From positions 61,753-125,752 of the forward strand of contig JAFUWY010000039.1 in NCBI GenBank assembly GCA_017477245.1: a stretch of DNA of 64,000 nucleotides, written 5' to 3'. The DNA is from Bacteroidales bacterium. Lineage in GTDB: Bacteria > Bacteroidota > Bacteroidia > Bacteroidales > UBA932. The notes beneath the pieces are model-generated. The model was not told where the DNA came from and made no database searches. It was given only the letters and a program-made list of their open reading frames with translations. Position numbers and translations under genes: made by a program. Of this stretch, positions 1-64,000 are shown one piece after another (position 1 is the first letter of the stretch; every line of letters begins with the position of its first letter).

Positions 1-1130
1 GGCGAGCCGTAGCCGCCCGGACCCGCCAGGTTCAGCTCATACCAGACCACGATGCCCAGCGAATCGTATTGTGCCACGTCGTAGCGCGAATGGGGATAAT
101 GGACGAAGCGCACGCCCGTCGCGCCCATCTCATGGATCAGGCGGGCGTCACGCCGCAGCGCCTCCTCGTTGAGCAGGCTGGCCGTCCCCTCCGCCTCTTC
201 ATGCCGGCACACGCCGTGCAGGTCGAGATGCTCCCCGTTCAGGAAGAATCCCTGCTCCGGATCCACCCGGAAGAAGCGCAGGCCCGTGGTCTCGCTCACG
301 GAGTCCACGACCCGGTCGCCGTCCTTCAGGTCCACCCGGACGGTATAGAGATACGGATCGCGGCGGCCGTCCCACAGGTGCGGCCGGTCCAGGGTGAGGG
401 GCAGGCGCACGCGCTCCCGTTCCGCCTTCGCCGTCCCACGGGCGGCTTCCCGGCCGTCAGCGTCCAGCAGGACGACTTCGGCCTGCAGGCCGCGGTGCCG
501 CAGCGAGAGCACCGTCTCCACGGTCAGCTCCGCCCGCTCGCGGCTGACGGCGTCCTGGTGGACATACACGCCGGAAGAGGCGCGGTCCAGGGGCGAGATG
601 CAGTCCGCCCCGGTCGTGATCAGCGTGACCGGGCGCGTGATGCCGCCGTAGATGTTGAAATCGCCGGCCAGCGGGGCGACATCCTGCCGGTAGGCATTGC
701 TCACGTTGACCTCCAGGCGGTTGTCGCCCTCCTGCAGAAAATCCGTGATTTCAAAACAAAAGGCCGTATAACCGCCGTAGTGCGAGCCCACGCGGCGGCC
801 GTTGATGAAGATGTCGGCGACGGAATTGACCGCCTGGAAATGCAGGAAACGGCGCTGTCCGTCCGGCTTTCCAGCCGGGATCGTGCGCTCGTAGACGAAG
901 GCCGAGCGCAGGTAGCCGCCCATCCCGTTGAACACGTCTTCCGCGTTCCAGGTATGCGGGACCTGCACCTCGGTGCGCGCAGGCTGCTTGTTCACATCGT
1001 GCCTGGGATACAGGGTCCAGCCGGACAGCAGGGTCTCCGTCTGCCGGACGGAGCCGTCGGCCGCTGCGGGCAGGGCAAAGGCCAGGCAGAGCGCCGCCAG
1101 AAGGGCGAAGAACGGGTAGAATCTGGTCAT
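1..1130 (-). CDS. Glycoside hydrolase family 2 (beta-galactosidase-like), exported, C-terminus cut off by window edge
   Basis: The minus-strand frame from the ATG at 1130 stays open to base 1, giving 376 residues. It begins with a signal peptide (MTRFYPFFALLAALCLAFA, then LPAAADG). The jelly-roll sugar-binding domain typical of GH2 follows (VPHTWNAEDVF; FINGRRVGSHYGGY near residue 110; FNIYGGITRPV near 165), then the immunoglobulin-like domain and the start of the TIM barrel (GVCRHEE, GVRFVHYPHSRYD, WYELN). The catalytic glutamates would lie at or beyond the cut. GH2 enzymes hydrolyse terminal beta-galactosides, glucuronides or mannosides. Export and the divergent GH28 neighbour suggest plant cell-wall glycan breakdown in the periplasm. 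Substrate cannot be read from this part. Confidence 0.9.
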   Translation of the reverse strand, partial: MTRFYPFFALLAALCLAFALPAAADGSVRQTETLLSGWTLYPRHDVNKQPARTEVQVPHTWNAEDVFNGMGGYLRSAFVYERTIPAGKPDGQRRFLHFQAVNSVADIFINGRRVGSHYGGYTAFCFEITDFLQEGDNRLEVNVSNAYRQDVAPLAGDFNIYGGITRPVTLITTGADCISPLDRASSGVYVHQDAVSRERAELTVETVLSLRHRGLQAEVVLLDADGREAARGTAKAERERVRLPLTLDRPHLWDGRRDPYLYTVRVDLKDGDRVVDSVSETTGLRFFRVDPEQGFFLNGEHLDLHGVCRHEEAEGTASLLNEEALRRDARLIHEMGATGVRFVHYPHSRYDVAQYDSLGIVVWYELNLAGPGGYGS

Positions 1131-1149
1131 AAATTGTATTCTTTTCTTA

Positions 1150-1157
1150 CAAAATTA
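1150..1157 (-). promoter_or_regulatory. Promoter -7 box TAATTTTG for the GH2 gene
   Basis: On the minus strand this reads TAATTTTG, an exact match to the Bacteroidota TAnnTTTG box, about 20 bases before the GH2 start at 1130. Confidence 0.5.
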
Positions 1158-1211
1158 ATTTTTTTTCAACAATAATTGCTACCTTGGTTTATTATCTATA
1201 ATACGTTTCCA

Positions 1212-2540
1212 ATGAGACCTACCCTCTTTCCTCTCCTGCTGACCCTGCTGCTGCCCGTAGCCGCCCATGCCCAACAAGAAGAAGTCTTTCCCGACGGAAA
1301 GCACATTTCTGCCTGGTTCTCCGAAAGCGGCAAAGTAGACATCTCCACCCTCGGGAAGCAGTATGTCGTGACACGCTATGGCGTGAGGCGCGACAGCACC
1401 CGCGTGCAGACCGAAGCCATCCAGAAGGTCATCGACTTGGCCGCAGCCGACGGCGGGGGCGTCATCGTGATTCCGAAAGGGACTTTCCTCAGCGGCAATC
1501 TCTTTTTCAAGCCGGGCACGCACCTGCTGATCCGCAAGGGCGGCGTACTCAAGGGCAGCGACCGCATCGCCGACTTCCAGGTGATGGAGACCCGCATTGA
1601 AGGGCAGACCTGCCAGTACTTCCCCGCACTGGTCAACGCCGACGGCGTGGACGGGTTCACAATCGCCGGCGAAGGCACCCTCGACGGCAACGGCTTCCAC
1701 TATTGGGAAGAGTTCTGGATCCGCCGCGCGTGGAACCGCCAGTGTACCAACAAGGACGCCCAGCGGCCGCGTCTGGTCTATATCTCCAACAGTTCCAACG
1801 TCACCATCCAGGACGTGCGGATGCGCAACAGTCCCTACTGGACCAACCACATCTACCGCTGCGACCACGTACGCTACCTGGACCTGCACATCACCTCCGC
1901 GACCGAGGGGGTCAAGGCCCCCAGCACCGATGCCATCGACATCGACGCCTGCCACGACGTGCTGGTGCGGGGCTGCTATATGAGCGTCAACGACGACGCC
2001 GTGGTACTCAAAGGCGGCAAGGGAACCTGGGCCGACCAGGACCCGACCAACGGCCCCTGCCGCGACATCATTATCGAGGACTGCACGTTCCGGAAGACCC
2101 ACGGCTGCCTGACCCTGGGCAGCGAGTCCGTGGACGATCGCAACGTCATCCTGCGGCGCTGCCATGTAGAGGACTCCTACAACCTGCTCTGGCTCAAGAT
2201 GCGTCCTGACACGCCCCAACGTTATGAGTACGTGACCGTGGAGGGCATCACGGGCCGCAGCAGCAACGGGATCTCCTGCTATCCATGGACGCAGTTCTAC
2301 GACCTCGGGGACAGGCAGGATATGCCCATGTCCGTCTGCGCCCACATCACCCTGCGCGCCATCCGGATGCACTGCCGCAATTTCTTTCAGGTCCAGCCTT
2401 CGGACAAATACACTTTCCACGATTTCACCTTCGAAGACATCGACGTGGAGGACGAAGCTGCGGAAATCCCCTTCAGCACGACGACCGTCCCGGAGACCCG
2501 GGTGCACCATGTCCGGATCAACGGCATGGAAGTTCACTGA
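1212..2540 (+). CDS. Glycoside hydrolase family 28 (polygalacturonase-like), exported
   Basis: 442 residues. The start at 1212 gives a clean signal peptide (MRPTLFPLLLTLLLPVAAHA). The rest is a right-handed beta-helix of the pectin-degrading GH28 family. Seen motifs are the APSTDAIDID acidic pair near residue 240, NDDAVVLKGG near 260, THGCLTLGSES near 300 and a basic site in LLWLKMRPD near 325. These correspond to the NTD, DD, GHG and RIK motifs of polygalacturonases, in the variant form common in Bacteroidales exo-acting or rhamnogalacturonan-related enzymes. It is divergent from the GH2 gene with an 81-base gap, so the pair may share induction. Exact substrate is uncertain. Confidence 0.88.
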   Translation: MRPTLFPLLLTLLLPVAAHAQQEEVFPDGKHISAWFSESGKVDISTLGKQYVVTRYGVRRDSTRVQTEAIQKVIDLAAADGGGVIVIPKGTFLSGNLFFKPGTHLLIRKGGVLKGSDRIADFQVMETRIEGQTCQYFPALVNADGVDGFTIAGEGTLDGNGFHYWEEFWIRRAWNRQCTNKDAQRPRLVYISNSSNVTIQDVRMRNSPYWTNHIYRCDHVRYLDLHITSATEGVKAPSTDAIDIDACHDVLVRGCYMSVNDDAVVLKGGKGTWADQDPTNGPCRDIIIEDCTFRKTHGCLTLGSESVDDRNVILRRCHVEDSYNLLWLKMRPDTPQRYEYVTVEGITGRSSNGISCYPWTQFYDLGDRQDMPMSVCAHITLRAIRMHCRNFFQVQPSDKYTFHDFTFEDIDVEDEAAEIPFSTTTVPETRVHHVRINGMEVH

Positions 2541-2618
2541 TTCAATCAGTTGTTGTAAAAATATTATCGCAGCGGCCAACCGCATCACGGCAAAAACCTT
2601 GCGGGCAGATTTTTTTTG

Positions 2619-2626
2619 TATCTTTG
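2619..2626 (+). promoter_or_regulatory. Promoter -7 box TATCTTTG for the DUF389 gene
   Basis: TATCTTTG is an exact TAnnTTTG match. A CTTG about 18 bases upstream could serve as the -33 element. The start codon is only 22 bases downstream, so the leader would be very short. Confidence 0.55.
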
Positions 2627-2647
2627 TAAGTTGTAAGGTTGGAAGGA

Positions 2648-3997
2648 ATGACCAAATTCTCCGTCTTTTTCCGGTCGCTGGTCAACATGAAGGACCATGT
2701 GGATGCGGATGCGGCAGTGTCCCGCATCCGCGGCGGCATTGCTTTCCGGGGACCGAACGTATTCATTCTGGCCTGCGCCATCATCATCGCCTCGGTCGGC
2801 CTCAACCTCAACTCCATCCCCGTGATCATCGGCGCGATGCTCATCTCGCCGGTCATGGGACCGATCCTCGGCTTCGGCCTGGGCCTCGGGACCAACGACA
2901 CGGCGCTGGTCAAGGAATCCTTCAAGAATTTCGCCGTGATGGTCGCGATCAGCATCCTGGCCTCCACGGTCTTCTACCTGGTCTCCCCGCTGCATCTCGG
3001 CGAGCAGACCGAGCTGCTGGCCCGCACCAACCCGACCCTGTATGACGTGCTGATCGCCCTGTTCGGCGGTATCGCCGGCATCCTGGAGAATTCCCGCAAA
3101 GAGCGGGGCGGCACCGTGATCCCGGGCGTGGCCATCGCCACGGCCCTGATGCCCCCGCTCTGCACCGTGGGCTACGGCATCGCCCACCTGGAGCCGCGCT
3201 TCATCCTGGGAGCCTTCTACCTCTTCCTGATCAACACCGTCTTCATCACCCTGGCGACCTTCGCCATCGTGAAATACCTCCACTTCCCCAACGCCTTCGA
3301 TGCGGATGATGTCCGGCGCAAGCGCGCTGCGCGCTGGAGCGCCGTCATCATCATCGCCATGCTCGTGCCGAGCGTACTCTCCGGCATCCGGATGATCCGC
3401 GACACCAATTTCGAGCGCAACGCCCAGCGGCTCGTGGATCAGAACAAGAACCTCGGCAAGAGCTACATCTACGACTACAGGACCAACGTGGAGAGCAAGC
3501 CGCAGACCATCGATCTCTACATGGCCGGCGAGAAGATGGAGGCGGTCGCGCGCGAGCGGCTTTACCAGCAGGCAGCGGAAGCCGGCATCGCCCGCAGCCA
3601 GATCATCATCCACGAAGACGCCGCCTTCCAGAACGAGATGATGACCGAATCCGAACTGATCCGCAACATCATCGACGGACACAACCGCCAGGTCGAGGAC
3701 CTGGAGAAGCAACTGCTGGATTTGTCCGGCCAACTCCAGCAATACCAGAACCGACAGCTCCCGACCGCCCTCCTGACCAAGGAACTGGCCGCCCAGTATG
3801 ACGGCATCCAGCATGTGACGCTCACCCGCGGCGAGCGCGTCGAGACCGGCAGCGAGACCGGCAAAGAGGTCATCGTGGCCATCCTACAGTGTACCAAACC
3901 TATCAAGGATGCGGAGCGCACCCGCATCCAGTCCTGGCTCAAGGTCCGTCTCGGCACGGAAGATGTCGAGCTCATCGTGAACACAAGCAAAAAATGA
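2648..3997 (+). CDS. DUF389 family integral membrane protein
   Basis: 449 residues from the ATG at 2648; a TTG nine bases earlier is in frame but less likely. The N-terminal half has about six hydrophobic helices with the conserved DUF389 segments NSIPVIIGAMLISPVMGPI, ENSRKERGGTVIPGVAIATALMPPLCTVGY and FLINTVFITLA. The C-terminal 200 residues are soluble, with a predicted coiled coil (GHNRQVEDLEKQLLDLSGQL near residue 345). The family is widespread in Bacteroidota and its transport or signalling role is not established. Its stop overlaps the next start (ATGA), so the two genes are probably co-transcribed. Confidence 0.85.
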   Translation: MTKFSVFFRSLVNMKDHVDADAAVSRIRGGIAFRGPNVFILACAIIIASVGLNLNSIPVIIGAMLISPVMGPILGFGLGLGTNDTALVKESFKNFAVMVAISILASTVFYLVSPLHLGEQTELLARTNPTLYDVLIALFGGIAGILENSRKERGGTVIPGVAIATALMPPLCTVGYGIAHLEPRFILGAFYLFLINTVFITLATFAIVKYLHFPNAFDADDVRRKRAARWSAVIIIAMLVPSVLSGIRMIRDTNFERNAQRLVDQNKNLGKSYIYDYRTNVESKPQTIDLYMAGEKMEAVARERLYQQAAEAGIARSQIIIHEDAAFQNEMMTESELIRNIIDGHNRQVEDLEKQLLDLSGQLQQYQNRQLPTALLTKELAAQYDGIQHVTLTRGERVETGSETGKEVIVAILQCTKPIKDAERTRIQSWLKVRLGTEDVELIVNTSKK

Positions 3998-5172
3998 TTT
4001 ATCACTCACTCCTAGACCAACAAGTATCCGCACTGGGCTTCGGGACCATGCGCTACCCGTTGCTTCCTGACAACAGCATTGACAAGCAGACCGTCGCACT
4101 AATGGTCGATTATGCCATCGCGCACGGCGTCAACTACTTCGACACGGCCCTTCCCTACCACGGAGGCCTGTCCGAAACCGTCATCGGAGAGATCCTCTCC
4201 CGCTATCCGCGGGATCGGTGGATGCTCGCCGACAAATACCCCGGCCACCAGCACAGCCGCACCTTCGACCCGGCCGGCACCTTCGAGCGCCAGCTCGAGA
4301 AGTGCCGCGTGGACTACTTCGATTTCTACCTCTACCACAATATCTGCGAGAACAGCCTGGACGACTACATGGATCCCCGCTGGGGCATCCTGGAGTATTC
4401 CGCGCGGCAGCGCGAGGAGGGCCGGATCAAGCACCTGGGTTTCTCCTGCCACGCCACGGCGGAGAACCTGGAGAAAATCCTGGACGGCCCCTACGGCGAG
4501 GTCATCGAGTTCGTGCAGATCCAGCTCAATTACCTCGACTGGACCCTGCAGGACGCCCGCAGCAAGGTGGAGATCCTGCGCAGCCGCAACCTTCCCGTCA
4601 TCGTGATGGAACCTGTGCGCGGCGGCAAACTCGCGCACCCGGGCGAGGCCGCGGAGCAGCGCCTGCAAGCCCTGCGGCCCGGCGCCAGCGCCGCTTCCTT
4701 CGCCTTCCGCTGGCTGCAGGACATCCCGGGTGTCAAGGTCGTGCTCAGCGGCATGTCCGACATGGCGCAGATGGCGGACAACGTCGCCACCTTCGACCAT
4801 CCCGACCCGCTCTCCGACAGCGAGCGCACGGCCCTGGAGGAGATCGCCGAAGGCATGAAGAACTCCGTCCCCTGCACCGCCTGCCGCTACTGCTGCGCCG
4901 GCTGCCCGATGGAGCTCGACATCCCCGGCCTGCTCGCGGAGTACAACGACCTGCGCGTACAGTTCTCCCACACGCCGATGATGCGCCTGGAGCAGCTCCC
5001 GGACGAGAAGAAGCCGCACAGCTGCCTGGGCTGCGGCGCCTGCGCGCAGATCTGCCCGCAGGGCATCGACATCCCGGGCGCGCTCGCCGACCTCGCCGCC
5101 CTCTACGACAAGTACCCCAAGTGGTCGGAGGTCTGCGAGGAGCGCAACCGCATCGCCGAGGCCGGGGCCTAG
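3994..5172 (+). CDS. Aldo/keto reductase with C-terminal double [4Fe-4S] ferredoxin domain
   Basis: 392 residues. The start is the ATG overlapping the DUF389 stop by 4 bases. The N-terminal TIM barrel carries the AKR catalytic tetrad: Asp and Tyr in YFDTALPYHGG (about 50 and 54), Lys in LADKYPG (about 81) and His in LYHNI (about 114). The C-terminus has two cysteine clusters, CTACRYCCAGCP near 294 and CLGCGACAQICPQGID near 343, typical of ferredoxin-type AKRs that move electrons between a small carbonyl substrate and iron-sulfur clusters. The substrate is unknown. A strong hairpin lies just downstream. Confidence 0.9.
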   Translation: MIYHSLLDQQVSALGFGTMRYPLLPDNSIDKQTVALMVDYAIAHGVNYFDTALPYHGGLSETVIGEILSRYPRDRWMLADKYPGHQHSRTFDPAGTFERQLEKCRVDYFDFYLYHNICENSLDDYMDPRWGILEYSARQREEGRIKHLGFSCHATAENLEKILDGPYGEVIEFVQIQLNYLDWTLQDARSKVEILRSRNLPVIVMEPVRGGKLAHPGEAAEQRLQALRPGASAASFAFRWLQDIPGVKVVLSGMSDMAQMADNVATFDHPDPLSDSERTALEEIAEGMKNSVPCTACRYCCAGCPMELDIPGLLAEYNDLRVQFSHTPMMRLEQLPDEKKPHSCLGCGACAQICPQGIDIPGALADLAALYDKYPKWSEVCEERNRIAEAGA

Positions 5173-5217
5173 GCCCTGCCGGACTCCGCCCTAAGACCTT
5201 CATTGATTATCAGCTAT

Positions 5218-5261
5218 TTACGAAATAACCTTCGGAGTTTTCTCCGAAGGTTATTTCGTAA
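5218..5261. terminator. Perfect 20-bp inverted repeat between convergent genes, probable bidirectional terminator
   Basis: The arms 5218-5237 and 5242-5261 are perfect reverse complements (TTACGAAATAACCTTCGGAG in the left arm) around a TTTT loop. It sits between the aldo/keto reductase and pyruvate phosphate dikinase stops. It has no long U-tract, so it could also be an mRNA 3'-end stabiliser. Confidence 0.75.
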
Positions 5262-5313
5262 GTGATTGATTGTCAGCCTCGTCGGACCAGGCCGGCGAGG
5301 GACGGGATCAGCC

Positions 5314-8040
5314 TTATTCGGCCTGGCGGATGGCGGACTGCGCCGCAGCCAGACGTGCGATCGGCACGCGGAACGGGGAGCAGCTGACGTAGTCGACGCC
5401 GATCTTGTTGAAGAACGCGATGGAGTCGGGGTCGCCGCCGTGCTCGCCGCACACGCCGCACTTGAGGTCCGGCCTGCGGGCGCGGCCGCCCTGGATACCG
5501 ATCTCGACCAGCTTGCCGACAGCCTTGGTGTCGATGGTCTGGAACGGGTCGGCGTCGATGATCTTGTGGCCCAGGTAGTTGCCCATGAAGGTACCCACGT
5601 CGTCACGGGAGAAGCCGAAGGTCATCTGGGTCAGGTCGTTGGTGCCGAAGGAGAAGAACTCCGCCGTACGGGCCATGCGGTCGCCGGTCAGGGCGGCGCG
5701 CGGGATCTCGATCATCGTACCGAACTTGTAGGTGATGATCATCTCGTAGTGTACCTCGACCTCGGCCTTGATGCGCTCGCAGATGGCGCGCTGGAAGCCC
5801 AGCTCGCGGGCGGAGACCGTGACCGGGATCATGATCTCGGGCTGCGGGTGGAAGCCCTCGCGCTGCAGCTCGGCAACGGCCGTGAAGATGGCGCGGTACT
5901 GGGTCTCGGCGATGAGCGGGTAGGCCACGTGCAGACGCACGCCGCGCAGACCCATCATCGGGTTGACCTCGTGCAGGCTCTCGCCGCGGCGGGTCACCTC
6001 GTCGGCGCTGATGCCCAGCTCCTTGGCCACCTCGGCGGTCTTCTCCTTGGTGGTCGGGACGAACTCATGGAGCGGCGGGTCGAGGAGGCGGAACACCACC
6101 GGCTTGCCGTCCATCACCTTGAGGGTGCTCTTGACGGAAGCCTTGATGAACGGCTCCAGCTCGGTCAGCGCGTCCTTGCGCTCACGGTCGGTGGTGCAGA
6201 GGATCATCTTGCGCAGCTTGGCGAGCGGGGTCTCGGAATTCTTGCCGTAGAACATGTGCTCGATACGGAAGAGGCCGATGCCTTCGGCGCCGAAATCGAG
6301 GGCCTTCTGGGCATCCTCGGGGGTATCGGCGTTGGTGCGGACACCCAGGCGGCGGTACTTGTCCACGATGCTCATGAAGCGCAGGAACGTCGGGTTCTCG
6401 CTGGCGTCCATCATCTCGATCTTCTTGGCGTAGACATTGCCCTTGGATCCGTTGAGGGAGAACCAGTCGCCTTCCTTATAGACCTTCTTGTCGCCCTCGA
6501 AGGTGAGGGTCTTGGCCTCGAGGTTGATCTTCATCGCCTCGCAGCCCACGATGCAGCACTTGCCCCAGCCGCGCGCCACGAGGGCCGCGTGGGAGGTCAT
6601 GCCGCCGCGGGTCGTGAGGATACCGGCGGAGGCGCGCATGCCCTGGATGTCCTCCGGAGAGGTCTCCTCGCGGATGAGGATGGTCTTCTTGCCGGCGGCA
6701 GCGGCTTCCATGGCCGCCTCTGAGGTGAACACGATCGTGCCGACGGCGCCGCCCGGGGAGGCGGGCAGGCCCTTGGCCACGACCTTCGCTTCCTTCTCGG
6801 AGGCCGGGTTGAGGATCGGGTGCAGGACCTCGTCAAGCTGGGACGGGGTGACGCGCATCACGGCGGTCTTCTCGTCGATCATGCCCTCGTCGAGCATGTC
6901 CATCGCCATCTGGAGGGCGGCCATGCCGGTGCGCTTGCCGATGCGGCACTGCAGCATCCACAGGGTGCCTTCCTGGATGGTGAACTCGATGTCCTGCATA
7001 TCGTGGAAGTGGTTCTCCAGGCGCTTGCGGATGCCGTCGAGCTCTGCGTAGACCTCGGGCATCGCGACCTCGAGGGACTCCAGGTTGCGGTTGTGGTCGT
7101 TCTTGGTGGCTTCGTTGAGCGGGTTCGGGGTGCGGATGCCCGCGACCACGTCCTCGCCCTGGGCGTTGATCAGCCACTCGCCGTAGAAACGGTTGTCACC
7201 GTTGGCCGGGTTGCGGGAGAAGGCCACGCCGGTGGCGGAAGTGTTGCCCATGTTGCCGAACACCATGGACTGGACGTTGACGGCCGTGCCCCAGTCATCG
7301 GGAATCTTCTCGATGCGGCGGTACGCGATGGCGCGCTTGCCGTTCCAGGACTTGAAGACGCCGCCGATGGAGCCCCAGAGCTGCTCCTGGGCCGTGTCGG
7401 GGAACTCGACGCCGAGCACTTCCTTGACTTTCTTCTTAAATTTCTCGCAGAGGTCCTTGAGTTCCTCGGCGGTGATGTCGGTATCGGAGGCGTAGCCCTT
7501 CTGGGCCTTCAGCTCGGCCATCATGCGGTCCAGCTGCTGGCGGATGCCCTGGCCGTCGGCGGGCTCGATGCCCTCGGCCTTCTCCATGACGACGTCGGAG
7601 TACATCATGATCAGACGCCGGTAGGCATCGTAGACGAAACGAGGGTTGCCGGTCTTCTTGATCATGCCCGGGATCGTGGCGGAGCACAGGCCGATGTTGA
7701 GGATCGTATCCATCATGCCCGGCATGGAAGAACGGGCACCGGAACGGCAACTTACGAGGAGGGGATCCTTGGGATCGCCGAATTTCTTGCCCATCAGGGC
7801 TTCGGTGGCATTCAGGGCGCCCCGGACCTCCATCTTGAGGTCTTCGGTATAGCCGCCACCCAGCTGATAGTACTCAGCACAGCACTCGGTCGTGATGGTG
7901 AAGCCGGCAGGGACCGGCATGCCGAGCTTGCTCATCTCGGCGAGGTTCGCTCCCTTGCCGCCGAGGAGTTCACGCATGGATCCATCGCCTTCGGCCGTCT
8001 TGCCGCCAAAGCGATAGACACGTTTTTTCATTTCGAACAT
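5314..8040 (-). CDS. ppdK: Pyruvate, phosphate dikinase
   Basis: 908 residues, the usual length for the family. The enzyme interconverts pyruvate, ATP and phosphate with phosphoenolpyruvate, AMP and diphosphate in central carbon metabolism. The N-terminal nucleotide-binding domain has LLGGKGANLAEM and CRSGARSSMPGMMDT. The swivelling phosphohistidine domain has GGMTSHAALVARGWGKCC near residue 485. The C-terminal PEP-binding barrel has GLFRIEHMF and the catalytic CGEHGGD near 863. An in-frame ATG nine bases in (MKKRVYRFGG) is an equally good start. Translated alone, followed by the hairpin at 5218. Confidence 0.97.
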   Translation of the reverse strand: MFEMKKRVYRFGGKTAEGDGSMRELLGGKGANLAEMSKLGMPVPAGFTITTECCAEYYQLGGGYTEDLKMEVRGALNATEALMGKKFGDPKDPLLVSCRSGARSSMPGMMDTILNIGLCSATIPGMIKKTGNPRFVYDAYRRLIMMYSDVVMEKAEGIEPADGQGIRQQLDRMMAELKAQKGYASDTDITAEELKDLCEKFKKKVKEVLGVEFPDTAQEQLWGSIGGVFKSWNGKRAIAYRRIEKIPDDWGTAVNVQSMVFGNMGNTSATGVAFSRNPANGDNRFYGEWLINAQGEDVVAGIRTPNPLNEATKNDHNRNLESLEVAMPEVYAELDGIRKRLENHFHDMQDIEFTIQEGTLWMLQCRIGKRTGMAALQMAMDMLDEGMIDEKTAVMRVTPSQLDEVLHPILNPASEKEAKVVAKGLPASPGGAVGTIVFTSEAAMEAAAAGKKTILIREETSPEDIQGMRASAGILTTRGGMTSHAALVARGWGKCCIVGCEAMKINLEAKTLTFEGDKKVYKEGDWFSLNGSKGNVYAKKIEMMDASENPTFLRFMSIVDKYRRLGVRTNADTPEDAQKALDFGAEGIGLFRIEHMFYGKNSETPLAKLRKMILCTTDRERKDALTELEPFIKASVKSTLKVMDGKPVVFRLLDPPLHEFVPTTKEKTAEVAKELGISADEVTRRGESLHEVNPMMGLRGVRLHVAYPLIAETQYRAIFTAVAELQREGFHPQPEIMIPVTVSARELGFQRAICERIKAEVEVHYEMIITYKFGTMIEIPRAALTGDRMARTAEFFSFGTNDLTQMTFGFSRDDVGTFMGNYLGHKIIDADPFQTIDTKAVGKLVEIGIQGGRARRPDLKCGVCGEHGGDPDSIAFFNKIGVDYVSCSPFRVPIARLAAAQSAIRQAE

Positions 8041-8095
8041 AGATATTAGGATAGATAAATTAGTTTCGAGCCGCGAATTTACGATAAAAAACTCA

Positions 8096-9436
8096 TTATA
8101 GCAATTTTGCAGCGAGTTCGGACAGCTCGCTCCGCTCGCCCTTGCGCAGGAATACGTGCTGGAAAATCTCCTGTCCGTACATCTTCTCGCCCAGGTGCGT
8201 CAGGCCGTTGGACCACTGGTCCAGGTAGGGCTGGTCGATCTGGAAGATATCGCCGGTGAAGACCATCTTGGTGCCCTCGCCCGCCCGCGTGATGATCGTC
8301 TTCATCTCGTGCGGGGTCAGGTTCTGCGCCTCGTCGATGATGAAGTAGCACTTGCCGAGGCTGCGCCCGCGGATGTAGGCGAGCGGTTCGATGATCAGTT
8401 TCTCCTGCGTGAGCATGCTGTCGATCCGCTGGGCCTCGCGCGAGGTCGGGCGGAACTGGTGCTTGATCACGTTGAGGTTGTCCATCAGGGGCTGCAGGAA
8501 GGGGGTCATCTTCTGCTTCTGGTCGCCGGGCAGGAACCCGAGGTCCTGGTTGCCCAGGATCACGGTCGGGCGGGACAGGAAGATCTGCTCGTAGTCCTGC
8601 TCCTGCTCCAGCGCGGCGGCGAGGGCCAGCAGGGTCTTGCCCGTGCCGGCGCCGCCCGTCAGGGAGACCAGCTCCACCTTGGGGTTGAGCAGGGCGTCGA
8701 GCGCGAGCTTCTGCTCGTCGTTGCGCGGGCGGATGCCGTAGGCCTCGCGCGCCTTGACGAGCACGACGCGGTCGCGCGGCGCGTCGTAGCGCGCGCAGAC
8801 CATCTCGTCGCGGTCGCCCTCCCAGCGCAGCTTGAACATCTGGTTGGGCCGGGGCTTGACCTTAAGCAGGCGGTTCCACTCCACGGCCGTCTCGGGGCCG
8901 TAGCAGAGCTCCTGCATCACGTCGCCGCCGGCCGACAGGGTCTGCACCTCCCGCTGGGCCTCCTCGATGCGGTCGTCCTCCACCTTGTCCGTCAAGTAGT
9001 CCTGGACCGCCATGCCGACGGCCTTGGCCTTCATGCGGAGGTTGATGTCCTTGGAGACCAGGGCCACGAAGGTGCCGGGATTGTTGTCGCGCACCCACAT
9101 CGCCGTGGAGAGGATGCGGTGGTCCGGGATGTCGTCCGTGAAGAAATCGGCGTATTCGCCGGTGAAGGGGTGGTTCGGTTCGATCTTGATCCAGCCGAGG
9201 TCCTTGCCGATCGGCAGTCCGCCGGCGCCGAAATCGCGCCCGTTGGTGATGCGGTCCAGGTCGCGCATGAAACCGCGGGCGTTGTAGGACAGGGTGTCGG
9301 TGCCTTTCTTGAATTTGTCGACCTCCTCGATCACCGCGACCGGTATCACGAGGTTGTTGTCGCGGAACTTGCGGATGGCCTTGTGGTCATGCAGGATCAC
9401 GTTGGTGTCGAGTACGAAAATCTTCGGTTTGCCCAT
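8096..9436 (-). CDS. PIN domain-PhoH family ATPase
   Basis: 446 residues from the ATG at 9436, chosen because MGKPKIFVLDTNV is the family's normal N-terminus. The N-terminal PIN nuclease-like domain shows the acidic residues DTNV, E in VIEEVDKF, and D in SKDINLR. The C-terminal PhoH ATPase has Walker A GGAGTGKT near residue 260, Walker B YFIIDEAQN, and FTGDIFQID. PhoH-PIN proteins are thought to couple RNA unwinding to cleavage, but this member's target is unknown. It follows the AIR-synthase-like gene by 16 bases and is probably in its operon. Confidence 0.92.
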   Translation of the reverse strand: MGKPKIFVLDTNVILHDHKAIRKFRDNNLVIPVAVIEEVDKFKKGTDTLSYNARGFMRDLDRITNGRDFGAGGLPIGKDLGWIKIEPNHPFTGEYADFFTDDIPDHRILSTAMWVRDNNPGTFVALVSKDINLRMKAKAVGMAVQDYLTDKVEDDRIEEAQREVQTLSAGGDVMQELCYGPETAVEWNRLLKVKPRPNQMFKLRWEGDRDEMVCARYDAPRDRVVLVKAREAYGIRPRNDEQKLALDALLNPKVELVSLTGGAGTGKTLLALAAALEQEQDYEQIFLSRPTVILGNQDLGFLPGDQKQKMTPFLQPLMDNLNVIKHQFRPTSREAQRIDSMLTQEKLIIEPLAYIRGRSLGKCYFIIDEAQNLTPHEMKTIITRAGEGTKMVFTGDIFQIDQPYLDQWSNGLTHLGEKMYGQEIFQHVFLRKGERSELSELAAKLL

Positions 9437-9452
9437 ATATCGAGTTTCAGTG

Positions 9453-10580
9453 TTAATCTTCCCCTTCCGCATTGCGGATCAGGGATTCCAGGATGGTTTG
9501 TATGCCGGATTTGGCGGATGCCTTGACCCGGACGTCCGTCCGGTCCGGATCGGGATGTCCCAGCGGGTAGAAGGCGACGTCCTGCAGCAGCAGTTCCGCG
9601 TCCAGGTAGTCGAAATCCGCGTCGTTGATCTGGACCACGACCCCGGGAACCTCGGAGAAGAGGATCCGGACCGGATCCTGCTCCTGGCCCGCCCGCATCA
9701 CGTCGGACAGGTCCAGCCCGATGCCGCAGTCCGCGGCCATCTGCCGGACGGTCCGCAGCAGGCCGCCCTCGCCCACCGTCGCCCCGGACAGCAGGATGCC
9801 GTCCTCGACCAGTTCGCGGACCACCTCGTAGCAATCCATGAAGTAGTCGGCATCCGTGATCTGGGGCGCGGGGCCGCCGCCCTGGCCGGTCTCCTGCACA
9901 AGCAGGGAGCCGCCCAGGCGGTAATCCGCCGTGTCGAAGGGGATGTAGACCACCCAGCTCTGCGGGTCCGGCGCCAGCGTGGCCGGACAGGCCCGGCGGG
10001 CGCCGAGCACCGGATGCTCGGACCGGAAGGGCTCGCTGATGAAACCGTAGTCCTCCTCGTCGGCGTCCCGCGCGATGCGCGTGCGCAGCGTCAGCTCGGA
10101 CGGTCCGGACGTCCGCGAGTAGCGGTAGCCGCAGAACTTGAGCCCCAGGGCGTCGACATAGTCGGCGGCGGCGCGCACGGAGGCATAGAAGGCGGCGCGG
10201 GCGCCGACGGGCGCCTCGTCCCAGCGCCAGGCGGCGTCCAGGCGCAGGTCGCCCAGGCGGAAACGGCCCGTACGCCAGACCGCGTCGACCAGGGCGGACG
10301 CCACGCGGATCCGCGTGTAGGATTCCGCCTCGGCGGCCGGCAGCCGCTTGCGGGTGGCGAGGACGCGGCCGAGATAGTCCTGCACGCGCTCCGGATCGAA
10401 ATCCGGACCGGGGAAGGGCGGATCGAGGGTCTCGTCCACCGCGCGCGCATCGGACAGCCCGGCATAGGGATGCCGGCCTTCGGCCTCCGTCACGGCATCG
10501 AGCAGCTGTGCGGGAGTGTATTCCTCCTGCACTCCGTCGATGACATAGGTCGCGTGCAATGCTGAGGTTTTTTCTGCCAT
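9453..10580 (-). CDS. AIR synthase-related protein (PurL/PurM C-terminal-like), function unknown
   Basis: 375 residues from the ATG at 10580. The C-terminal half resembles the AIR synthase C-terminal fold shared by PurM and PurL: RLGGSLLVQETGQGGG, then DCYEVVRELVEDGILLSGAT, VGEGGLLRTV, ILFSEVPGVVVQI. In true PurL/PurM the glycine-rich HDVSDGGL loop helps bind ATP; here it is replaced by TVGEGGLL, so purine synthesis activity is doubtful. The N-terminal half is not recognised. It shares a transcript with the PhoH gene and is divergent from folC. This call is a fold-level guess from motifs. Confidence 0.6.
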   Translation of the reverse strand: MAEKTSALHATYVIDGVQEEYTPAQLLDAVTEAEGRHPYAGLSDARAVDETLDPPFPGPDFDPERVQDYLGRVLATRKRLPAAEAESYTRIRVASALVDAVWRTGRFRLGDLRLDAAWRWDEAPVGARAAFYASVRAAADYVDALGLKFCGYRYSRTSGPSELTLRTRIARDADEEDYGFISEPFRSEHPVLGARRACPATLAPDPQSWVVYIPFDTADYRLGGSLLVQETGQGGGPAPQITDADYFMDCYEVVRELVEDGILLSGATVGEGGLLRTVRQMAADCGIGLDLSDVMRAGQEQDPVRILFSEVPGVVVQINDADFDYLDAELLLQDVAFYPLGHPDPDRTDVRVKASAKSGIQTILESLIRNAEGED

Positions 10581-10607
10581 TCGGAGTATCAAACGCGTAA
10601 ATTTAGT

Positions 10608-10615
10608 TAAATTTG
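10608..10615 (+). promoter_or_regulatory. Promoter -7 box TAAATTTG for folC
   Basis: TAAATTTG matches TAnnTTTG exactly and lies 15 bases before the folC ATG at 10631. Confidence 0.5.
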
Positions 10616-10630
10616 GATTCAGTTGCAACA

Positions 10631-11869
10631 ATGGAATATACAGAAAATACCTACAACCGGCTCCTGGAGGAGCTTTTCGCCCGCCATCCCTCCGTCCAGA
10701 CCGCCGGGTTCACGGCCGGGGCCTACAAGCCCGGGCTGGACGCGATGCGGCGCTTCGACGCCTCCCTCGGGCATCCCGCGGAGCAGATCCGCACCATCCA
10801 CGTGGCCGGGACCAACGGCAAGGGTTCCGTCAGTTCGATGCTGGCCGCCGCCCTGGCCGCCACCGGCCTGCGCGTCGGCCTCTACACCTCCCCGCACCTG
10901 GTGGATTTCCGCGAGCGGGTCAAGCTCATCGGTCCGGACGGCTGGTCCCTGGTCCCGAAGGAATACGTGTTCCGCTTCCTGACGGAGCGGGACCTCGACG
11001 GACTCTCCTTCTTCGAGGTCACCACCGGACTGGCTTTCCGCTGGTTCGCCGACGAGCAGGTGGACATCGCCGTGATCGAGGTCGGCCTGGGCGGCCGGCT
11101 GGACAGCACCAACATCCTCACGCCCGAGCTCGCAGTCGTCACCAGCATCGGCCTGGACCACTGCGCCCTGCTGGGCGGCACGCGCGCGGCCATCGCCGGC
11201 GAGAAGGCCGGCATCTTCAAGCCCGGCGTGCCCGCGCTCTGCGGACAGCGGGACGCGGAGACCGCGCCGGTCTTCGAGGCGAAGGCCGCCGGGACGCCCT
11301 GTCCCCTGTTCTTCGCGGAAGACTTCGACACGGAATCCTTTGCGCTCGACCTGGGCGGACCCTGCCAGGCGGAGAACCTGCGCACGGCGCTCGCCGCGCT
11401 GGAGCTGCTCGGCATCGACGCGGACGCCTCCGTGCGCGAAGCCGTCGCGCACACGGCCGCCCGCACCGGCCTGCGCGGCCGCTGGGAGCGCCTGCAGGAG
11501 GACCCGGAGGTCATCTGCGACATCGGCCACAACCCGCCCGCGCTGGAGATCAACTTCCGGCGGCTGCAGCAGGATGGCCGCCCGCTCGTGTTCGTCTACG
11601 GCATCATGGCCGACAAGGACCTCGACGCCATCCGCCCGATGATGCCCGGCGGCGCACGCTGGTTCCTCGTGGCGCCGCACGGCGACCGGGCGCTCCCCGC
11701 GGCGCAGCTCGCCGCCCGCATGCAGGGGCTGGACTGCACCGTGTGCAGCAGCGTACAAGACGGTGTCAGACAGGCACTTGACGCAGCGAAGGAAACCCCG
11801 GACTGCATCGTGTACATCGGTGGCAGCAATTTTGTGGTAGCAGAGGCCATCGGCATGTTTGACCAATAA
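10631..11869 (+). CDS. folC: Bifunctional folylpolyglutamate synthase/dihydrofolate synthase
   Basis: 412 residues from the ATG at 10631. A cytoplasmic Mur-ligase-like enzyme that adds glutamate to dihydropteroate and folates using ATP. Motifs in order: HVAGTNGKGSVSSML (P-loop, near residue 57), YTSPHLVDFRERV (about 92), EVGLGGRLDSTN (about 155), SIGLDHCALLG (about 174), GEKAGIFKPG (about 192) and DIGHNPPAL (about 296). Its product supports the methyltetrahydrofolate used by the metF and metH genes at the far end of the window. Ends 10 bases before the alpha-2-macroglobulin gene. Confidence 0.95.
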   Translation: MEYTENTYNRLLEELFARHPSVQTAGFTAGAYKPGLDAMRRFDASLGHPAEQIRTIHVAGTNGKGSVSSMLAAALAATGLRVGLYTSPHLVDFRERVKLIGPDGWSLVPKEYVFRFLTERDLDGLSFFEVTTGLAFRWFADEQVDIAVIEVGLGGRLDSTNILTPELAVVTSIGLDHCALLGGTRAAIAGEKAGIFKPGVPALCGQRDAETAPVFEAKAAGTPCPLFFAEDFDTESFALDLGGPCQAENLRTALAALELLGIDADASVREAVAHTAARTGLRGRWERLQEDPEVICDIGHNPPALEINFRRLQQDGRPLVFVYGIMADKDLDAIRPMMPGGARWFLVAPHGDRALPAAQLAARMQGLDCTVCSSVQDGVRQALDAAKETPDCIVYIGGSNFVVAEAIGMFDQ

Positions 11870-11878
11870 CGACGCCTT

Positions 11879-14800
11879 ATGAAAACCTGCAGACTGATTA
11901 CCCTTTTCCTCACCTTGACCTATATGATTCTACCCGCCGCCGCGAAGGATGACCAGGGGCACACCCTCGTCAGGCTCTGGTCCGAATACTACAAGGCCGT
12001 GGACGCCGACAAGCCCAAGGACCAGGCCGACATCCTGCTCAGGATCAAGCAGGAAGCTTCGCAGAAGCACCTCGCCTGGGACTTCTACGACGCCACGTGG
12101 AAGTATGTCCAGGCCCGCACCAGCACCAACTGGAAGCTCCGCGAGGAGCTCAACAAGGAAGCCGAAGGCGACCTGGAGCGCTTCGGCGAGCCCGTGGCCG
12201 TCTTCTACCACCGGCGCAGCCGGACGGACACCGGCGCGCTCCTGTCCTATATCCGGACCCACAAGTCCCGGATGGAAGCGGCGCACAACCCGGAGTTCTA
12301 TGAGCGGGACGGCGACCTGTCCCGCCACAAATACGCCCCCGCCCTGCTGCCCCGGATCGCCAACGACTACGAATACGCGCTCTGGAGCCTGCTCGGTCGC
12401 CGCGACGCCGACGCTTCCCGCGAACTCGCCGACCGGTTCAACGGCCGCTATCCGCTCGACGCCTTCGTCGAATTCAGCGACATCGCCCGGGGCCGTTCCG
12501 GAGAGGAATCGCGCCCGCTCTACGAAGCCTATGCGCAGAAATACGCCGGCAAGGCGGTCGCCCTGCTGGCGCGCGAATCGCTGCTGCTGCAGCGCCACAA
12601 CGACCTGCGCCACCCGGAGGGCACTTCCGCGCAGTATCGCGCGCTCGCTGACGACTGCGAGCGCTTCGTCGCCGACCGTAAGCGCTTCTCCGGCGACGAG
12701 AAGGCCATCGCCCAATGCTGCACCTCCGTCGACGACATCCTCGGGGAGCTGAACGGGCAGGAGATCACGGCGCGCGTCGAGCGGGGCGTCGCCACGCTCA
12801 CCGTGCGCAACCTCCCGCAGGTACGCGTCCGCCTCCTCAAGGGCAAGGAGCAGGTCTATGACCGCATGGTCGCCAATACGCGCCGGAGCTTCTACGTCCC
12901 GGACACCCTGACCTTCGAGATGCCCGCGCTCGACGACGGCACCTATACCCTGAAGTGCACCGAGGGCAAGGCCGAAGCCGAGAGCGAATACAACAAATAC
13001 TCCCTGTCCATCGCCCACAAGCGCGATCTCGGCGGCTACGGCGTGTACGTGGCCGACTACATCACCGGCGAGCCCGTGCAGCGCTGCGACATCCTGCTGC
13101 TGGACCGCGAGGGCCGGCAGGTCGACGCGGTCAGGGACCTCGCCATCGACGGATTCACCTACCTGCCGGAGCGCTTCGCCGCCCCGCTGGAGAAGGACCG
13201 CTGGGGCTATGCCCTCCAGGCGGTCGCAAGCCGGGACGGCCGGGTGCTGAAGTCCCAGCGCCACGGCTTCCGCTTCGAAGCGCGGGAGACCGTCGGCACG
13301 GACAACCCCGCCCGGCACCACGCGATGATCCTGACGGACCGCGGCGCCTACAATCCGGACGAGACCGTGCAGTTCAAGGTCCTGCTCTACGAGGGCACCT
13401 ACGCCTTCGCCACCCGCCCCGCCGGCGTCCGGCTGCACGCCACGCTCACCGACCCCACGGACAAGGAGATCGCACAGGCCGACCTCACGACGGGCGAGTT
13501 CGGCACCGCCGCCGGCTCCTTCGTGCTCCGCAAGGGCGAGCGAGGCGGCATGTACACCATCAACGTCAGCGAGGACGGCAAACAGATCGCCTCCGCCTCC
13601 GTGCGGGCGGACGAATTCGTGCTGCCCACCTTCGACCTGTCCTGGCAGCCCGACGACCGCTTCTACCTCCCCGGAGACCAGGTCCTGGTCCGGGGCGCCG
13701 TCAAGAGCTATTCCGGCCACAACCTCGGCACGGCCTCGGCCCGCTACACGGTCGAATCCGACGGCAAGACCCTCTCCGAAGGGCCGCTGGAGCTCGGCGC
13801 GTCCGGGGACTTCTCCATCCGATTCACGGCGCCGGACAACAACTATTATTATAACCATGCGGCCGTCACCGTCGTCGTCACGGACGGCACGGGCGAGACC
13901 CTCGAGTTCCACCGGGCGGTGACCGTCACCGGCCGGCTCCCCCTGGGCATCGAGGTCCTCAACGAATCCGAAGGCCGCTTCGAGACCGCCTCCCGGGAGG
14001 ACGGCGCCATCATCGGCGACGACTTCCTGCGCGCCCGCTTCCAGACCGGCTACGGCGAGCGGCTCACCCACCCGACCCTGAAGATCGCCTACAAGGTCCT
14101 GCGCGGCCAGACCACGCTCCTGTCGGGCGAAGCCCCCAACGGGGAGCCCCTCAATCTGTCCCTCGCCGGCCTGCCTTCCGGACTCTACACCGTCGAGGCC
14201 ACGGCCACGGCCGTGAGCGACGCCGGCAAGTCCTACACCCAGACCGAGCGGCGCGAGGTCGTCAAGGCCGCCGACACCGACACGATGCTGGACCTGGATG
14301 CGTTCTGCTTCTTCAAGGAGATGGCGGACGACGGCCGCAGCATCGCCCTGCAGGTCGGCACCACCACGGGACCGGCCTGGATCGTGGCCGAACTCTACGG
14401 CGACGGCAACCGCCTGCTGGACAAGCGCCTCGTGCGGCTCGCCGGCGTGCGCGGCCGCGCCGGCTCGCTGGAGACGATCCGTTTCGCCCGCCAGGACGGC
14501 TACCCTGAGACCCTGACCCTGAAGGTGTTCTGGTTCCGCGACGGACGCTCCTTCGAGTACACCGTGTCCTCCTACCGGGCCGCCGAGGCCTTCCGGCTCC
14601 CGCTGGCATTCAGCCGGTTCCTGGACACCACCGCGCCGCACGCCGACTACACCTTCACCCTGCAGACCGCCGCGGGCACGGAAGTGGCCGCCACCGTCTT
14701 CGACAAGAGCACGGAGACGATCCAGCGCAATGCATGGTACACGGCCTCGCCGTCCCGCCGCCGGCTGCCGGATGTCGAATACTCCGCCACGCCCGGCACG

Positions 14801-17065
14801 GACTCCGCCTACGGCTATACCTTCGGGACAGCTGCCCGGCGCGGCGACCGCATCCTGATGAAGTCGGCCGCCGTGGCCTTCAACGCCGCCGCGCCCGAGA
14901 TGGTCGAGGAAGCGCTCTCAGACAACCTCGCCCTCGATGAGGGCGTCGAGGAGGAAGCCGCCGTCACAGGCGCCGGCGCCGAACCGGAGAACCCGGCCAT
15001 CCGCGAGAACTTCGCGAACACGATCGCCTGGGAGCCGTTCCTGCGCGCAGACCAGGATGGCGTCGTCACCTTCCATTTCACCACGGCTGACAAGCTCTCC
15101 ACCTACTACGTCCAGCTGTTCGCGCACGACAAGGCCTTCCACAACGCCACGCTCCGCCGCGAGATGGTCGTCACCCTGCCGGTCAAGGTGGCCGTCGTGC
15201 AGCCGCAGTTCCTTTATGAGGGCGACCGCTACCTGGCCCGGGTGACCCTGGCGAACAGCAAGGACGTCCCGGTGTCCGGCCGGCTTGCCGTCCGGTTCCT
15301 GGGTGGCACCGACTACAAGACCGCCCCGGTCGTGCAGGAGAAGACCAGGCGCGTGACCGTGCCCGCAGGCGGATCGACCGATGTCAGCTTCGAGATCGCC
15401 GCCCCGGCGCTGCGCGACCTGGGCCTGCTCGTGAACTTCACCGCCGACAGCGCGGACTTCGGCTCCGACGGGGTCTTCGTCACGATGCCGGTCCGCCCGG
15501 CCGTGCAGACCCTCACCGAGGCCCACTCCGCCCTGCTGCTCGCCGGCATGGACCGCGAGGCGGTCCTCGCCGGCCTGCGCAGCCAGTTCGTCAACGTGCC
15601 CGGCATCGACGCCGCCCTGCGCGAGATCTCCATCCTCGACATGATCCGCGAGGCCATCCCGCAGAAGGTCGTCCCTGCCAGCGACAACCTTCTCGACCAG
15701 TCCGAGGCCCTCTTTGCCAACCACCTGCTCGACATCCTGCCCGGGACGCCGGTGGCCGGCGCCTCCCCCGAAGAGCGGGAGGCCATGGTGGACAAGATCC
15801 TCGCCTGCCGGGGCAGCGACGGCGGTTATGCCTGGTTCACGGGCATGACCTCCTCCCCGATCCTCACGGCCGTGCTGCTGGAGCGGCTCGCCGCGATGGG
15901 CGGCGCCTGCCCGCAGGCGCTCGCCGCCAACGCCCCGGCCGCCGTGCGCTATCTGGACCAGGAGTATTTCGGCGCTCGCAAGCGCCCCTACTGGTGCGGC
16001 GGGCTCAGCCTGGACCAGTACCTGCATGTCCGGGCCCTGTATCCGGAGGTGCCCTTCGAGCCGAAGGACGCCGATGCCAAGCAGTTGCGTGAGTTCAGGA
16101 AAGCCGCCAAGGCCTACCTCGTGCCCGGCGCCAGGCGCGGCCTCAACGGCCAGGTCTTCGCCAAGGCGCGCCGGATGAAGACCCTGCGCGCGCTGGTCAC
16201 CTCCGACGCCGGCAGCTCGCTCGCCAAGTCCTGGGGCATCTCCCTGTTCACCGCCGGACGCCTGCGCCGCTCGCTGGACAAGGACATCGCGTCCCTGCTG
16301 CAATATGCCGAGCCGCACCGCAGCGGCGGGACCTATTGCCCCAATGCCGTGATGCCCTGGCGGGGCCTGCTCGAGAGCGAGCTCTACGCCCACGCCCTGA
16401 TCTGCGACCTGCTGTCGGACTGCGGCCACGACGAGGTGGCCGAAGGCATCCGTCTCTGGATCATGGTCCAGAAGGAGACCCAGCAGTGGGAGGACGACCC
16501 GGCCTACATCCAGGCCATCGGGTCCGTGCTCCGCGGCACGGAAACGACCCTGCAGACCCGGGTCCTGGCGCTCAGCGCCACCAAGACCCTGCCGTTTGCG
16601 GACATCAAGGCCGCGGGCAACGGCTTCACCGTCAGCCGCAGCTTCACCCGCGAGGGCAAGCCGCTGCGCGACGGGGACATCCTCCACGTCGGCGACAAGG
16701 TCACCGCCACCTACAGCATCTGGAACGAGGAGAACCGCAGTTTCGTGCGCCTCACGGCCCCGCGCCCCGCGGCCTTCCGCCCCGTGGACCAGCTCTCCGG
16801 CCGCTACGGCTGGTTCGCCCGCCCGATCTCCATCACGGGATGGGTAAGCTTCAGTCCGCAGGGCTACCGCAGCGTGCTCGCCGACCGCACCGAGTTCTGG
16901 TTCGACACCTATCCCGAGGAGAAGACCAGCTTCTCCGAGGAGTTCTTCGTAACCCAGGAAGGCACCTTCCAGTGTCCCGTCCCGGTGATCGAATCGCTCT
17001 ACGCACCCCACTACCGCGCGAACGACGACGGGAAGATCCCCTTCATCGTCCGCCCGCAGCAATAA
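11879..17065 (+). CDS. Alpha-2-macroglobulin family protein, exported, no thioester motif
   Basis: 1728 residues with an N-terminal signal peptide (hydrophobic stretch to about residue 22, then KDDQ). An MG2-like domain begins near 480 (ILTDRGAYNPDETVQFKV). The characteristic A2M segment is near 1050-1110 (IAWEPFLRADQDGVVTFHF, then LPVKVAVVQPQFLYEGD), followed by the helical thioester-domain region (GSDGGYAWFTGM near 1315). The CGEQ thioester of classic A2M protease traps is not present. Bacterial A2Ms act as periplasmic or surface protease traps; large thioester-free versions are common in Bacteroidota and their function is less clear. No lipobox Cys is seen after the signal. Confidence 0.85.
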   Translation: MKTCRLITLFLTLTYMILPAAAKDDQGHTLVRLWSEYYKAVDADKPKDQADILLRIKQEASQKHLAWDFYDATWKYVQARTSTNWKLREELNKEAEGDLERFGEPVAVFYHRRSRTDTGALLSYIRTHKSRMEAAHNPEFYERDGDLSRHKYAPALLPRIANDYEYALWSLLGRRDADASRELADRFNGRYPLDAFVEFSDIARGRSGEESRPLYEAYAQKYAGKAVALLARESLLLQRHNDLRHPEGTSAQYRALADDCERFVADRKRFSGDEKAIAQCCTSVDDILGELNGQEITARVERGVATLTVRNLPQVRVRLLKGKEQVYDRMVANTRRSFYVPDTLTFEMPALDDGTYTLKCTEGKAEAESEYNKYSLSIAHKRDLGGYGVYVADYITGEPVQRCDILLLDREGRQVDAVRDLAIDGFTYLPERFAAPLEKDRWGYALQAVASRDGRVLKSQRHGFRFEARETVGTDNPARHHAMILTDRGAYNPDETVQFKVLLYEGTYAFATRPAGVRLHATLTDPTDKEIAQADLTTGEFGTAAGSFVLRKGERGGMYTINVSEDGKQIASASVRADEFVLPTFDLSWQPDDRFYLPGDQVLVRGAVKSYSGHNLGTASARYTVESDGKTLSEGPLELGASGDFSIRFTAPDNNYYYNHAAVTVVVTDGTGETLEFHRAVTVTGRLPLGIEVLNESEGRFETASREDGAIIGDDFLRARFQTGYGERLTHPTLKIAYKVLRGQTTLLSGEAPNGEPLNLSLAGLPSGLYTVEATATAVSDAGKSYTQTERREVVKAADTDTMLDLDAFCFFKEMADDGRSIALQVGTTTGPAWIVAELYGDGNRLLDKRLVRLAGVRGRAGSLETIRFARQDGYPETLTLKVFWFRDGRSFEYTVSSYRAAEAFRLPLAFSRFLDTTAPHADYTFTLQTAAGTEVAATVFDKSTETIQRNAWYTASPSRRRLPDVEYSATPGTDSAYGYTFGTAARRGDRILMKSAAVAFNAAAPEMVEEALSDNLALDEGVEEEAAVTGAGAEPENPAIRENFANTIAWEPFLRADQDGVVTFHFTTADKLSTYYVQLFAHDKAFHNATLRREMVVTLPVKVAVVQPQFLYEGDRYLARVTLANSKDVPVSGRLAVRFLGGTDYKTAPVVQEKTRRVTVPAGGSTDVSFEIAAPALRDLGLLVNFTADSADFGSDGVFVTMPVRPAVQTLTEAHSALLLAGMDREAVLAGLRSQFVNVPGIDAALREISILDMIREAIPQKVVPASDNLLDQSEALFANHLLDILPGTPVAGASPEEREAMVDKILACRGSDGGYAWFTGMTSSPILTAVLLERLAAMGGACPQALAANAPAAVRYLDQEYFGARKRPYWCGGLSLDQYLHVRALYPEVPFEPKDADAKQLREFRKAAKAYLVPGARRGLNGQVFAKARRMKTLRALVTSDAGSSLAKSWGISLFTAGRLRRSLDKDIASLLQYAEPHRSGGTYCPNAVMPWRGLLESELYAHALICDLLSDCGHDEVAEGIRLWIMVQKETQQWEDDPAYIQAIGSVLRGTETTLQTRVLALSATKTLPFADIKAAGNGFTVSRSFTREGKPLRDGDILHVGDKVTATYSIWNEENRSFVRLTAPRPAAFRPVDQLSGRYGWFARPISITGWVSFSPQGYRSVLADRTEFWFDTYPEEKTSFSEEFFVTQEGTFQCPVPVIESLYAPHYRANDDGKIPFIVRPQQ

Positions 17066-17074
17066 CCGACCGAT

Positions 17075-17452
17075 ATGATCAAGGAAGAACTGCTGTCCCT
17101 CGCCGACGCCTACCGCCAGGCGGGGGACGCCATCTACGACACCATCCGGGACAGCATCCGCCGCGCCGGCGGATTCCTGCCCTGCATCAACAACGACCGC
17201 AGCCGCCAGGACATGTTCGTCCAGGTCTATGACAGCCGGAAGAAATACTCCGAATCCTTCCCCATCCGGGCGATGAAACTCGACGCCCGGGGCGAGCTGC
17301 TCGTCTACATCGGCACCGCCGGCACCCTCTACACCGAACGCTACCTGCGCGGTCCCCTCTCCGAGGAGCACTGGGCCCCGCTCAAGGGCTCCAACATCCT
17401 CTTCCACCAGACCATCCTCTCCATCGCCGCCGCCATCGACGAATACCTCTGA
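17075..17452 (+). CDS. Hypothetical protein, 125 residues, downstream of the A2M gene
   Basis: I do not recognise this family. It starts nine bases after the A2M stop, so it is likely co-transcribed. It has no signal peptide or membrane segment, so it should be cytoplasmic. The sequence alternates predicted helices (MIKEELLSLADAYRQAGDAI at the start, ILFHQTILSIAAAIDEYL at the end) with a central beta region (FPIRAMKLDARGELLVYIG). Codon use matches its neighbours. A hairpin follows at 17466-17500. Confidence 0.6.
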   Translation: MIKEELLSLADAYRQAGDAIYDTIRDSIRRAGGFLPCINNDRSRQDMFVQVYDSRKKYSESFPIRAMKLDARGELLVYIGTAGTLYTERYLRGPLSEEHWAPLKGSNILFHQTILSIAAAIDEYL

Positions 17453-17465
17453 ACCGGCCTGACCC

Positions 17466-17500
17466 GTTCATAACGTCCATCTTTTCCGGACATTATGAAC
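17466..17500 (+). terminator. Hairpin after the hypothetical gene, probable terminator
   Basis: Arms GTTCATAACGTCC (17466-17478) and GGACATTATGAAC (17488-17500) pair at 12 of 13 positions around a 9-base loop. The right arm overlaps the ATG of the following barrel fragment. Confidence 0.5.
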
Positions 17501-17827
17501 GTTTTGGGCGGCTATAACCTCGCCACCGACGACTACGTGATCCCGGCTTATTTCGATGCCAAATACAACTTCCTGGACCGGAAGGTCAGTCCTTTCGCAG
17601 GCATCCGGACCGGCATCCGCTTCAACGGATCCCCCAGTTCATGCATCGGCAACTTCATCATCCTGTCCGGCGGCATCGATGCAGGTGCCTTCAGCATCCG
17701 GCTGGGCTATGAGTACGCCGCGAACAGGTATCGGCAGTCCGTGTATCGCGACTACTCCTGGGTCACGGATGTTACCACGCTGGAGAAACCCAGCATGCTG
17801 TTCTGCTCGTTCGCCGTCAATTTCTAG
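17495..17827 (+). pseudogene. Remnant of an outer-membrane beta-barrel protein
   Basis: An open frame of 110 residues looks like the last strands of a small porin-like or OmpA-like barrel: alternating aromatic strands (YFDAKYNFLDRKVSPFAGIR, FSIRLGYEYAANRY) ending in Phe (MLFCSFAVNF), as expected for BAM-recognised barrels. It lacks a signal peptide and the first half of a barrel, and an in-frame stop lies at 17471. Its ATG is buried in a hairpin. It is most simply a 5'-truncated remnant, although translation as a small protein cannot be excluded. Confidence 0.55.
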
Positions 17828-17871
17828 CAGCGAGCGTTTTCAGCAAATTTCTAATAAACAGTCAGTTACAT

Positions 17872-17905
17872 AAACATACCGTGCCCCAGCGAGCACGGTA
17901 TGTTT
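17872..17905. terminator. Perfect 13-bp hairpin between the barrel remnant and truA
   Basis: Arms AAACATACCGTGC (17872-17884) and GCACGGTATGTTT (17893-17905) pair perfectly around an 8-base loop, in the gap between convergent reading frames. Likely a bidirectional terminator. Confidence 0.7.
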
Positions 17906-17951
17906 GTATAACCTATTATCATTCAATAAATTCACAAAAACAGCCTCTCCG

Positions 17952-18827
17952 TCAGTACCGGACGCCGCTGAGGAAAAGGGCGTGGCCGGGAGCGGATTCG
18001 CCGGATAAGGAACGGGCGGGAGATTCGCCGGTCAAGCCGGCGAATGACGAGGGGGAACCGGCTGACGAGGGGGAACCGGCTGACGAGGGGGAACCGGCTG
18101 ACGAAGGGGAGGCAACGGCGTCCGCGGGGAGGATCAGGGAGCGGAAGTCTTCGACGCTCCGCTTGCCGCGGCCCACTTCGAGCAGGGTCCCCACGACGGC
18201 GCGCACCATGTTGCGCAGGAAGCGGTCGGCGCTGATCCGGAAATACCAGTAGTCATCGCCGCCGTCGCGGCCCGTCAGCGACAGGTGCGTGGGCGTATAG
18301 CGGTGCCAGCCCGCCTCCCGGACCGTGCAGAGGGAGGTCTTGGAGTCGGCGCCCGTCTTCTCGAAGCAGCGGAAGTCATGCCGGCCCGGCAGGGCCTGCG
18401 CCGCCCGGTTCATCGCCTCGAAGTCCACGTCCGGGAAAGTATACAGATAGGAATAACCGTCGGCGAAAGGATCCTTACACCTGTGCAGGAAATAGATGTA
18501 TTCGCGCTCCGTCGCATCGAACCGGGCATGGAAATCCGGCGCCGCCGGAGCGATGTCATGAATCACCACGGAGCGGGGCAGGATGGCATTTAATTTGTAG
18601 CATAATTGACGCGTGTCAAGCCCCTCGGCTGCGTCGAAATGTGCGATGTAGCCGATTGCGTTTACGCCCGTGTCGGTCCGGCCCGCGCCGGTCACGCTGA
18701 CCTCCGGGACGCGAAGCAAGGTGGACAGGGCCGCCTGGAGCGTCTGCTGGACGCTCGGCGCATCCGGCTGGACCTGCCACCCGCAGAATCCGGCGCCGCT
18801 ATAGGAGAGCTTGATACGGTAACGCAT
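17952..18827 (-). CDS. truA: tRNA pseudouridine synthase A with an in-frame repeat insertion
   Basis: 291 residues from the ATG at 18827 (a TTG 12 bases upstream is less likely). TruA isomerises uridines 38-40 in the anticodon stem-loop. Seen motifs: YSGAGFCGWQVQP at the start, the catalytic Asp in GAGRTDTGVNA near residue 52, FHARFDATEREYIY near 105 and ADRFLRNMVRAVVGTLLEVG near 205. Usual length is about 245-260. The extra length is a low-complexity insert at residues 238-275, encoded by an 18-bp tandem repeat (SPSSAG units) and a palindromic element. It lies just before the conserved C-terminal SAPGHALFL strand, which is intact, so the enzyme is probably functional. Confidence 0.93.
   Translation of the reverse strand: MRYRIKLSYSGAGFCGWQVQPDAPSVQQTLQAALSTLLRVPEVSVTGAGRTDTGVNAIGYIAHFDAAEGLDTRQLCYKLNAILPRSVVIHDIAPAAPDFHARFDATEREYIYFLHRCKDPFADGYSYLYTFPDVDFEAMNRAAQALPGRHDFRCFEKTGADSKTSLCTVREAGWHRYTPTHLSLTGRDGGDDYWYFRISADRFLRNMVRAVVGTLLEVGRGKRSVEDFRSLILPADAVASPSSAGSPSSAGSPSSAGSPSSFAGLTGESPARSLSGESAPGHALFLSGVRY
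18023..18045. repeat. Palindromic element in truA (GTCAT/ATCTCC family)
   Basis: Arms ATTCGCCGG and CCGGCGAAT are perfect reverse complements around a 5-base loop, which reads CTTGA on the truA coding strand. On that strand the element is preceded by GTC and followed by CTCCCGCC, as in the topoisomerase IV copy at 33982. It encodes AGLTGESPA in frame. Confidence 0.75.
18046..18110. repeat. 18-bp tandem repeat inside truA
   Basis: Three exact copies of an 18-base unit (GACGAGGGGGAACCGGCT on the plus strand) at 18046-18063, 18064-18081 and 18082-18099, plus a diverged fourth. It encodes SPSSAG hexapeptides on the minus strand. It directly abuts the palindrome at 18023-18045. Confidence 0.9.
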
Positions 18828-18836
18828 AACCGATTG

Positions 18837-18844
18837 CAAAATTA
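18837..18844 (-). promoter_or_regulatory. Promoter -7 box TAATTTTG for truA
   Basis: Minus-strand TAATTTTG, an exact TAnnTTTG match, 10 bases before the truA ATG at 18827. Confidence 0.45.
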
Positions 18845-18853
18845 GTCAATTAT

Positions 18854-19846
18854 ATGGAAAGTGTAAACATCAAGGAGCTCAACGAGCGCATCCAGAAGGA
18901 AAGCGCGTTCGTGGATCTCCTTTCCCTGGAGATGGGTAAGGTCATCGTGGGCCAGAAGCACCTGGTGGAGAACCTGATGATCGCGATGCTGGCCGACGGA
19001 CACATCCTCCTGGAGGGTGTCCCGGGCCTCGCCAAGACCCTCGCGATCAGCACCCTGTCCCGCGCCGTCGACGCCAGGTTCAGCCGCATCCAGTTCACCC
19101 CCGACCTGCTGCCGGCCGACGTGACCGGCACCCTGATCTACTCCCAGAAGAAGGAGCAGTTCGAGGTGCACAAGGGCCCCATCTTCGCCAACTTCGTGCT
19201 GGCGGACGAAATCAACCGCGCCCCCGCCAAGGTCCAGTCCGCCCTGCTCGAAGCGATGCAGGAGCGCCAGGTGACCCTCGGCGACGACACCTACAAGCTG
19301 CCGGAGCCCTTCCTGGTGATGGCCACGCAGAACCCGATCGAGCAGGAAGGCACCTACCCCCTCCCGGAGGCCCAGGTGGACCGTTTCATGCTCAAGGTCG
19401 TCGTGGGCTACCCCAAGAAGGACGAGGAGAAACTCATCATCCGCATGAACAACAGCGGCGAGTTCCCCAAGGCCCAACCCGTCGTGACCCCCGCCGACAT
19501 CGTCCGCGCCCGCGAGGTGGTCCGGGAAGTCTACATGGACGAGAAGATCGAGCGCTATATCGTGGACATCGTCTACGCCACCCGCACCCCGGAGGAGTAC
19601 GGGCTGAAGAACCTCAGGGACCTCATTTCCTTCGGCGGCTCGCCCCGTGCGAGCATCAGCCTGTCGATGGCGGCCAAGGCCTACGCGTTCATCAAGCGTC
19701 GCGGCTACGTCATCCCCGAGGACGTGCGTGCCGTGTGCCCGGAGGTGCTGCGCCACCGCATCGGCCTGACCTACGAGGCCGAGGCGGAGAACGTCACCCC
19801 GGAGGAGATCATCGAGCAGATCATCAATGCCGTCATCGTCCCGTAA
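18854..19846 (+). CDS. MoxR-family AAA+ ATPase, first gene of the bat operon
   Basis: 330 residues. Walker A is GVPGLAKT near residue 52, Walker B LADEIN near 115, followed by the MoxR signatures AKVQSALLEAMQERQVT and TQNPIEQEGTYPLPEAQVDRF (near 155), with sensor 2 in SPRASISL. MoxR ATPases act as chaperones that remodel or insert metal centres in partner proteins bearing von Willebrand A domains. The downstream order (DUF58, a membrane protein, two VWA proteins, a TPR protein, BatD/E) is the Bacteroides aerotolerance operon. It is divergent from truA with 26 bases between starts. Confidence 0.95.
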   Translation: MESVNIKELNERIQKESAFVDLLSLEMGKVIVGQKHLVENLMIAMLADGHILLEGVPGLAKTLAISTLSRAVDARFSRIQFTPDLLPADVTGTLIYSQKKEQFEVHKGPIFANFVLADEINRAPAKVQSALLEAMQERQVTLGDDTYKLPEPFLVMATQNPIEQEGTYPLPEAQVDRFMLKVVVGYPKKDEEKLIIRMNNSGEFPKAQPVVTPADIVRAREVVREVYMDEKIERYIVDIVYATRTPEEYGLKNLRDLISFGGSPRASISLSMAAKAYAFIKRRGYVIPEDVRAVCPEVLRHRIGLTYEAEAENVTPEEIIEQIINAVIVP

Positions 19847-20729
19847 TACCAGCGCGACCGAGCTCCTGAAGAAAGTCAGGAAGATCGAGATCAAGACCAA
19901 GGCGCTCTCCCACCAGATCTTCGCCGGCGAGTACCACTCGGCCTTCAAGGGCCGCGGCATGGCGTTCAGCGAGGTGCGCGAGTACCAGTGGGGGGACGAC
20001 GTGCGCTCGATGGACTGGAACGTCACGGCCCGCCTGCGCGCCCCCTACGTCAAGGTCTTCGAGGAGGAGCGCGAGCTGACCGTCGTCCTGCTGGTCGACG
20101 TGAGCCGCTCCGGCCTCTTCGGCACCGCCGTGCAGACCAAGCGCGAGCGCATCGCCGAGATCGCGGCCGTCCTGTCGTTCAGCGCCATCCTCAACAACGA
20201 CAAGGTGGGCGCCCTGTTCTTCTCCGACCGCGTCGAGAAATTCATCCCGCCGGGCAAGGGCCGCTCGCACCTGCTGCACATCATCCGCGAGATGCTGGAG
20301 CTCCAGCCCGTCTCGGACGGCACGGACATCGGCGCGGCGCTCAAGTTCCTCACCAACGCGATCAAGAAGAAGTGCACGGCCTTCCTGCTGAGCGACCTGC
20401 TCGACGCCGACGAGGCCGGCAACCCGCGCTACGAAGAAGCGCTCAAGGTGGCGGTGAACCGCCACGACCTCAGCGTCATCAAGGTGCACGACCCGCGCGA
20501 GCGCATGCTCCCGTCCGTGGGACTGGTGCACATCAAGGACAGCGAGACCGGCCGCGGCGCCTGGGTCGACACCGGCAGCCGCAAGGTACGCCAGGCGTAC
20601 GAGCGCTGGTCCGCCGACCTCTCGGCCCGGGAGACGGGCCTGTTCAACAAATACCAGGTCGACCACGTGGACATCTCCACGGACGCCGACTATGTCAAGG
20701 GCCTGATGGCCCTCTTTGGCCGCAGATGA
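19827..20729 (+). CDS. DUF58 domain protein of the bat operon
   Basis: 300 residues. The start ATG lies inside the moxR end, a 20-base overlap that implies translational coupling. The DUF58 core is visible as GEYHSAFKGRGMAFSEVREY then DDVRSMDWNVTARL near residues 33-67, followed by a VWA-like fold with VLLVDVSRSGLF near 88, SDGTDIGAAL near 155 and FLLSDLLDAD near 187. The protein is soluble. DUF58 proteins always accompany MoxR ATPases and are presumed partners; the biochemical role is unsettled. Confidence 0.92.
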   Translation: MPSSSRNTSATELLKKVRKIEIKTKALSHQIFAGEYHSAFKGRGMAFSEVREYQWGDDVRSMDWNVTARLRAPYVKVFEEERELTVVLLVDVSRSGLFGTAVQTKRERIAEIAAVLSFSAILNNDKVGALFFSDRVEKFIPPGKGRSHLLHIIREMLELQPVSDGTDIGAALKFLTNAIKKKCTAFLLSDLLDADEAGNPRYEEALKVAVNRHDLSVIKVHDPRERMLPSVGLVHIKDSETGRGAWVDTGSRKVRQAYERWSADLSARETGLFNKYQVDHVDISTDADYVKGLMALFGRR

Positions 20730-21682
20730 AAGTATTGATGCTCATATTGGCGGCGCTCCTGGACGTCGTGCCGGCCGGAAAGGCTGTCCTGAGACAGCTC
20801 CAGCCCCGCGATTCCATCCTGATCGCCGACCAGGTCGAATACGGGTTCCAGCTGGACGGCGTGCCGGCCGGGACCGCCCTCGCGCTGCCCGATTTCACGA
20901 AGGTGTCGAACGACACGCTGACCCTCGTGCGCGGCTGGCAGCTCGACACGCTCTCCACCCAGCGCGCCCGCAAGGGCGGTGCGGCGCTGCACAGCATCCG
21001 GGGCAGCATCATCCTGGCCCCCTTCGAGGAGGGGCACTACCGGCTTCCGGAAATCCCCGTCCTGCGGGCGCGGGAAGGGGCCGACCCGGACACCCTGCTC
21101 TTCGAAGCCCTGGAGATGGACGTGAAGACGATGCCCGTCGACACGGCCACCTTCGAGGTCCACGACCTCAAGGGGCAGATGACCTACCCGCTGACCTTCA
21201 AGGAATTGCTCCCCTGGATCGGCGGCGTCCTGCTGCTGGCCGGACTCATCGCGCTCGCCGTATGGCTGGTCCGGCGCCGGCGCGCCGGCGCCGAAGCGCT
21301 CAAGCCCAAGGACCCGGCCTACATCGTGGCCCTGCGCGAGCTGGACAAGTGGCGCGGCGAGAAGTTCTGGGCGCCGGACAAGCAGAAAGCCTATTATTCG
21401 GGGATCACCGACACCCTGAAGACCTATATCGAGGACCGCTACGGCATCGACGCCCCGGAGATGACCACGGCCGAACTCTTCGACGCGCTCCGGAAGGCGG
21501 AAGACCTGCCGGAAGACCTGCGCGAACAGACCCGCGAGGTGTTCGAGTGCGCCGACTTCGTCAAGTTCGCCAAACACGTCGCCTCGGACGAGGAGAACGC
21601 CCGCGCGCTCCCGGCGGCGGTGCGCTTCGTCACATCCACCTACCAGACCGTGCTTGAGGAGGAGCAGCAACCGCAGGCATGA
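20726..21682 (+). CDS. Bat-operon membrane protein with C-terminal cytoplasmic domain
   Basis: 318 residues. The start overlaps the DUF58 stop as ATGA. It has a short hydrophobic N-terminus (MKVLMLILAALLDVV), a periplasmic beta-rich domain, one membrane helix near residues 165-186 (LLPWIGGVLLLAGLIALAVW) and an RRRR stop-transfer signal. The cytoplasmic tail contains the pattern ELDKWRGEKFWAPDKQKAYY and YIEDRYGIDAPEMTTAELF, shared with the tail of BatD and with DUF4381-type proteins. The position between DUF58 and BatA is normal for Bacteroidota. No individual function is known. Confidence 0.8.
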   Translation: MKVLMLILAALLDVVPAGKAVLRQLQPRDSILIADQVEYGFQLDGVPAGTALALPDFTKVSNDTLTLVRGWQLDTLSTQRARKGGAALHSIRGSIILAPFEEGHYRLPEIPVLRAREGADPDTLLFEALEMDVKTMPVDTATFEVHDLKGQMTYPLTFKELLPWIGGVLLLAGLIALAVWLVRRRRAGAEALKPKDPAYIVALRELDKWRGEKFWAPDKQKAYYSGITDTLKTYIEDRYGIDAPEMTTAELFDALRKAEDLPEDLREQTREVFECADFVKFAKHVASDEENARALPAAVRFVTSTYQTVLEEEQQPQA

Positions 21683-22662
21683 CCTTCGAGTATCCCGCCC
21701 TCCTCTGGCTGCTGGCCCTGCCGCTGCTGCTCGCCGCCCTGTACGTGTGGCGCGAGCTCACCGGCCGGCGTCCGCACCTGCGCGTCCCGACCGCCGCGCC
21801 CTGGCTGCAGGGCGGCGGGACGCCCCTCGCCGTCCTGCGCCACCTGCCCGCGGTGCTGCGCACGGCCGCGCTCTGCCTGATCATCGTGGCCCTGGCGCGT
21901 CCGCGCTCCTCGACCGAGATCGAGAAGATCGACTCCGAGGGCATCGACATCGTCTTCGTGATGGACGTATCCACGAGCATGCTGGCCCGCGACTTCACGC
22001 CGGACCGCATCAGCGCGGCCAAGGACATCGCCATCGAATTCATCTCCCAGCGCCCTTCGGACCGCATGGGCATCGTGGTCTTCGCGGGCGAGAGCTACAC
22101 GCAGTGCCCGCTCACGACCGACCGCGCCACCTTGATCAACCTGATGAAGGAAGTGCAGACGGACCTGATCGAGGACGGCACCGCCATCGGCAACGGCCTC
22201 GCCACGGCCGTGGCCCGGATGATGGACTCCGAGGCGCCGAGCCGCGTGGTGATCCTGCTCACGGACGGCGTAAACAACAGCGGCGAGGTGGCCCCGCAGA
22301 CGGCCGCCGAGATCGCCAAGACCTACGGCGTGCGCGTCTACACGATCGGCGTGGGCGCCAACGGCATGGCCCCCTACCCGGTGATGACCCCGTGGGGCGT
22401 CGAGATGCAGAACATGCAGGTGGAGATCGACGAGGAGCTGCTCAAGGGCATCTCCGAAGCCACGGGCGGGCGCTATTTCCGCGCCACGGACAACACCAAG
22501 CTCGCCGAGATCTACTCGGAAATCAACAAGATGGAGAAAGCCCGCACTTCGGTGGACAGCTTCCCCGTCTATAAGGAACTGTTCGGGCGCTTCGGCCTGG
22601 CGGCCCTCATCTGCCTGCTGCTCGAACTTTTGGTGGGACTTTTGATCAGGAGGCTGCCGTAA
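21679..22662 (+). CDS. batA: BatA, membrane-anchored von Willebrand factor A protein
   Basis: 327 residues, starting within the previous stop (ATGA overlap). It has two N-terminal membrane helices (YPALLWLLALPLLLAALYVW and LRTAALCLIIVALA), the VWA domain with an intact MIDAS (VMDVSTSML near residue 97, Thr in TDGVNNS near 195) and a C-terminal helix (LAALICLLLELLVGLLI). Periplasmic VWA domains bind metal-dependent ligands. In Bacteroides fragilis the Bat proteins were named for a link to aerotolerance, although later work questioned a direct role. Confidence 0.93.
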   Translation: MTFEYPALLWLLALPLLLAALYVWRELTGRRPHLRVPTAAPWLQGGGTPLAVLRHLPAVLRTAALCLIIVALARPRSSTEIEKIDSEGIDIVFVMDVSTSMLARDFTPDRISAAKDIAIEFISQRPSDRMGIVVFAGESYTQCPLTTDRATLINLMKEVQTDLIEDGTAIGNGLATAVARMMDSEAPSRVVILLTDGVNNSGEVAPQTAAEIAKTYGVRVYTIGVGANGMAPYPVMTPWGVEMQNMQVEIDEELLKGISEATGGRYFRATDNTKLAEIYSEINKMEKARTSVDSFPVYKELFGRFGLAALICLLLELLVGLLIRRLP

Positions 22663-23663
22663 TGCTGTACTTTGCCCGTGCTTTCTATCTGTGGCTGCTG
22701 CTGCTCGTGCCGGCGATCCTGGTCGGCTACGCGCTGCTGCGCCGGCTGCGCCGCGCCCGCGTACGCCGCTTCGGCGACGAGGAGCTGGTGCGCGCCCTGA
22801 TGCCGTCCTGGTCCTCCGCCAAGGGCTGGTGGCGGACCGTCCTGTTCTGCCTGGGCTTCATGGCTTTCGTGATCGGCATGGCCCGTCCGCTGATCGGCGC
22901 CAAGCTGGTGGAGCGCGAGACCAAGGGCGCCGAGATCATGATCTGCCTGGACGTCTCCAACTCGATGCTGGCCCAGGACTACTCGCCGGACCGCCTGTCG
23001 CGGGCCAAGCTCGCGATCTCCCGCATCGTCGACCGCCTGCAGGGCGACCGCATCGGCCTGATCATCTTCGCCGGCACCTCCTTCGTGCAGCTGCCGATCA
23101 CGACGGACTACGTCTCCGCCAAGATGTTCCTGAATTCGATCGACACCCAGTCCATTCCGGTCCAGGGCACCGCCATCGGTGAAGCCCTCCAGACGGCCGC
23201 CAAGAGCTTCAGCCTGCAGAGCGAGAAGAGCCGCGCGATCATCGTGATCACGGACGGCGAGAACCACGAGGACGACGCCGTCGACATGGCCCGGCAGGTG
23301 GCCGGGACCGGCATCCGCATCTACACCATCGGCGTCGGCTCCCTGCAGGGACAGCCGATCCCCAAGGACGGCGACCTGATGAAGGACAAGGACGGCAACA
23401 TCGTCGTGACCCGCCTCGACGAGGAGACGCTCAAACGCATCGCCTCGGTGGGCGGCGGCGCCTATGTCCACGCGGGCGGCGAGGAGTTCGGGCTCAACCC
23501 CATCCTCGACGAGATCCGCAAGCTCGAGGACGAACGGTTCAACTCCGTGGTCTTCGAGGAGTATGACGAGCAGTATATGTATTTCTTTGCCGCTGCGCTG
23601 CTGTTCTTCGTCCTGGAGATGCTGATCGGCGAGCGCCGGCCCAAGAGGAGGTTGTTCGAATGA
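22662..23663 (+). CDS. batB: BatB, membrane-anchored von Willebrand factor A protein
   Basis: 333 residues, overlapping the batA stop by one base (TAATG). Same architecture as BatA and evidently a paralogue: N-terminal helices (WLLLLVPAILVGYALL and TVLFCLGFMAFVIGMA), MIDAS CLDVSNSMLAQDYSPDR near residue 95, TDGENHEDD near 205 and a C-terminal helix (YMYFFAAALLFFVLEMLI). BatA and BatB are expected to act together at the inner membrane on the periplasmic side. Confidence 0.93.
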   Translation: MLYFARAFYLWLLLLVPAILVGYALLRRLRRARVRRFGDEELVRALMPSWSSAKGWWRTVLFCLGFMAFVIGMARPLIGAKLVERETKGAEIMICLDVSNSMLAQDYSPDRLSRAKLAISRIVDRLQGDRIGLIIFAGTSFVQLPITTDYVSAKMFLNSIDTQSIPVQGTAIGEALQTAAKSFSLQSEKSRAIIVITDGENHEDDAVDMARQVAGTGIRIYTIGVGSLQGQPIPKDGDLMKDKDGNIVVTRLDEETLKRIASVGGGAYVHAGGEEFGLNPILDEIRKLEDERFNSVVFEEYDEQYMYFFAAALLFFVLEMLIGERRPKRRLFE

Positions 23664-24415
23664 GAAGATACCTTGCCATCCTGCTGCTGTTGAGCTGCGC
23701 GCTGTCCGCGTCCGCCCAGGCGGACCGCCATGACGTGCGGGCCGGCAACCGGAAATTCAAGAAAGGACAGTTCAAGGAGGCGGAGATCGACTACCGCAAG
23801 GCGGTGGTCCGGGACTCCACCTCCCTCAAGGCCCAGTACGACCTGGCTTCCGCGCTGTACCGCCAGCAGGACTTCGCCGGCGCGGCGAAGGCGCTGGAGA
23901 GCGTCCGGGAGCAGGAAGCCCTGCCGGCGCAGTACCACTACAACGCGGGTGACGTCGCCTGCGCGCAGAAAGACTGGCAGGCGGCCGTGGATGCCTTCCG
24001 GCAGGCGTTGCTGCTGGATCCGGGCGACCTCGACGCCAAGGAGAACTACATCTACGCCAAGAAGATGCTGGAGAACCAGCAGAACGGCGGCGGTGGCGGC
24101 GGGGACAACAACCAGGACCAGAACCAGGATCAGAATCAGCAGAATCAGCAGAATCAGCAGAATCAGGATCAGAACCAGGACCAGCAGAATCAGGACAACA
24201 ACCAGAATCAGAATCAGGACCAGAATCAGGACCAGAATCAGGATAAGGACCAGAACCAGGGCCAGGGCGGCCAGGACCAGCAGCCCCAGATCTCTCCCCA
24301 GCAGGCCCAGCAGATGCTGCGCGCCATCCAGGCCAAGGAGAAGGAGACCCAGGACAAGGTGAACAAGGAGAAAGCAGCCCTGCTGAAATCCCGTCAGAAA
24401 GAAAAGAATTGGTGA
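23660..24415 (+). CDS. batC: BatC, exported TPR protein with Asn/Gln/Asp-rich low-complexity tail
   Basis: 251 residues with a 4-base overlap with batB. A signal peptide (MRRYLAILLLLSCALSASAQA) is followed by about three tetratricopeptide repeats (FKEAEIDYRKAVV, LKAQYDLASALYRQQDFAGA, WQAAVDAFRQALLLDPGDL). From about residue 145 to 212 the protein is almost only N, Q and D with some G and K, encoded by repeated aat-cag and gac-cag codons. The end regains normal composition (QQAQQMLRAIQAKEKETQDK). It probably bridges the VWA proteins in the periplasm. The low-complexity stretch is expected to vary in length between strains. Confidence 0.88.
   Translation: MRRYLAILLLLSCALSASAQADRHDVRAGNRKFKKGQFKEAEIDYRKAVVRDSTSLKAQYDLASALYRQQDFAGAAKALESVREQEALPAQYHYNAGDVACAQKDWQAAVDAFRQALLLDPGDLDAKENYIYAKKMLENQQNGGGGGGDNNQDQNQDQNQQNQQNQQNQDQNQDQQNQDNNQNQNQDQNQDQNQDKDQNQGQGGQDQQPQISPQQAQQMLRAIQAKEKETQDKVNKEKAALLKSRQKEKNW
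24093..24282 (+). repeat. Asn-Gln-Asp codon repeat in batC
   Basis: Degenerate tandem AAT/AAC-CAG and GAC/GAT-CAG codons, with several exact runs of AATCAGCAG. It is a coding microsatellite, not a CRISPR: no uniform spacers. Confidence 0.85.
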
Positions 24416-27027
24416 TGAAGAAATTGACAGCATTCGCCGCGGCCCTGCTCTTCGCGCTGGCCGCATTCGCCCAGACCTCCGTCAAGGTCCAGGTACCCAA
24501 CCTCGTCGGCTTGAACGAACAGTTCAACATCACGTTCATCATCAACGGCGACAAGTCCCCCAGCGACTTCCGCTGGGAGCCGGGGTCCGATTTCCAGCTG
24601 GTCTGGGGGCCCACCAAGGGCACGTCCACCTCGGTCAGCATCGTCAACGGGTCGCGTTCGCGCACCTCGCAGACGACCTACACCTACGTCCTGCTGCCCA
24701 AGAACACCGGCAAGTTCCAGCTCAACGCCGCCGAAGCCACGGTGGGCGGCGAGACCTACACCTCCACCCGCCCCACGGTCGAGGTCGTGAGCGACGGCGC
24801 CGCGGCGGCCGCCCAGGGACAGGGCCAGCCGGCCCAGGAGCAGTCCTCCCAGGGCAGCGCCGCCCAGACCGGCACCGTGTCGGCCGACGACATGTTCCTG
24901 CGCCTGTCCTTCAGCAAGCGCGACGTGATGGTCGGCGAGACGCTGACCGCCACCCTCAAGCTCTACCAGCGCGTCAACATCGCCGGCTTCCAGGATGCCA
25001 AGTTCCCGACATTCAACGGGTTCTGGAGCCAGGAAGTCCAGGCTCCGACCAATATCGAGTTCCGCCGGGAGAACATCGGCGACAAGATCTACAACGCCGC
25101 CGTGCTCCGCAGTTGGAACCTGGTCCCGCAGAAGGCCGGCGACATCACGATCGACGGCGCCGAACTGGTGTGCCTGGTCAACATCCGCACCCAGCGTCCC
25201 TCCTCGGGAAGCATCTTCGACTCCTTCTTCCAGGATGATTTCCAGACCATCCGCAAGCGCGTCTCGACCGCTCCCGTGACGATCCACGTCCGCAGCCTGC
25301 CGGCCGGCGCACCGGCCTCGTTCGGCGGCGGCGTCGGCTCGTTCCGGATGGAAGCATCGCTGACCCGCGACTCGCTCAAGGCCCACGACGCCGCCTCGCT
25401 GCACGTCAAGGTCACGGGCTCCGGCAACCTTTCCCTGCTCGAGGCGCCCAAGATCTCCTTCCCGCCCGATTTCGAAGTCTATGACGTCAAGGCCACGGAC
25501 GTGGCCGGCGGCAAGGACTTCGAGTACCCGTTCATTCCGCGCAGCCACGGTGAGTTCGGGATCGGCCCCGTCGAATACAGCTACTACGACATCTCCTCCC
25601 GCAAATACGTGACGCTGAAGAGCCCCGTCCTCCCGGTCCGGGTGGCCCGGGGCGAAGGCGGCGAAGCCCCGGGCGCCGGACAGGTCGTCCCGGGTACGAA
25701 CCGCAAGGACGTCCGGGACGTCGGCAGCGACATCCGCTTCATCTCCACCAAGCCCGCCTCCTTCTCGTCCATCGGTCATTTCTTCGTTGGATCCCCGGCC
25801 TTCTGGGTCGTGGCGGTGCTCCTGCTGGCGCTCGCCGCAGCGCTCTACTTCGCGCTGCGCGGACTCGCCGCGCGCCGCGCCGACGTGGCCGGCACCCGCA
25901 ACCGCGGCGCCACCAAGATGGCCCGCAAGCGCCTCGCGCAGGCGGGCACCTTCCTCAAGGGCGACCTCTACACGGCCTTCTACGAGGAGCTGCACCGGGC
26001 GCTGCTCGGCTTCGTGTCCGACAAGCTCGGCATGGACGCCGCCGACATGACCAAGGAGAACATCTCCGCCCGGCTGGCGGAGAACGGCGCCGGCGAAGGC
26101 CTGGCGGCCGAGTTCGTGGCGCTGATCGACGCCTGCGAATTCGCCCGGTACGCCCCGGACGCCGGCCACGACGCCATGAACACCCACTACGAGAAGGCGG
26201 TCTCCGTGATTTCCGCCATCGACGAACGTATGAGAAGATCCCCCCGCAAGGGCGCCGGCGGAGCCGCAGCCCTGCTCGCGCTGCTCCTGCTGCTGCCCGC
26301 GCATCACGCGGCGGCCCAACAGGCGGCCTATCCCGATTCCCTGTGGCAGGCCGGCGCCGCCGCCTATTCCGACGGCGACTGGGCCGGGGCCGCTTCGGCC
26401 TGGTCGGCCATCCGCGCCCTCGGCCTGGAGTCGCCGGAGCTGTACTACAACCTGGGCAACGCCTGCTTCAAGCAGGACGACATCGCCCACGCCATCCTGA
26501 ACTACGAGCGCGCGCTCAAGCTGGACCCGTCCTACTCCGACGCCCGCTACAACCTCGAATTCGCCCAGGGCTTCGTGCAGGACAAGATCGAAGCCGTGCC
26601 CGAATTCTTCCTGGAGCAGTGGGGCCGCAAGGCCTGCTGGCTGCTGCCTTCGGACGCCTGGGCGGCGCTGTTCCTGGTGCTGCTGGCCGCCGCGCTCGGC
26701 TGCACGCTGCTCTTCCTGCTGGGCGGCCGGAGCGCCCTGCGCAAGACCGGCTTCATCTGCGGGATCGTGGCGCTGGTGCTCTCGCTGCTCTGCCTCGACT
26801 TCGCCTTCTGGCAGCGCACGGACTACCGTAAGGCCGACGGCGCCGTGGTGACGCGGCCCGTGACCACGGTCCGGAGCTCCCCCGGCAGCGACGCAGCCAA
26901 GGATCTCTTCGTGCTCCACGAGGGCACGAAGGTCAAGCTCCTCGACGAGGTAGGCTCCTGGCGCAACATCGAGCTCGCCGACGGCCGCCAGGGTTGGATG
27001 AAGACGGAGGATCTCGAGGTGATCTGA
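24415..27027 (+). CDS. BatD-BatE fusion protein
   Basis: 870 residues from ATG 24415, which shares its A with the batC stop. Residues 1-605 are BatD: signal peptide (MKKLTAFAAALLFALAAFAQ), tandem Ig-like beta domains (KVQVPNLVGLNEQFNITF), a membrane helix at 458-482 and a cytoplasmic tail. At residue 606 an in-frame Met begins what looks like a BatE N-terminus with its own signal-like helix (616-635). TPR repeats (ELYYNLGNACFKQDDIAHAI), two membrane helices at 749-799 and a C-terminal bacterial SH3 domain (VRSSPGSDAAKDLFVLHEGT) follow. batD and batE are separate genes in the Bacteroides I know of. Here no stop separates them, through genuine fusion or a small sequence error. Confidence 0.85.
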   Translation: MKKLTAFAAALLFALAAFAQTSVKVQVPNLVGLNEQFNITFIINGDKSPSDFRWEPGSDFQLVWGPTKGTSTSVSIVNGSRSRTSQTTYTYVLLPKNTGKFQLNAAEATVGGETYTSTRPTVEVVSDGAAAAAQGQGQPAQEQSSQGSAAQTGTVSADDMFLRLSFSKRDVMVGETLTATLKLYQRVNIAGFQDAKFPTFNGFWSQEVQAPTNIEFRRENIGDKIYNAAVLRSWNLVPQKAGDITIDGAELVCLVNIRTQRPSSGSIFDSFFQDDFQTIRKRVSTAPVTIHVRSLPAGAPASFGGGVGSFRMEASLTRDSLKAHDAASLHVKVTGSGNLSLLEAPKISFPPDFEVYDVKATDVAGGKDFEYPFIPRSHGEFGIGPVEYSYYDISSRKYVTLKSPVLPVRVARGEGGEAPGAGQVVPGTNRKDVRDVGSDIRFISTKPASFSSIGHFFVGSPAFWVVAVLLLALAAALYFALRGLAARRADVAGTRNRGATKMARKRLAQAGTFLKGDLYTAFYEELHRALLGFVSDKLGMDAADMTKENISARLAENGAGEGLAAEFVALIDACEFARYAPDAGHDAMNTHYEKAVSVISAIDERMRRSPRKGAGGAAALLALLLLLPAHHAAAQQAAYPDSLWQAGAAAYSDGDWAGAASAWSAIRALGLESPELYYNLGNACFKQDDIAHAILNYERALKLDPSYSDARYNLEFAQGFVQDKIEAVPEFFLEQWGRKACWLLPSDAWAALFLVLLAAALGCTLLFLLGGRSALRKTGFICGIVALVLSLLCLDFAFWQRTDYRKADGAVVTRPVTTVRSSPGSDAAKDLFVLHEGTKVKLLDEVGSWRNIELADGRQGWMKTEDLEVI

Positions 27028-27048
27028 CCCCGCAAACAGTTTTTTAAG

Positions 27049-27078
27049 GCCGGTTCCTCGCGGAATCCGGCTTTTTTT
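27049..27078 (+). terminator. Intrinsic terminator after the bat operon
   Basis: GCCGGTTCC (27049-27057), loop TCGC, GGAATCCGGC with one bulged T (27062-27071), then seven T. Confidence 0.85.
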
Positions 27079-27081
27079 CAT

Positions 27082-27089
27082 TATATTTG
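27082..27089 (+). promoter_or_regulatory. Promoter -7 box TATATTTG for the ExbB gene
   Basis: TATATTTG matches TAnnTTTG exactly, directly after the bat terminator and 61 bases before the next start. Confidence 0.5.
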
Positions 27090-27150
27090 TGCGATTGTGG
27101 CTTAAAAGGCCGAATCATTGCATTTTGTTGGTTCACAAAAACACCTGAAT

Positions 27151-27846
27151 ATGTTGTTCACGCTCCTCCAGACCGACATCGCCGAAGCTGTCCCCGTGCA
27201 GCAGGAGATGTCCTATTCCCTCATCGAAATGGCCGCCAAGGGCGGCTGGCTGATGTGGGTCCTCCTCGCCCTCTCCATCATCGCCATCTACATCTTCGGC
27301 AAGAAGTGGTGGATCATCCGCCAGGCCGGCAAGATCGACAAGGACTTCATGATGGACATCCGCGACTACATCCACGAAGGCAAGATCAAGTCCGCCCGGA
27401 CGCTGTGCTCCAAGTACGACGCCCCCGTGGCCCGCATGGTCGAGGCCGGTATCGCCCGGATCGGCAGGCCCGCCACCGACGTGCAGGCCGCCATCGAGAA
27501 TGTAGGGAACGTCGAGGTGGCCCGTCTGGAGAAGGGCCTGCCGTACCTCGCCACCATCGCCGGCGGCGCCCCGATGATCGGTTTCCTCGGCACGGTGATC
27601 GGTATGGTCCAGGCCTTCTTCAACATGTCCAACGCAGGCAACAACATCGACATCACGCTGCTCTCCAGCGGCATCTACACCGCCATGATCACCACCGTGG
27701 GCGGCCTGATCGTCGGTATCCTCGCCTACTTCGGATACAACTTCCTCACGGCCCGCATCTCCGAGCTCGTCTACAACATGGAGAGCGCGACCATCAAGTT
27801 CATGGACATGGTCGGCGAGAACGCCGCCGAACCCAAAAACGAGTAG
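27151..27846 (+). CDS. exbB: MotA/TolQ/ExbB proton channel family protein
   Basis: 231 residues from the ATG at 27151. It has three membrane helices: near residue 28 (WLMWVLLALSIIAIYIF), near 130 (MIGFLGTVIGMVQAFF) and near 175 (ITTVGGLIVGILAYFGYNFL). The conserved TolQ/ExbB segments around GLPYLATIAGGAPMIGFLGT and GIYTAMITTVGGL are clear. With the next two genes it forms a TonB-type energy transducer using the proton gradient to drive outer-membrane receptors. The order exbB-exbD-tonB is intact, but TolQ/R-like use cannot be excluded. Confidence 0.9.
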   Translation: MLFTLLQTDIAEAVPVQQEMSYSLIEMAAKGGWLMWVLLALSIIAIYIFGKKWWIIRQAGKIDKDFMMDIRDYIHEGKIKSARTLCSKYDAPVARMVEAGIARIGRPATDVQAAIENVGNVEVARLEKGLPYLATIAGGAPMIGFLGTVIGMVQAFFNMSNAGNNIDITLLSSGIYTAMITTVGGLIVGILAYFGYNFLTARISELVYNMESATIKFMDMVGENAAEPKNE

Positions 27847-27850
27847 CGAG

Positions 27851-28261
27851 ATGGCACTCAAGCGTATCACCAAGGCGGACCCGAACATCGCGATGTCCTC
27901 GATGACGGACATCGTGTTCCTCCTGCTGATCTTCTTCCTGGTGACCTCCACGCTGGTCAATCCCAACGCCCTCAAGCTCCTGCTCCCCAAGAGCACGGGC
28001 CAGGTGGGCGCCAAGGCCACGGTCAGCGTCTCCATCAAGGACTGGGGCGAGGACCGCTACACCTACCATATCAACGGCGATGAGCAGCCCGTGGCGTTCT
28101 CCGAGGTGGAGGACGAGCTCGTGGACCTGCTCCAGTCCGAAGAGGACCCGACCTTCTCGATCTACTCCGACGAGAGCGTGCCGATCGGCGAGATCGTGCA
28201 GGTGATGAACATCGCCAAGCGCAACCATTACAAAGTCATCCTGGCCACGCAGCCAGAGTAA
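27851..28261 (+). CDS. exbD: ExbD/TolR family biopolymer transporter
   Basis: 136 residues starting four bases after exbB. It has one N-terminal helix with the family's essential Asp: SMTDIVFLLLIFFLVTST near residues 17-34. A periplasmic domain follows (FSIYSDESVPIGEIVQVMNI). ExbD partners ExbB; the helix Asp carries protons through the channel. Only one exbD copy is present here, whereas many Bacteroidota carry two in tandem. Confidence 0.9.
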   Translation: MALKRITKADPNIAMSSMTDIVFLLLIFFLVTSTLVNPNALKLLLPKSTGQVGAKATVSVSIKDWGEDRYTYHINGDEQPVAFSEVEDELVDLLQSEEDPTFSIYSDESVPIGEIVQVMNIAKRNHYKVILATQPE

Positions 28262-28267
28262 TTGCAT

Positions 28268-29050
28268 ATGCAGAACGACCAGATTATCAGACAGAAGCGC
28301 GAGAAGAACGCCCGGATCACCGGCATCGTCATGACGGTGGCGCTGCACCTGTGCGCCCTCGTGCTCGTCTCTTTCTCCGGTCTCAAGTACATCTATCCCC
28401 CGCCCCAGGAGCAGAGCATGCTGATCGACTTCAGCGAGGAGCCTGAAGCCGTGGTCCAGCAGCTGCACGGGCGGGAACCGCAAGCCGAAGAGGTGGACCT
28501 CGAGCGTCCCGTCGAACTGGCCCAGAAGAGCGAGTCGCCTGTCGAGGCGGACCGCCCGAACCTGACCCCGGAGACGAAACCGGACGATTTCGGCGACGTC
28601 GAGACGCCCGCGCCGGAGCCCAAGGAAGAGCCCGCACTGGATCCGCGGGCGGCTTTCCCCGGCATGGCCAGGAAGGACACGACCCTGACCGCGCCCCACA
28701 GCGCGTCGGAGGCCTCCAACACCTTCAAGGCCGGCCAGGCGAACGGCAACACCGACAAGGGCCGCACCGACGGCAAGCCCAACGCGCACGTCCAGGGCCG
28801 CAACACCGTGGGCAACATCCCCCGGCCGGTCTACAACGTGCAGGAAAGCGGTATAGTAGTAGTGGATATCTGGGTGGACAACTACGGCAACGTAGTCAAG
28901 GCCGTGCCGGGAGGCGCGGGTACCACCGTTTTGGACAAGTCCCTCATCGCAGCGGCGCGCAAGGCAGCCATGGAGACGCACTTCAACATGAGCGCCGACG
29001 CTCCCGCCATGCAGCAGGGCACGATTACCTATTATTTTAATCTCAAGTAG
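28268..29050 (+). CDS. TonB-family energy transducer
   Basis: 260 residues from the ATG at 28268, six bases after the exbD stop. A cytoplasmic start and one membrane anchor (ITGIVMTVALHLCALVLVSF, residues 18-37) are followed by a Pro/Glu-rich spacer across the periplasm and a TonB-like C-terminal domain (GIVVVDIWVDNYGNVVKAVPG near 195) that should touch outer-membrane receptors. The repeated E/P composition of the spacer is normal for TonB proteins. No receptor gene lies in the window. Confidence 0.85.
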   Translation: MQNDQIIRQKREKNARITGIVMTVALHLCALVLVSFSGLKYIYPPPQEQSMLIDFSEEPEAVVQQLHGREPQAEEVDLERPVELAQKSESPVEADRPNLTPETKPDDFGDVETPAPEPKEEPALDPRAAFPGMARKDTTLTAPHSASEASNTFKAGQANGNTDKGRTDGKPNAHVQGRNTVGNIPRPVYNVQESGIVVVDIWVDNYGNVVKAVPGGAGTTVLDKSLIAAARKAAMETHFNMSADAPAMQQGTITYYFNLK

Positions 29051-29052
29051 TA

Positions 29053-30429
29053 ATGGACCAGTTTACCAAAGAAGGCCGGAAACTTAGACCGCGGAAGACT
29101 GCGGGAGACCACTCCCGTTCCGAAAAAGTAGAGTACACGCCCGGTGCGCACAGAAGCGACTCCGGCGAACATCACAGCAGCTACGCCCACCGCTCCGACT
29201 ACGGCGAACGCCGCAGTTTCGGCGAAGGACGCAGCTACGGCGAGAACCGTGGAGGCTACGGGGAGAACCGCGGCGGCTACGGCGACCGCAGGCCGCGCCC
29301 CTATGGCGAAGGCCGCAGCAACAATCATTACGGCGACCGCCGCGGCGGCTATGGCGCAGAGCGTCACGGCTACGGCGACCGCGAAGGCAACGACAATTAC
29401 GGATTCAGCGCACGCCGTTCCGATGCCGGCGAGGGCCGGGGCTACGGCGAGCAGCGCGGTTACGGCGAACGCCGCAGCTACGGCGAGAACCGCGGCGGCT
29501 ACGGCGAGCATCGCCCGCGCCCGTACGGCGAGGGCCGCAGCGCAGGCCCGCGCGGGCCGAAGGGCCCCGGCAAGCCGCACGGCCCCAAGAAGCCGGGCCG
29601 CAAGCCCAACTTCACCCGCGAGTCCACCGAGGGCATCAACCGGATGATCAGCCGCAGACCCGTCGTCAACGGCAACGAAAGCAACGAGACGCCGTATCCG
29701 TCCCCGATCCAGGACACCGTCCGCCTCAACAAGTTCATCGCCAACTCGGGCGTCTGCTCCCGCCGTGAAGCCGACACCCTCATCCAGGCCGGTGTCGTGA
29801 CCGTCAACGGCGAGGTCGTCACCGAGCTCGGCACCAAGGTCAACATCTTCACCGACGACATCCGTTTCAACGGCGAGCGCCTCAAGGGCGAGGAGAAGGT
29901 CTACATCGTGATGAACAAGCCCAAGGGCTACGTCACCACGGCCAGCGACCCGCACGCGGAGAAGACCGTGCTCGACCTGGTCAAGAACTGCCCGACCCGC
30001 GTCTATCCGGTGGGCCGTCTGGACAAGAACACAACCGGCGTGCTGATGCTGACCAACGACGGCGAGATCGCCGAGCGCCTCACGCACCCCGCCTACGACA
30101 AGAAGAAGATCTACCAGGTCGCACTGGACCGCGCCCTCTCCCAGGAGGACTACGACCGCATCCTGGCCGGCATCGAGCTGACCGACGGTCCGGTCAGCGC
30201 CGACGAGCTGGAATATATCGACCCCAAGGACCACCGCAAGCTCGGCATCGAGATCCACTCGGGCAAGAACCGCATCGTGCGCCGCATCTTCGAGACCCTC
30301 GGCTACAACGTCAAGGCCCTGGACCGCGTCTACTTCGCGGGTCTGACCAAGAAGGGCCTCAAGAAGGGCGAATGGAGATTCCTCACCGAGGGTGAGGCCA
30401 ACATTCTGAAGATGGGGGCTTACGTATAA
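29053..30429 (+). CDS. RluB-type rRNA pseudouridine synthase with RG/YGE-rich N-terminal extension
   Basis: 458 residues. Residues 1-190 are low complexity, dominated by YGERRS, YGENRGGYG and RPRPYGEG repeats resembling RGG-type RNA-binding tails. From about 218 comes an S4 RNA-binding domain (VRLNKFIANSGVCSRREAD), then the RsuA/RluB catalytic domain with VYPVGRLDKNTTGVLMLTND near 317, whose Asp is catalytic, and HSGKNRIVRRIFETLG near 403. It isomerises a uridine in 23S or 16S rRNA; the family resemblance is closest to RluB. It starts two bases after tonB and its stop overlaps era by one base. Confidence 0.92.
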   Translation: MDQFTKEGRKLRPRKTAGDHSRSEKVEYTPGAHRSDSGEHHSSYAHRSDYGERRSFGEGRSYGENRGGYGENRGGYGDRRPRPYGEGRSNNHYGDRRGGYGAERHGYGDREGNDNYGFSARRSDAGEGRGYGEQRGYGERRSYGENRGGYGEHRPRPYGEGRSAGPRGPKGPGKPHGPKKPGRKPNFTRESTEGINRMISRRPVVNGNESNETPYPSPIQDTVRLNKFIANSGVCSRREADTLIQAGVVTVNGEVVTELGTKVNIFTDDIRFNGERLKGEEKVYIVMNKPKGYVTTASDPHAEKTVLDLVKNCPTRVYPVGRLDKNTTGVLMLTNDGEIAERLTHPAYDKKKIYQVALDRALSQEDYDRILAGIELTDGPVSADELEYIDPKDHRKLGIEIHSGKNRIVRRIFETLGYNVKALDRVYFAGLTKKGLKKGEWRFLTEGEANILKMGAYV

Positions 30430-31310
30430 TGGCACACCGTTCCGGATTCGTCAACATCATCGGCAACCCGAACGTCGGGAAGTCCACCCTGATGAACGCG
30501 CTGGTGGGTGAGAAGCTCTCCATCGTGACGGCCAAGGCCCAGACCACGCGCCACCGCATCATGGGCATCGTCAACGGCGAGGACTGGCAGATCGTCTACT
30601 CCGACACGCCGGGCATTCTCAAGCCCAACTACCGGCTGCAGCAGAACATGATGAATTTCGTGGACGGCGCGATCGGGGATGCCGACATCATCCTCTACGT
30701 GACGGACACCGTCGAGACGCCCGACAAGAACAGCGAGTACGTGGAGAAGCTCTCCCGGATCGACTGCCCCGTCATCGTGGTCGTCAACAAGATCGACATC
30801 AGCGACCAGCCGCGCGTGGTGGAGCTGCTCCGCTACTGGCAGGAGCAGCTCCCCAAGGCGACGGTCATCCCCGTCTCGGCCCAGGAGCGGTTCAACCTCG
30901 AGAGCGTGCTCGACGCCGTCGTGGCACGCCTGCCGGAGTGTCCGCCGTGGTTCGACAAGGACGCGTTCACGGACAAGAACCTCCGCTTCTTCGCCTCCGA
31001 GATCATCCGGGAGAAGATCCTGCTGAACTACAAGGAGGAGATCCCCTACTGCTGCGAGGTGGGCATCGAGAGTTTCAAGGAAGGCGCGGAGCGCTACGAC
31101 ATCGGCGCCGTCATCTACGTGATGCGCGAGTCCCAGAAGGGCATCATCATCGGACGCCAGGGCGCCGCGCTCAAGAAGGTCGGCACCCAGGCGCGCATCG
31201 ACATGGAAGACTTCTTCCAGAAGAAGGTCTTCCTGCAGATCTACGTCAAGGTAGACCCCGACTGGCGGGAAAGCAAGCGCGAACTGCGCAAATTCGGATA
31301 CGAGGACTAA
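30429..31310 (+). CDS. era: GTPase Era
   Basis: 293 residues, the normal length. G1 is GNPNVGKST near residue 12, G2 in TTRHRIMG, G3 SDTPG near 58, G4 NKID near 120 and G5 SAQE near 150. The KH domain at the C-terminus carries VIYVMRESQKGIIIGRQGAA. Era binds the 3' end of 16S rRNA during small-subunit assembly. Coupling to the pseudouridine synthase upstream (one-base overlap) places it in a ribosome maturation operon. Confidence 0.97.
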   Translation: MAHRSGFVNIIGNPNVGKSTLMNALVGEKLSIVTAKAQTTRHRIMGIVNGEDWQIVYSDTPGILKPNYRLQQNMMNFVDGAIGDADIILYVTDTVETPDKNSEYVEKLSRIDCPVIVVVNKIDISDQPRVVELLRYWQEQLPKATVIPVSAQERFNLESVLDAVVARLPECPPWFDKDAFTDKNLRFFASEIIREKILLNYKEEIPYCCEVGIESFKEGAERYDIGAVIYVMRESQKGIIIGRQGAALKKVGTQARIDMEDFFQKKVFLQIYVKVDPDWRESKRELRKFGYED

Positions 31311-31316
31311 GCGTTT

Positions 31317-34145
31317 ATGGAAGAAGAGAACATCATCACCGAGGAAGAAATCATCGACGAGGACAAGGAAGTATCGGAAGAAGCTGAAGAATCAGGCCGT
31401 TACGACAAGCTGCTGGAGAGCGACGCACACAAGTTCAAGCTCTCCGGCATGTTCAAGGACTGGTACCTGGACTATGCCTCCTACGTGATCCTGCACCGGG
31501 CCGTCCCCCACATCGTGGACGGTCTCAAGCCCGTGCAGCGCCGCGTCCTCCACGCGATGTACCGGATGGACGACGGCGCCTACACCAAGGTCGCCAACAT
31601 CGTGGGCCAGGCCATGCAGTACCACCCCCACGGCGACGCATCCATCCTCGGCGCCCTCGTCCAGCTCGGGCAAAAAGGCTTCACCGTCGACTGCCAGGGC
31701 AACTGGGGCAACATCCTCACCGGCGACTCCAACGCCGCGCCGCGATACATCGAGGCGCGCCTGAGCAAGTTCGCCAAGGAGGTGGTGTTCGACCCGAAGG
31801 TCACCCACTGGATGAACTCCTACGACGGGCGCAACCAGGAGCCCACCGAGCTCCCGGTCCGCTTCCCGCTCCTGCTCGCGCAGGGTACGGAAGGCATCGG
31901 CGTGGGTCTCGCCTCCAAGATCCTCCCGCACAACTTCAACGAACTGCTCGACGCCTCCGTGGCGATCCTCGAGGGCAAGCCCTACGAGATCTATCCCGAC
32001 TTCCCCACCGGCGGCTTCGCCGACTGCAGCAAGTACCTCGCCGGCCGCCGCGGCGGCTCCGTCAAGGTCCGCGCCCGCATCGAGAAGATCGACAAGAACA
32101 CCATCGCCATCACGGAGATCCCCTACGGCAAGTACACCAAGGACCTCATCGACTCCATCCTCAAGGCCAAGGACAAGGGCAAGATCAAGATCAAGAAGAT
32201 CGAGGACATGACCACGGACAAGGTGGACATCCTCATCCACCTGCCCAACGACGTCTCGCCCGACAAGACCATCGACGCGCTCTACGCGTTCACGGACTGC
32301 GAGATCAACATCGCCCCCAACGCCTGCGTGATCAAGGACAACAAGCCGCAGTTCCTCACAGTCAACGACATCCTCGAGTACGGCACCTTCCACACCCGCG
32401 ACATCCTCCTGCAGGAGCTGCAGATCAAGCTCGACGAGCTCGAGGCCGACTGGCACTACAGCTCCCTGGAGCGCATCTTCTTCGAGAACCGCATCTACAA
32501 GGTCCTCGAGCAGGACCAGAAGGACTGGGATACCCAGATCCAGGACATCTTCACCCAGATGAAGATGTACCAGGACCTCTTCCGCCGCGAGATCGTCCTC
32601 GACGACATCCTCAAGCTCGTGGAGAAGCCGGTCCGCAAGATCTCCAAGTTCGACACCAAGGCCATCGACGAGAAGATCCTGGCCCTGGAAGACCAGATGA
32701 AGGCCGTGCGCGACGACATCGAGCACATCGACCGCTACACCATCAACTGGTTCAAGACCCTCAAGAAGAAATACGGCAAGGATTACCCGCGCCGCACCGA
32801 GCTCACGGGCTTCGAGACCATCGCCGCCACCAAGGTCGTCAACAACAACGCCAAGCTCCAGGCCAACCTCGCCGAAGGCTTCGTGGGCATCGGCCTCAAG
32901 CGCGACGACGGCGGCGAGTACATCTGCGACTGCTCCGACCTCTCCGAGATCATCGTCATCGGCAAGGACGGCAAGTACCGCATCACCAAGGTGGAGGACA
33001 AGGCCTTCTTCGGCAAGGACCTGTTGTACGTGGGCCTGTTCAACCGCGGCGACACCCGCACCATCTACAACGTCATCTACCGCGTGGGCAAGAGTTCGGT
33101 CTACTTCGCCAAGCGCTTCGCCATCACCTCCGTCACGCGCGACAAGGAATACGACATCACCACCGGCGAGCCCGGCTCGCAGATCGTCTGGTTCACGGCC
33201 AACCACAACGGCGAAGCCGAGACCGTGCGCGTGTCCCTCCGGCCCAAGCCGAAGCTCAAGAAGACCAGCCTCGAGTACGACTTCTCCGAGCTGGGCATCA
33301 AGAGCAAGACGGCGCGCGGCAACCTGGTGACCAAGAACGCCATCCGCACCATCACCCTCAAGAGCAAGGGCGTCAGCACCATCGCCGGCAAGGACATCTG
33401 GTACGACGCCGACATCCAGAAGCTCAACGAAGACGGCCACGGCCAGTACCTCGGCCAGTTCGAAGAGGGCGACAAGGTGCTCGCCGTCTTCCGCAACGGC
33501 ACCTTCTACACCACGTCCTTCGACCTGGTCAACAAATACCAGGGCGACGTGCTCTTCATCGAGAAGTTCGACCCCGACAAGACCTTCACCGCCCTCTACT
33601 GGGACGGCGGTGTCAAGAGCTTCTACGTCAAGCGCTTCTCCTTCGTGCTGAGCGACAACACCCCGGTCAGTTTCATCTCCGACGCCCCGAAATCCTACCT
33701 GGAGGAGATCAGCGGCGACACCCACCCGCGCTACGAGATCGTCTGGAAGCTCGAGGACAAGGAGCCGGAGGTCATCGTGGCCGAAGAATGGATCGCCAAG
33801 AAGGGCATCGCCGCCAAGGGCAAGAAATGCGCCGAGCGCGGCGAGGTCAAGACCGTCCGCTTCACCGATCCGATTCCTGACGAGCAGGAGATCCCTGATG
33901 AGGTCGGGGATGACGCGAATGACGGATCGGATGACAACGGCAACTCCGGGCCTGACGGCAATCCATCGCCCGACAGCAGTCATTCCGGGCTTGACCCGGA
34001 ATCTCCCGCCGGACCGGCCGCCGCTCCCGCCACACCGGCAGCTCCTCCCGTCATTCCGGCTGCAGAGCCGGAACCCCAGTCCGCCGACCTCGACGCCGTC
34101 CCGGACTTCCCGGGCGGCCTCTTCGACGAGCCGACGCTGTTCTGA
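31317..34145 (+). CDS. parC: DNA topoisomerase IV subunit A with palindrome-derived C-terminal tail
   Basis: 942 residues, six bases after era. The winged-helix/tower core is clear: YASYVILHRAVPHIVDGLKP near residue 50, QAMQYHPHGDASILG near 100, the catalytic Tyr in NAAPRYIEARLSKF near 144 and ELPVRFPLLLAQGTEGIGVG near 185. The beta-pinwheel C-terminal domain runs from about 530. The paired partner (ParE) is not in the window. Quinolone-determinant serine is Ala here (HPHGDAS), as I recall for this Bacteroidota lineage. Residues from about 850 are low-complexity and contain three palindromic elements. A GyrA label is less likely given the CTD. Confidence 0.88.
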   Translation: MEEENIITEEEIIDEDKEVSEEAEESGRYDKLLESDAHKFKLSGMFKDWYLDYASYVILHRAVPHIVDGLKPVQRRVLHAMYRMDDGAYTKVANIVGQAMQYHPHGDASILGALVQLGQKGFTVDCQGNWGNILTGDSNAAPRYIEARLSKFAKEVVFDPKVTHWMNSYDGRNQEPTELPVRFPLLLAQGTEGIGVGLASKILPHNFNELLDASVAILEGKPYEIYPDFPTGGFADCSKYLAGRRGGSVKVRARIEKIDKNTIAITEIPYGKYTKDLIDSILKAKDKGKIKIKKIEDMTTDKVDILIHLPNDVSPDKTIDALYAFTDCEINIAPNACVIKDNKPQFLTVNDILEYGTFHTRDILLQELQIKLDELEADWHYSSLERIFFENRIYKVLEQDQKDWDTQIQDIFTQMKMYQDLFRREIVLDDILKLVEKPVRKISKFDTKAIDEKILALEDQMKAVRDDIEHIDRYTINWFKTLKKKYGKDYPRRTELTGFETIAATKVVNNNAKLQANLAEGFVGIGLKRDDGGEYICDCSDLSEIIVIGKDGKYRITKVEDKAFFGKDLLYVGLFNRGDTRTIYNVIYRVGKSSVYFAKRFAITSVTRDKEYDITTGEPGSQIVWFTANHNGEAETVRVSLRPKPKLKKTSLEYDFSELGIKSKTARGNLVTKNAIRTITLKSKGVSTIAGKDIWYDADIQKLNEDGHGQYLGQFEEGDKVLAVFRNGTFYTTSFDLVNKYQGDVLFIEKFDPDKTFTALYWDGGVKSFYVKRFSFVLSDNTPVSFISDAPKSYLEEISGDTHPRYEIVWKLEDKEPEVIVAEEWIAKKGIAAKGKKCAERGEVKTVRFTDPIPDEQEIPDEVGDDANDGSDDNGNSGPDGNPSPDSSHSGLDPESPAGPAAAPATPAAPPVIPAAEPEPQSADLDAVPDFPGGLFDEPTLF
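33887..33914. repeat. Palindromic element 1 in parC tail, minus orientation
   Basis: Arms ATCCCTGA (33891-33898) and TCGGGGAT (33904-33911) pair at 7 of 8 positions around a 5-base loop. On the minus strand it starts GTCAT and ends ATCTCC, the family signature, but opposite in orientation to the copy at 33979. Confidence 0.6.
33979..34008. repeat. Palindromic element 2 in parC tail, plus orientation
   Basis: Arms ATTCCGGG (33982-33989) and CCCGGAAT (33995-34002) are perfect around loop CTTGA. It starts with GTCATTC and ends GAATCTCCCGCC, as does the truA copy on its coding strand. It encodes SGLDPESPA in frame. Confidence 0.8.
34050..34076. repeat. Palindromic element 3 in parC tail
   Basis: Arms TTCCGGCT (34054-34061) and AGCCGGAA (34066-34073) are perfect around loop GCAG. 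It starts GTCATTCC like element 2 but ends in ACCCC rather than ATCTCC, so it may belong to a sister subfamily. Confidence 0.65.
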
Positions 34146-34185
34146 TCCGCTCCGTCCACAAATCACGCCCTTTTTAAGGACAGAA

Positions 34186-34230
34186 CCACAAAAAACCGCC
34201 TCCCATCCACACCGGGGGCGGTTTTTGTGG
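34186..34230. terminator. Bidirectional terminator between parC and recJ
   Basis: CCACAAAAAACCGCC (34186-34200) pairs with GGCGGTTTTTGTGG (34217-34230) with one bulge, giving A-tract/stem/T-tract for both convergent genes. Confidence 0.85.
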
Positions 34231-34296
34231 ATGGAACCACCTTAAAACCAATACATGGACAAGGGCAAAAGGAGATTGATTCCTCCTCAAAGATTG

Positions 34297-36030
34297 CTAA
34301 AGTAAATCCTCCCGCTCGCGCATGTCCCGGATGCGGAGCTGGATGGAGGAGGAGCCGCGATAGTAGTTCTCCACGATGGCGTAGCAGACGTCCACGGGGT
34401 TGCCCTCGCGGATGTAGTCGTAGTAATCCGCCATGTTGAAGGCGATGGCCGGGATCTGGTGGTAGGGCTGCGACTCCTGGATGAGGTCGAGTTTGAGATG
34501 CACGCCGCCGGCGCCCACCTTGCGGCCCGAGCCGGCGTCGTAGACGTTCTCCGTGACGAAGATCGGATTGTTGTTGCCGGGGCCGAAGGGCTGGAACTGC
34601 TTGAGGATGCGGGAGAACTTGGGGGTGATCTGCGCGAAGTCGAGCTTGGCGTCCACCTCCACGATCGGAATCAGCATCTCGGAGGTGACCTTGCCGGCGA
34701 TGAAGGCATCCATCCGGCGGGCGAACTCCTGTACATTCTCCTCCTTGAGGGTCAGGCCGGCGGCGTAGACGTGGCCGCCGAAATTCTCCAGCAGGTCGGC
34801 GCAGCTCTCGATGGCCTCGTAGAGGTCGAAACCGGCGATGCTGCGGGCAGAGCCCGTGACGAATCCGTTGGACTTGGTCAGCACGACCGTGGGCTTGTAG
34901 TAGGCCTCCACAAGCCGGGAGGCTACGATCCCCACCACGCCCTTGCTCCACTTGGGATTGTAGACGATGGTGGCGTTCTCGTGGGCGAGGCAGGAGCCCG
35001 CCTGGACCATCTCCAGGGCTTCCTGGGTAATCTCGCGGTCGATGTTCTTGCGCTCGTTGTTGTTCTCGTTGATCTTCTCGCCGATCAGCATCGCCGTGCG
35101 GGTGTCCGTGGCCTTGAGGAGCTCCACGGCCAGCCGGCCGGACTCCATGCGCCCGGCGGCATTGATGCGCGGGCCGATCTTGAAGACGATGTCGTCGATG
35201 GAGATGTGGCCGGGCTCGAGGTTGGACAGGGTGATCATGGCGGCGAGGCCCTTGCAGGGGTTCTCGTTGAGCTGCTTGAGGCCGAAGTGCGCCAGCACGC
35301 GGTTCTCCCCCACCATGGTCACGAGGTCGGAGGAGATGCTGACCACCAGCAGGTCCAGCAGCGGGATCAGGGTCTCGAAGGGGACGCCGAACTGCTTGGA
35401 ATAGGCCTGCACGAGCTTGAAGCCCACGCCGCACCCGGACAGGTCGTCGAAGGGATAGTGGCAGTCCTCGCGCTTGGGGTCCAGCACCGCCACGGCGGCG
35501 GGGAGCGCCTCGCCCGGGAGATGGTGGTCGCAGATGATGACCTCCAGCCCCTTGCTGCGGGCGTACTCCACCTTGTCGACAGCCTTGATGCCGCAGTCCA
35601 GGGTGATGATGAGCCCGAAACCGCCGTCGGCGGCCCAGTCGATGCTCTTGTAGGACACGCCGTAGCCCTCGTCGTAGCGGTCGGGGATGTAGAAGTCGAC
35701 CTTGTCGGTGAAGCGCTGGATGAACGAGTAGACGAGCGCGACGGCCGTCGTGCCGTCCACGTCGTAGTCGCCGTAGACGAGGATCTTCTCGCCGGAAGTG
35801 ATGGCGCGGTGCAGCCGCTCCACGGCCACGTCCATGTCCTTCATCAGGAACGGATCGTGCAGCGCATCCAGGCTCGGGCGGAAGAAGGCGCGCGCCTGCT
35901 CGAAGGTCTCGACGCCGCGCTTGACAAGCAGTTCGGCCAGCACCTTGTCGATGCCGACCTCCGTGGAAAGCCGCTCGACCTTGGCGGGATCGGCCGGCTC
36001 CTTCAGGATCCACTTGCATTCTTTGCCCAT
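34297..36030 (-). CDS. recJ: Single-stranded-DNA-specific exonuclease RecJ
   Basis: 577 residues from the ATG at 36030. The open frame continues upstream through antisense lysS, but the start is set by MGKECKWIL and the promoter box just before it. DHH-family motifs: VYGDYDVDGTTA near residue 87, ITLDCGIKAVDKVEYA near 140, CDHHLPGE near 165, and the DHHA1 region IGPRINAAGRMESG near 290. RecJ degrades ssDNA 5' to 3' in RecF-pathway recombination and mismatch repair. It is divergent from lysS with only 42 bases between starts. Confidence 0.96.
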   Translation of the reverse strand: MGKECKWILKEPADPAKVERLSTEVGIDKVLAELLVKRGVETFEQARAFFRPSLDALHDPFLMKDMDVAVERLHRAITSGEKILVYGDYDVDGTTAVALVYSFIQRFTDKVDFYIPDRYDEGYGVSYKSIDWAADGGFGLIITLDCGIKAVDKVEYARSKGLEVIICDHHLPGEALPAAVAVLDPKREDCHYPFDDLSGCGVGFKLVQAYSKQFGVPFETLIPLLDLLVVSISSDLVTMVGENRVLAHFGLKQLNENPCKGLAAMITLSNLEPGHISIDDIVFKIGPRINAAGRMESGRLAVELLKATDTRTAMLIGEKINENNNERKNIDREITQEALEMVQAGSCLAHENATIVYNPKWSKGVVGIVASRLVEAYYKPTVVLTKSNGFVTGSARSIAGFDLYEAIESCADLLENFGGHVYAAGLTLKEENVQEFARRMDAFIAGKVTSEMLIPIVEVDAKLDFAQITPKFSRILKQFQPFGPGNNNPIFVTENVYDAGSGRKVGAGGVHLKLDLIQESQPYHQIPAIAFNMADYYDYIREGNPVDVCYAIVENYYRGSSSIQLRIRDMREREDLL

Positions 36031-36036
36031 ATCACA

Positions 36037-36044
36037 CAAAGATA
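36037..36044 (-). promoter_or_regulatory. Promoter -7 box TATCTTTG for recJ
   Basis: Exact TAnnTTTG on the minus strand, 7 bases before the recJ ATG. The leader would be almost absent. Confidence 0.5.
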
Positions 36045-36057
36045 CGAAATATTTTCG

Positions 36058-36065
36058 TAATTTTG
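36058..36065 (+). promoter_or_regulatory. Promoter -7 box TAATTTTG for lysS
   Basis: Exact TAnnTTTG on the plus strand, 8 bases before the lysS ATG and only 14 bases from the oppositely directed recJ box. Confidence 0.5.
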
Positions 36066-36072
36066 CGGCATT

Positions 36073-37614
36073 ATGGCAGAATATAGCGAACAAGAACTGA
36101 TCCGCCGCGAGTCGCTGGCGAAACTGAGAGAATTGGGAATCGAACCGTATCCGGCAGCCGAATATCCGGTCAATGCCACTGCGGAGCAGATCCTGAAGGA
36201 ATATGATCCCGAAAAGGGCAACCTGCAGGACATCTGCATCGCCGGCCGCCTGATGAGCCGGCGCATCATGGGCGCCGCCTCCTTCGGCGAACTCCAGGAC
36301 GAGACCGGACGCATCCAGGTCTACGTCAAGCGGGACGAGATCTGTCCGGGCGAGGACAAGACGATGTACAACACCGTCTGGAAGAAACTCATGGACATCG
36401 GCGATATCGTGGGCATCAAGGGCTTCGCCTTCATCACCCAGACCGGCCAGCTCAGCGTGCACGCCAAGGAGCTGACCCTGCTGAGCAAGTCGCTGCGCGT
36501 CCTGCCGATCGTCAAGGAGCAGGACGGCCAGGTGTTCGACGCCTTCACGGACCCGGAGCTGCGCTACCGCCAGCGCTACGTGGACCTGATCGTGAACCCG
36601 CAGGTCAAGGATACCTTCATCAAGCGCGCGAAGATCATCTCCACGATGCGCGAGTACTTCAACGAAGCCGGCTGTCTCGAGGTCGAGACCCCGATCCTGC
36701 AGGGCATCCCGGGCGGCGCCACGGCGCGTCCGTTCATCACGCACCACAACGCGCTGGACATCCCCCTGTACCTGCGCATCGCCAACGAGCTGTACCTCAA
36801 GCGCCTGATCGTGGGCGGCTACAGCGGCGTCTACGAGTTCGCCAAGGATTTCCGCAACGAGGGCATGGACAAGACCCACAACCCCGAGTTCACCTGCATG
36901 GAGATCTACGTGGCCTACAAGGACTACAACTGGATGATGAAGTTCGTGGAGACGATGCTTGCCAAGGTCTCCAACGCCGTCAACGGCACCACGAAGGTGA
37001 AGATCGGGGAGAACGAGGTGGACTTCGGCGGCACCTACCGCCGCCTGCCGATCCTCGACGCCATCAAGGAATACGCCGGCGTGGACGTGAGCGGGATGGA
37101 CGAGGATGAGCTGCGCGCCACCTGCAACCGCCTGCACGTCGAGATCGAGCCTTCCATGGGTAAGGGCAAGCTGATCGATGCCATCTTCGGCACCTTCTGC
37201 GAGGACAAGCTCATCCAGCCGACCTTCATCATCGACTACCCGGTGGAGATGTCCCCGCTGACCAAGCGCCACCGCAACAACCCGGCGCTCACCGAGCGTT
37301 TCGAGCTGTTCGTCTGCGGCAAGGAGCTGGCCAACGCCTACTCCGAGCTCAACGACCCGGTCGACCAGCTGGAGCGGTTCGAGGAGCAGGCCCGCCTCAA
37401 GAGCAAGGGCGACGACGAGGCCATGTACATCGACATGGATTTCGTCCGTGCACTCGAATACGGCATGCCGCCGACCTCGGGCCTGGGCATGGGCATCGAC
37501 CGCCTGACCATGTTCATGACCGGGCAGACCACCATCCAGGATGTCCTTTTCTTCCCGCAGATGCGGCCGGAGAAGGTCCTCAAGAAAGAAAACAAGGAAC
37601 AGCAGGCCGAGTAA
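36073..37614 (+). CDS. lysS: Lysyl-tRNA synthetase, class II
   Basis: 513 residues. The anticodon-binding OB domain at the N-terminus carries [20 protein letters not shown] near residue 57. Class II catalytic motifs are [20 protein letters not shown] (motif 2, near 260) and [19 protein letters not shown] (motif 3, near 470). The HIGH/KMSKS signatures of class I LysRS are absent. Its stop overlaps the next start by one base (TAATG). Confidence 0.97.
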
Positions 37615-38663
37615 TGGCTGAAATCATCACTTCGCCTTCGAATCCGAAGGTCAAACAGCTCCTCGCGCTGCAGCAGAAGTCTTCTGCGCGGCGCGAGCGC
37701 GGTCTTTTCGTGGTCGAAGGCCGGCGCGAGCTCCAGCATTGCATCGACGCCGGTTTTATCATCGATACGATCTTCGTCTGCCCAACACTGTCTGAGACAG
37801 CTCCGCTGCACGGGGGCTCTCCCCTGCCGGACTTCGCTTCGCTCATCCCACCGCTGCGCTTCGCTGGCGGTCCCCCCGTTCACGAGGCCACGGGCGGCCA
37901 CGGTCCTGCAGGGGAGAGCCCCCGTTCCGCTGCGCCTGCTGCCGAAGCGGAGACGGCAGCTGCCTCTCCAGCCCGTAGCCACCCTCGGCTCCGTAAGAGG
38001 GAGGGGCCCGCTGCCGAAGGCAGTGGGAGGGGTCCGGCGCAGCCGGACGGCTGGAGAGGCAGGCTGCCGCGAAGCGAAGGGCAGACGAAGGTGTTTGAGG
38101 TCAGCGAAGAGGTGTACCGGAAGATTTCGTATCGTGAGGGGACGGAGGGCGTGATGGCGGAAGTCAAAGTGCCGGAGCGGAAGCTGGAGGGGCTGGAACT
38201 GCCTGAAAACCCGCTGGTGATGGTCCTCGAGTCCGTCGAGAAACCGGGCAACCTCGGGGCGGTGCTGCGCAGCGCCGACGCCGCTGGGGCCGACGCCGTG
38301 CTGGTCTGCGACCCGCTCACGGACCTGTGGAACCCGAACCTCATCCGCGCCTCGGTCGGCGCCGTGTTCACGGTGCCGTGCGTCACGTGCTCCTCGCAGG
38401 AAGCCATCGACTGGCTCAAGGCCCGCGGAATCCGCATCCTGACGGCCCAGCTGCAGGACTCCTCCCTCTACTACGACTGCGACATGACCGTCGGCACGGC
38501 CCTGGTGATGGGTACGGAAGCTACCGGCCTGACGCCCCGGTGGCGGCAGGCGGCCGACGCGCACATCCGCATCCCCATGCTCGGCGCCCTGGACTCCCTC
38601 AACGTGTCCGTATCGGCCGCCATCCTCCTTTTCGAAGCCGTCAGACAACGCCGGAATGGATAG
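37614..38663 (+). CDS. TrmH/SpoU family RNA 2'-O-methyltransferase with about 90-residue palindrome-derived insertion
   Basis: 349 residues against about 250-260 for typical relatives. The N-terminal substrate-binding domain (ITSPSNPKVKQLLALQQKSS) and C-terminal SPOUT knot are intact: ESVEKPGNLGAVLRSADAAG near 203, NPNLIRASVGAVFTVP near 241, MGTEATGL near 301 and IRIPMLGALDSLNVSVSAAI near 320, where the knotted SAM site lies. Between ISDTIFVC-type strand (residue 60) and KVFEVSEEVYRKIS (about 157) sits a Pro/Gly/Ala/Arg-rich stretch. It is encoded by two 116-bp inverted-repeat elements kept in frame. Target is probably a 23S rRNA ribose, not assignable. The stop lies inside aroE. Confidence 0.88.
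   Translation: MAEIITSPSNPKVKQLLALQQKSSARRERGLFVVEGRRELQHCIDAGFIIDTIFVCPTLSETAPLHGGSPLPDFASLIPPLRFAGGPPVHEATGGHGPAGESPRSAAPAAEAETAAASPARSHPRLRKREGPAAEGSGRGPAQPDGWRGRLPRSEGQTKVFEVSEEVYRKISYREGTEGVMAEVKVPERKLEGLELPENPLVMVLESVEKPGNLGAVLRSADAAGADAVLVCDPLTDLWNPNLIRASVGAVFTVPCVTCSSQEAIDWLKARGIRILTAQLQDSSLYYDCDMTVGTALVMGTEATGLTPRWRQAADAHIRIPMLGALDSLNVSVSAAILLFEAVRQRRNG
37810..37925. repeat. 116-bp inverted-repeat element A inside the methyltransferase gene
   Basis: Terminal arms ACGGGGGCTCTCCCCTGC (37810-37827) and its exact reverse complement (37908-37925). A 7-base direct repeat CCGCTGC flanks it at 37803-37809 and 37927-37933, a possible target duplication. The core is similar to element B read on the other strand. 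Confidence 0.85.
37954..38069. repeat. 116-bp inverted-repeat element B inside the methyltransferase gene
   Basis: Left arm CGGCAGCTGCCTCTCCAGCC (37954-37973) pairs with 38049-38069 with a single bulged base. Same total length as element A and a core alignable to A in inverted orientation (shared pieces such as CCCAC, CTTCG, GGCCCC, ACGG). Confidence 0.8.
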
Positions 38664-39324
38664 ATTCGGACTCATCGGCCACCCCATCGGCCACTCCCTC
38701 AGCCCCCGGCTGTTCACCGCCGGCTACGCCGGCCGGCACCCCTACGACCTCATCGAAACCCCGGATTTCGGCGAAGCCTGGGAGCGGTTCCTGGCCGGCT
38801 ACAAGGCCATCAACGTCACGGCCCCCTTCAAGGGCGACGCCTTCGCACGGGCGGACTGGAAGAGCCCCGAGTGCGTGCGCACCGGCGCCACCAACCTGGT
38901 CGTCCGGACCCCGGAAGGGCTCAAGGCCTATAATTCAGATTACCTGGGCGTGCGCGCCATCCTCGAGCCGCTCGGCCGCGGGACCGCCGCCGTGATCGGC
39001 TACGGCGGGGCGGGCAAGGCCGCGCTCGCCGCCGCCGAAGACCTCGGATTCAGCTGCACGCTCTACCGCCACGCGGAGATCGCCGGCGGCGTGGCTGCCG
39101 ACGTGATCATCTACACGCTGCCGCGCTTCGTCGAGGGCGCCGGCCGGCTCGACTGCGCCCACCTGCTCGAAGCCAACTACCGCGACGCCTGCCTCGCCGG
39201 CCACCCCGGCTACATCCCGGGGACCGAGTGGCTCCTGCAGCAGGCTGTCACCGGCTACGTCCTGATGACCGGCGAGCAGCCCGACGCAGCCGCGATGCGC
39301 GAGGCCATAACGGGCTCTATCTAA
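38656..39324 (+). CDS. aroE: Shikimate dehydrogenase
   Basis: 222 residues, shorter than the usual 245-280. The start overlaps the methyltransferase by eight bases. It reduces 3-dehydroshikimate with NADPH. Seen: LIGHPIGHSLSP (substrate loop), the catalytic Lys in INVTAPFKGDAF near residue 55, the Asp in YNSDYLGV near 95, and the dinucleotide loop GYGGAGKAALAA near 115. The NADP-binding domain is compact: the usual NRT motif is reduced to LYRHAEIAG. It faces aroK, the next shikimate-pathway step, and the two stops overlap by eight bases. Confidence 0.9.
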   Translation: MDRFGLIGHPIGHSLSPRLFTAGYAGRHPYDLIETPDFGEAWERFLAGYKAINVTAPFKGDAFARADWKSPECVRTGATNLVVRTPEGLKAYNSDYLGVRAILEPLGRGTAAVIGYGGAGKAALAAAEDLGFSCTLYRHAEIAGGVAADVIIYTLPRFVEGAGRLDCAHLLEANYRDACLAGHPGYIPGTEWLLQQAVTGYVLMTGEQPDAAAMREAITGSI

Positions 39325-39814
39325 GGATTTCAAGGATTTCTTCAGCCACCCCGCCCGGGGTCCTGCCGTCGGTATCGACGGCGAAAGGGGCCTGGGCGTA
39401 AACCGGCGTACGCGCCGCGAAGAGCGCATCGGCGTCCCGGAAGAGGGGCCGGGAGGCATCGGCGGCGCCGAGCCGTTCCCGGATGGTCTCCAGGCGGGTG
39501 CGCAGCCACACGCAACGGGTGCGGGCGAAGACCAGCGCACGGGCCTCCGGCCGGGTCAGGGCCCCGCCGCCGAGGGCGAGGACGGTGTCGCCGCCGCGGG
39601 CGTCCGCCTCGTCGAGCACGGCACGGAGCGCCGCCAGCTCGACGGCCCGGAAGGCCTCCTCCCCGCCGTCCGCGAAGATCTCCGGTATCGGACGGCCTTC
39701 ACGTTCAACGATTTCGGCGTCCAGGTCGACCAGACGGGCTCCCAGCCGGGAGGCGAGTTCCCGGCCCGTGCTGCTCTTGCCGCAGCCCATGAATCCTGTC
39801 AGGGAGATGATCAT
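39317..39814 (-). CDS. aroK: Shikimate kinase
   Basis: 165 residues from the ATG at 39814, which gives the normal MIISLTGFMGCGKSS start; a longer frame upstream is not needed. Walker A is GFMGCGKSST near residue 7, the shikimate-binding Asp in LVDLDAEIVEREG near 30, Arg in FRAVE, the GGG motif LALGGGALTRPEA near 77 and the lid SRPLFRDADAL near 117. It phosphorylates shikimate using ATP. Convergent with aroE. Confidence 0.95.
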   Translation of the reverse strand: MIISLTGFMGCGKSSTGRELASRLGARLVDLDAEIVEREGRPIPEIFADGGEEAFRAVELAALRAVLDEADARGGDTVLALGGGALTRPEARALVFARTRCVWLRTRLETIRERLGAADASRPLFRDADALFAARTPVYAQAPFAVDTDGRTPGGVAEEILEILR

Positions 39815-39833
39815 TTTCGTGCAACTTGTCGGA

Positions 39834-39841
39834 CAAAGATA
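39834..39841 (-). promoter_or_regulatory. Promoter -7 box TATCTTTG for aroK
   Basis: Exact TAnnTTTG on the minus strand, 20 bases before the aroK start. Confidence 0.5.
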
Positions 39842-39892
39842 ACTGCAATTCGGCAAAAAATCCCTATCTTGTGAGACTAAATTTTATGTATT

Positions 39893-40489
39893 ATGTCACT
39901 GAACAAAGTCATGTTGATCGGTAACGTTGGCAGAGACCCCAATGTACGTTACCTCGAAGGAAACAATGCCGGCTCCCAGGGCCGGAAAGTAGCCACTTTC
40001 ACCCTCGCCACCTCCGAGCGCTTCCGCGACCGCAACGGCGAGACCCGTGAGAACACCGAATGGCACAACATCGTGGCCTGGGGACAGCCCGCCGACGTCT
40101 GCGAGCGCTTCGTCCACAAGGGCACCCAGCTGTATATCGAAGGCCGCCTGCGCACCCGAAAGTATACCGACAGCCAGGGCGTCGAGAAATACACCACCGA
40201 AATCAATGTCGACACCCTCCAGCTCCTGGGTCGCCGCGACGACGGCGGCTACCAGGGCGACCAGCCGGGCGGCGGATACCAGCAGCAAGGCGGGTACCAG
40301 CGCCAGGGCGGCTACCAGCAGCCTTCCCAGGGCTACCACCAGGGTGGCTATCAGCAGCAAGGCGGCGGCTTCCAGCAGCAGGGCGGCTACCAGCGCCCGG
40401 CCGCGCCGGCCCAGCCCGTCCAGTCCGCCCCCGCCGTGCAGGACATCCCCGCCGGCGACGACGCAGGCACCGACGACCTCCCGTTCTAG
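39893..40489 (+). CDS. ssb: Single-stranded DNA-binding protein with long Gln/Gly/Tyr-rich linker
   Basis: 198 residues. The OB-fold DNA-binding domain occupies about 1-110 (LNKVMLIGNVGRDPNVRYLE, TEWHNIVAWGQPADVCERFV, YIEGRLRTRKY). A linker of GGYQQQGGYQRQ-type repeats runs from about 118 to 178. The acidic C-terminal tip is DDAGTDDLPF, used by SSB to recruit repair partners such as RecJ, encoded about 4 kb away. The start at 39893 follows a TATCTTGT box 19-26 bases upstream that is near the promoter consensus. Confidence 0.95.
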   Translation: MSLNKVMLIGNVGRDPNVRYLEGNNAGSQGRKVATFTLATSERFRDRNGETRENTEWHNIVAWGQPADVCERFVHKGTQLYIEGRLRTRKYTDSQGVEKYTTEINVDTLQLLGRRDDGGYQGDQPGGGYQQQGGYQRQGGYQQPSQGYHQGGYQQQGGGFQQQGGYQRPAAPAQPVQSAPAVQDIPAGDDAGTDDLPF

Positions 40490-40511
40490 TATCCCCACGC
40501 ACTGACAGATT

Positions 40512-42137
40512 ATGGCTGACAAGATCCAAAAGACCCTGCGCGACTCCGCCGCGATGCGCTGGACAGCCCTGCTGCTCCTCGCCCTGGCGATGTTCTGCGC
40601 CTATATCTTCATGGACATCCTCTCCCCGATCAAGGACCTGATGGAGTCGACGAGAGGATGGGATTCCAAGGCATTCGGCACGATGGAAGGCTCCGAGACC
40701 TTCCTCAACGTGTTCGTGTTCTTCCTGATCTTCGCGGGCATCATCCTCGACAAGATGGGCGTCCGCTTCACGGCCGTGCTTTCCGGCGCGGTCATGCTGG
40801 TGGGCGGCCTGATCAAGTACTACGCCATCAGCGAGTCCTTCATGGGCTCCGGCCTCGAGAACTGGTTCACCAACCACCTCAACTGGCACACCGGGGTCGG
40901 CTTCATCGACGACGTGCTGCCCTTCTACCAGGGCATGCCCGCCTCCGCCAAACTGGCGGCCCTCGGTTTCATGCTCTTCGGCTGCGGCTGCGAGATGGCC
41001 GGCATCACGGTCAGCCGCGGCATCGTCAAGTGGTTCAAGGGCCGCGAGACGGCGCTCGCCATGGGCTCCGAGATGGCCCTCGCCCGGCTGGGCGTCGCCA
41101 CCTGCATGATCTTCTCGCCCTACTTTGCCAAGCTGGGCGGCCAGGTCAATGTCAGCCGTTCCGTCGCCTTCGGCGTGGTACTGCTCTGCATCGCCCTGAT
41201 CATGTTCGTGACCTATTTCTTCATGGACCGCAAGCTCGACAGCCAGACCGGCGAGGCCGAGGAGAAGGACGATCCGTTCAAGGTCAAGGATATCGGCAAG
41301 ATCCTCTCCAGCCTGGGCTTCTGGCTCGTCGCCCTGCTGTGCGTGCTCTACTACTCTGCGATCTTCCCGTTCCAGAAGTACGCGGTCAACATGCTGCAGT
41401 GCAACCTGACCCTGACCGAGCCGGCCGCCGGTTCCTTCTGGGCCGGCGAGGCCGTCACCATCGTGCAGTACATCATCATGCTGGTGGTTGCCGCATGCTC
41501 CTTCTCCAGCAACTTCATCAAGGACCGCAAGGGCCTGAAGTACGGCCTGATGGCCGTCGCCATCGTGGCCCTCATAGTCTACTGCTTCATGGGCTTCAAG
41601 CGCGGCACGGCCGAGACCATCTTCGCGGTGTTCCCGCTGCTGGCCGTGGCCATCACCCCGATCCTCGGCAACTACGTCGACCATAAGGGCAAGGCCGCCT
41701 CGATGCTGCTCATCGGCTCCATCCTGCTGGTGATCTGCCACCTCACCTTCGCCTTCATCCTGCCCGTCTTCAAGGGCAACGCCGTCGGCGGCGCCATCGT
41801 GGCCTACGTCACGATCCTCGTGCTGGGAGCCAGCTTCTCGCTGGTGCCCGCCGCCCTGTGGCCGTCCGTACCCAAGCTCGTGGACGAGAAGATCATCGGC
41901 TCCGCCTACGCCCTCATCTTCTGGATCCAGAACATCGGCCTGTGGCTCTTCCCGATCCTGATCGGTAACGTGTTGACGAGCACCAACGCCCCCGGCACGC
42001 CGCCCGACCAGCTCAACTACACCTGGGCGCTCGTCATGCTGGCCTGCCTGGGCATCGCCGCCATGCTGATCGGCCTCTACCTCAAGGTCGTCGACAAGAA
42101 GAAGCACCTCGGCCTCGAAGAGCCCAACATCCGGTAG
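40512..42137 (+). CDS. Major facilitator superfamily transporter (first of a tandem pair)
   Basis: 541 residues with about twelve hydrophobic helices and a cytoplasmic central loop (DRKLDSQTGEAEEKDDPFKV near residue 240). A large periplasmic loop lies near 100-130. Conserved MFS features include GIILDKMGVRFT near 77 and the motif SLVPAALWPSVPK near 446, which is repeated in the next gene. The overall pattern resembles the MFSD1-like peptide and sugar transporter group, but the substrate is unknown. It starts 22 bases after ssb and is followed with no gap by its paralogue. Confidence 0.85.
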   Translation: MADKIQKTLRDSAAMRWTALLLLALAMFCAYIFMDILSPIKDLMESTRGWDSKAFGTMEGSETFLNVFVFFLIFAGIILDKMGVRFTAVLSGAVMLVGGLIKYYAISESFMGSGLENWFTNHLNWHTGVGFIDDVLPFYQGMPASAKLAALGFMLFGCGCEMAGITVSRGIVKWFKGRETALAMGSEMALARLGVATCMIFSPYFAKLGGQVNVSRSVAFGVVLLCIALIMFVTYFFMDRKLDSQTGEAEEKDDPFKVKDIGKILSSLGFWLVALLCVLYYSAIFPFQKYAVNMLQCNLTLTEPAAGSFWAGEAVTIVQYIIMLVVAACSFSSNFIKDRKGLKYGLMAVAIVALIVYCFMGFKRGTAETIFAVFPLLAVAITPILGNYVDHKGKAASMLLIGSILLVICHLTFAFILPVFKGNAVGGAIVAYVTILVLGASFSLVPAALWPSVPKLVDEKIIGSAYALIFWIQNIGLWLFPILIGNVLTSTNAPGTPPDQLNYTWALVMLACLGIAAMLIGLYLKVVDKKKHLGLEEPNIR

Positions 42138-43499
42138 ATGAAGCAGAGCGTCCTGCAAAAATACGGCTGCTGGATCGCCCTGGCATGCCTCGTGGTACCG
42201 ATGTTCGCATCGTACTACTTCGACGACATGTTCTCGACGATCTCCTACCTCTTCGAGGACCCGTCCCGCACGCAGCTGGGCTGGGACGCAGCCGGCTACG
42301 GCCTGTACACCAGCGGCTATTCGGTGCTGTGCGTGTTCGGCGGCCTGGTCGTCTGCGGCATCCTGCTCGACAAGTGGGGCGTGCGCGTGACCGGGTCCAT
42401 CTTCGTGGGGATGATGGTGGCGGGCGCCGCCGCCGTCCTGTATGCCATCACGGCCGGATTCGCGCCGCAGCGCTCGCTGCGCATCGCCTACGCGGGCTGC
42501 ATGTTCTTCGGACTGGGCAGCGAGATCGCCGGCACGGCGGTCACGCGCTCGATCGCCAAATGGTTCCGCCACGGGCCCATGGCCCTGGCGATGGGCCTGC
42601 AGCTGGCCATCGCGCGGCTGGGCACGGCGTTCGCGCTCGTGCTTGCGCCGCGCCTGGTCGTGGAGAACAGCGGCCACGTCTACACGCTCGCCGAGACGGC
42701 CCGTCCGGCCGTGGTCGGCATGGGCCTGATGGCCGCCGGACTGATCCTCTGGGCCTTGTTCGTGGCGCTGGACGCCCGCTTCGACCGGGAGGAGATGCCG
42801 GGCCAGGCCCGGCATGACGGCCAGCCGGACGACGCGGACGCGTTCCGCTTCTCGGACGTGGTCGGCGTGCTCAGGAATCCCAACTTCTGGCTCGTGGGGC
42901 TGCTCTGCGTGCTGTTCTACAGCAGCATCATCTCCTTCAAGAAGTTCGCCGGGGCCATCCTGATCCCGCGTTTCGGCATCCCGGCCGAGACCGCCGGCTG
43001 GATGGTCTCGATGCTGCCGTTCGCCACCGTGGTCTTCGCCCCGCTGTTCGGCCTGCTGGTCGACAAGCAGGGGCGGGGCACCCGCTGGATGGTGCTCGGA
43101 TCGGTGCTGGCGCTCGCCGCGCACCTGCTGCTGGCCTTCGCGCCGCAGGGGGTCCCCTTCTTCGGCTACCTGGCCATGGTGCTGCTCGGCTTCGGCTACT
43201 CGCTGGTGCCCGCCGCCCTCTGGCCGTCCGTACCCAAGATCGTGCCCGACAAGGTGCTCGGGACCACGTTCGCCCTCGTCTACTGGGTCCAGAACCTCGG
43301 CCTGCTGGCGTTCAAGATGCTGGCCGGGCGGATCCTCGCCGGCGCGGGCACGGGCCCGGACGCCGCGCTGCGCGGCTCCTTCTCCGTGGAGCTGATGTTC
43401 ACGCTGCTGTGCGTCGCCGCCGTGGCCGTCGCCCTGCTCTTCTCCCGCACATCCCGGCGCCATCCCGAACTCGGGCTGGACGCCCCCAACAAAGCCTGA
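42138..43499 (+). CDS. Major facilitator superfamily transporter (second of a tandem pair) with palindrome in the central loop
   Basis: 453 residues, starting at the base after its paralogue's stop. It shares SLVPAALWPSVPK (near residue 357) and the GILLDKWGVRVTG loop with the preceding protein, so the pair arose by duplication. The large second-loop insertion of the first protein is missing here. At residues 218-227, between helices 6 and 7, a 28-base palindromic element encodes EEMPGQARHD in frame. The stop lies six bases before dxs. Confidence 0.85.
   Translation: MKQSVLQKYGCWIALACLVVPMFASYYFDDMFSTISYLFEDPSRTQLGWDAAGYGLYTSGYSVLCVFGGLVVCGILLDKWGVRVTGSIFVGMMVAGAAAVLYAITAGFAPQRSLRIAYAGCMFFGLGSEIAGTAVTRSIAKWFRHGPMALAMGLQLAIARLGTAFALVLAPRLVVENSGHVYTLAETARPAVVGMGLMAAGLILWALFVALDARFDREEMPGQARHDGQPDDADAFRFSDVVGVLRNPNFWLVGLLCVLFYSSIISFKKFAGAILIPRFGIPAETAGWMVSMLPFATVVFAPLFGLLVDKQGRGTRWMVLGSVLALAAHLLLAFAPQGVPFFGYLAMVLLGFGYSLVPAALWPSVPKIVPDKVLGTTFALVYWVQNLGLLAFKMLAGRILAGAGTGPDAALRGSFSVELMFTLLCVAAVAVALLFSRTSRRHPELGLDAPNKA
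42791..42818. repeat. Palindromic element in the MFS central loop
   Basis: ATGCCGGGCC (42795-42804) pairs perfectly with GGCCCGGCAT (42806-42815). On the minus strand it starts GTCAT and ends ATCTCC, matching the parC and truA copies. Confidence 0.75.
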
Positions 43500-43505
43500 C
43501 CCGAC

Positions 43506-45377
43506 ATGTTCGAACTGCTGGACCGGATCGAGACTCCCGCCGACATCAAAGGCTTCACCATGGAGCAGCTGCGCGCGCTCTGCGCCGAACTGCGCCGCTA
43601 CATCATCGAGACCTGCGCCCGGAATCCCGGCCACCTGGCCTCCAGTCTCGGTGCGGTGGAACTCATCGTGGGCATGCACTATGTCTACGACACGCCCCGG
43701 GACCAGCTCGTCTTCGACGTCGGCCACCAGGCCTACGCCCACAAGATCCTGACGGGGCGCAGGGAGGCGTTCCGCACCATGCGCACCGGCGGCGGCATCA
43801 GCGGCTTCCCCAACCGGGACGAGAGCCCGTTCGACGCCTTCGGGGTCGGGCACTCCTCGACCTCCATCTCCGCCGCGCTGGGCCTGGCCGAAGCGGCCCG
43901 GCTGCGCCGCCGGGGCGACAAGGTCGTCGCCCTGATCGGCGACGGCGCCATGACCGGCGGCCTCGCCTTCGAGGGGCTCAACAACGCCGGCGCCAGCCAC
44001 GCCGACCTGCTCGTGATCCTCAACGACAACAACCAGTCCATCGAGGGCAACACGGGCGCGATGCACAAATACCTGCTCAACATCACGACCAGCCGGTCCT
44101 ACAACCAGTTCAAGAACCGCGTCTGGGACCTGCTGGGAGACAACCGCCTGCGCCGCTTCCTGCAGCGCTGGGTCCGCGCCCTCAAGTCCTGGTTCGTGGG
44201 CAAGCCCGGCGGGCACCTGTTCGAGGCGCTCGGGTTCCGCTACTTCGGCCCGATCGACGGCAACGACATCGAGGAGGTGGTCACGACCCTGCACAAGCTC
44301 CACGAGATGAAGGGGCCGCGCCTGCTGCACTGCTACACCGTCAAGGGCAAGGGCTACCCCGCGGCCGAGGCCGACCCCGTGACCTGGCACGCGCCGGGCC
44401 ACTTCAACCCCGAGACCGGCGAGCGCATCCACCCGCCGCATCCGCACGACCGCTACCAGGACGTCTTCGGCGAAGTCCTCTGCGAGCTGGCCGCCGCCGA
44501 CCCGCGCGTCGTCGGCGTCACGCCCGCGATGGCGCAGGGCTGCGGCATGAACCGCCTGGCCGCAAGCCATCCCGACCGCTTCTTCGACGTGGGCATCGAG
44601 GAGGAGCACGCCGTCACCTTCTCGGCCGGCCTGGCCGCCGGCGGGATGAAGCCGTTCTGCAACATCTACTCCGCCTTCTCCCAGCGCGCCTACGACCAGA
44701 TCATCCACGACGTGGCCCTGCAGCACCTTCCGGTGGTGCTCTGCTTCGACCGCGCCGGGCTCGTGGGCGAGGACGGCGCCACGCACCACGGCGCCTTCGA
44801 CCTCGCCGCCTACCGGAGCATCCCGGACACCATCGTCAGCGCCCCGCGCGACGAGGTGCAGCTCAAGCGCCTGATGTACACCGCCTGCGCGCACGAGACC
44901 GGGCCCTTCATAATAAGGTACCCGCGCGGGATGGGCGAAGGCACGCCCTGGCGCGAGACCGGCACCGAGCCGCTGGAGATCGGCCGGGCCGAGACCCTGC
45001 TGGAAGGCACGGACGTCGCCATCCTCGCCATCGGTCCCTGCGTCAACCGCGCAGCGGAGGCCGCGGCCGCCTGGCCGGGCCGCGTCGGCGTCTACGACTT
45101 CCGCTTCCTCAAGCCGCTGGACGAGGCGCTGCTGCAGGACATCGCCGCGCGCTACGCGCACATCATCACCGTCGAGGACGGCGCGCTCGCCGGCGGGCTT
45201 TTCAGCGCCGTGAGCGAGTACCTCGCCGCACACGGCTGCAACGTGCCCGTGGAGGGCATCGGGATCCCCGACCGCTTCATCGCACAGGCCCGGCAGGCGG
45301 AACAATACGCCTCCTGCGGGATGGATGTGGAAGGAATCCAAAAAAGTTTGCAAAAAGTTTTTGAGAATAGGAAATAA
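43506..45377 (+). CDS. dxs: 1-deoxy-D-xylulose-5-phosphate synthase
   Basis: 623 residues. The thiamine diphosphate enzyme joins pyruvate and glyceraldehyde 3-phosphate in the methylerythritol phosphate route to isoprenoids. Motifs in order: PGHLASSLGAVEL, VGHQAYAHKILTGR, the ThDP site GDGAMTGG near residue 143 with NDNNQSI near 175, the catalytic Glu in GIEEEHAVTFSAGL near 365 (the family usually has EQHAVT), and the DRAGLVGEDGATHHG loop near 416. It is the last gene before the tRNA/tuf block; a promoter for that block starts within its 3' end. Confidence 0.96.
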   Translation: MFELLDRIETPADIKGFTMEQLRALCAELRRYIIETCARNPGHLASSLGAVELIVGMHYVYDTPRDQLVFDVGHQAYAHKILTGRREAFRTMRTGGGISGFPNRDESPFDAFGVGHSSTSISAALGLAEAARLRRRGDKVVALIGDGAMTGGLAFEGLNNAGASHADLLVILNDNNQSIEGNTGAMHKYLLNITTSRSYNQFKNRVWDLLGDNRLRRFLQRWVRALKSWFVGKPGGHLFEALGFRYFGPIDGNDIEEVVTTLHKLHEMKGPRLLHCYTVKGKGYPAAEADPVTWHAPGHFNPETGERIHPPHPHDRYQDVFGEVLCELAAADPRVVGVTPAMAQGCGMNRLAASHPDRFFDVGIEEEHAVTFSAGLAAGGMKPFCNIYSAFSQRAYDQIIHDVALQHLPVVLCFDRAGLVGEDGATHHGAFDLAAYRSIPDTIVSAPRDEVQLKRLMYTACAHETGPFIIRYPRGMGEGTPWRETGTEPLEIGRAETLLEGTDVAILAIGPCVNRAAEAAAAWPGRVGVYDFRFLKPLDEALLQDIAARYAHIITVEDGALAGGLFSAVSEYLAAHGCNVPVEGIGIPDRFIAQARQAEQYASCGMDVEGIQKSLQKVFENRK

Positions 45378-45381
45378 TTCC

Positions 45382-45389
45382 TATCTTTG
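45382..45389 (+). promoter_or_regulatory. Promoter for the tRNA-tuf block
   Basis: TATCTTTG at 45382-45389 with TTTG at 45360-45363, an 18-base spacing, matches the Bacteroidota TTTG/TAnnTTTG promoter. It lies just after the dxs stop and 38 bases before the first tRNA. Confidence 0.75.
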
Positions 45390-45427
45390 CAGTCCCAAAA
45401 AGTAAGGGGACTTTGAAATAATACATT

Positions 45428-45501
45428 GCCGATGTAGCTCAGTTGGCTAGAGCGTGTGATTTGTAATCTCAAGGTCGTGGGTTCGATTCCCTCCATCGGC
45501 T
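45428..45501 (+). tRNA. tRNA-Thr (anticodon TGT)
   Basis: Acceptor GCCGATG pairs with CATCGGC. D-arm GCTCAGTTGGCTAGAGC, anticodon loop TTTGTAA in stem TGTGA/TCTCA, T-loop TTCGATT. CCA is not encoded. Confidence 0.95.
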
Positions 45502-45525
45502 CACGATCAGCAATGTAAAGTATAG

Positions 45526-45607
45526 GGGCAAGTACCAGAGCGGTCAAATGGGGCAGACTGTAAATCTGCTGGCTAAGCCTACGGTGGTTCGAATCCATCC
45601 TTGCCCA
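45526..45607 (+). tRNA. tRNA-Tyr (anticodon GTA)
   Basis: Acceptor GGGCAAG pairs with CTTGCCC. Anticodon stem-loop CAGACTGTAAATCTG with anticodon GTA. The long variable arm (82 bases in total) marks a class II tRNA. T-loop TTCGAAT. Confidence 0.95.
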
Positions 45608-45643
45608 CAAAAAGCGGAAAGAGACGAACGACTTTTCCACAAA

Positions 45644-45715
45644 GCGGGGTTCGTATAATGGCTATTATGCCAGCCTTCCAAGCTGGAAATGGGAGTTCGA
45701 TTCTCCTACCCCGCT
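45644..45715 (+). tRNA. tRNA-Gly (anticodon TCC)
   Basis: Acceptor GCGGGGT pairs with ACCCCGC. Anticodon stem-loop CCAGCCTTCCAAGCTGG with anticodon TCC. T-loop TTCGATT. Confidence 0.95.
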
Positions 45716-45724
45716 CAAATGAAC

Positions 45725-45799
<75 letters not shown>

Positions 45800-45821
45800 C
45801 GGAGCCGGCCAAAAGCCGGTT

Positions 45822-45829
45822 TAATTTTG
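45822..45829 (+). promoter_or_regulatory. Promoter -7 box TAATTTTG for tuf
   Basis: Exact TAnnTTTG, 24 bases before the tuf ATG and directly after a small CCGGC/GCCGG hairpin at 45805-45819. Suggests tuf has its own promoter as well as the one upstream of the tRNAs. Confidence 0.5.
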
Positions 45830-45853
45830 TAACAAACTTTTAAACGTAATATT

Positions 45854-47041
45854 ATGGCAAAAGAAGTTTTCAAGCGGGATAAACCGCATGTCAACATTGG
45901 CACGATCGGCCACGTTGACCATGGCAAGACCACTCTGACCGCAGCTATCACCAAGGTGCTCGCTGCCAAGGGTCTGAGCGAGGTCAAGTCCTTCGATCAG
46001 ATTGACAACGCCCCCGAGGAGAAGGAGCGTGGTATCACCATCAACACCGCTCACGTCGAGTATCAGACCGCCAATCGTCACTATGCGCATGTCGATTGCC
46101 CGGGCCACGCCGACTACGTGAAGAACATGGTTACCGGTGCTGCCCAGATGGACGGTGCTATCCTTGTCGTCGCCGCCACCGACGGTCCGATGCCCCAGAC
46201 CAACGAGCACGTCCTCCTCGCCAAGCAGGTGAACGTCCCGAAGATGGTCGTCTTCCTGAACAAGGTCGACCTCGTGGACGATGAGGAAATGCTTGACCTC
46301 GTCGAGATGGAGGTCCGCGACCTCCTCAGCAAGTACGACTTCGACGGCGACAACGCTCCCGTCATCCGTGGTTCCGCCCTCGGCGCCCTCAACGGTGAGC
46401 CGCAGTGGGAGGAGAAGGTCCTCGAACTGATGGATGCTGTCGACAGCTACATTCCCCTTCCGGTCCGCGAGAACGAGAAGCCGTTCCTGATGCCTATCGA
46501 GGACATCTTCTCCATCACCGGTCGTGGTACCGTCGTTACCGGCCGTATCGAGACGGGTACCATCCACGTCAATGATCCTGCCGAGATCGTCGGTTTCAAC
46601 GACAAGCCGAAGAACACCGTCGTCACCGGCGTCGAGATGTTCCGCAAGCTCCTCGACCAGGGCGAGGCTGGTGACAATGTGGGTCTCCTCCTCCGTGGTA
46701 TCGACAAGAAGGAAGTCAAGCGTGGTGAGGTTATCGCCAAGCCGGGCTCCATCACCCCGCACAAGCACTTCCTCGGACAGATCTACGTCCTGAAGAAGGA
46801 AGAGGGTGGCCGTCACACGCCGTTCCACAACAAGTATCGTCCCCAGTTCTTCATCCGCACCCTGGATGTTACCGGTGAGATCACCCTCCCGGCCGGTGTC
46901 GAGATGGTTATGCCTGGTGACAACGTCGAGATCGACGTCCAGCTCATCACTCCGGTCGCTCTGAACGAGAACCTCCGTTTCGCTATCCGCGAAGGTGGCC
47001 GTACCGTCGGCGCTGGCCAGGTGATCAAGATCCTTGACTAA
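45854..47041 (+). CDS. tuf: Elongation factor Tu
   Basis: 395 residues. G motifs are GHVDHGKTT near residue 18, DCPGH near 80, NKVDL near 135 and SALGALNG near 173; domains 2 and 3 follow ([24 protein letters not shown]). It delivers aminoacyl-tRNA to the ribosome. Codon use is richer in GGT, CGT and GCT than in neighbouring metabolic genes, as expected for very high expression. It is flanked by tRNA genes on both sides, the classic bacterial tRNA-tufB arrangement. Confidence 0.98.
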
Positions 47042-47060
47042 TCCCGATAGGAAATCCCAG

Positions 47061-47085
47061 AGGGCGGGATGCTGAGTCCCGCCCT
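47061..47085 (+). terminator. Hairpin after tuf
   Basis: AGGGCGGGA and TCCCGCCCT pair perfectly around a 7-base loop, with a short TTATA afterwards. It lies between tuf and tRNA-Trp and may be a weak terminator or an RNA-processing site. Confidence 0.6.
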
Positions 47086-47090
47086 TATAC

Positions 47091-47161
47091 AGGGGAATAG
47101 AATAATGGTAATTCAGCGGTCTCCAAAACCGTCAATGTGGGTTCGATTCCTGCTTCCCCTG
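47091..47161 (+). tRNA. tRNA-Trp (anticodon CCA)
   Basis: Acceptor AGGGGAA pairs with TTCCCCT. Anticodon stem-loop GCGGTCTCCAAAACCGT with anticodon CCA. T-loop TTCGATT. Located between tuf and secE. Confidence 0.94.
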
Positions 47162-47246
47162 CAAAATATCAAAGGTTACGATTTGGTAATTGTTTAACAG
47201 ATGCCGCCCTCCCGCTTCCATTTCGCGGCATCCATTAAATGTAAAG

Positions 47247-47435
47247 ATGAGAAAGTTTATCAATTACTGCAAGGAGTCTTTCACCGAACTTACCAAGAAG
47301 ACGACGTGGCCGACGTGGGCGAAGCTCCAGAGTTCCGCAATCCTCGTCATCGTCACGACCGTCATCCTGGCGGCCGTTCTCTGGGTGATCGACTTCGCTT
47401 TCCAATCTCTGATGACCGGAATCTACACATTGTAA
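47247..47435 (+). CDS. secE: Preprotein translocase subunit SecE
   Basis: 62 residues, the short single-helix form. The amphipathic start (FINYCKESFTELTKKTTWPT) carries the conserved TWPT, followed by one membrane helix (SAILVIVTTVILAAVLWVID). The start at 47247 is chosen because the longer frame upstream runs into non-homologous sequence. It stabilises SecY in the translocon. Conserved position between tRNA-Trp and nusG. Confidence 0.92.
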   Translation: MRKFINYCKESFTELTKKTTWPTWAKLQSSAILVIVTTVILAAVLWVIDFAFQSLMTGIYTL

Positions 47436-47447
47436 TCTTGACTCGTT

Positions 47448-48014
47448 ATGGGCGAAATGAAATGGTACGTTCTGCGAGCGGCAGGAGGGAAGGAGAAAAA
47501 GGCCAAAGAGTATCTCGAGAAAGAGATCGAGAGAAGCGGACTTCAGGACCAGGTGGCTCAGGTACTTGTTCCCGTCAAAAAGGAAATTGTCACGAAAAAC
47601 GGCAAGCGGAAGGCAGTCGACAAGCTGCTTTTCCCTGGTTATGTACTGATCCAGGCCGAATTGAGTGCCAAGCTTGAGAACATCATCCGGAATCTCGTTC
47701 CCGGCATGTCCGGGTTCCTCACCGAAAAGAAGACGACCACCGGCGCCCAGTTCGAGCGCATCCCCGTGCCTATCCGTGAGGAGGAGGCGCAGCGGATCCT
47801 CGGAGTCCAGGACGAAAATGCAGACAACGCTGCGGAGACGCTCGTCAATTACGAGATCGGCGAGTCCGTCCGCATCACCGACGGCCCCTTCACGGGCTTC
47901 AACGGTACCGTTGACGAGATTCTGGAAGACCGGAGCAAGGTCAAGGTAATTGTGGTCATCTTCGGAAGGAAGACCCAACTCGAACTCAGCTTTACACAAG
48001 TAACTAAAGAATAA
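47448..48014 (+). CDS. nusG: Transcription termination/antitermination factor NusG
   Basis: 188 residues. The NGN domain (MKWYVLRAAGGKEKKAKEYL; LLFPGYVLIQAEL near residue 62) is followed by the KOW domain (GESVRITDGPFTGFNGTVDE near 138). It binds RNA polymerase and links it to Rho or the ribosome. The first ATG at 47448 gives MGEMKWYV; the second Met at residue 4 is equally plausible. Starts 12 bases after secE. Confidence 0.96.
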   Translation: MGEMKWYVLRAAGGKEKKAKEYLEKEIERSGLQDQVAQVLVPVKKEIVTKNGKRKAVDKLLFPGYVLIQAELSAKLENIIRNLVPGMSGFLTEKKTTTGAQFERIPVPIREEEAQRILGVQDENADNAAETLVNYEIGESVRITDGPFTGFNGTVDEILEDRSKVKVIVVIFGRKTQLELSFTQVTKE

Positions 48015-48023
48015 CAATTCATC

Positions 48024-48467
48024 ATGGCAAAAGAAGTTACCGGATTTATCAAGCTCCAAATCAAAGGCGGAGCTGCGAATCCTGCACCTCCGGTAGGACC
48101 TGCACTCGGTTCCAAAGGCTTGAACATCATGGAGTTCTGCAAGGCTTTCAATGCAGCCACGCAGGGCAGCGCGGGCAAGATCCTTCCCGTCGTCATCACA
48201 GTCTATTCCGACAAGTCCTTCACCTTCGAAGTCAAGCAGCCGCCCGTGGCTGTCTCCCTGAAAGAAGCGGCCAAGATTACCACCGCTTCCGGCGAGCCGA
48301 ACCGCAAGAAGGTCGCGTCCGTCACCTGGGACCAGGTCAAGGCGATTGCCGAAGGCAAGATGCCGGACCTCAACTGCTTCACCCTCGCATCCGCGATGCG
48401 CATGGTGGCAGGTACCGCAAGAAGCATGGGTATCACCGTGACCGGTGAGTTCCCCGAGAACCTTTAA
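48024..48467 (+). CDS. rplK: 50S ribosomal protein L11
   Basis: 147 residues. N-terminal [20 protein letters not shown] with the proline pair contacting the GTPase centre, [16 protein letters not shown] near residue 31, and the C-terminal rRNA-binding domain ([14 protein letters not shown] near 127). Stalk base of the large subunit. Nine bases after nusG. Confidence 0.98.
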
Positions 48468-48481
48468 AATCGACACGCACT

Positions 48482-49189
48482 ATGGCTAGAATGACAAAGA
48501 ACCAGAAGGCAGTTGCTGAGAAGTACGATTCTCACAAGCTGTATCCGCTCGCTGAGGCGTGCCAGGTTGTAAAGGATATCACTTACACCAAATTCGACGC
48601 TACCGTCGAGATCTCCGCGAACCTGGGTGTTGACCCGCGCAAGGCCAACCAGATGATCCGTGGCGTGGTCACCCTCCCCAACGGAACGGGTAAGGTGGTC
48701 CGCGTGCTCGCCCTCTGCACCCCTGACAAGGAGAACGAGGCCCGCGAGGCCGGTGCCGACTACGTCGGACTCGACGACTACATCGAGAAGATCAAAGGCG
48801 GCTGGACGGACGTGGACGTCATCGTCTGTACTCCTTCCGTGATGGCCAAGGTCGGTGCCCTGGGCAAGATCCTCGGTCCCCGCGGCCTCATGCCGAACCC
48901 CAAGACCGGTACGGTCACCATGGAGATCGGTGCTGCCGTCAAGGCTTCCAAGGCCGGTAAGATCGACTTCAAGGTCGACAAGACCGGTATCATCCACACG
49001 GGTATCGGCAAGGTTTCCTTCACCGCCCAGCAGCTCTACGAGAACGCTGCCGAGGTGCTGAACGCCATCGCGAAACTCAAGCCGCAGGCCCTCAAGGGTA
49101 CTTACATGAAGAGCGCAGCGCTGTGCTCCACCATGAGCCCCGGTATCAAGGTTGATCTCAAGGCATTCCTCAACAAAGGTGCTGAGTAA
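48482..49189 (+). CDS. rplA: 50S ribosomal protein L1
   Basis: 235 residues. The signature is [20 protein letters not shown] near residue 124, plus the N-terminal [21 protein letters not shown]1 binds the mobile stalk of 23S rRNA and in many bacteria represses its own operon. Starts 14 bases after rplK. Confidence 0.98.
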
Positions 49190-49201
49190 AAATTCAATAT
49201 T

Positions 49202-49786
49202 ATGAAAAAGGAAGTTAAAGGTCAGATTATTGAAACCATCTCAGCACAGCTTCAGCAGTATCCGAATTTCTACATCACCGATATTGCTGGCCTGAATGCT
49301 GGACAGACAAGCAAACTCCGTCGTGAGTGCTTCAACGAAGGTATTGTCCTGAGCGTCGTCAAGAACACCCTCTTCGCCCACGTCCTCAAGGGAGTGGAGA
49401 ACGAGGAGATGAAGTCCCTCGAGGAGACGCTGGTGGGCAACACCGCCATCATGTACACCACCGTCCCGTCCGCGCCTGGCAAGCTCATCAAGAAGCTCCA
49501 GCGCGAAGGCTTCACCAAGCCGGTCGTCAAGGGCGCTTATGTACAGGACTGTGTCTTCATCGGTGAGGACAAACTCGACCAGCTCGCTGCCATCAAGACC
49601 AAGGAAGAGCTCATTGGCGACATCATCGCCCTCCTCCAGAGCCCGATCCAGCGCGTCATCGGCGGTCTCGAGAATGCATCCGAAGGCAAGGCCGACGACG
49701 AGAAGGTCGGTGCCGCGAAGAGCGCACCCGCCGAAGCTCCCGCAGAAGAGGCTGCCCCCGCAGCTGAGGCTCCTGCAGCAGAATAA
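49202..49786 (+). CDS. rplJ: 50S ribosomal protein L10
   Basis: 194 residues; the core (about 172) is extended by an Ala/Glu/Pro-rich tail (APAEEAAPAAEAPAAE). N-terminal rRNA-binding domain YPNFYITDIAGLNAGQTSKL, then VVKNTLFAHVLKG near residue 54. It anchors the L7/L12 dimers. The L10 mRNA leader known in other phyla is not recognisable in the 12-base gap after rplA. Confidence 0.97.
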   Translation: MKKEVKGQIIETISAQLQQYPNFYITDIAGLNAGQTSKLRRECFNEGIVLSVVKNTLFAHVLKGVENEEMKSLEETLVGNTAIMYTTVPSAPGKLIKKLQREGFTKPVVKGAYVQDCVFIGEDKLDQLAAIKTKEELIGDIIALLQSPIQRVIGGLENASEGKADDEKVGAAKSAPAEAPAEEAAPAAEAPAAE

Positions 49787-49819
49787 GAATAATATTAACA
49801 ATTAAAAAATAAAGTAATT

Positions 49820-50194
49820 ATGGCAGATGTTAAAGCCCTTGCAGAAGAGTTGGTAAACCTTTCTGTAAAAGACGTTCAGGAACTTGCTAAGGTCCTTAAG
49901 GAAGAGTATGGTATCGAGCCCGCAGCCGCTGCTGTGGTCGTCGCCGCCGACGCCGGTGCCGGCGCCGCCGCCGAGGCTGAGCAGACTGAGTTCGATGTCG
50001 TCCTGAAGTCCGCCGGTCAGGCCAAGCTCAACGTGATCAAGGTTGTCAAGACCGAGCTCGGTCTGGGTCTGAAGGAAGCGAAGGATCTCGTTGACGGCGC
50101 TCCCGCAACGGTCAAGGAGAAGATTTCCAAGGCAGAGGCCGAGGCTCTCAAGGCCGCCCTTGAGGAAGCCGGCGCCGAGGTTGAGGTTAAGTAA
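49820..50194 (+). CDS. rplL: 50S ribosomal protein L7/L12
   Basis: 124 residues. The dimerisation domain ([20 protein letters not shown]) is followed by an Ala/Gly hinge ([16 protein letters not shown]) and the factor-binding domain with [20 protein letters not shown] near residue 75 and [10 protein letters not shown]. It recruits elongation factors to the ribosome. A strong terminator follows before rpoB. Confidence 0.98.
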
Positions 50195-50224
50195 CTCCAA
50201 CTCTCTCCCTGCTTCAGGGAAAAC

Positions 50225-50263
50225 AGGTTTAGAGCCAGGGATAATAGGCTCTAAACCTTTTTT
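50225..50263 (+). terminator. Intrinsic terminator or attenuator between rplL and rpoB
   Basis: AGGTTTAGAGCC (50225-50236) and GGCTCTAAACCT (50247-50258) pair perfectly (12 bp), followed by a run of T to 50263. A smaller TCCCT/AGGGA hairpin sits just upstream (50206-50220). Confidence 0.9.
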
Positions 50264-50310
50264 CCGTATTTAATTTTTCTTCTATTTCCCAACGTTTCCA
50301 ACGGCAGAAT

Positions 50311-53300
50311 ATGTCAAAAAAGGCAACCAACAAGCGCATAAACTTCGCAACATCCAAGATCCTGGAATATCCGGACCTGCTGGAAGTGCAACTCAAGTCC
50401 TTCCGGGACTTCTTCCAGCTCGAGACCACGCCGGAGAACCGTAAGGACGAAGGCCTTTACCAGGTATTCCAGGAGATCTTCCCGATTGAGGATACGAGGA
50501 ACAACTACAAGCTCGAGTTCATCGACTACTTCATCGATCCCCCTCAGTATTCCATCGAGGAGTGCCTGGAGCGCGGCCTGACCTACAACGTCCCGCTCAA
50601 GGCAAAGCTCCGCCTTTCCTGCACAGACCCGGAGCACGAGGATTTCGATACCCGCGTCCAGGACGTCTATCTGGGCAACATCCCCTACATGACGCCGGCC
50701 GGTACGTTCGTGATCAACGGATCCGAGCGCATCATCGTCTCCCAGCTGCACAGGTCTCCCGGCGTGTTCTTCGACCAGAACATGCACTCCAACGGGACGA
50801 AGCTCTATTCCGCACGAATCATCCCCTTCAAGGGATCCTGGATCGAGTTCGCTACGGACATCAACAATGTCATGTACGCCTACATCGACCGCAAGAAGAA
50901 ACTGCCTGTGACCACGCTGCTCCGTGCGATCGGTTACAATTCTGACAAGGATATCATCGACATCTTCGACCTGGCCGACGAAATCGAAGTCACGCCCGCG
51001 AACCTGGAGGCCGGCAAGGGCCGCAAGCTCGCCAACAACGTGCTCAAGACCAAGTTCGAGGACTTCATCGACGAGGACACCGGAGAGGTGACGCCCGTGG
51101 AGCGTATCGAGATCATCGTCAAGCGTGGCGAGATCCTCGACGACGCCACGATCGAAGCCATCCTCGAGGCGGAGGAGAAGAGCATCCTCCTGCAGAAGGA
51201 CGAGGCCAACTCCGCCGAGTACGCCATCATCTTCAACACCCTCCAGAAAGATCCTACCAATACGGAGATCGAAGCCGTCAACTACATCTACAAGCAGCTC
51301 CGCAACTCGGAACCGCCGGATGAGAGCACGGCCCGCGACGTCATCAACAAGCTCTTCTTCTCCGAGAAGCGCTATGACCTGGGCAATGTCGGCCGCTACC
51401 GCCTCAACAAGAAGCTCGGCCTCGACATCGACCCGGATATCCGCATCCTCGAGAAGACCGACATCATCGAGATCATCAAGTATCTCATCCAGCTGATCAA
51501 CTCCAAGGCCTCCGTGGACGATATCGACCACCTGTCCAACCGCCGTGTCCGCACGGTCGGCGAGCAGCTGGCCAACCAGTTCAGCGTCGGTCTGAGCCGC
51601 ATGGCGCGTACCATCCGCGAGCGCATGAACGTCCGCGACAGCGAGCAGTTCAACCCGATCGACCTGATCAACGCGAAGACGCTCTCTTCCGTGATCAACT
51701 CGTTCTTCGGCACCAGCCAGCTGTCCCAGTTCATGGACCAGACCAACCCGCTGGCCGAGATCACCCACAAGCGCCGTCTGTCCGCACTCGGCCCCGGCGG
51801 TCTGAGCCGCGAGCGTGCCGGTTTCGAGGTCCGCGACGTGCACTACACGCACTACGGCCGCCTCTGCCCGATCGAGTCTCCGGAAGGTCCGAACATCGGT
51901 CTGATCTCGTCCCTGTGCGTCTATGCCCGCATCGACGCCCTCGGATTCATCGAGACCCCGTACCGTGACGTCAAGGACGGCAAGGTCGACCTCTCCGCCG
52001 CCGGCTGCCACTACATGAGCGCCGAGGAAGAGGAGAACAAACTCGTATCCCTGGCCAACGTCCGCATGGACGACGAGGGCAACATCCTCGAGGACCGCAT
52101 CCAGTGCCGTCTCGAGGCCGATTTCCCGGTCGTCACCAAGGACCAGGTGGACTATATGGACGTGGCTCCGAACCAGATGGCTTCGGTCGCCGCCTCCCTC
52201 ATCCCGTTCCTCGAGCACGACGATGCGCACCGCGCCCTCATGGGTGCGAACATGATGCGCCAGGCCGTGCCGCTTCTCAAGCCCGAGTCCCCGATCGTGG
52301 GCACCGGCCTGGAGGAGCGCGTCTGCATCGACTCCCGCACCCAGTTCATCGCTGAGCGCAAGGGCGAAGTCACCTACGTCGACGCCAACGAGATCCGCAT
52401 CCGCTACGACCAGACCCCGGAGGAGAAGTTCGTCAGCTTCCTGCCCGAGGAGACGGTCTACAAGCTCCCGATCTACCGCAGGACCAACCAGAGCACGACC
52501 GTGACCCTCACCCCGATCGTCGCCAAGGGCGACAAGGTGGAGAAGGGCCAGGTCCTCACCCAGGGCTACGCCTCGCAGAACGGCGAGCTCGCCCTCGGCC
52601 GCAACCTGATGGTCGCCTTCATGCCGTGGAAGGGCTACAACTACGAGGATGCCATCGTGCTCTCCGAAGAGATGGTCAAGTGGGACGTCCTCACTTCCAT
52701 CCACGTGGACGAGTACCTCACCGAGGTCCGCGACACCAAGCGCGGCATGGAGGAGCTCACCTCCGACATCCCGAATGTCAGCGAGGACGCCACCAAGAAC
52801 CTCAGCGAGAACGGTATCGTCCGCATCGGTGCGCACATCGAGCCGGGCGACATCATGATCGGCAAGATCACCCCGAAGGGTGAGAGCGATCCGTCCCCGG
52901 AGGAGAAACTCCTCAAGGCCATCTTCGGCGACAAGGCCGGCGATGTCAAGGACGCCTCCCTCAAGGCCAACCCGTCCCTGAGCGGCACCGTCATCAAGAC
53001 CGCCCTCTACACCAAGCTCTCCAAGGAGACCGGCAAGAAGAGCCAGGCCAAGAATGACCAGAAGACCCGTCTGGAGATGCGCCAGGCCGAGTTCGACCGC
53101 AAGGCCGAGAAACTCTACGCCGACTTCCTCCAGAAACTCGTGGTGCTGACCAAGAACCGCAAGAGCGCCGGCATCTACGACCTTTACGGCGTCGAGATCA
53201 TCCCGAAGGACAAGAAGATCACCACCGAGATGCTCAAGGGCATCGACTACACCAACGTCACCTCCGGCAAGTGGACGACCGACAAGGACGCCAACGCCCA

Positions 53301-54132
53301 GATCCGCGACCTCATCAACAACTATTGCATCGCCCTCAAGACCGAGCAGGCCATTTGCAAGCGTGAGATGGACAAGATCAAGGTGGGCGACGAGCTCCCC
53401 AACGGCGTCATGCAGCTCGCCAAGGTCTACATCGCCAAGAAGCGCAAGATCACCGTCGGTGACAAGATGGCCGGCCGTCACGGCAACAAGGGTATCGTCG
53501 CGAAGATCGTCCGCCAGGAGGACATGCCGTTCCTCGAGGACGGTACGCCCGTCGATATCGTGCTCAACCCGCTCGGCGTGCCTTCCCGTATGAACCTCGG
53601 TCAGATCTACGAGACCGTGCTCGGATGGGCCGGCGCCCGCCTGGGCCTGAAGTTCAGCACCCCGATCTTCGACGGTGCCAGCATCGACGAGATCTGCGAC
53701 TACACGGACAAGGCCGGTGTGCCGCGCTTCGGCAAGACGCACCTGCGCGACGGCGGTACCGGAGACTACTTCGACCAGCCCGCGACCGTGGGTGTCATCT
53801 ACATGATCAAGCTCGGCCACATGGTCGACGACAAGATGCACGCCCGTTCCATCGGTCCCTACTCCCTCATCACCCAGCAGCCGCTCGGCGGCAAGGCCCA
53901 GTTCGGCGGCCAGCGTTTCGGTGAGATGGAAGTCTGGGCGCTCGAGGCCTTCGGCGCAGCCAACGCCCTGCAGGAGATCCTGACCGTCAAGTCCGACGAC
54001 GTCGTCGGACGGTCCAAGACCTACGAAGCGATCGTCAAGGGCGACCCGATGCCGCCTGCAGGCATCCCTGAGTCCCTCAACGTGCTTCTCCACGAACTCC
54101 GTGGACTTGGCCTCAAGGTAACTTTGGATTAA
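50311..54132 (+). CDS. rpoB: DNA-directed RNA polymerase subunit beta
   Basis: 1273 residues, normal for Bacteroidota. The rifampicin region near residue 464 reads [13 protein letters not shown] then [19 protein letters not shown], with the usual Ser, Asp, His and Ser residues that give sensitivity when unmutated. Further landmarks: [19 protein letters not shown] near 513, [19 protein letters not shown] near 765 and [14 protein letters not shown] near 1050. It ends [16 protein letters not shown]. It follows the terminator at 50225 by 47 bases. Confidence 0.99.
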
Positions 54133-54153
54133 TTGGTTAGAACGAAACGTAAT

Positions 54154-58404
<4,251 letters not shown>

Positions 58405-58426
58405 TCCTTACCCTCTCATAGAAGAA

Positions 58427-58453
58427 AGCCGACCCCGCGGGGCCGGCTTTTTT
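58427..58453 (+). terminator. Terminator after rpoC
   Basis: AGCCG-A-CCCC and GGGG-C-CGGCT pair around a tight loop, followed by six T; it also faces the cysK stop and may serve both strands. Confidence 0.8.
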
Positions 58454-58465
58454 CGTCTTGTCCTC

Positions 58466-59383
<918 letters not shown>

Positions 59384-59389
59384 GATGCC

Positions 59390-59397
59390 CAAAGGTA
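59390..59397 (-). promoter_or_regulatory. Promoter -7 box TACCTTTG for cysK
   Basis: Exact TAnnTTTG on the minus strand ending 7 bases before the cysK ATG; implies a nearly leaderless mRNA. Confidence 0.5.
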
Positions 59398-59437
59398 GGA
59401 ATAATCTTCGAAATCCGGATATCCGCCCGCAGGCGCG

Positions 59438-60721
59438 TCAGGCGTCCAGCGCTTGTTGCAGGTCCGCGAGGATGTCGTCGATGTGCTCCACGCCGACGGA
59501 CAGGCGGATGGTCGTGGGGGTGATGTGCTGCTGCGCCAGCTCCTCCGGGCTCATCTGCGAGTGGGTGGTGGTGGCGGGATGGATCACCAGGCTCTTGACA
59601 TCCGCCACGTTGGCCAGCAGGGAGAAGATCTTGAGTGAATCGATGAACCGCCAGGCATCGTCCTGCGTGCCCTTGATCTCGAAGGTGAAGATGGAGCCGG
59701 CTCCCTGCGGGAAATAGCGCCGGTACAGCGCGTGGTCGGGATGGTCCGGCAGGGCCGGGTGGTTGACTTTCGCCACCTTGGGATGCCGCGAGAGGAATTC
59801 CACGACCCGGAGGGCGTTCTGCGTGTGGCGCTCGATACGCAGCGGCAGGGATTCCACGCCCTGCAGCAGGATCCAGGCGTTGAAGGGGCTGATGGCAGCG
59901 CCCGTGTCGCGCAGGATGACTGCGCGGATGCGCGTCACGAAGGCCGCCGGACCGGCCACGTCGGCGAAGACGGCGCCGTGGTAGCTGGGGTCGGGCTTCG
60001 CGAGGGTGGGATACTTGTCGGCGTTTGCCTTCCAGTCGAACTTTCCACCGTCCACGATCACGCCGCCGAGCGAGCTGCCGTGCCCGCCGATGAACTTGGT
60101 GGCGGAGTGGACCACGATGTCGGCGCCGTGTTCCAGCGGACGGATGAGGATGGGTGCGAAGGTATTGTCGACAATGAAGACGATATGGTGCCGGTGGGCC
60201 ACGGCGGCGATGCCTTCGAAGTCGGCGACGTCGGAGTTGGGGTTGCCGAAGGTCTCGGCGTAGATGACCTTGGTATTGGGCCGGATGGCGGCTTCTAGGG
60301 CTTTCAGGTCATTGATTTTCAGGATGGTGTTGCTGATTCCCTGCGTGGAGAGCGTATGGGTGATCAGGTTGTAGGATCCGCCGTAGAGGTTGTCCGCCGC
60401 GATGATGTGGTCGCCGGCCTGCAGGACGTTCTGCAGGGCGTAGGTGATGGCCGCGGCACCGGAGGCGACGGCGAGGCCCGCCACGCCGCCTTCCAGGGCG
60501 GCTACGCGTTCCTCGAACACGGCCTGGGTGGAGTTGGTCAGGCGGCCGTAGATGTTGCCCGGGTCGCGCAGGCCGAATCGGTCTGCGGCGTGCTGCGAAT
60601 TGCGGAATACATACGAGGTCGTCTGGTAGATGGGGACGGCGCGGGCGTCGGATGCGGGATCGGGGGTCTCCTGGCCGACGTGCAGGGCCAGGGTTTCTAC
60701 GTGTAATTTCTGTGTGCTCAT
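59438..60721 (-). CDS. metY: O-acetylhomoserine sulfhydrylase (MetY family)
   Basis: 427 residues, the usual MetY length and longer than cystathionine synthases (about 380). It makes homocysteine from O-acetylhomoserine and sulfide. PLP site: VASGAAAITYALQN near residue 88, VIYAETFGNPNSDVADFEGI near 155, VDNTFAPILIRPLEHGADIV near 185, and the Schiff-base Lys in VHSATKFIGGHGSS near 210. The start is 33 bases downstream of a 103-bp palindrome. Confidence 0.93.
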   Translation of the reverse strand: MSTQKLHVETLALHVGQETPDPASDARAVPIYQTTSYVFRNSQHAADRFGLRDPGNIYGRLTNSTQAVFEERVAALEGGVAGLAVASGAAAITYALQNVLQAGDHIIAADNLYGGSYNLITHTLSTQGISNTILKINDLKALEAAIRPNTKVIYAETFGNPNSDVADFEGIAAVAHRHHIVFIVDNTFAPILIRPLEHGADIVVHSATKFIGGHGSSLGGVIVDGGKFDWKANADKYPTLAKPDPSYHGAVFADVAGPAAFVTRIRAVILRDTGAAISPFNAWILLQGVESLPLRIERHTQNALRVVEFLSRHPKVAKVNHPALPDHPDHALYRRYFPQGAGSIFTFEIKGTQDDAWRFIDSLKIFSLLANVADVKSLVIHPATTTHSQMSPEELAQQHITPTTIRLSVGVEHIDDILADLQQALDA

Positions 60722-60753
60722 AACCTTTATCTTTATTTATTTATTTGTTCTCC

Positions 60754-60856
60754 GTTTCCGGCAGGCGTGCCCCTTCAGGGAGCATTTGCCCGGGTAGGGT
60801 CGGACGCAGCGCAGCGTCAGTACGATTGCTCCCTGAAGGGGCCGCCTGCCGGAAAC
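60754..60856. repeat. 103-bp intergenic palindrome upstream of metY
   Basis: Left arm 60754-60784 (begins GTTTCCGGCAGGCG, ends CAGGGAGCA) pairs with 60827-60856 over 30 bases with one extra T in the left arm. The 42-base centre has its own small GACGC/GCGTC stem. The core is not visibly related to the elements in the methyltransferase gene. Confidence 0.85.
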
Positions 60857-60899
60857 AAAGTTCAGAAGAATAGAATATATTTCCAAAGGATTTTGAAAA

Positions 60900-60949
60900 T
60901 ATGGATAATATCACTATTATTGCGCAGTAGTTTAAGAGAAATATCCATA
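60900..60949. promoter_or_regulatory. Inverted repeat upstream of the Lrp-type regulator, possible operator
   Basis: TATGGATA (60900-60907) and TATCCATA (60942-60949) form an 8-bp inverted repeat in an AT-rich stretch 48-97 bases before the start. Autoregulation is common in Lrp/AsnC proteins; this is only a candidate site. Confidence 0.3.
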
Positions 60950-60996
60950 AACAGCCTAAAAGAGCCGTTTGAGCAGAAAATAATTCTTCAAGCGTC

Positions 60997-61461
60997 ATGA
61001 GCGGATTGGACTCCATCGACATCGCCATCCTGCGCACCCTGCAGCAGGATGCCTCCCTGACCAACAAGGAAGTAGCCGCGCGCGTGCACCTGTCGCCCAC
61101 GCCCGTGTTCGAGCGCATCCGGCGCCTGCGCGAGCAGGGCTACATCAAGGGCTACGTAGCCGTGCTGGACGCGGAGAAGCTCAACTGCTCCTTCATCGCC
61201 TTCTGCTACATCAAGATGAAGCAGCACACCTACGAGAACGCCCGGCGCCTGATGGACGCCGTGCAGACGATGGACGAGGTCGGGGAATGTTACAATATCT
61301 CAGGCGATTACGACTTCCTGCTGAAGGTCTATGTCTCCAGCATGAAGGAGTACCAGCAGTTCGTGCTGCGGATCCTGGGCGAGCTCGACTGCATCGGCGG
61401 GCTCAGCAGTTCCTTCGTCATGGGCGAGGTCAAGAACACCCACTCCGTCCCGGTGCGCTAG
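60997..61461 (+). CDS. Lrp/AsnC family transcriptional regulator
   Basis: 154 residues. N-terminal helix-turn-helix (LDSIDIAILRTLQQDASLTN, then VHLSPTPVFERIRRLREQGY near residue 31), then the RAM ligand-binding domain (ECYNISGDYDFLLKVYVSSM near 95). Lrp-type proteins form octamers that sense amino acids, often leucine or methionine. Placement between metY and cysE suggests control of this sulfur cluster, an inference from position only. The stop TAG shares CTAG with the cysE stop. Confidence 0.93.
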   Translation: MSGLDSIDIAILRTLQQDASLTNKEVAARVHLSPTPVFERIRRLREQGYIKGYVAVLDAEKLNCSFIAFCYIKMKQHTYENARRLMDAVQTMDEVGECYNISGDYDFLLKVYVSSMKEYQQFVLRILGELDCIGGLSSSFVMGEVKNTHSVPVR

Positions 61462-62180
61462 ATCCCGGCACCGTCGGTGAACAGCGGCTGCTCGACCGCA
61501 CGGGTCTGCAGGATCCGGGAACGGGGCGGGACGCTGTGGGTCAGCCAGACGTTGCCTCCCACGACGGTATCGTGGCCGATCGTGACCCGGCCGAGGATGG
61601 TCGTATTCGCATAGACCGTCACGTTGTCCTCCAGGATGGGATGGCGCGGCTCGTCGAGCGGCCTGCCGTCGGGATCGTATTTGAAATTCTTGGCACCGAG
61701 CGTGACACCCTGGTACAGCATCACATGGTTCCCGATCACGGAAGTGGCCCCGATCACCACGCCCGTACCGTGGTCGATGGCGAAATACTCCCCGATCTGC
61801 GCGGCCGGATGGATGTCGATGCCGGTGGCGGAATGGGCCATCTCCGTGAGCAGGCGCGGCGCCACGGGGATCCCGAGCCCCAGCAACGCGTGGGCGGTCC
61901 GGTAATGGAGCATGACCTTGATGCAGGGATAGCAGAGCACGACCTCCGTGCGGTCCGTGACCGCCGGGTCGTTGTCTGCGATGGCCTCCACATCCGTGTG
62001 CAGGAGGCGGGCGATCTCCGGGATGCCCTCCACGAAAGCGTCGGCACGCTCGTCGCCGGCGATCTGGCGGAGTATGCTCCGGATGGACATCAGGTCGAGG
62101 GCGCGGTCCTCCTGCCCGAGGTATTCGGGGAAAACGGACCGGCGCATCAGCACCATCAAGCGGTTGAGCAATTCTTCCAT
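61458..62180 (-). CDS. cysE: Serine O-acetyltransferase
   Basis: 240 residues from the ATG at 62180. An N-terminal helical domain is followed by a left-handed beta-helix of hexapeptide repeats (IDIHPAAQIGEYFAIDHGTG, VVIGATSVIGNHVMLYQGVT, TVYANTTILGRVTIGHDTVV). Catalytic His is in AIDHGTGVV near residue 142. It makes O-acetylserine for CysK from serine and acetyl-CoA. Its stop overlaps that of the regulator. Confidence 0.94.
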   Translation of the reverse strand: MEELLNRLMVLMRRSVFPEYLGQEDRALDLMSIRSILRQIAGDERADAFVEGIPEIARLLHTDVEAIADNDPAVTDRTEVVLCYPCIKVMLHYRTAHALLGLGIPVAPRLLTEMAHSATGIDIHPAAQIGEYFAIDHGTGVVIGATSVIGNHVMLYQGVTLGAKNFKYDPDGRPLDEPRHPILEDNVTVYANTTILGRVTIGHDTVVGGNVWLTHSVPPRSRILQTRAVEQPLFTDGAGI

Positions 62181-62184
62181 ACGC

Positions 62185-62192
62185 CAAAGGTA
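62185..62192 (-). promoter_or_regulatory. Promoter -7 box TACCTTTG for cysE
   Basis: Exact TAnnTTTG on the minus strand, ending 5 bases before the cysE ATG; same sequence as the cysK box. Confidence 0.5.
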
Positions 62193-62204
62193 AGAAAAAA
62201 TCAT

Positions 62205-62212
62205 TATCTTTA
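62205..62212 (+). promoter_or_regulatory. Near-consensus promoter box TATCTTTA for metF
   Basis: Seven of eight positions fit, counting both free positions; only the last base departs from TAnnTTTG. 22 bases before the metF ATG. Confidence 0.35.
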
Positions 62213-62233
62213 CCGGAAAGTAGTGTAGTTCCC

Positions 62234-63130
62234 ATGAAGCCGTTCCCTTCGCTTGAAATCATCCCGCCCCTCAAGGGCATCACCAAGACCGAGCTCCTGG
62301 ACAGCATCCGCCCGCTGATGGAGTTCGGCCCGCGGTACATCAACGTGACCTGCCACCGCGACGAATACGAGTTCCGGCCCGAGCCGGACGGGGGCTATAC
62401 GCGCCACCTGCTGCGCAAGCGCATCAGCCAGACCGCCGTCTGCGCCGCCGTCCAGGCGGCCTTCCCGGAGGTGGAAGTGGTCCCGCACCTGATCTGCGGC
62501 GGAGCCACCGCCGAGCACATCGAGTCGCAGCTGCAGGATTTCAAGTTCATGGGGATCCGCAATATCCTGGTGCTCCGGGGCGACTGCATCCCGGGCGAGA
62601 AGCGCTTCGCGCCCGAGCCCGGGGGCTACGCGCACGCCGACGAGCTGGTCACCGCCATCCGCCGCTTCGAGCGGGCGCAGGGCGGAGAGCGGCTCTTCAC
62701 GCTCGGCGTCGGCGGCTATCCCGAAAAGCACTTCGAATCCCCCAACCCCGAGACCGACCTGCACTATCTCAAGCAGAAGGTCGACGCCGGCGCCGACCAG
62801 ATCATCACCCAGATGTTCTTCGACAACGCCGTCTTCTACGATTTCGTGGACCGCTGCCGCGCCGCCGGCATCACCGTGCCGATCGTCCCGGGCCTGAAGC
62901 CCCTCTCCAGCGCCCGGCAGGTGGACCTGCTGCCCGAGAGCTTCTCCATCGACATCCCCGTGGACCTCACGCGGGAAGTCGCCGCCCATCCCGACCAGGC
63001 CTACCGCATCGGAGAGCTGTGGTGCATGGAGCAGTGCCGCGACCTGATCGCCCACGGCTTCGGCGAGATCCATTTCTATACGATGGGCCGCAGCGAGAAC
63101 ATCATCCACATCCTCCGCACCTGCTTCTGA
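62234..63130 (+). CDS. metF: 5,10-methylenetetrahydrofolate reductase
   Basis: 298 residues. An FAD-dependent TIM barrel that makes 5-methyltetrahydrofolate. Seen: the N-terminal Glu in SLEIIPPLKG, YINVTCHRDEYEF near residue 35, PHLICGGATAEHIESQL near 83, NILVLRGDC near 111, and DAGADQIITQMFFDN near 184. Its stop overlaps the metH start by one base (TGATG), so product and user enzymes are coupled. Confidence 0.95.
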   Translation: MKPFPSLEIIPPLKGITKTELLDSIRPLMEFGPRYINVTCHRDEYEFRPEPDGGYTRHLLRKRISQTAVCAAVQAAFPEVEVVPHLICGGATAEHIESQLQDFKFMGIRNILVLRGDCIPGEKRFAPEPGGYAHADELVTAIRRFERAQGGERLFTLGVGGYPEKHFESPNPETDLHYLKQKVDAGADQIITQMFFDNAVFYDFVDRCRAAGITVPIVPGLKPLSSARQVDLLPESFSIDIPVDLTREVAAHPDQAYRIGELWCMEQCRDLIAHGFGEIHFYTMGRSENIIHILRTCF

Positions 63131-64000
63131 TGGACGGACTGAGAGAAGCGCTGGGCCGCAGGATCCTGATCCTGGACGGGGCGATGGGCACGATGCTCCA
63201 GCGCCACGGCCTCAGCGGCAACAGCGAATCCTTCAACCTGTCCCATCCGGACACGATCCTGGACATCCACCGCGCCTACATCGATGCGGGCGCGGACATC
63301 ATCACGACCAACACCTTCAGCGCCAACCGCCTGTCCCAGGCCGAGTACGGCTGCGCCGCGCAGGCGCAGGATTTCGCCCGGGCGGGCGCGCGGCTCGCGC
63401 GCGAAGCCGCCGAGACCGCGCCGCGCCGCGTCTGGGTGGCCGGATCGCTCGGCCCCACCGGCAAATCGCTCACCCTGGCGCAGGACCTTTCCGACCCCGC
63501 CTGGCGGGCGGTCTCCTTCGACGAGATGGCGCAGGCCTACGCCGAGCAGGTCCGGGGGCTGCTGGAGGGCGGCGTGGACATCCTGCTGCTGGAGACCTGT
63601 TTCGACGCCCTGAATGCCAAGGCGGCCCTCTATGCCATCAGCGGCATCCCGGAGGCCGCGGCGCTGCCGCTGATGGTCTCCGTGTCGGCCGCCGACCGCA
63701 GCGGGCGCACACTGACCGGCCAGACGCCGGAAGCCTTCTTCCGCTCCATCCGCCATGCCCGCCCGCTCTGCTTCGGGCTCAACTGCTCGCTCGGGGCGCA
63801 GGACCTCGCGCCGCTCGTCGCGGACGTCGCCGCCTGGGCCGACTGCGCCGTGAGCTGCTACCCCAACGCCGGGCTGCCCAACGAGATGGGGCAGTACGAC
63901 GAGACGCCCGCACAGACGGCCGCCGCGCTGGAGCGGATGGCCCGCGGCGGCCTGCTCAACCTCGCCGGCGGCTGCTGCGGCACGACGCCGGAGCACATCC
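63130..64000 (+). CDS. metH: Methionine synthase, cobalamin-dependent (MetH), N-terminal part only
   Basis: 290 residues visible; the frame is open at the window end. This is the homocysteine S-methyltransferase domain: [11 protein letters not shown] near residue 15, TTNTFSANR near 60, [11 protein letters not shown] near 105, LLLETCFDA near 154, and the zinc-binding Cys residues in [10 protein letters not shown] near 217 and [11 protein letters not shown] at the end. The methyltetrahydrofolate, B12 and reactivation domains would follow outside. A lone BhmT/MmuM-type protein cannot be strictly excluded, but the metF coupling favours MetH. Confidence 0.88.

Follow-up and report, generated by a model that had tools for sequence, protein, structure and literature searches.

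A dispersed family of palindromic elements with a conserved pseudoknotted core, present in frame in a TrmH-type methyltransferase gene of a Bacteroidales bacterium

The window analysed here, a stretch of 64,000 nucleotides from the genome of a Bacteroidales bacterium, contains a gene for a TrmH/SpoU-type RNA 2'-O-methyltransferase whose reading frame (37614-38663) remains open through two palindromic elements, A and B. The features of the locus are as follows.

37614..38663, plus strand: TrmH/SpoU-type RNA 2'-O-methyltransferase gene, host to A and B (open reading frame; Pfam PF22435 and PF00588)
37772..37783: left arm of P0, the outermost inverted repeat; gene sequence coding F-V-C-P, conserved in orthologues
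37802..37809, plus strand: TCCGCTGC, left of A
37810..37925, minus strand (core antisense to the gene): element A, 116 bp; 76.1 bits with the covariance model R1
37810..37827: left arm of the outer stem P1 of A; exact complement of 37908-37925
37908..37925: right arm of the outer stem P1 of A; exact complement of 37810-37827 (18/18)
37926..37933, plus strand: TCCGCTGC, right of A; not general in the family
37954..38069, plus strand (core on the plus strand): element B, 116 bp; 126 bits with R1
37977..37980, plus strand: B core, 5' side of pseudoknot stem 1 (AGCC); pairs with 37987-37990; family covariation
37982..37986, plus strand: B core, 5' side of pseudoknot stem 2 (CCCTC); pairs with 37997-38001; family covariation
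37987..37990, plus strand: B core, 3' side of pseudoknot stem 1 (GGCT); family covariation
37997..38001, plus strand: B core, 3' side of pseudoknot stem 2 (GAGGG); family covariation
38007..38027, plus strand: B core, hairpin P3, variable and covarying
38033..38047, plus strand: B core, hairpin P4, variable and covarying
38079..38090: right arm of P0, GGGCAGACGAAG; inverted copy of 37772-37783

The boundaries, the 116-bp length and the perfect 18-bp arms that a preliminary description had given for A were recovered on re-examination, as were the boundaries, the length and the one-bulge arms of B; the latter arms measure 20 and 21 nt and contain a 14-bp exact stretch. The same description had assigned the two elements to one family in inverted orientation. 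Indeed, the global alignment of A with reverse-complemented B scores 25, compared with 9 in the same orientation and with 4.5 ± 4.2 (maximum 18) for 300 mononucleotide shuffles of B, and both elements are among the 20 copies detected in the genome by R1. Pfam places MRM3-like_sub_bind (PF22435) at residues 10-62 of the host protein and SpoU_methylase (PF00588) at residues 201-340, which puts the insert between two conserved domains. These are joined by a linker of 135 codons, compared with 44 in the empty orthologue L098, a difference of 91 that agrees with the roughly 90 in-frame residues proposed earlier. All NCBIfam matches of the protein fall under their curated cut-offs.

DNA searches of the genome (2.38 Mb in 48 contigs) with A and with B retrieved dispersed relatives, and 14 of the 20 copies known at that stage were used to build R1. 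At E ≤ 5e-12, R1 detects at least 20 copies, A and B included, together with one degenerate copy; since the best 150 of 2540 candidates were scored, this count is a lower bound. The degenerate copy (L072, G000:C30:52791-52946) carries additional sequence within its core. Of six pairs of copies lying less than 130 bp apart, five are divergent, with gaps of 30-65 bp. When relatives were searched with 60 candidates scored per genome, R1 matches were found in 33 of 37 genomes of the genus (the present one included), with up to 45 per genome, and in none of 24 genomes from other genera of the order, a sample without other genera of the same family. The idea that the genome might hold no further copies, which the preliminary description had set against its own proposal, is refuted by these searches. 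An exact core pattern run over the genome collection matched at least 120 stretches; the 80 matches listed are all titled Bacteroidales, Bacteroidia, Bacteroidaceae or, in two cases, Candidatus Cryptobacteroides, and by their record titles many of those listed come from ruminant or horse guts. Element B and the core pattern had no match in phages, plasmids or viral contigs, and no Rfam family exceeded its gathering score in the window stretch and the 10 loci searched. Within the genomes tested, the family was found in one genus of gut Bacteroidales, probably Cryptobacteroides. Both inserts in the methyltransferase gene are copies of a dispersed family, beyond chance.

The genome has 20 clear copies, of which 18 are located within open frames that match Pfam families; for two TPR genes these matches are only near the cut-off. 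The trmH gene, a xerC-like recombinase gene and trmB hold two copies each. One copy each is found in rsmF, in an RlmI-type methyltransferase gene, in polA, dnaX, pcrA, tldD and dsbD, in genes for an FAD enzyme and an aminotransferase, in a ygiQ-like radical-SAM gene and in two TPR paralogues. The two other copies are L062, at the very 5' end of a PKD-domain frame and probably ahead of the start of that frame, and L066, which has no Pfam match in the frames tested. A second intragenic repeat, coding for RDSDYPAIPLEGAQGV-like peptides, was observed in the RlmI-type gene (L057, twice) and in the ygiQ-like gene (L060).

Relatives provide empty counterparts of several of these sites. Between aligned flanks, the aminotransferase site is empty in G008 (a net gain of 138 bp in the filled gene), and the trmB and rsmF sites are empty in G015 (net gains of 171 bp and 132 bp); each of the three net sizes is a multiple of three. 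The view of a miniature transposon-like family tolerated in coding DNA is thus borne out by dispersed copies, by empty orthologous sites and by in-frame copies in 15 host genes.

Orthologues of trmH were surveyed at 30 loci, 29 of them with a readable linker. A clear element is present in eight of the 29 linkers, namely that of the present genome, with two, and those of L096, L097, L099, L101, L102, L106 and L109; the linker of L111 gives a weak match (E 0.53), 20 give no element match, and R1 hits in L104, L119 and L122 fall outside the linker. An insert shared by all orthologues with conserved amino acids, which the preliminary description had named as the mark of an ordinary protein loop, is absent. 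Some of the 20 linkers hold other repeats. Tandem APRDDNNEG and CHSERSEES-type repeats occupy the linker in L100 and L108 (trmH of G006 and G062), which makes the linker a general landing site, and in-frame hairpins of the GGAGGTCCATCCGAATGTACCTCC type adjoin the element in L096 and L378 (trmH of G027 and G356).

The insert could instead be a loop of the protein, ordinary or exapted, or an RNA that acts in cis on the host gene; this would be consistent with its forming an open part of the frame and with a core whose fold is conserved and RNA-like. However, copies occur in unrelated genes and in both orientations, 20 of the 29 readable trmH linkers have no match, and the encoded peptide changes with frame and strand, so that we regard an origin of this kind as extremely improbable.

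In a closer clade of trmH alleles, whose lysS genes are 89-92% identical (11 genomes measured), the site is filled in either orientation depending on the species, two alleles (L365 and L359) are empty, and a further one (L368) has lost the core and kept the arms. The element at this site is in sense orientation in G307, G224, G132 and, as B, in the present genome, and antisense in G089, G143, G388 and G346. The orientation labels are scattered on the lysS tree, with four changes, and inversion and new insertion are therefore both possible at this site. G224 and G346 are sister species whose elements at the trmH site have opposite orientations and different inner arms; replacement or a new insertion would explain this as readily as an inversion. 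The core is inverted between the paralogous TPR genes L006/L061 and L008/L063. L061 and L063 lie at the starts of contigs C29 and C7 and have the insertion site and the arms in common, with opposite core orientation.

The anatomy of the element was defined from an alignment of 100 matches from 90 loci, fitted to R1, which contained all stems but stem 1, so that stem 1 serves as an independent check. The core, usually about 75 nt long (55-139), starts with CCGT[A/G]GCC[A/G]CCC in most rows. Stem 1, formed by [A/G]GCC and GGC[C/T], interlocks with stem 2, formed by CCCNN and NNGGG, to make an H-type pseudoknot with loops of 1 nt and 6 nt; hairpins P3 and P4 follow downstream, and the long stem P1 closes the whole. 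In the core structure 95.0% of the cells are paired, compared with 69.8 ± 0.5% in shuffled alignments, and 892 cells show double changes, compared with 274; when the partners are slid, pairing falls to 36-47%. The outer pair of stem 1 is GC in 61 rows and AT in 24, with TA in 11 rows of a variant shifted by one, while two pairs of stem 2 are GC in 44, TA in 41 and AT in 12 rows, and TA in 53 and CG in 46 rows, respectively. Two loop nucleotides, 28 and 42, agree in 95 of the 100 rows (GG in 48, AA in 47). At the 5' foot of the core, GT[A/G]G is found in about 86 of the 100 rows, but it lies inside a longer stem. The conserved part of the element is this internal pseudoknotted core and not the terminal arms.

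The mispairs bear on which strand folds. Those of P1 comprise 42 G.T and 16 A.C, and one position of P3 is G.T in 56 of 96 rows; together, the G.T excess in P1 and the single P3 position suggest that folding is required of the core-sense strand, either as RNA or as single-stranded DNA. The remainder of P3 argues against this, as it contains two G.T and seven A.C mispairs outside the conserved G.T position. Mobility through RNA, in which a reverse transcriptase supplied in trans would copy the core RNA in the manner of a SINE, could explain both the preference for the wobble pairs of one strand in P1 and the RNA-like fold. It is confronted, however, by the distribution of the enzyme: RVT_1 (PF00078, E ≤ 1e-10) has no match in the present genome, which is 96% complete and has 20 copies, and is matched in only 9 of the 37 genus genomes. 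RNA-mediated spread therefore appears quite unlikely.

The arms behave differently from the core. Arm identity between copies drops to about 0.25-0.3 by position 13 from the core; a weak consensus returns at positions 17-19, where identity rises to as much as 0.42, pointing to a faint common ancestry of the arms. Complementarity between the left and right arms, measured on the 93 elements, out of 101, that were selected because 11 or more of 16 arm positions pair, is 0.67-0.85 up to position 14 and about 0.4-0.7 up to position 27, and reaches background from about position 33. Inverted pairing of at least 8 bp beyond 30 nt was found in 17 of the 93, compared with 1.6% of mismatched pairs. Copies at the same site in G000 and G008, for example in rsmF, differ in their arm letters and keep the pairing; each such pair may go back to one insertion or to two. 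The trmH alleles of G089 and G143 are distinguished, in either arm, by four letters of a six-letter block.

The direct repeat that the preliminary description had noted around A as CCGCTGC is present and is one base longer, an 8-bp TCCGCTGC, but its reading as a possible target duplication is unsupported across the family and probably incorrect. When matched and mismatched flanks were compared, direct repeats of at least 8 bp were counted in 5, 2 or 4 of the 93 elements according to the interval taken, where about 1 to 2 would be expected, and GCAGCGGA-like motifs are found again next to 5 of the 93. A direct target duplication is accordingly not supported as a feature of the family. Direct repeats of at least 6 bp at 18-45 nt from the core are enriched (22 of 93, compared with 13%); the enrichment is attributed, not proven, to common GCGGAG-like motifs. 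These data bear on the possibility of a classical MITE, in which a DDE transposase would read the terminal inverted repeats and generate direct target duplications. The size and palindromy of the elements and the exact 8-bp direct repeat around A agree with it; the termini, by contrast, are the least conserved part, the longer direct repeats exceed their mismatched controls only slightly, and we judge a classical MITE very unlikely. A transposase reading terminal repeats is unlikely for the same two reasons, namely that the ends are poorly conserved and that direct duplications are not seen.

The outermost bases of the trmB copy, and those of some alleles of the trmH clade, are likely to be inverted copies of the flank. 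At trmB, native gene sequence makes up the left outer arm, and the right outer arm repeats it in inverted form. In trmH, the right junction CAGACGAA is complementary to conserved codons on the left. Of the 12 B-type filled alleles read, 7 have it exactly, G307 and G082 have it with one letter changed, and G008, G331 and G229 lack it; it is also absent from A-type G121 and G249, the remnant G325 and the empty alleles G201 and G104. The alleles with CAGACGAA may share one event, and the trmH case could also be due to such an event or to a target hairpin that was already in place. For ygiQ, tldD of G008, the FAD gene and trmH of G008 the codons were compared by eye, a weaker form of evidence. The notion that the arms are whole copies of the target was rejected as a general rule, as the sequence gained in the aminotransferase gene (net 138 bp) includes both arms. 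L040 (G000:C40:18280-18308) is a remnant in which the outer repeats persist and the core is missing; it carries a 12-bp inverted repeat, TCGGTCTTCGCC, on its flanks, as judged by eye.

Fold-back template switching would account for these facts of arms and junctions. Selection for pairing alone could explain the arms, and the G.T excess in P1 is an argument for some such selection. In yeast, template switching between inverted repeats is described as homogenising arms and inverting spacers in coding DNA (PMC8604942). Template switching might even be combined with ectopic gene conversion and replication slippage between palindromes to disperse the family without any dedicated transposase. That both arms change together in the trmH alleles of G089 and G143, that inverted flank copies stand at junctions, that close pairs are divergent and that inverted-repeat template switching is known to have such effects (PMC8604942) all speak for dispersal of this kind. 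Nevertheless, a whole core has been gained at sites that are empty in relatives, as in the aminotransferase gene, and in unrelated genes, and the conserved pseudoknot and the coupling of nucleotides 28 and 42 would be left unexplained; we therefore hold spread by these processes alone to be unlikely.

Two RAYT-like proteins of the present genome, used as queries, gave 12 matches in this genome and matches in 37 of 41 genomes of the genus. The number of RAYT-like genes correlates with the number of elements (Spearman 0.49, p 0.002, n=37, kinship ignored). Of the 20 RAYT-like loci inspected, which cover 9 of the 12 own-genome matches, none has a recognisable copy immediately next to it; a single weak match of 30 bits is situated about 600 bp from a gene, and the other four reach 11-18 bits. 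Several RAYT-like HUH genes are present per genome (L309-L312 and L327-L346; for example G000:C27:12843-13778 and G000:C16:1216-2082), and many of them have gene-specific flanking hairpins of 11-21 bp, resembling TIRtrons. The Y1 transposase family PF01797 matches weakly in 19 of the 37 genus genomes, and it is also matched in 19 of 24 genomes from other genera, which are devoid of the element. As a class of candidates, a single-strand-acting HUH transposase of the RAYT/IS200-like type would be the most likely mover.

Among 101 elements, 131 of 303 frames are open on the core-sense strand and 215 of 303 on the opposite strand. The copies in the present genome are in sense orientation to the host gene in 6 cases and antisense in 12, close to the ratio of about 7 to 11 expected from these open frames after random orientation and loss of frame-breaking copies; at public loci, the clear cases comprise 15 sense and 20 antisense. 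Stops of the core-sense strand are concentrated in one frame (135 of 200), leaving two frames of that strand open and often all three of the opposite one. On average 3.43 frames are open per element, compared with 2.96 in dinucleotide shuffles, an excess over chance of the kind that the preliminary description had proposed to look for; it may be partly survivorship, as many of the sampled copies sit in genes. At 62 public loci with enough flank, a frame of at least 250 codons spans 61% of the elements and 82% of the control windows, so that genes are not preferred. Genes are tolerated by the elements, not targeted.

In-frame palindromic elements are best known from Rickettsia. The sources consulted describe Rickettsia palindromic elements (RPEs) and REPs as palindromes inserted in frame, sometimes two per gene, often in genes for DNA polymerase I, UvrD-type helicases and RNA modification, with tolerant linkers offered as one explanation; they also report REPs at the same site in recB of two Xanthomonas species, and CGTC-tagged repeats, for which no dedicated transposase is said to exist, in Bacteroidetes and further phyla (PMC3733652, PMC10969869). 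The present family resembles RPEs and intragenic REPs in that small, many-copy palindromes lie in frame in genes, often those of DNA synthesis, repair or RNA modification and sometimes two per gene, with empty orthologues; it differs, by description only, in its pseudoknotted internal core, its long-stem arms of poor conservation and its Bacteroidales host. With the GTAG/CGTC-tagged REPs of RAYT transposases it shares the folding as a palindrome, the divergent arrangement of dimers and the abundance of RAYT-like genes in the genus; the GT[A/G]G at the 5' foot of most cores may be comparable to the GTAG tag. REPs, however, are given as 20-40 bp long, with a GTAG tetranucleotide at one end of the hairpin (PMC3733652), and the present element is several times longer, pseudoknotted and not located beside the RAYT-like genes inspected, which themselves resemble the TIR-flanked 'TIRtrons' of the same source (PMC3733652). 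Bacterial MITEs are similar in size, inverted repeats, dispersal and the lack of a transposase of their own, but the present family has neither conserved termini nor a supported direct target duplication. Finally, the homogenised arms and inverted spacers in coding DNA recall template switching as described in PMC8604942. That is a mutational process in yeast rather than an element, and in the present case its substrate would be a dispersed family. Neither this family nor its pseudoknotted core was found described in the literature searched, from which most subscription papers were missing.

The data presented above have led us to propose that the family is probably a non-autonomous, REP/RPE-like mobile palindrome, read through its folded strand, whose insertions are filtered by reading frame and whose arms are kept complementary by template switching, by selection or by both. 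In this model, the element would be recognised as a folded single strand, either single-stranded DNA or RNA, through its core and not its ends, and would insert in either orientation with little site preference. Purifying selection would then retain those copies that leave the host frame open, in permissive linkers. During sequence turnover, the complementarity of the arms would be kept by template switching in the form of quasi-palindrome correction, by selection for pairing or by both, and template switching could also carry gene sequence from one flank over to the opposite junction and invert the core at its site. Beyond this model lies the more tentative, and to us rather doubtful, possibility of a mobile pseudoknot as a new class of bacterial mobile element, whose mobility is set by the conserved three-dimensional fold of one strand and whose arms, not fixed in sequence, renew themselves at each site by fold-back copying that may include host flank as an inverted target duplication. 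If that were true, each copy would build its own palindrome and could flip where it stands inside an important gene.

The probable REP/RPE-like mobile palindrome constitutes a large, clean family in a gut genus, with strong covariation, with both empty and filled sites, and with hosts that include polA, dnaX and pcrA. With it, the spread of selfish palindromes through coding DNA becomes a testable question. Recognition by fold is suggested by the pseudoknotted core, and the complementary, fast-changing arms would constitute a natural record of template switching.
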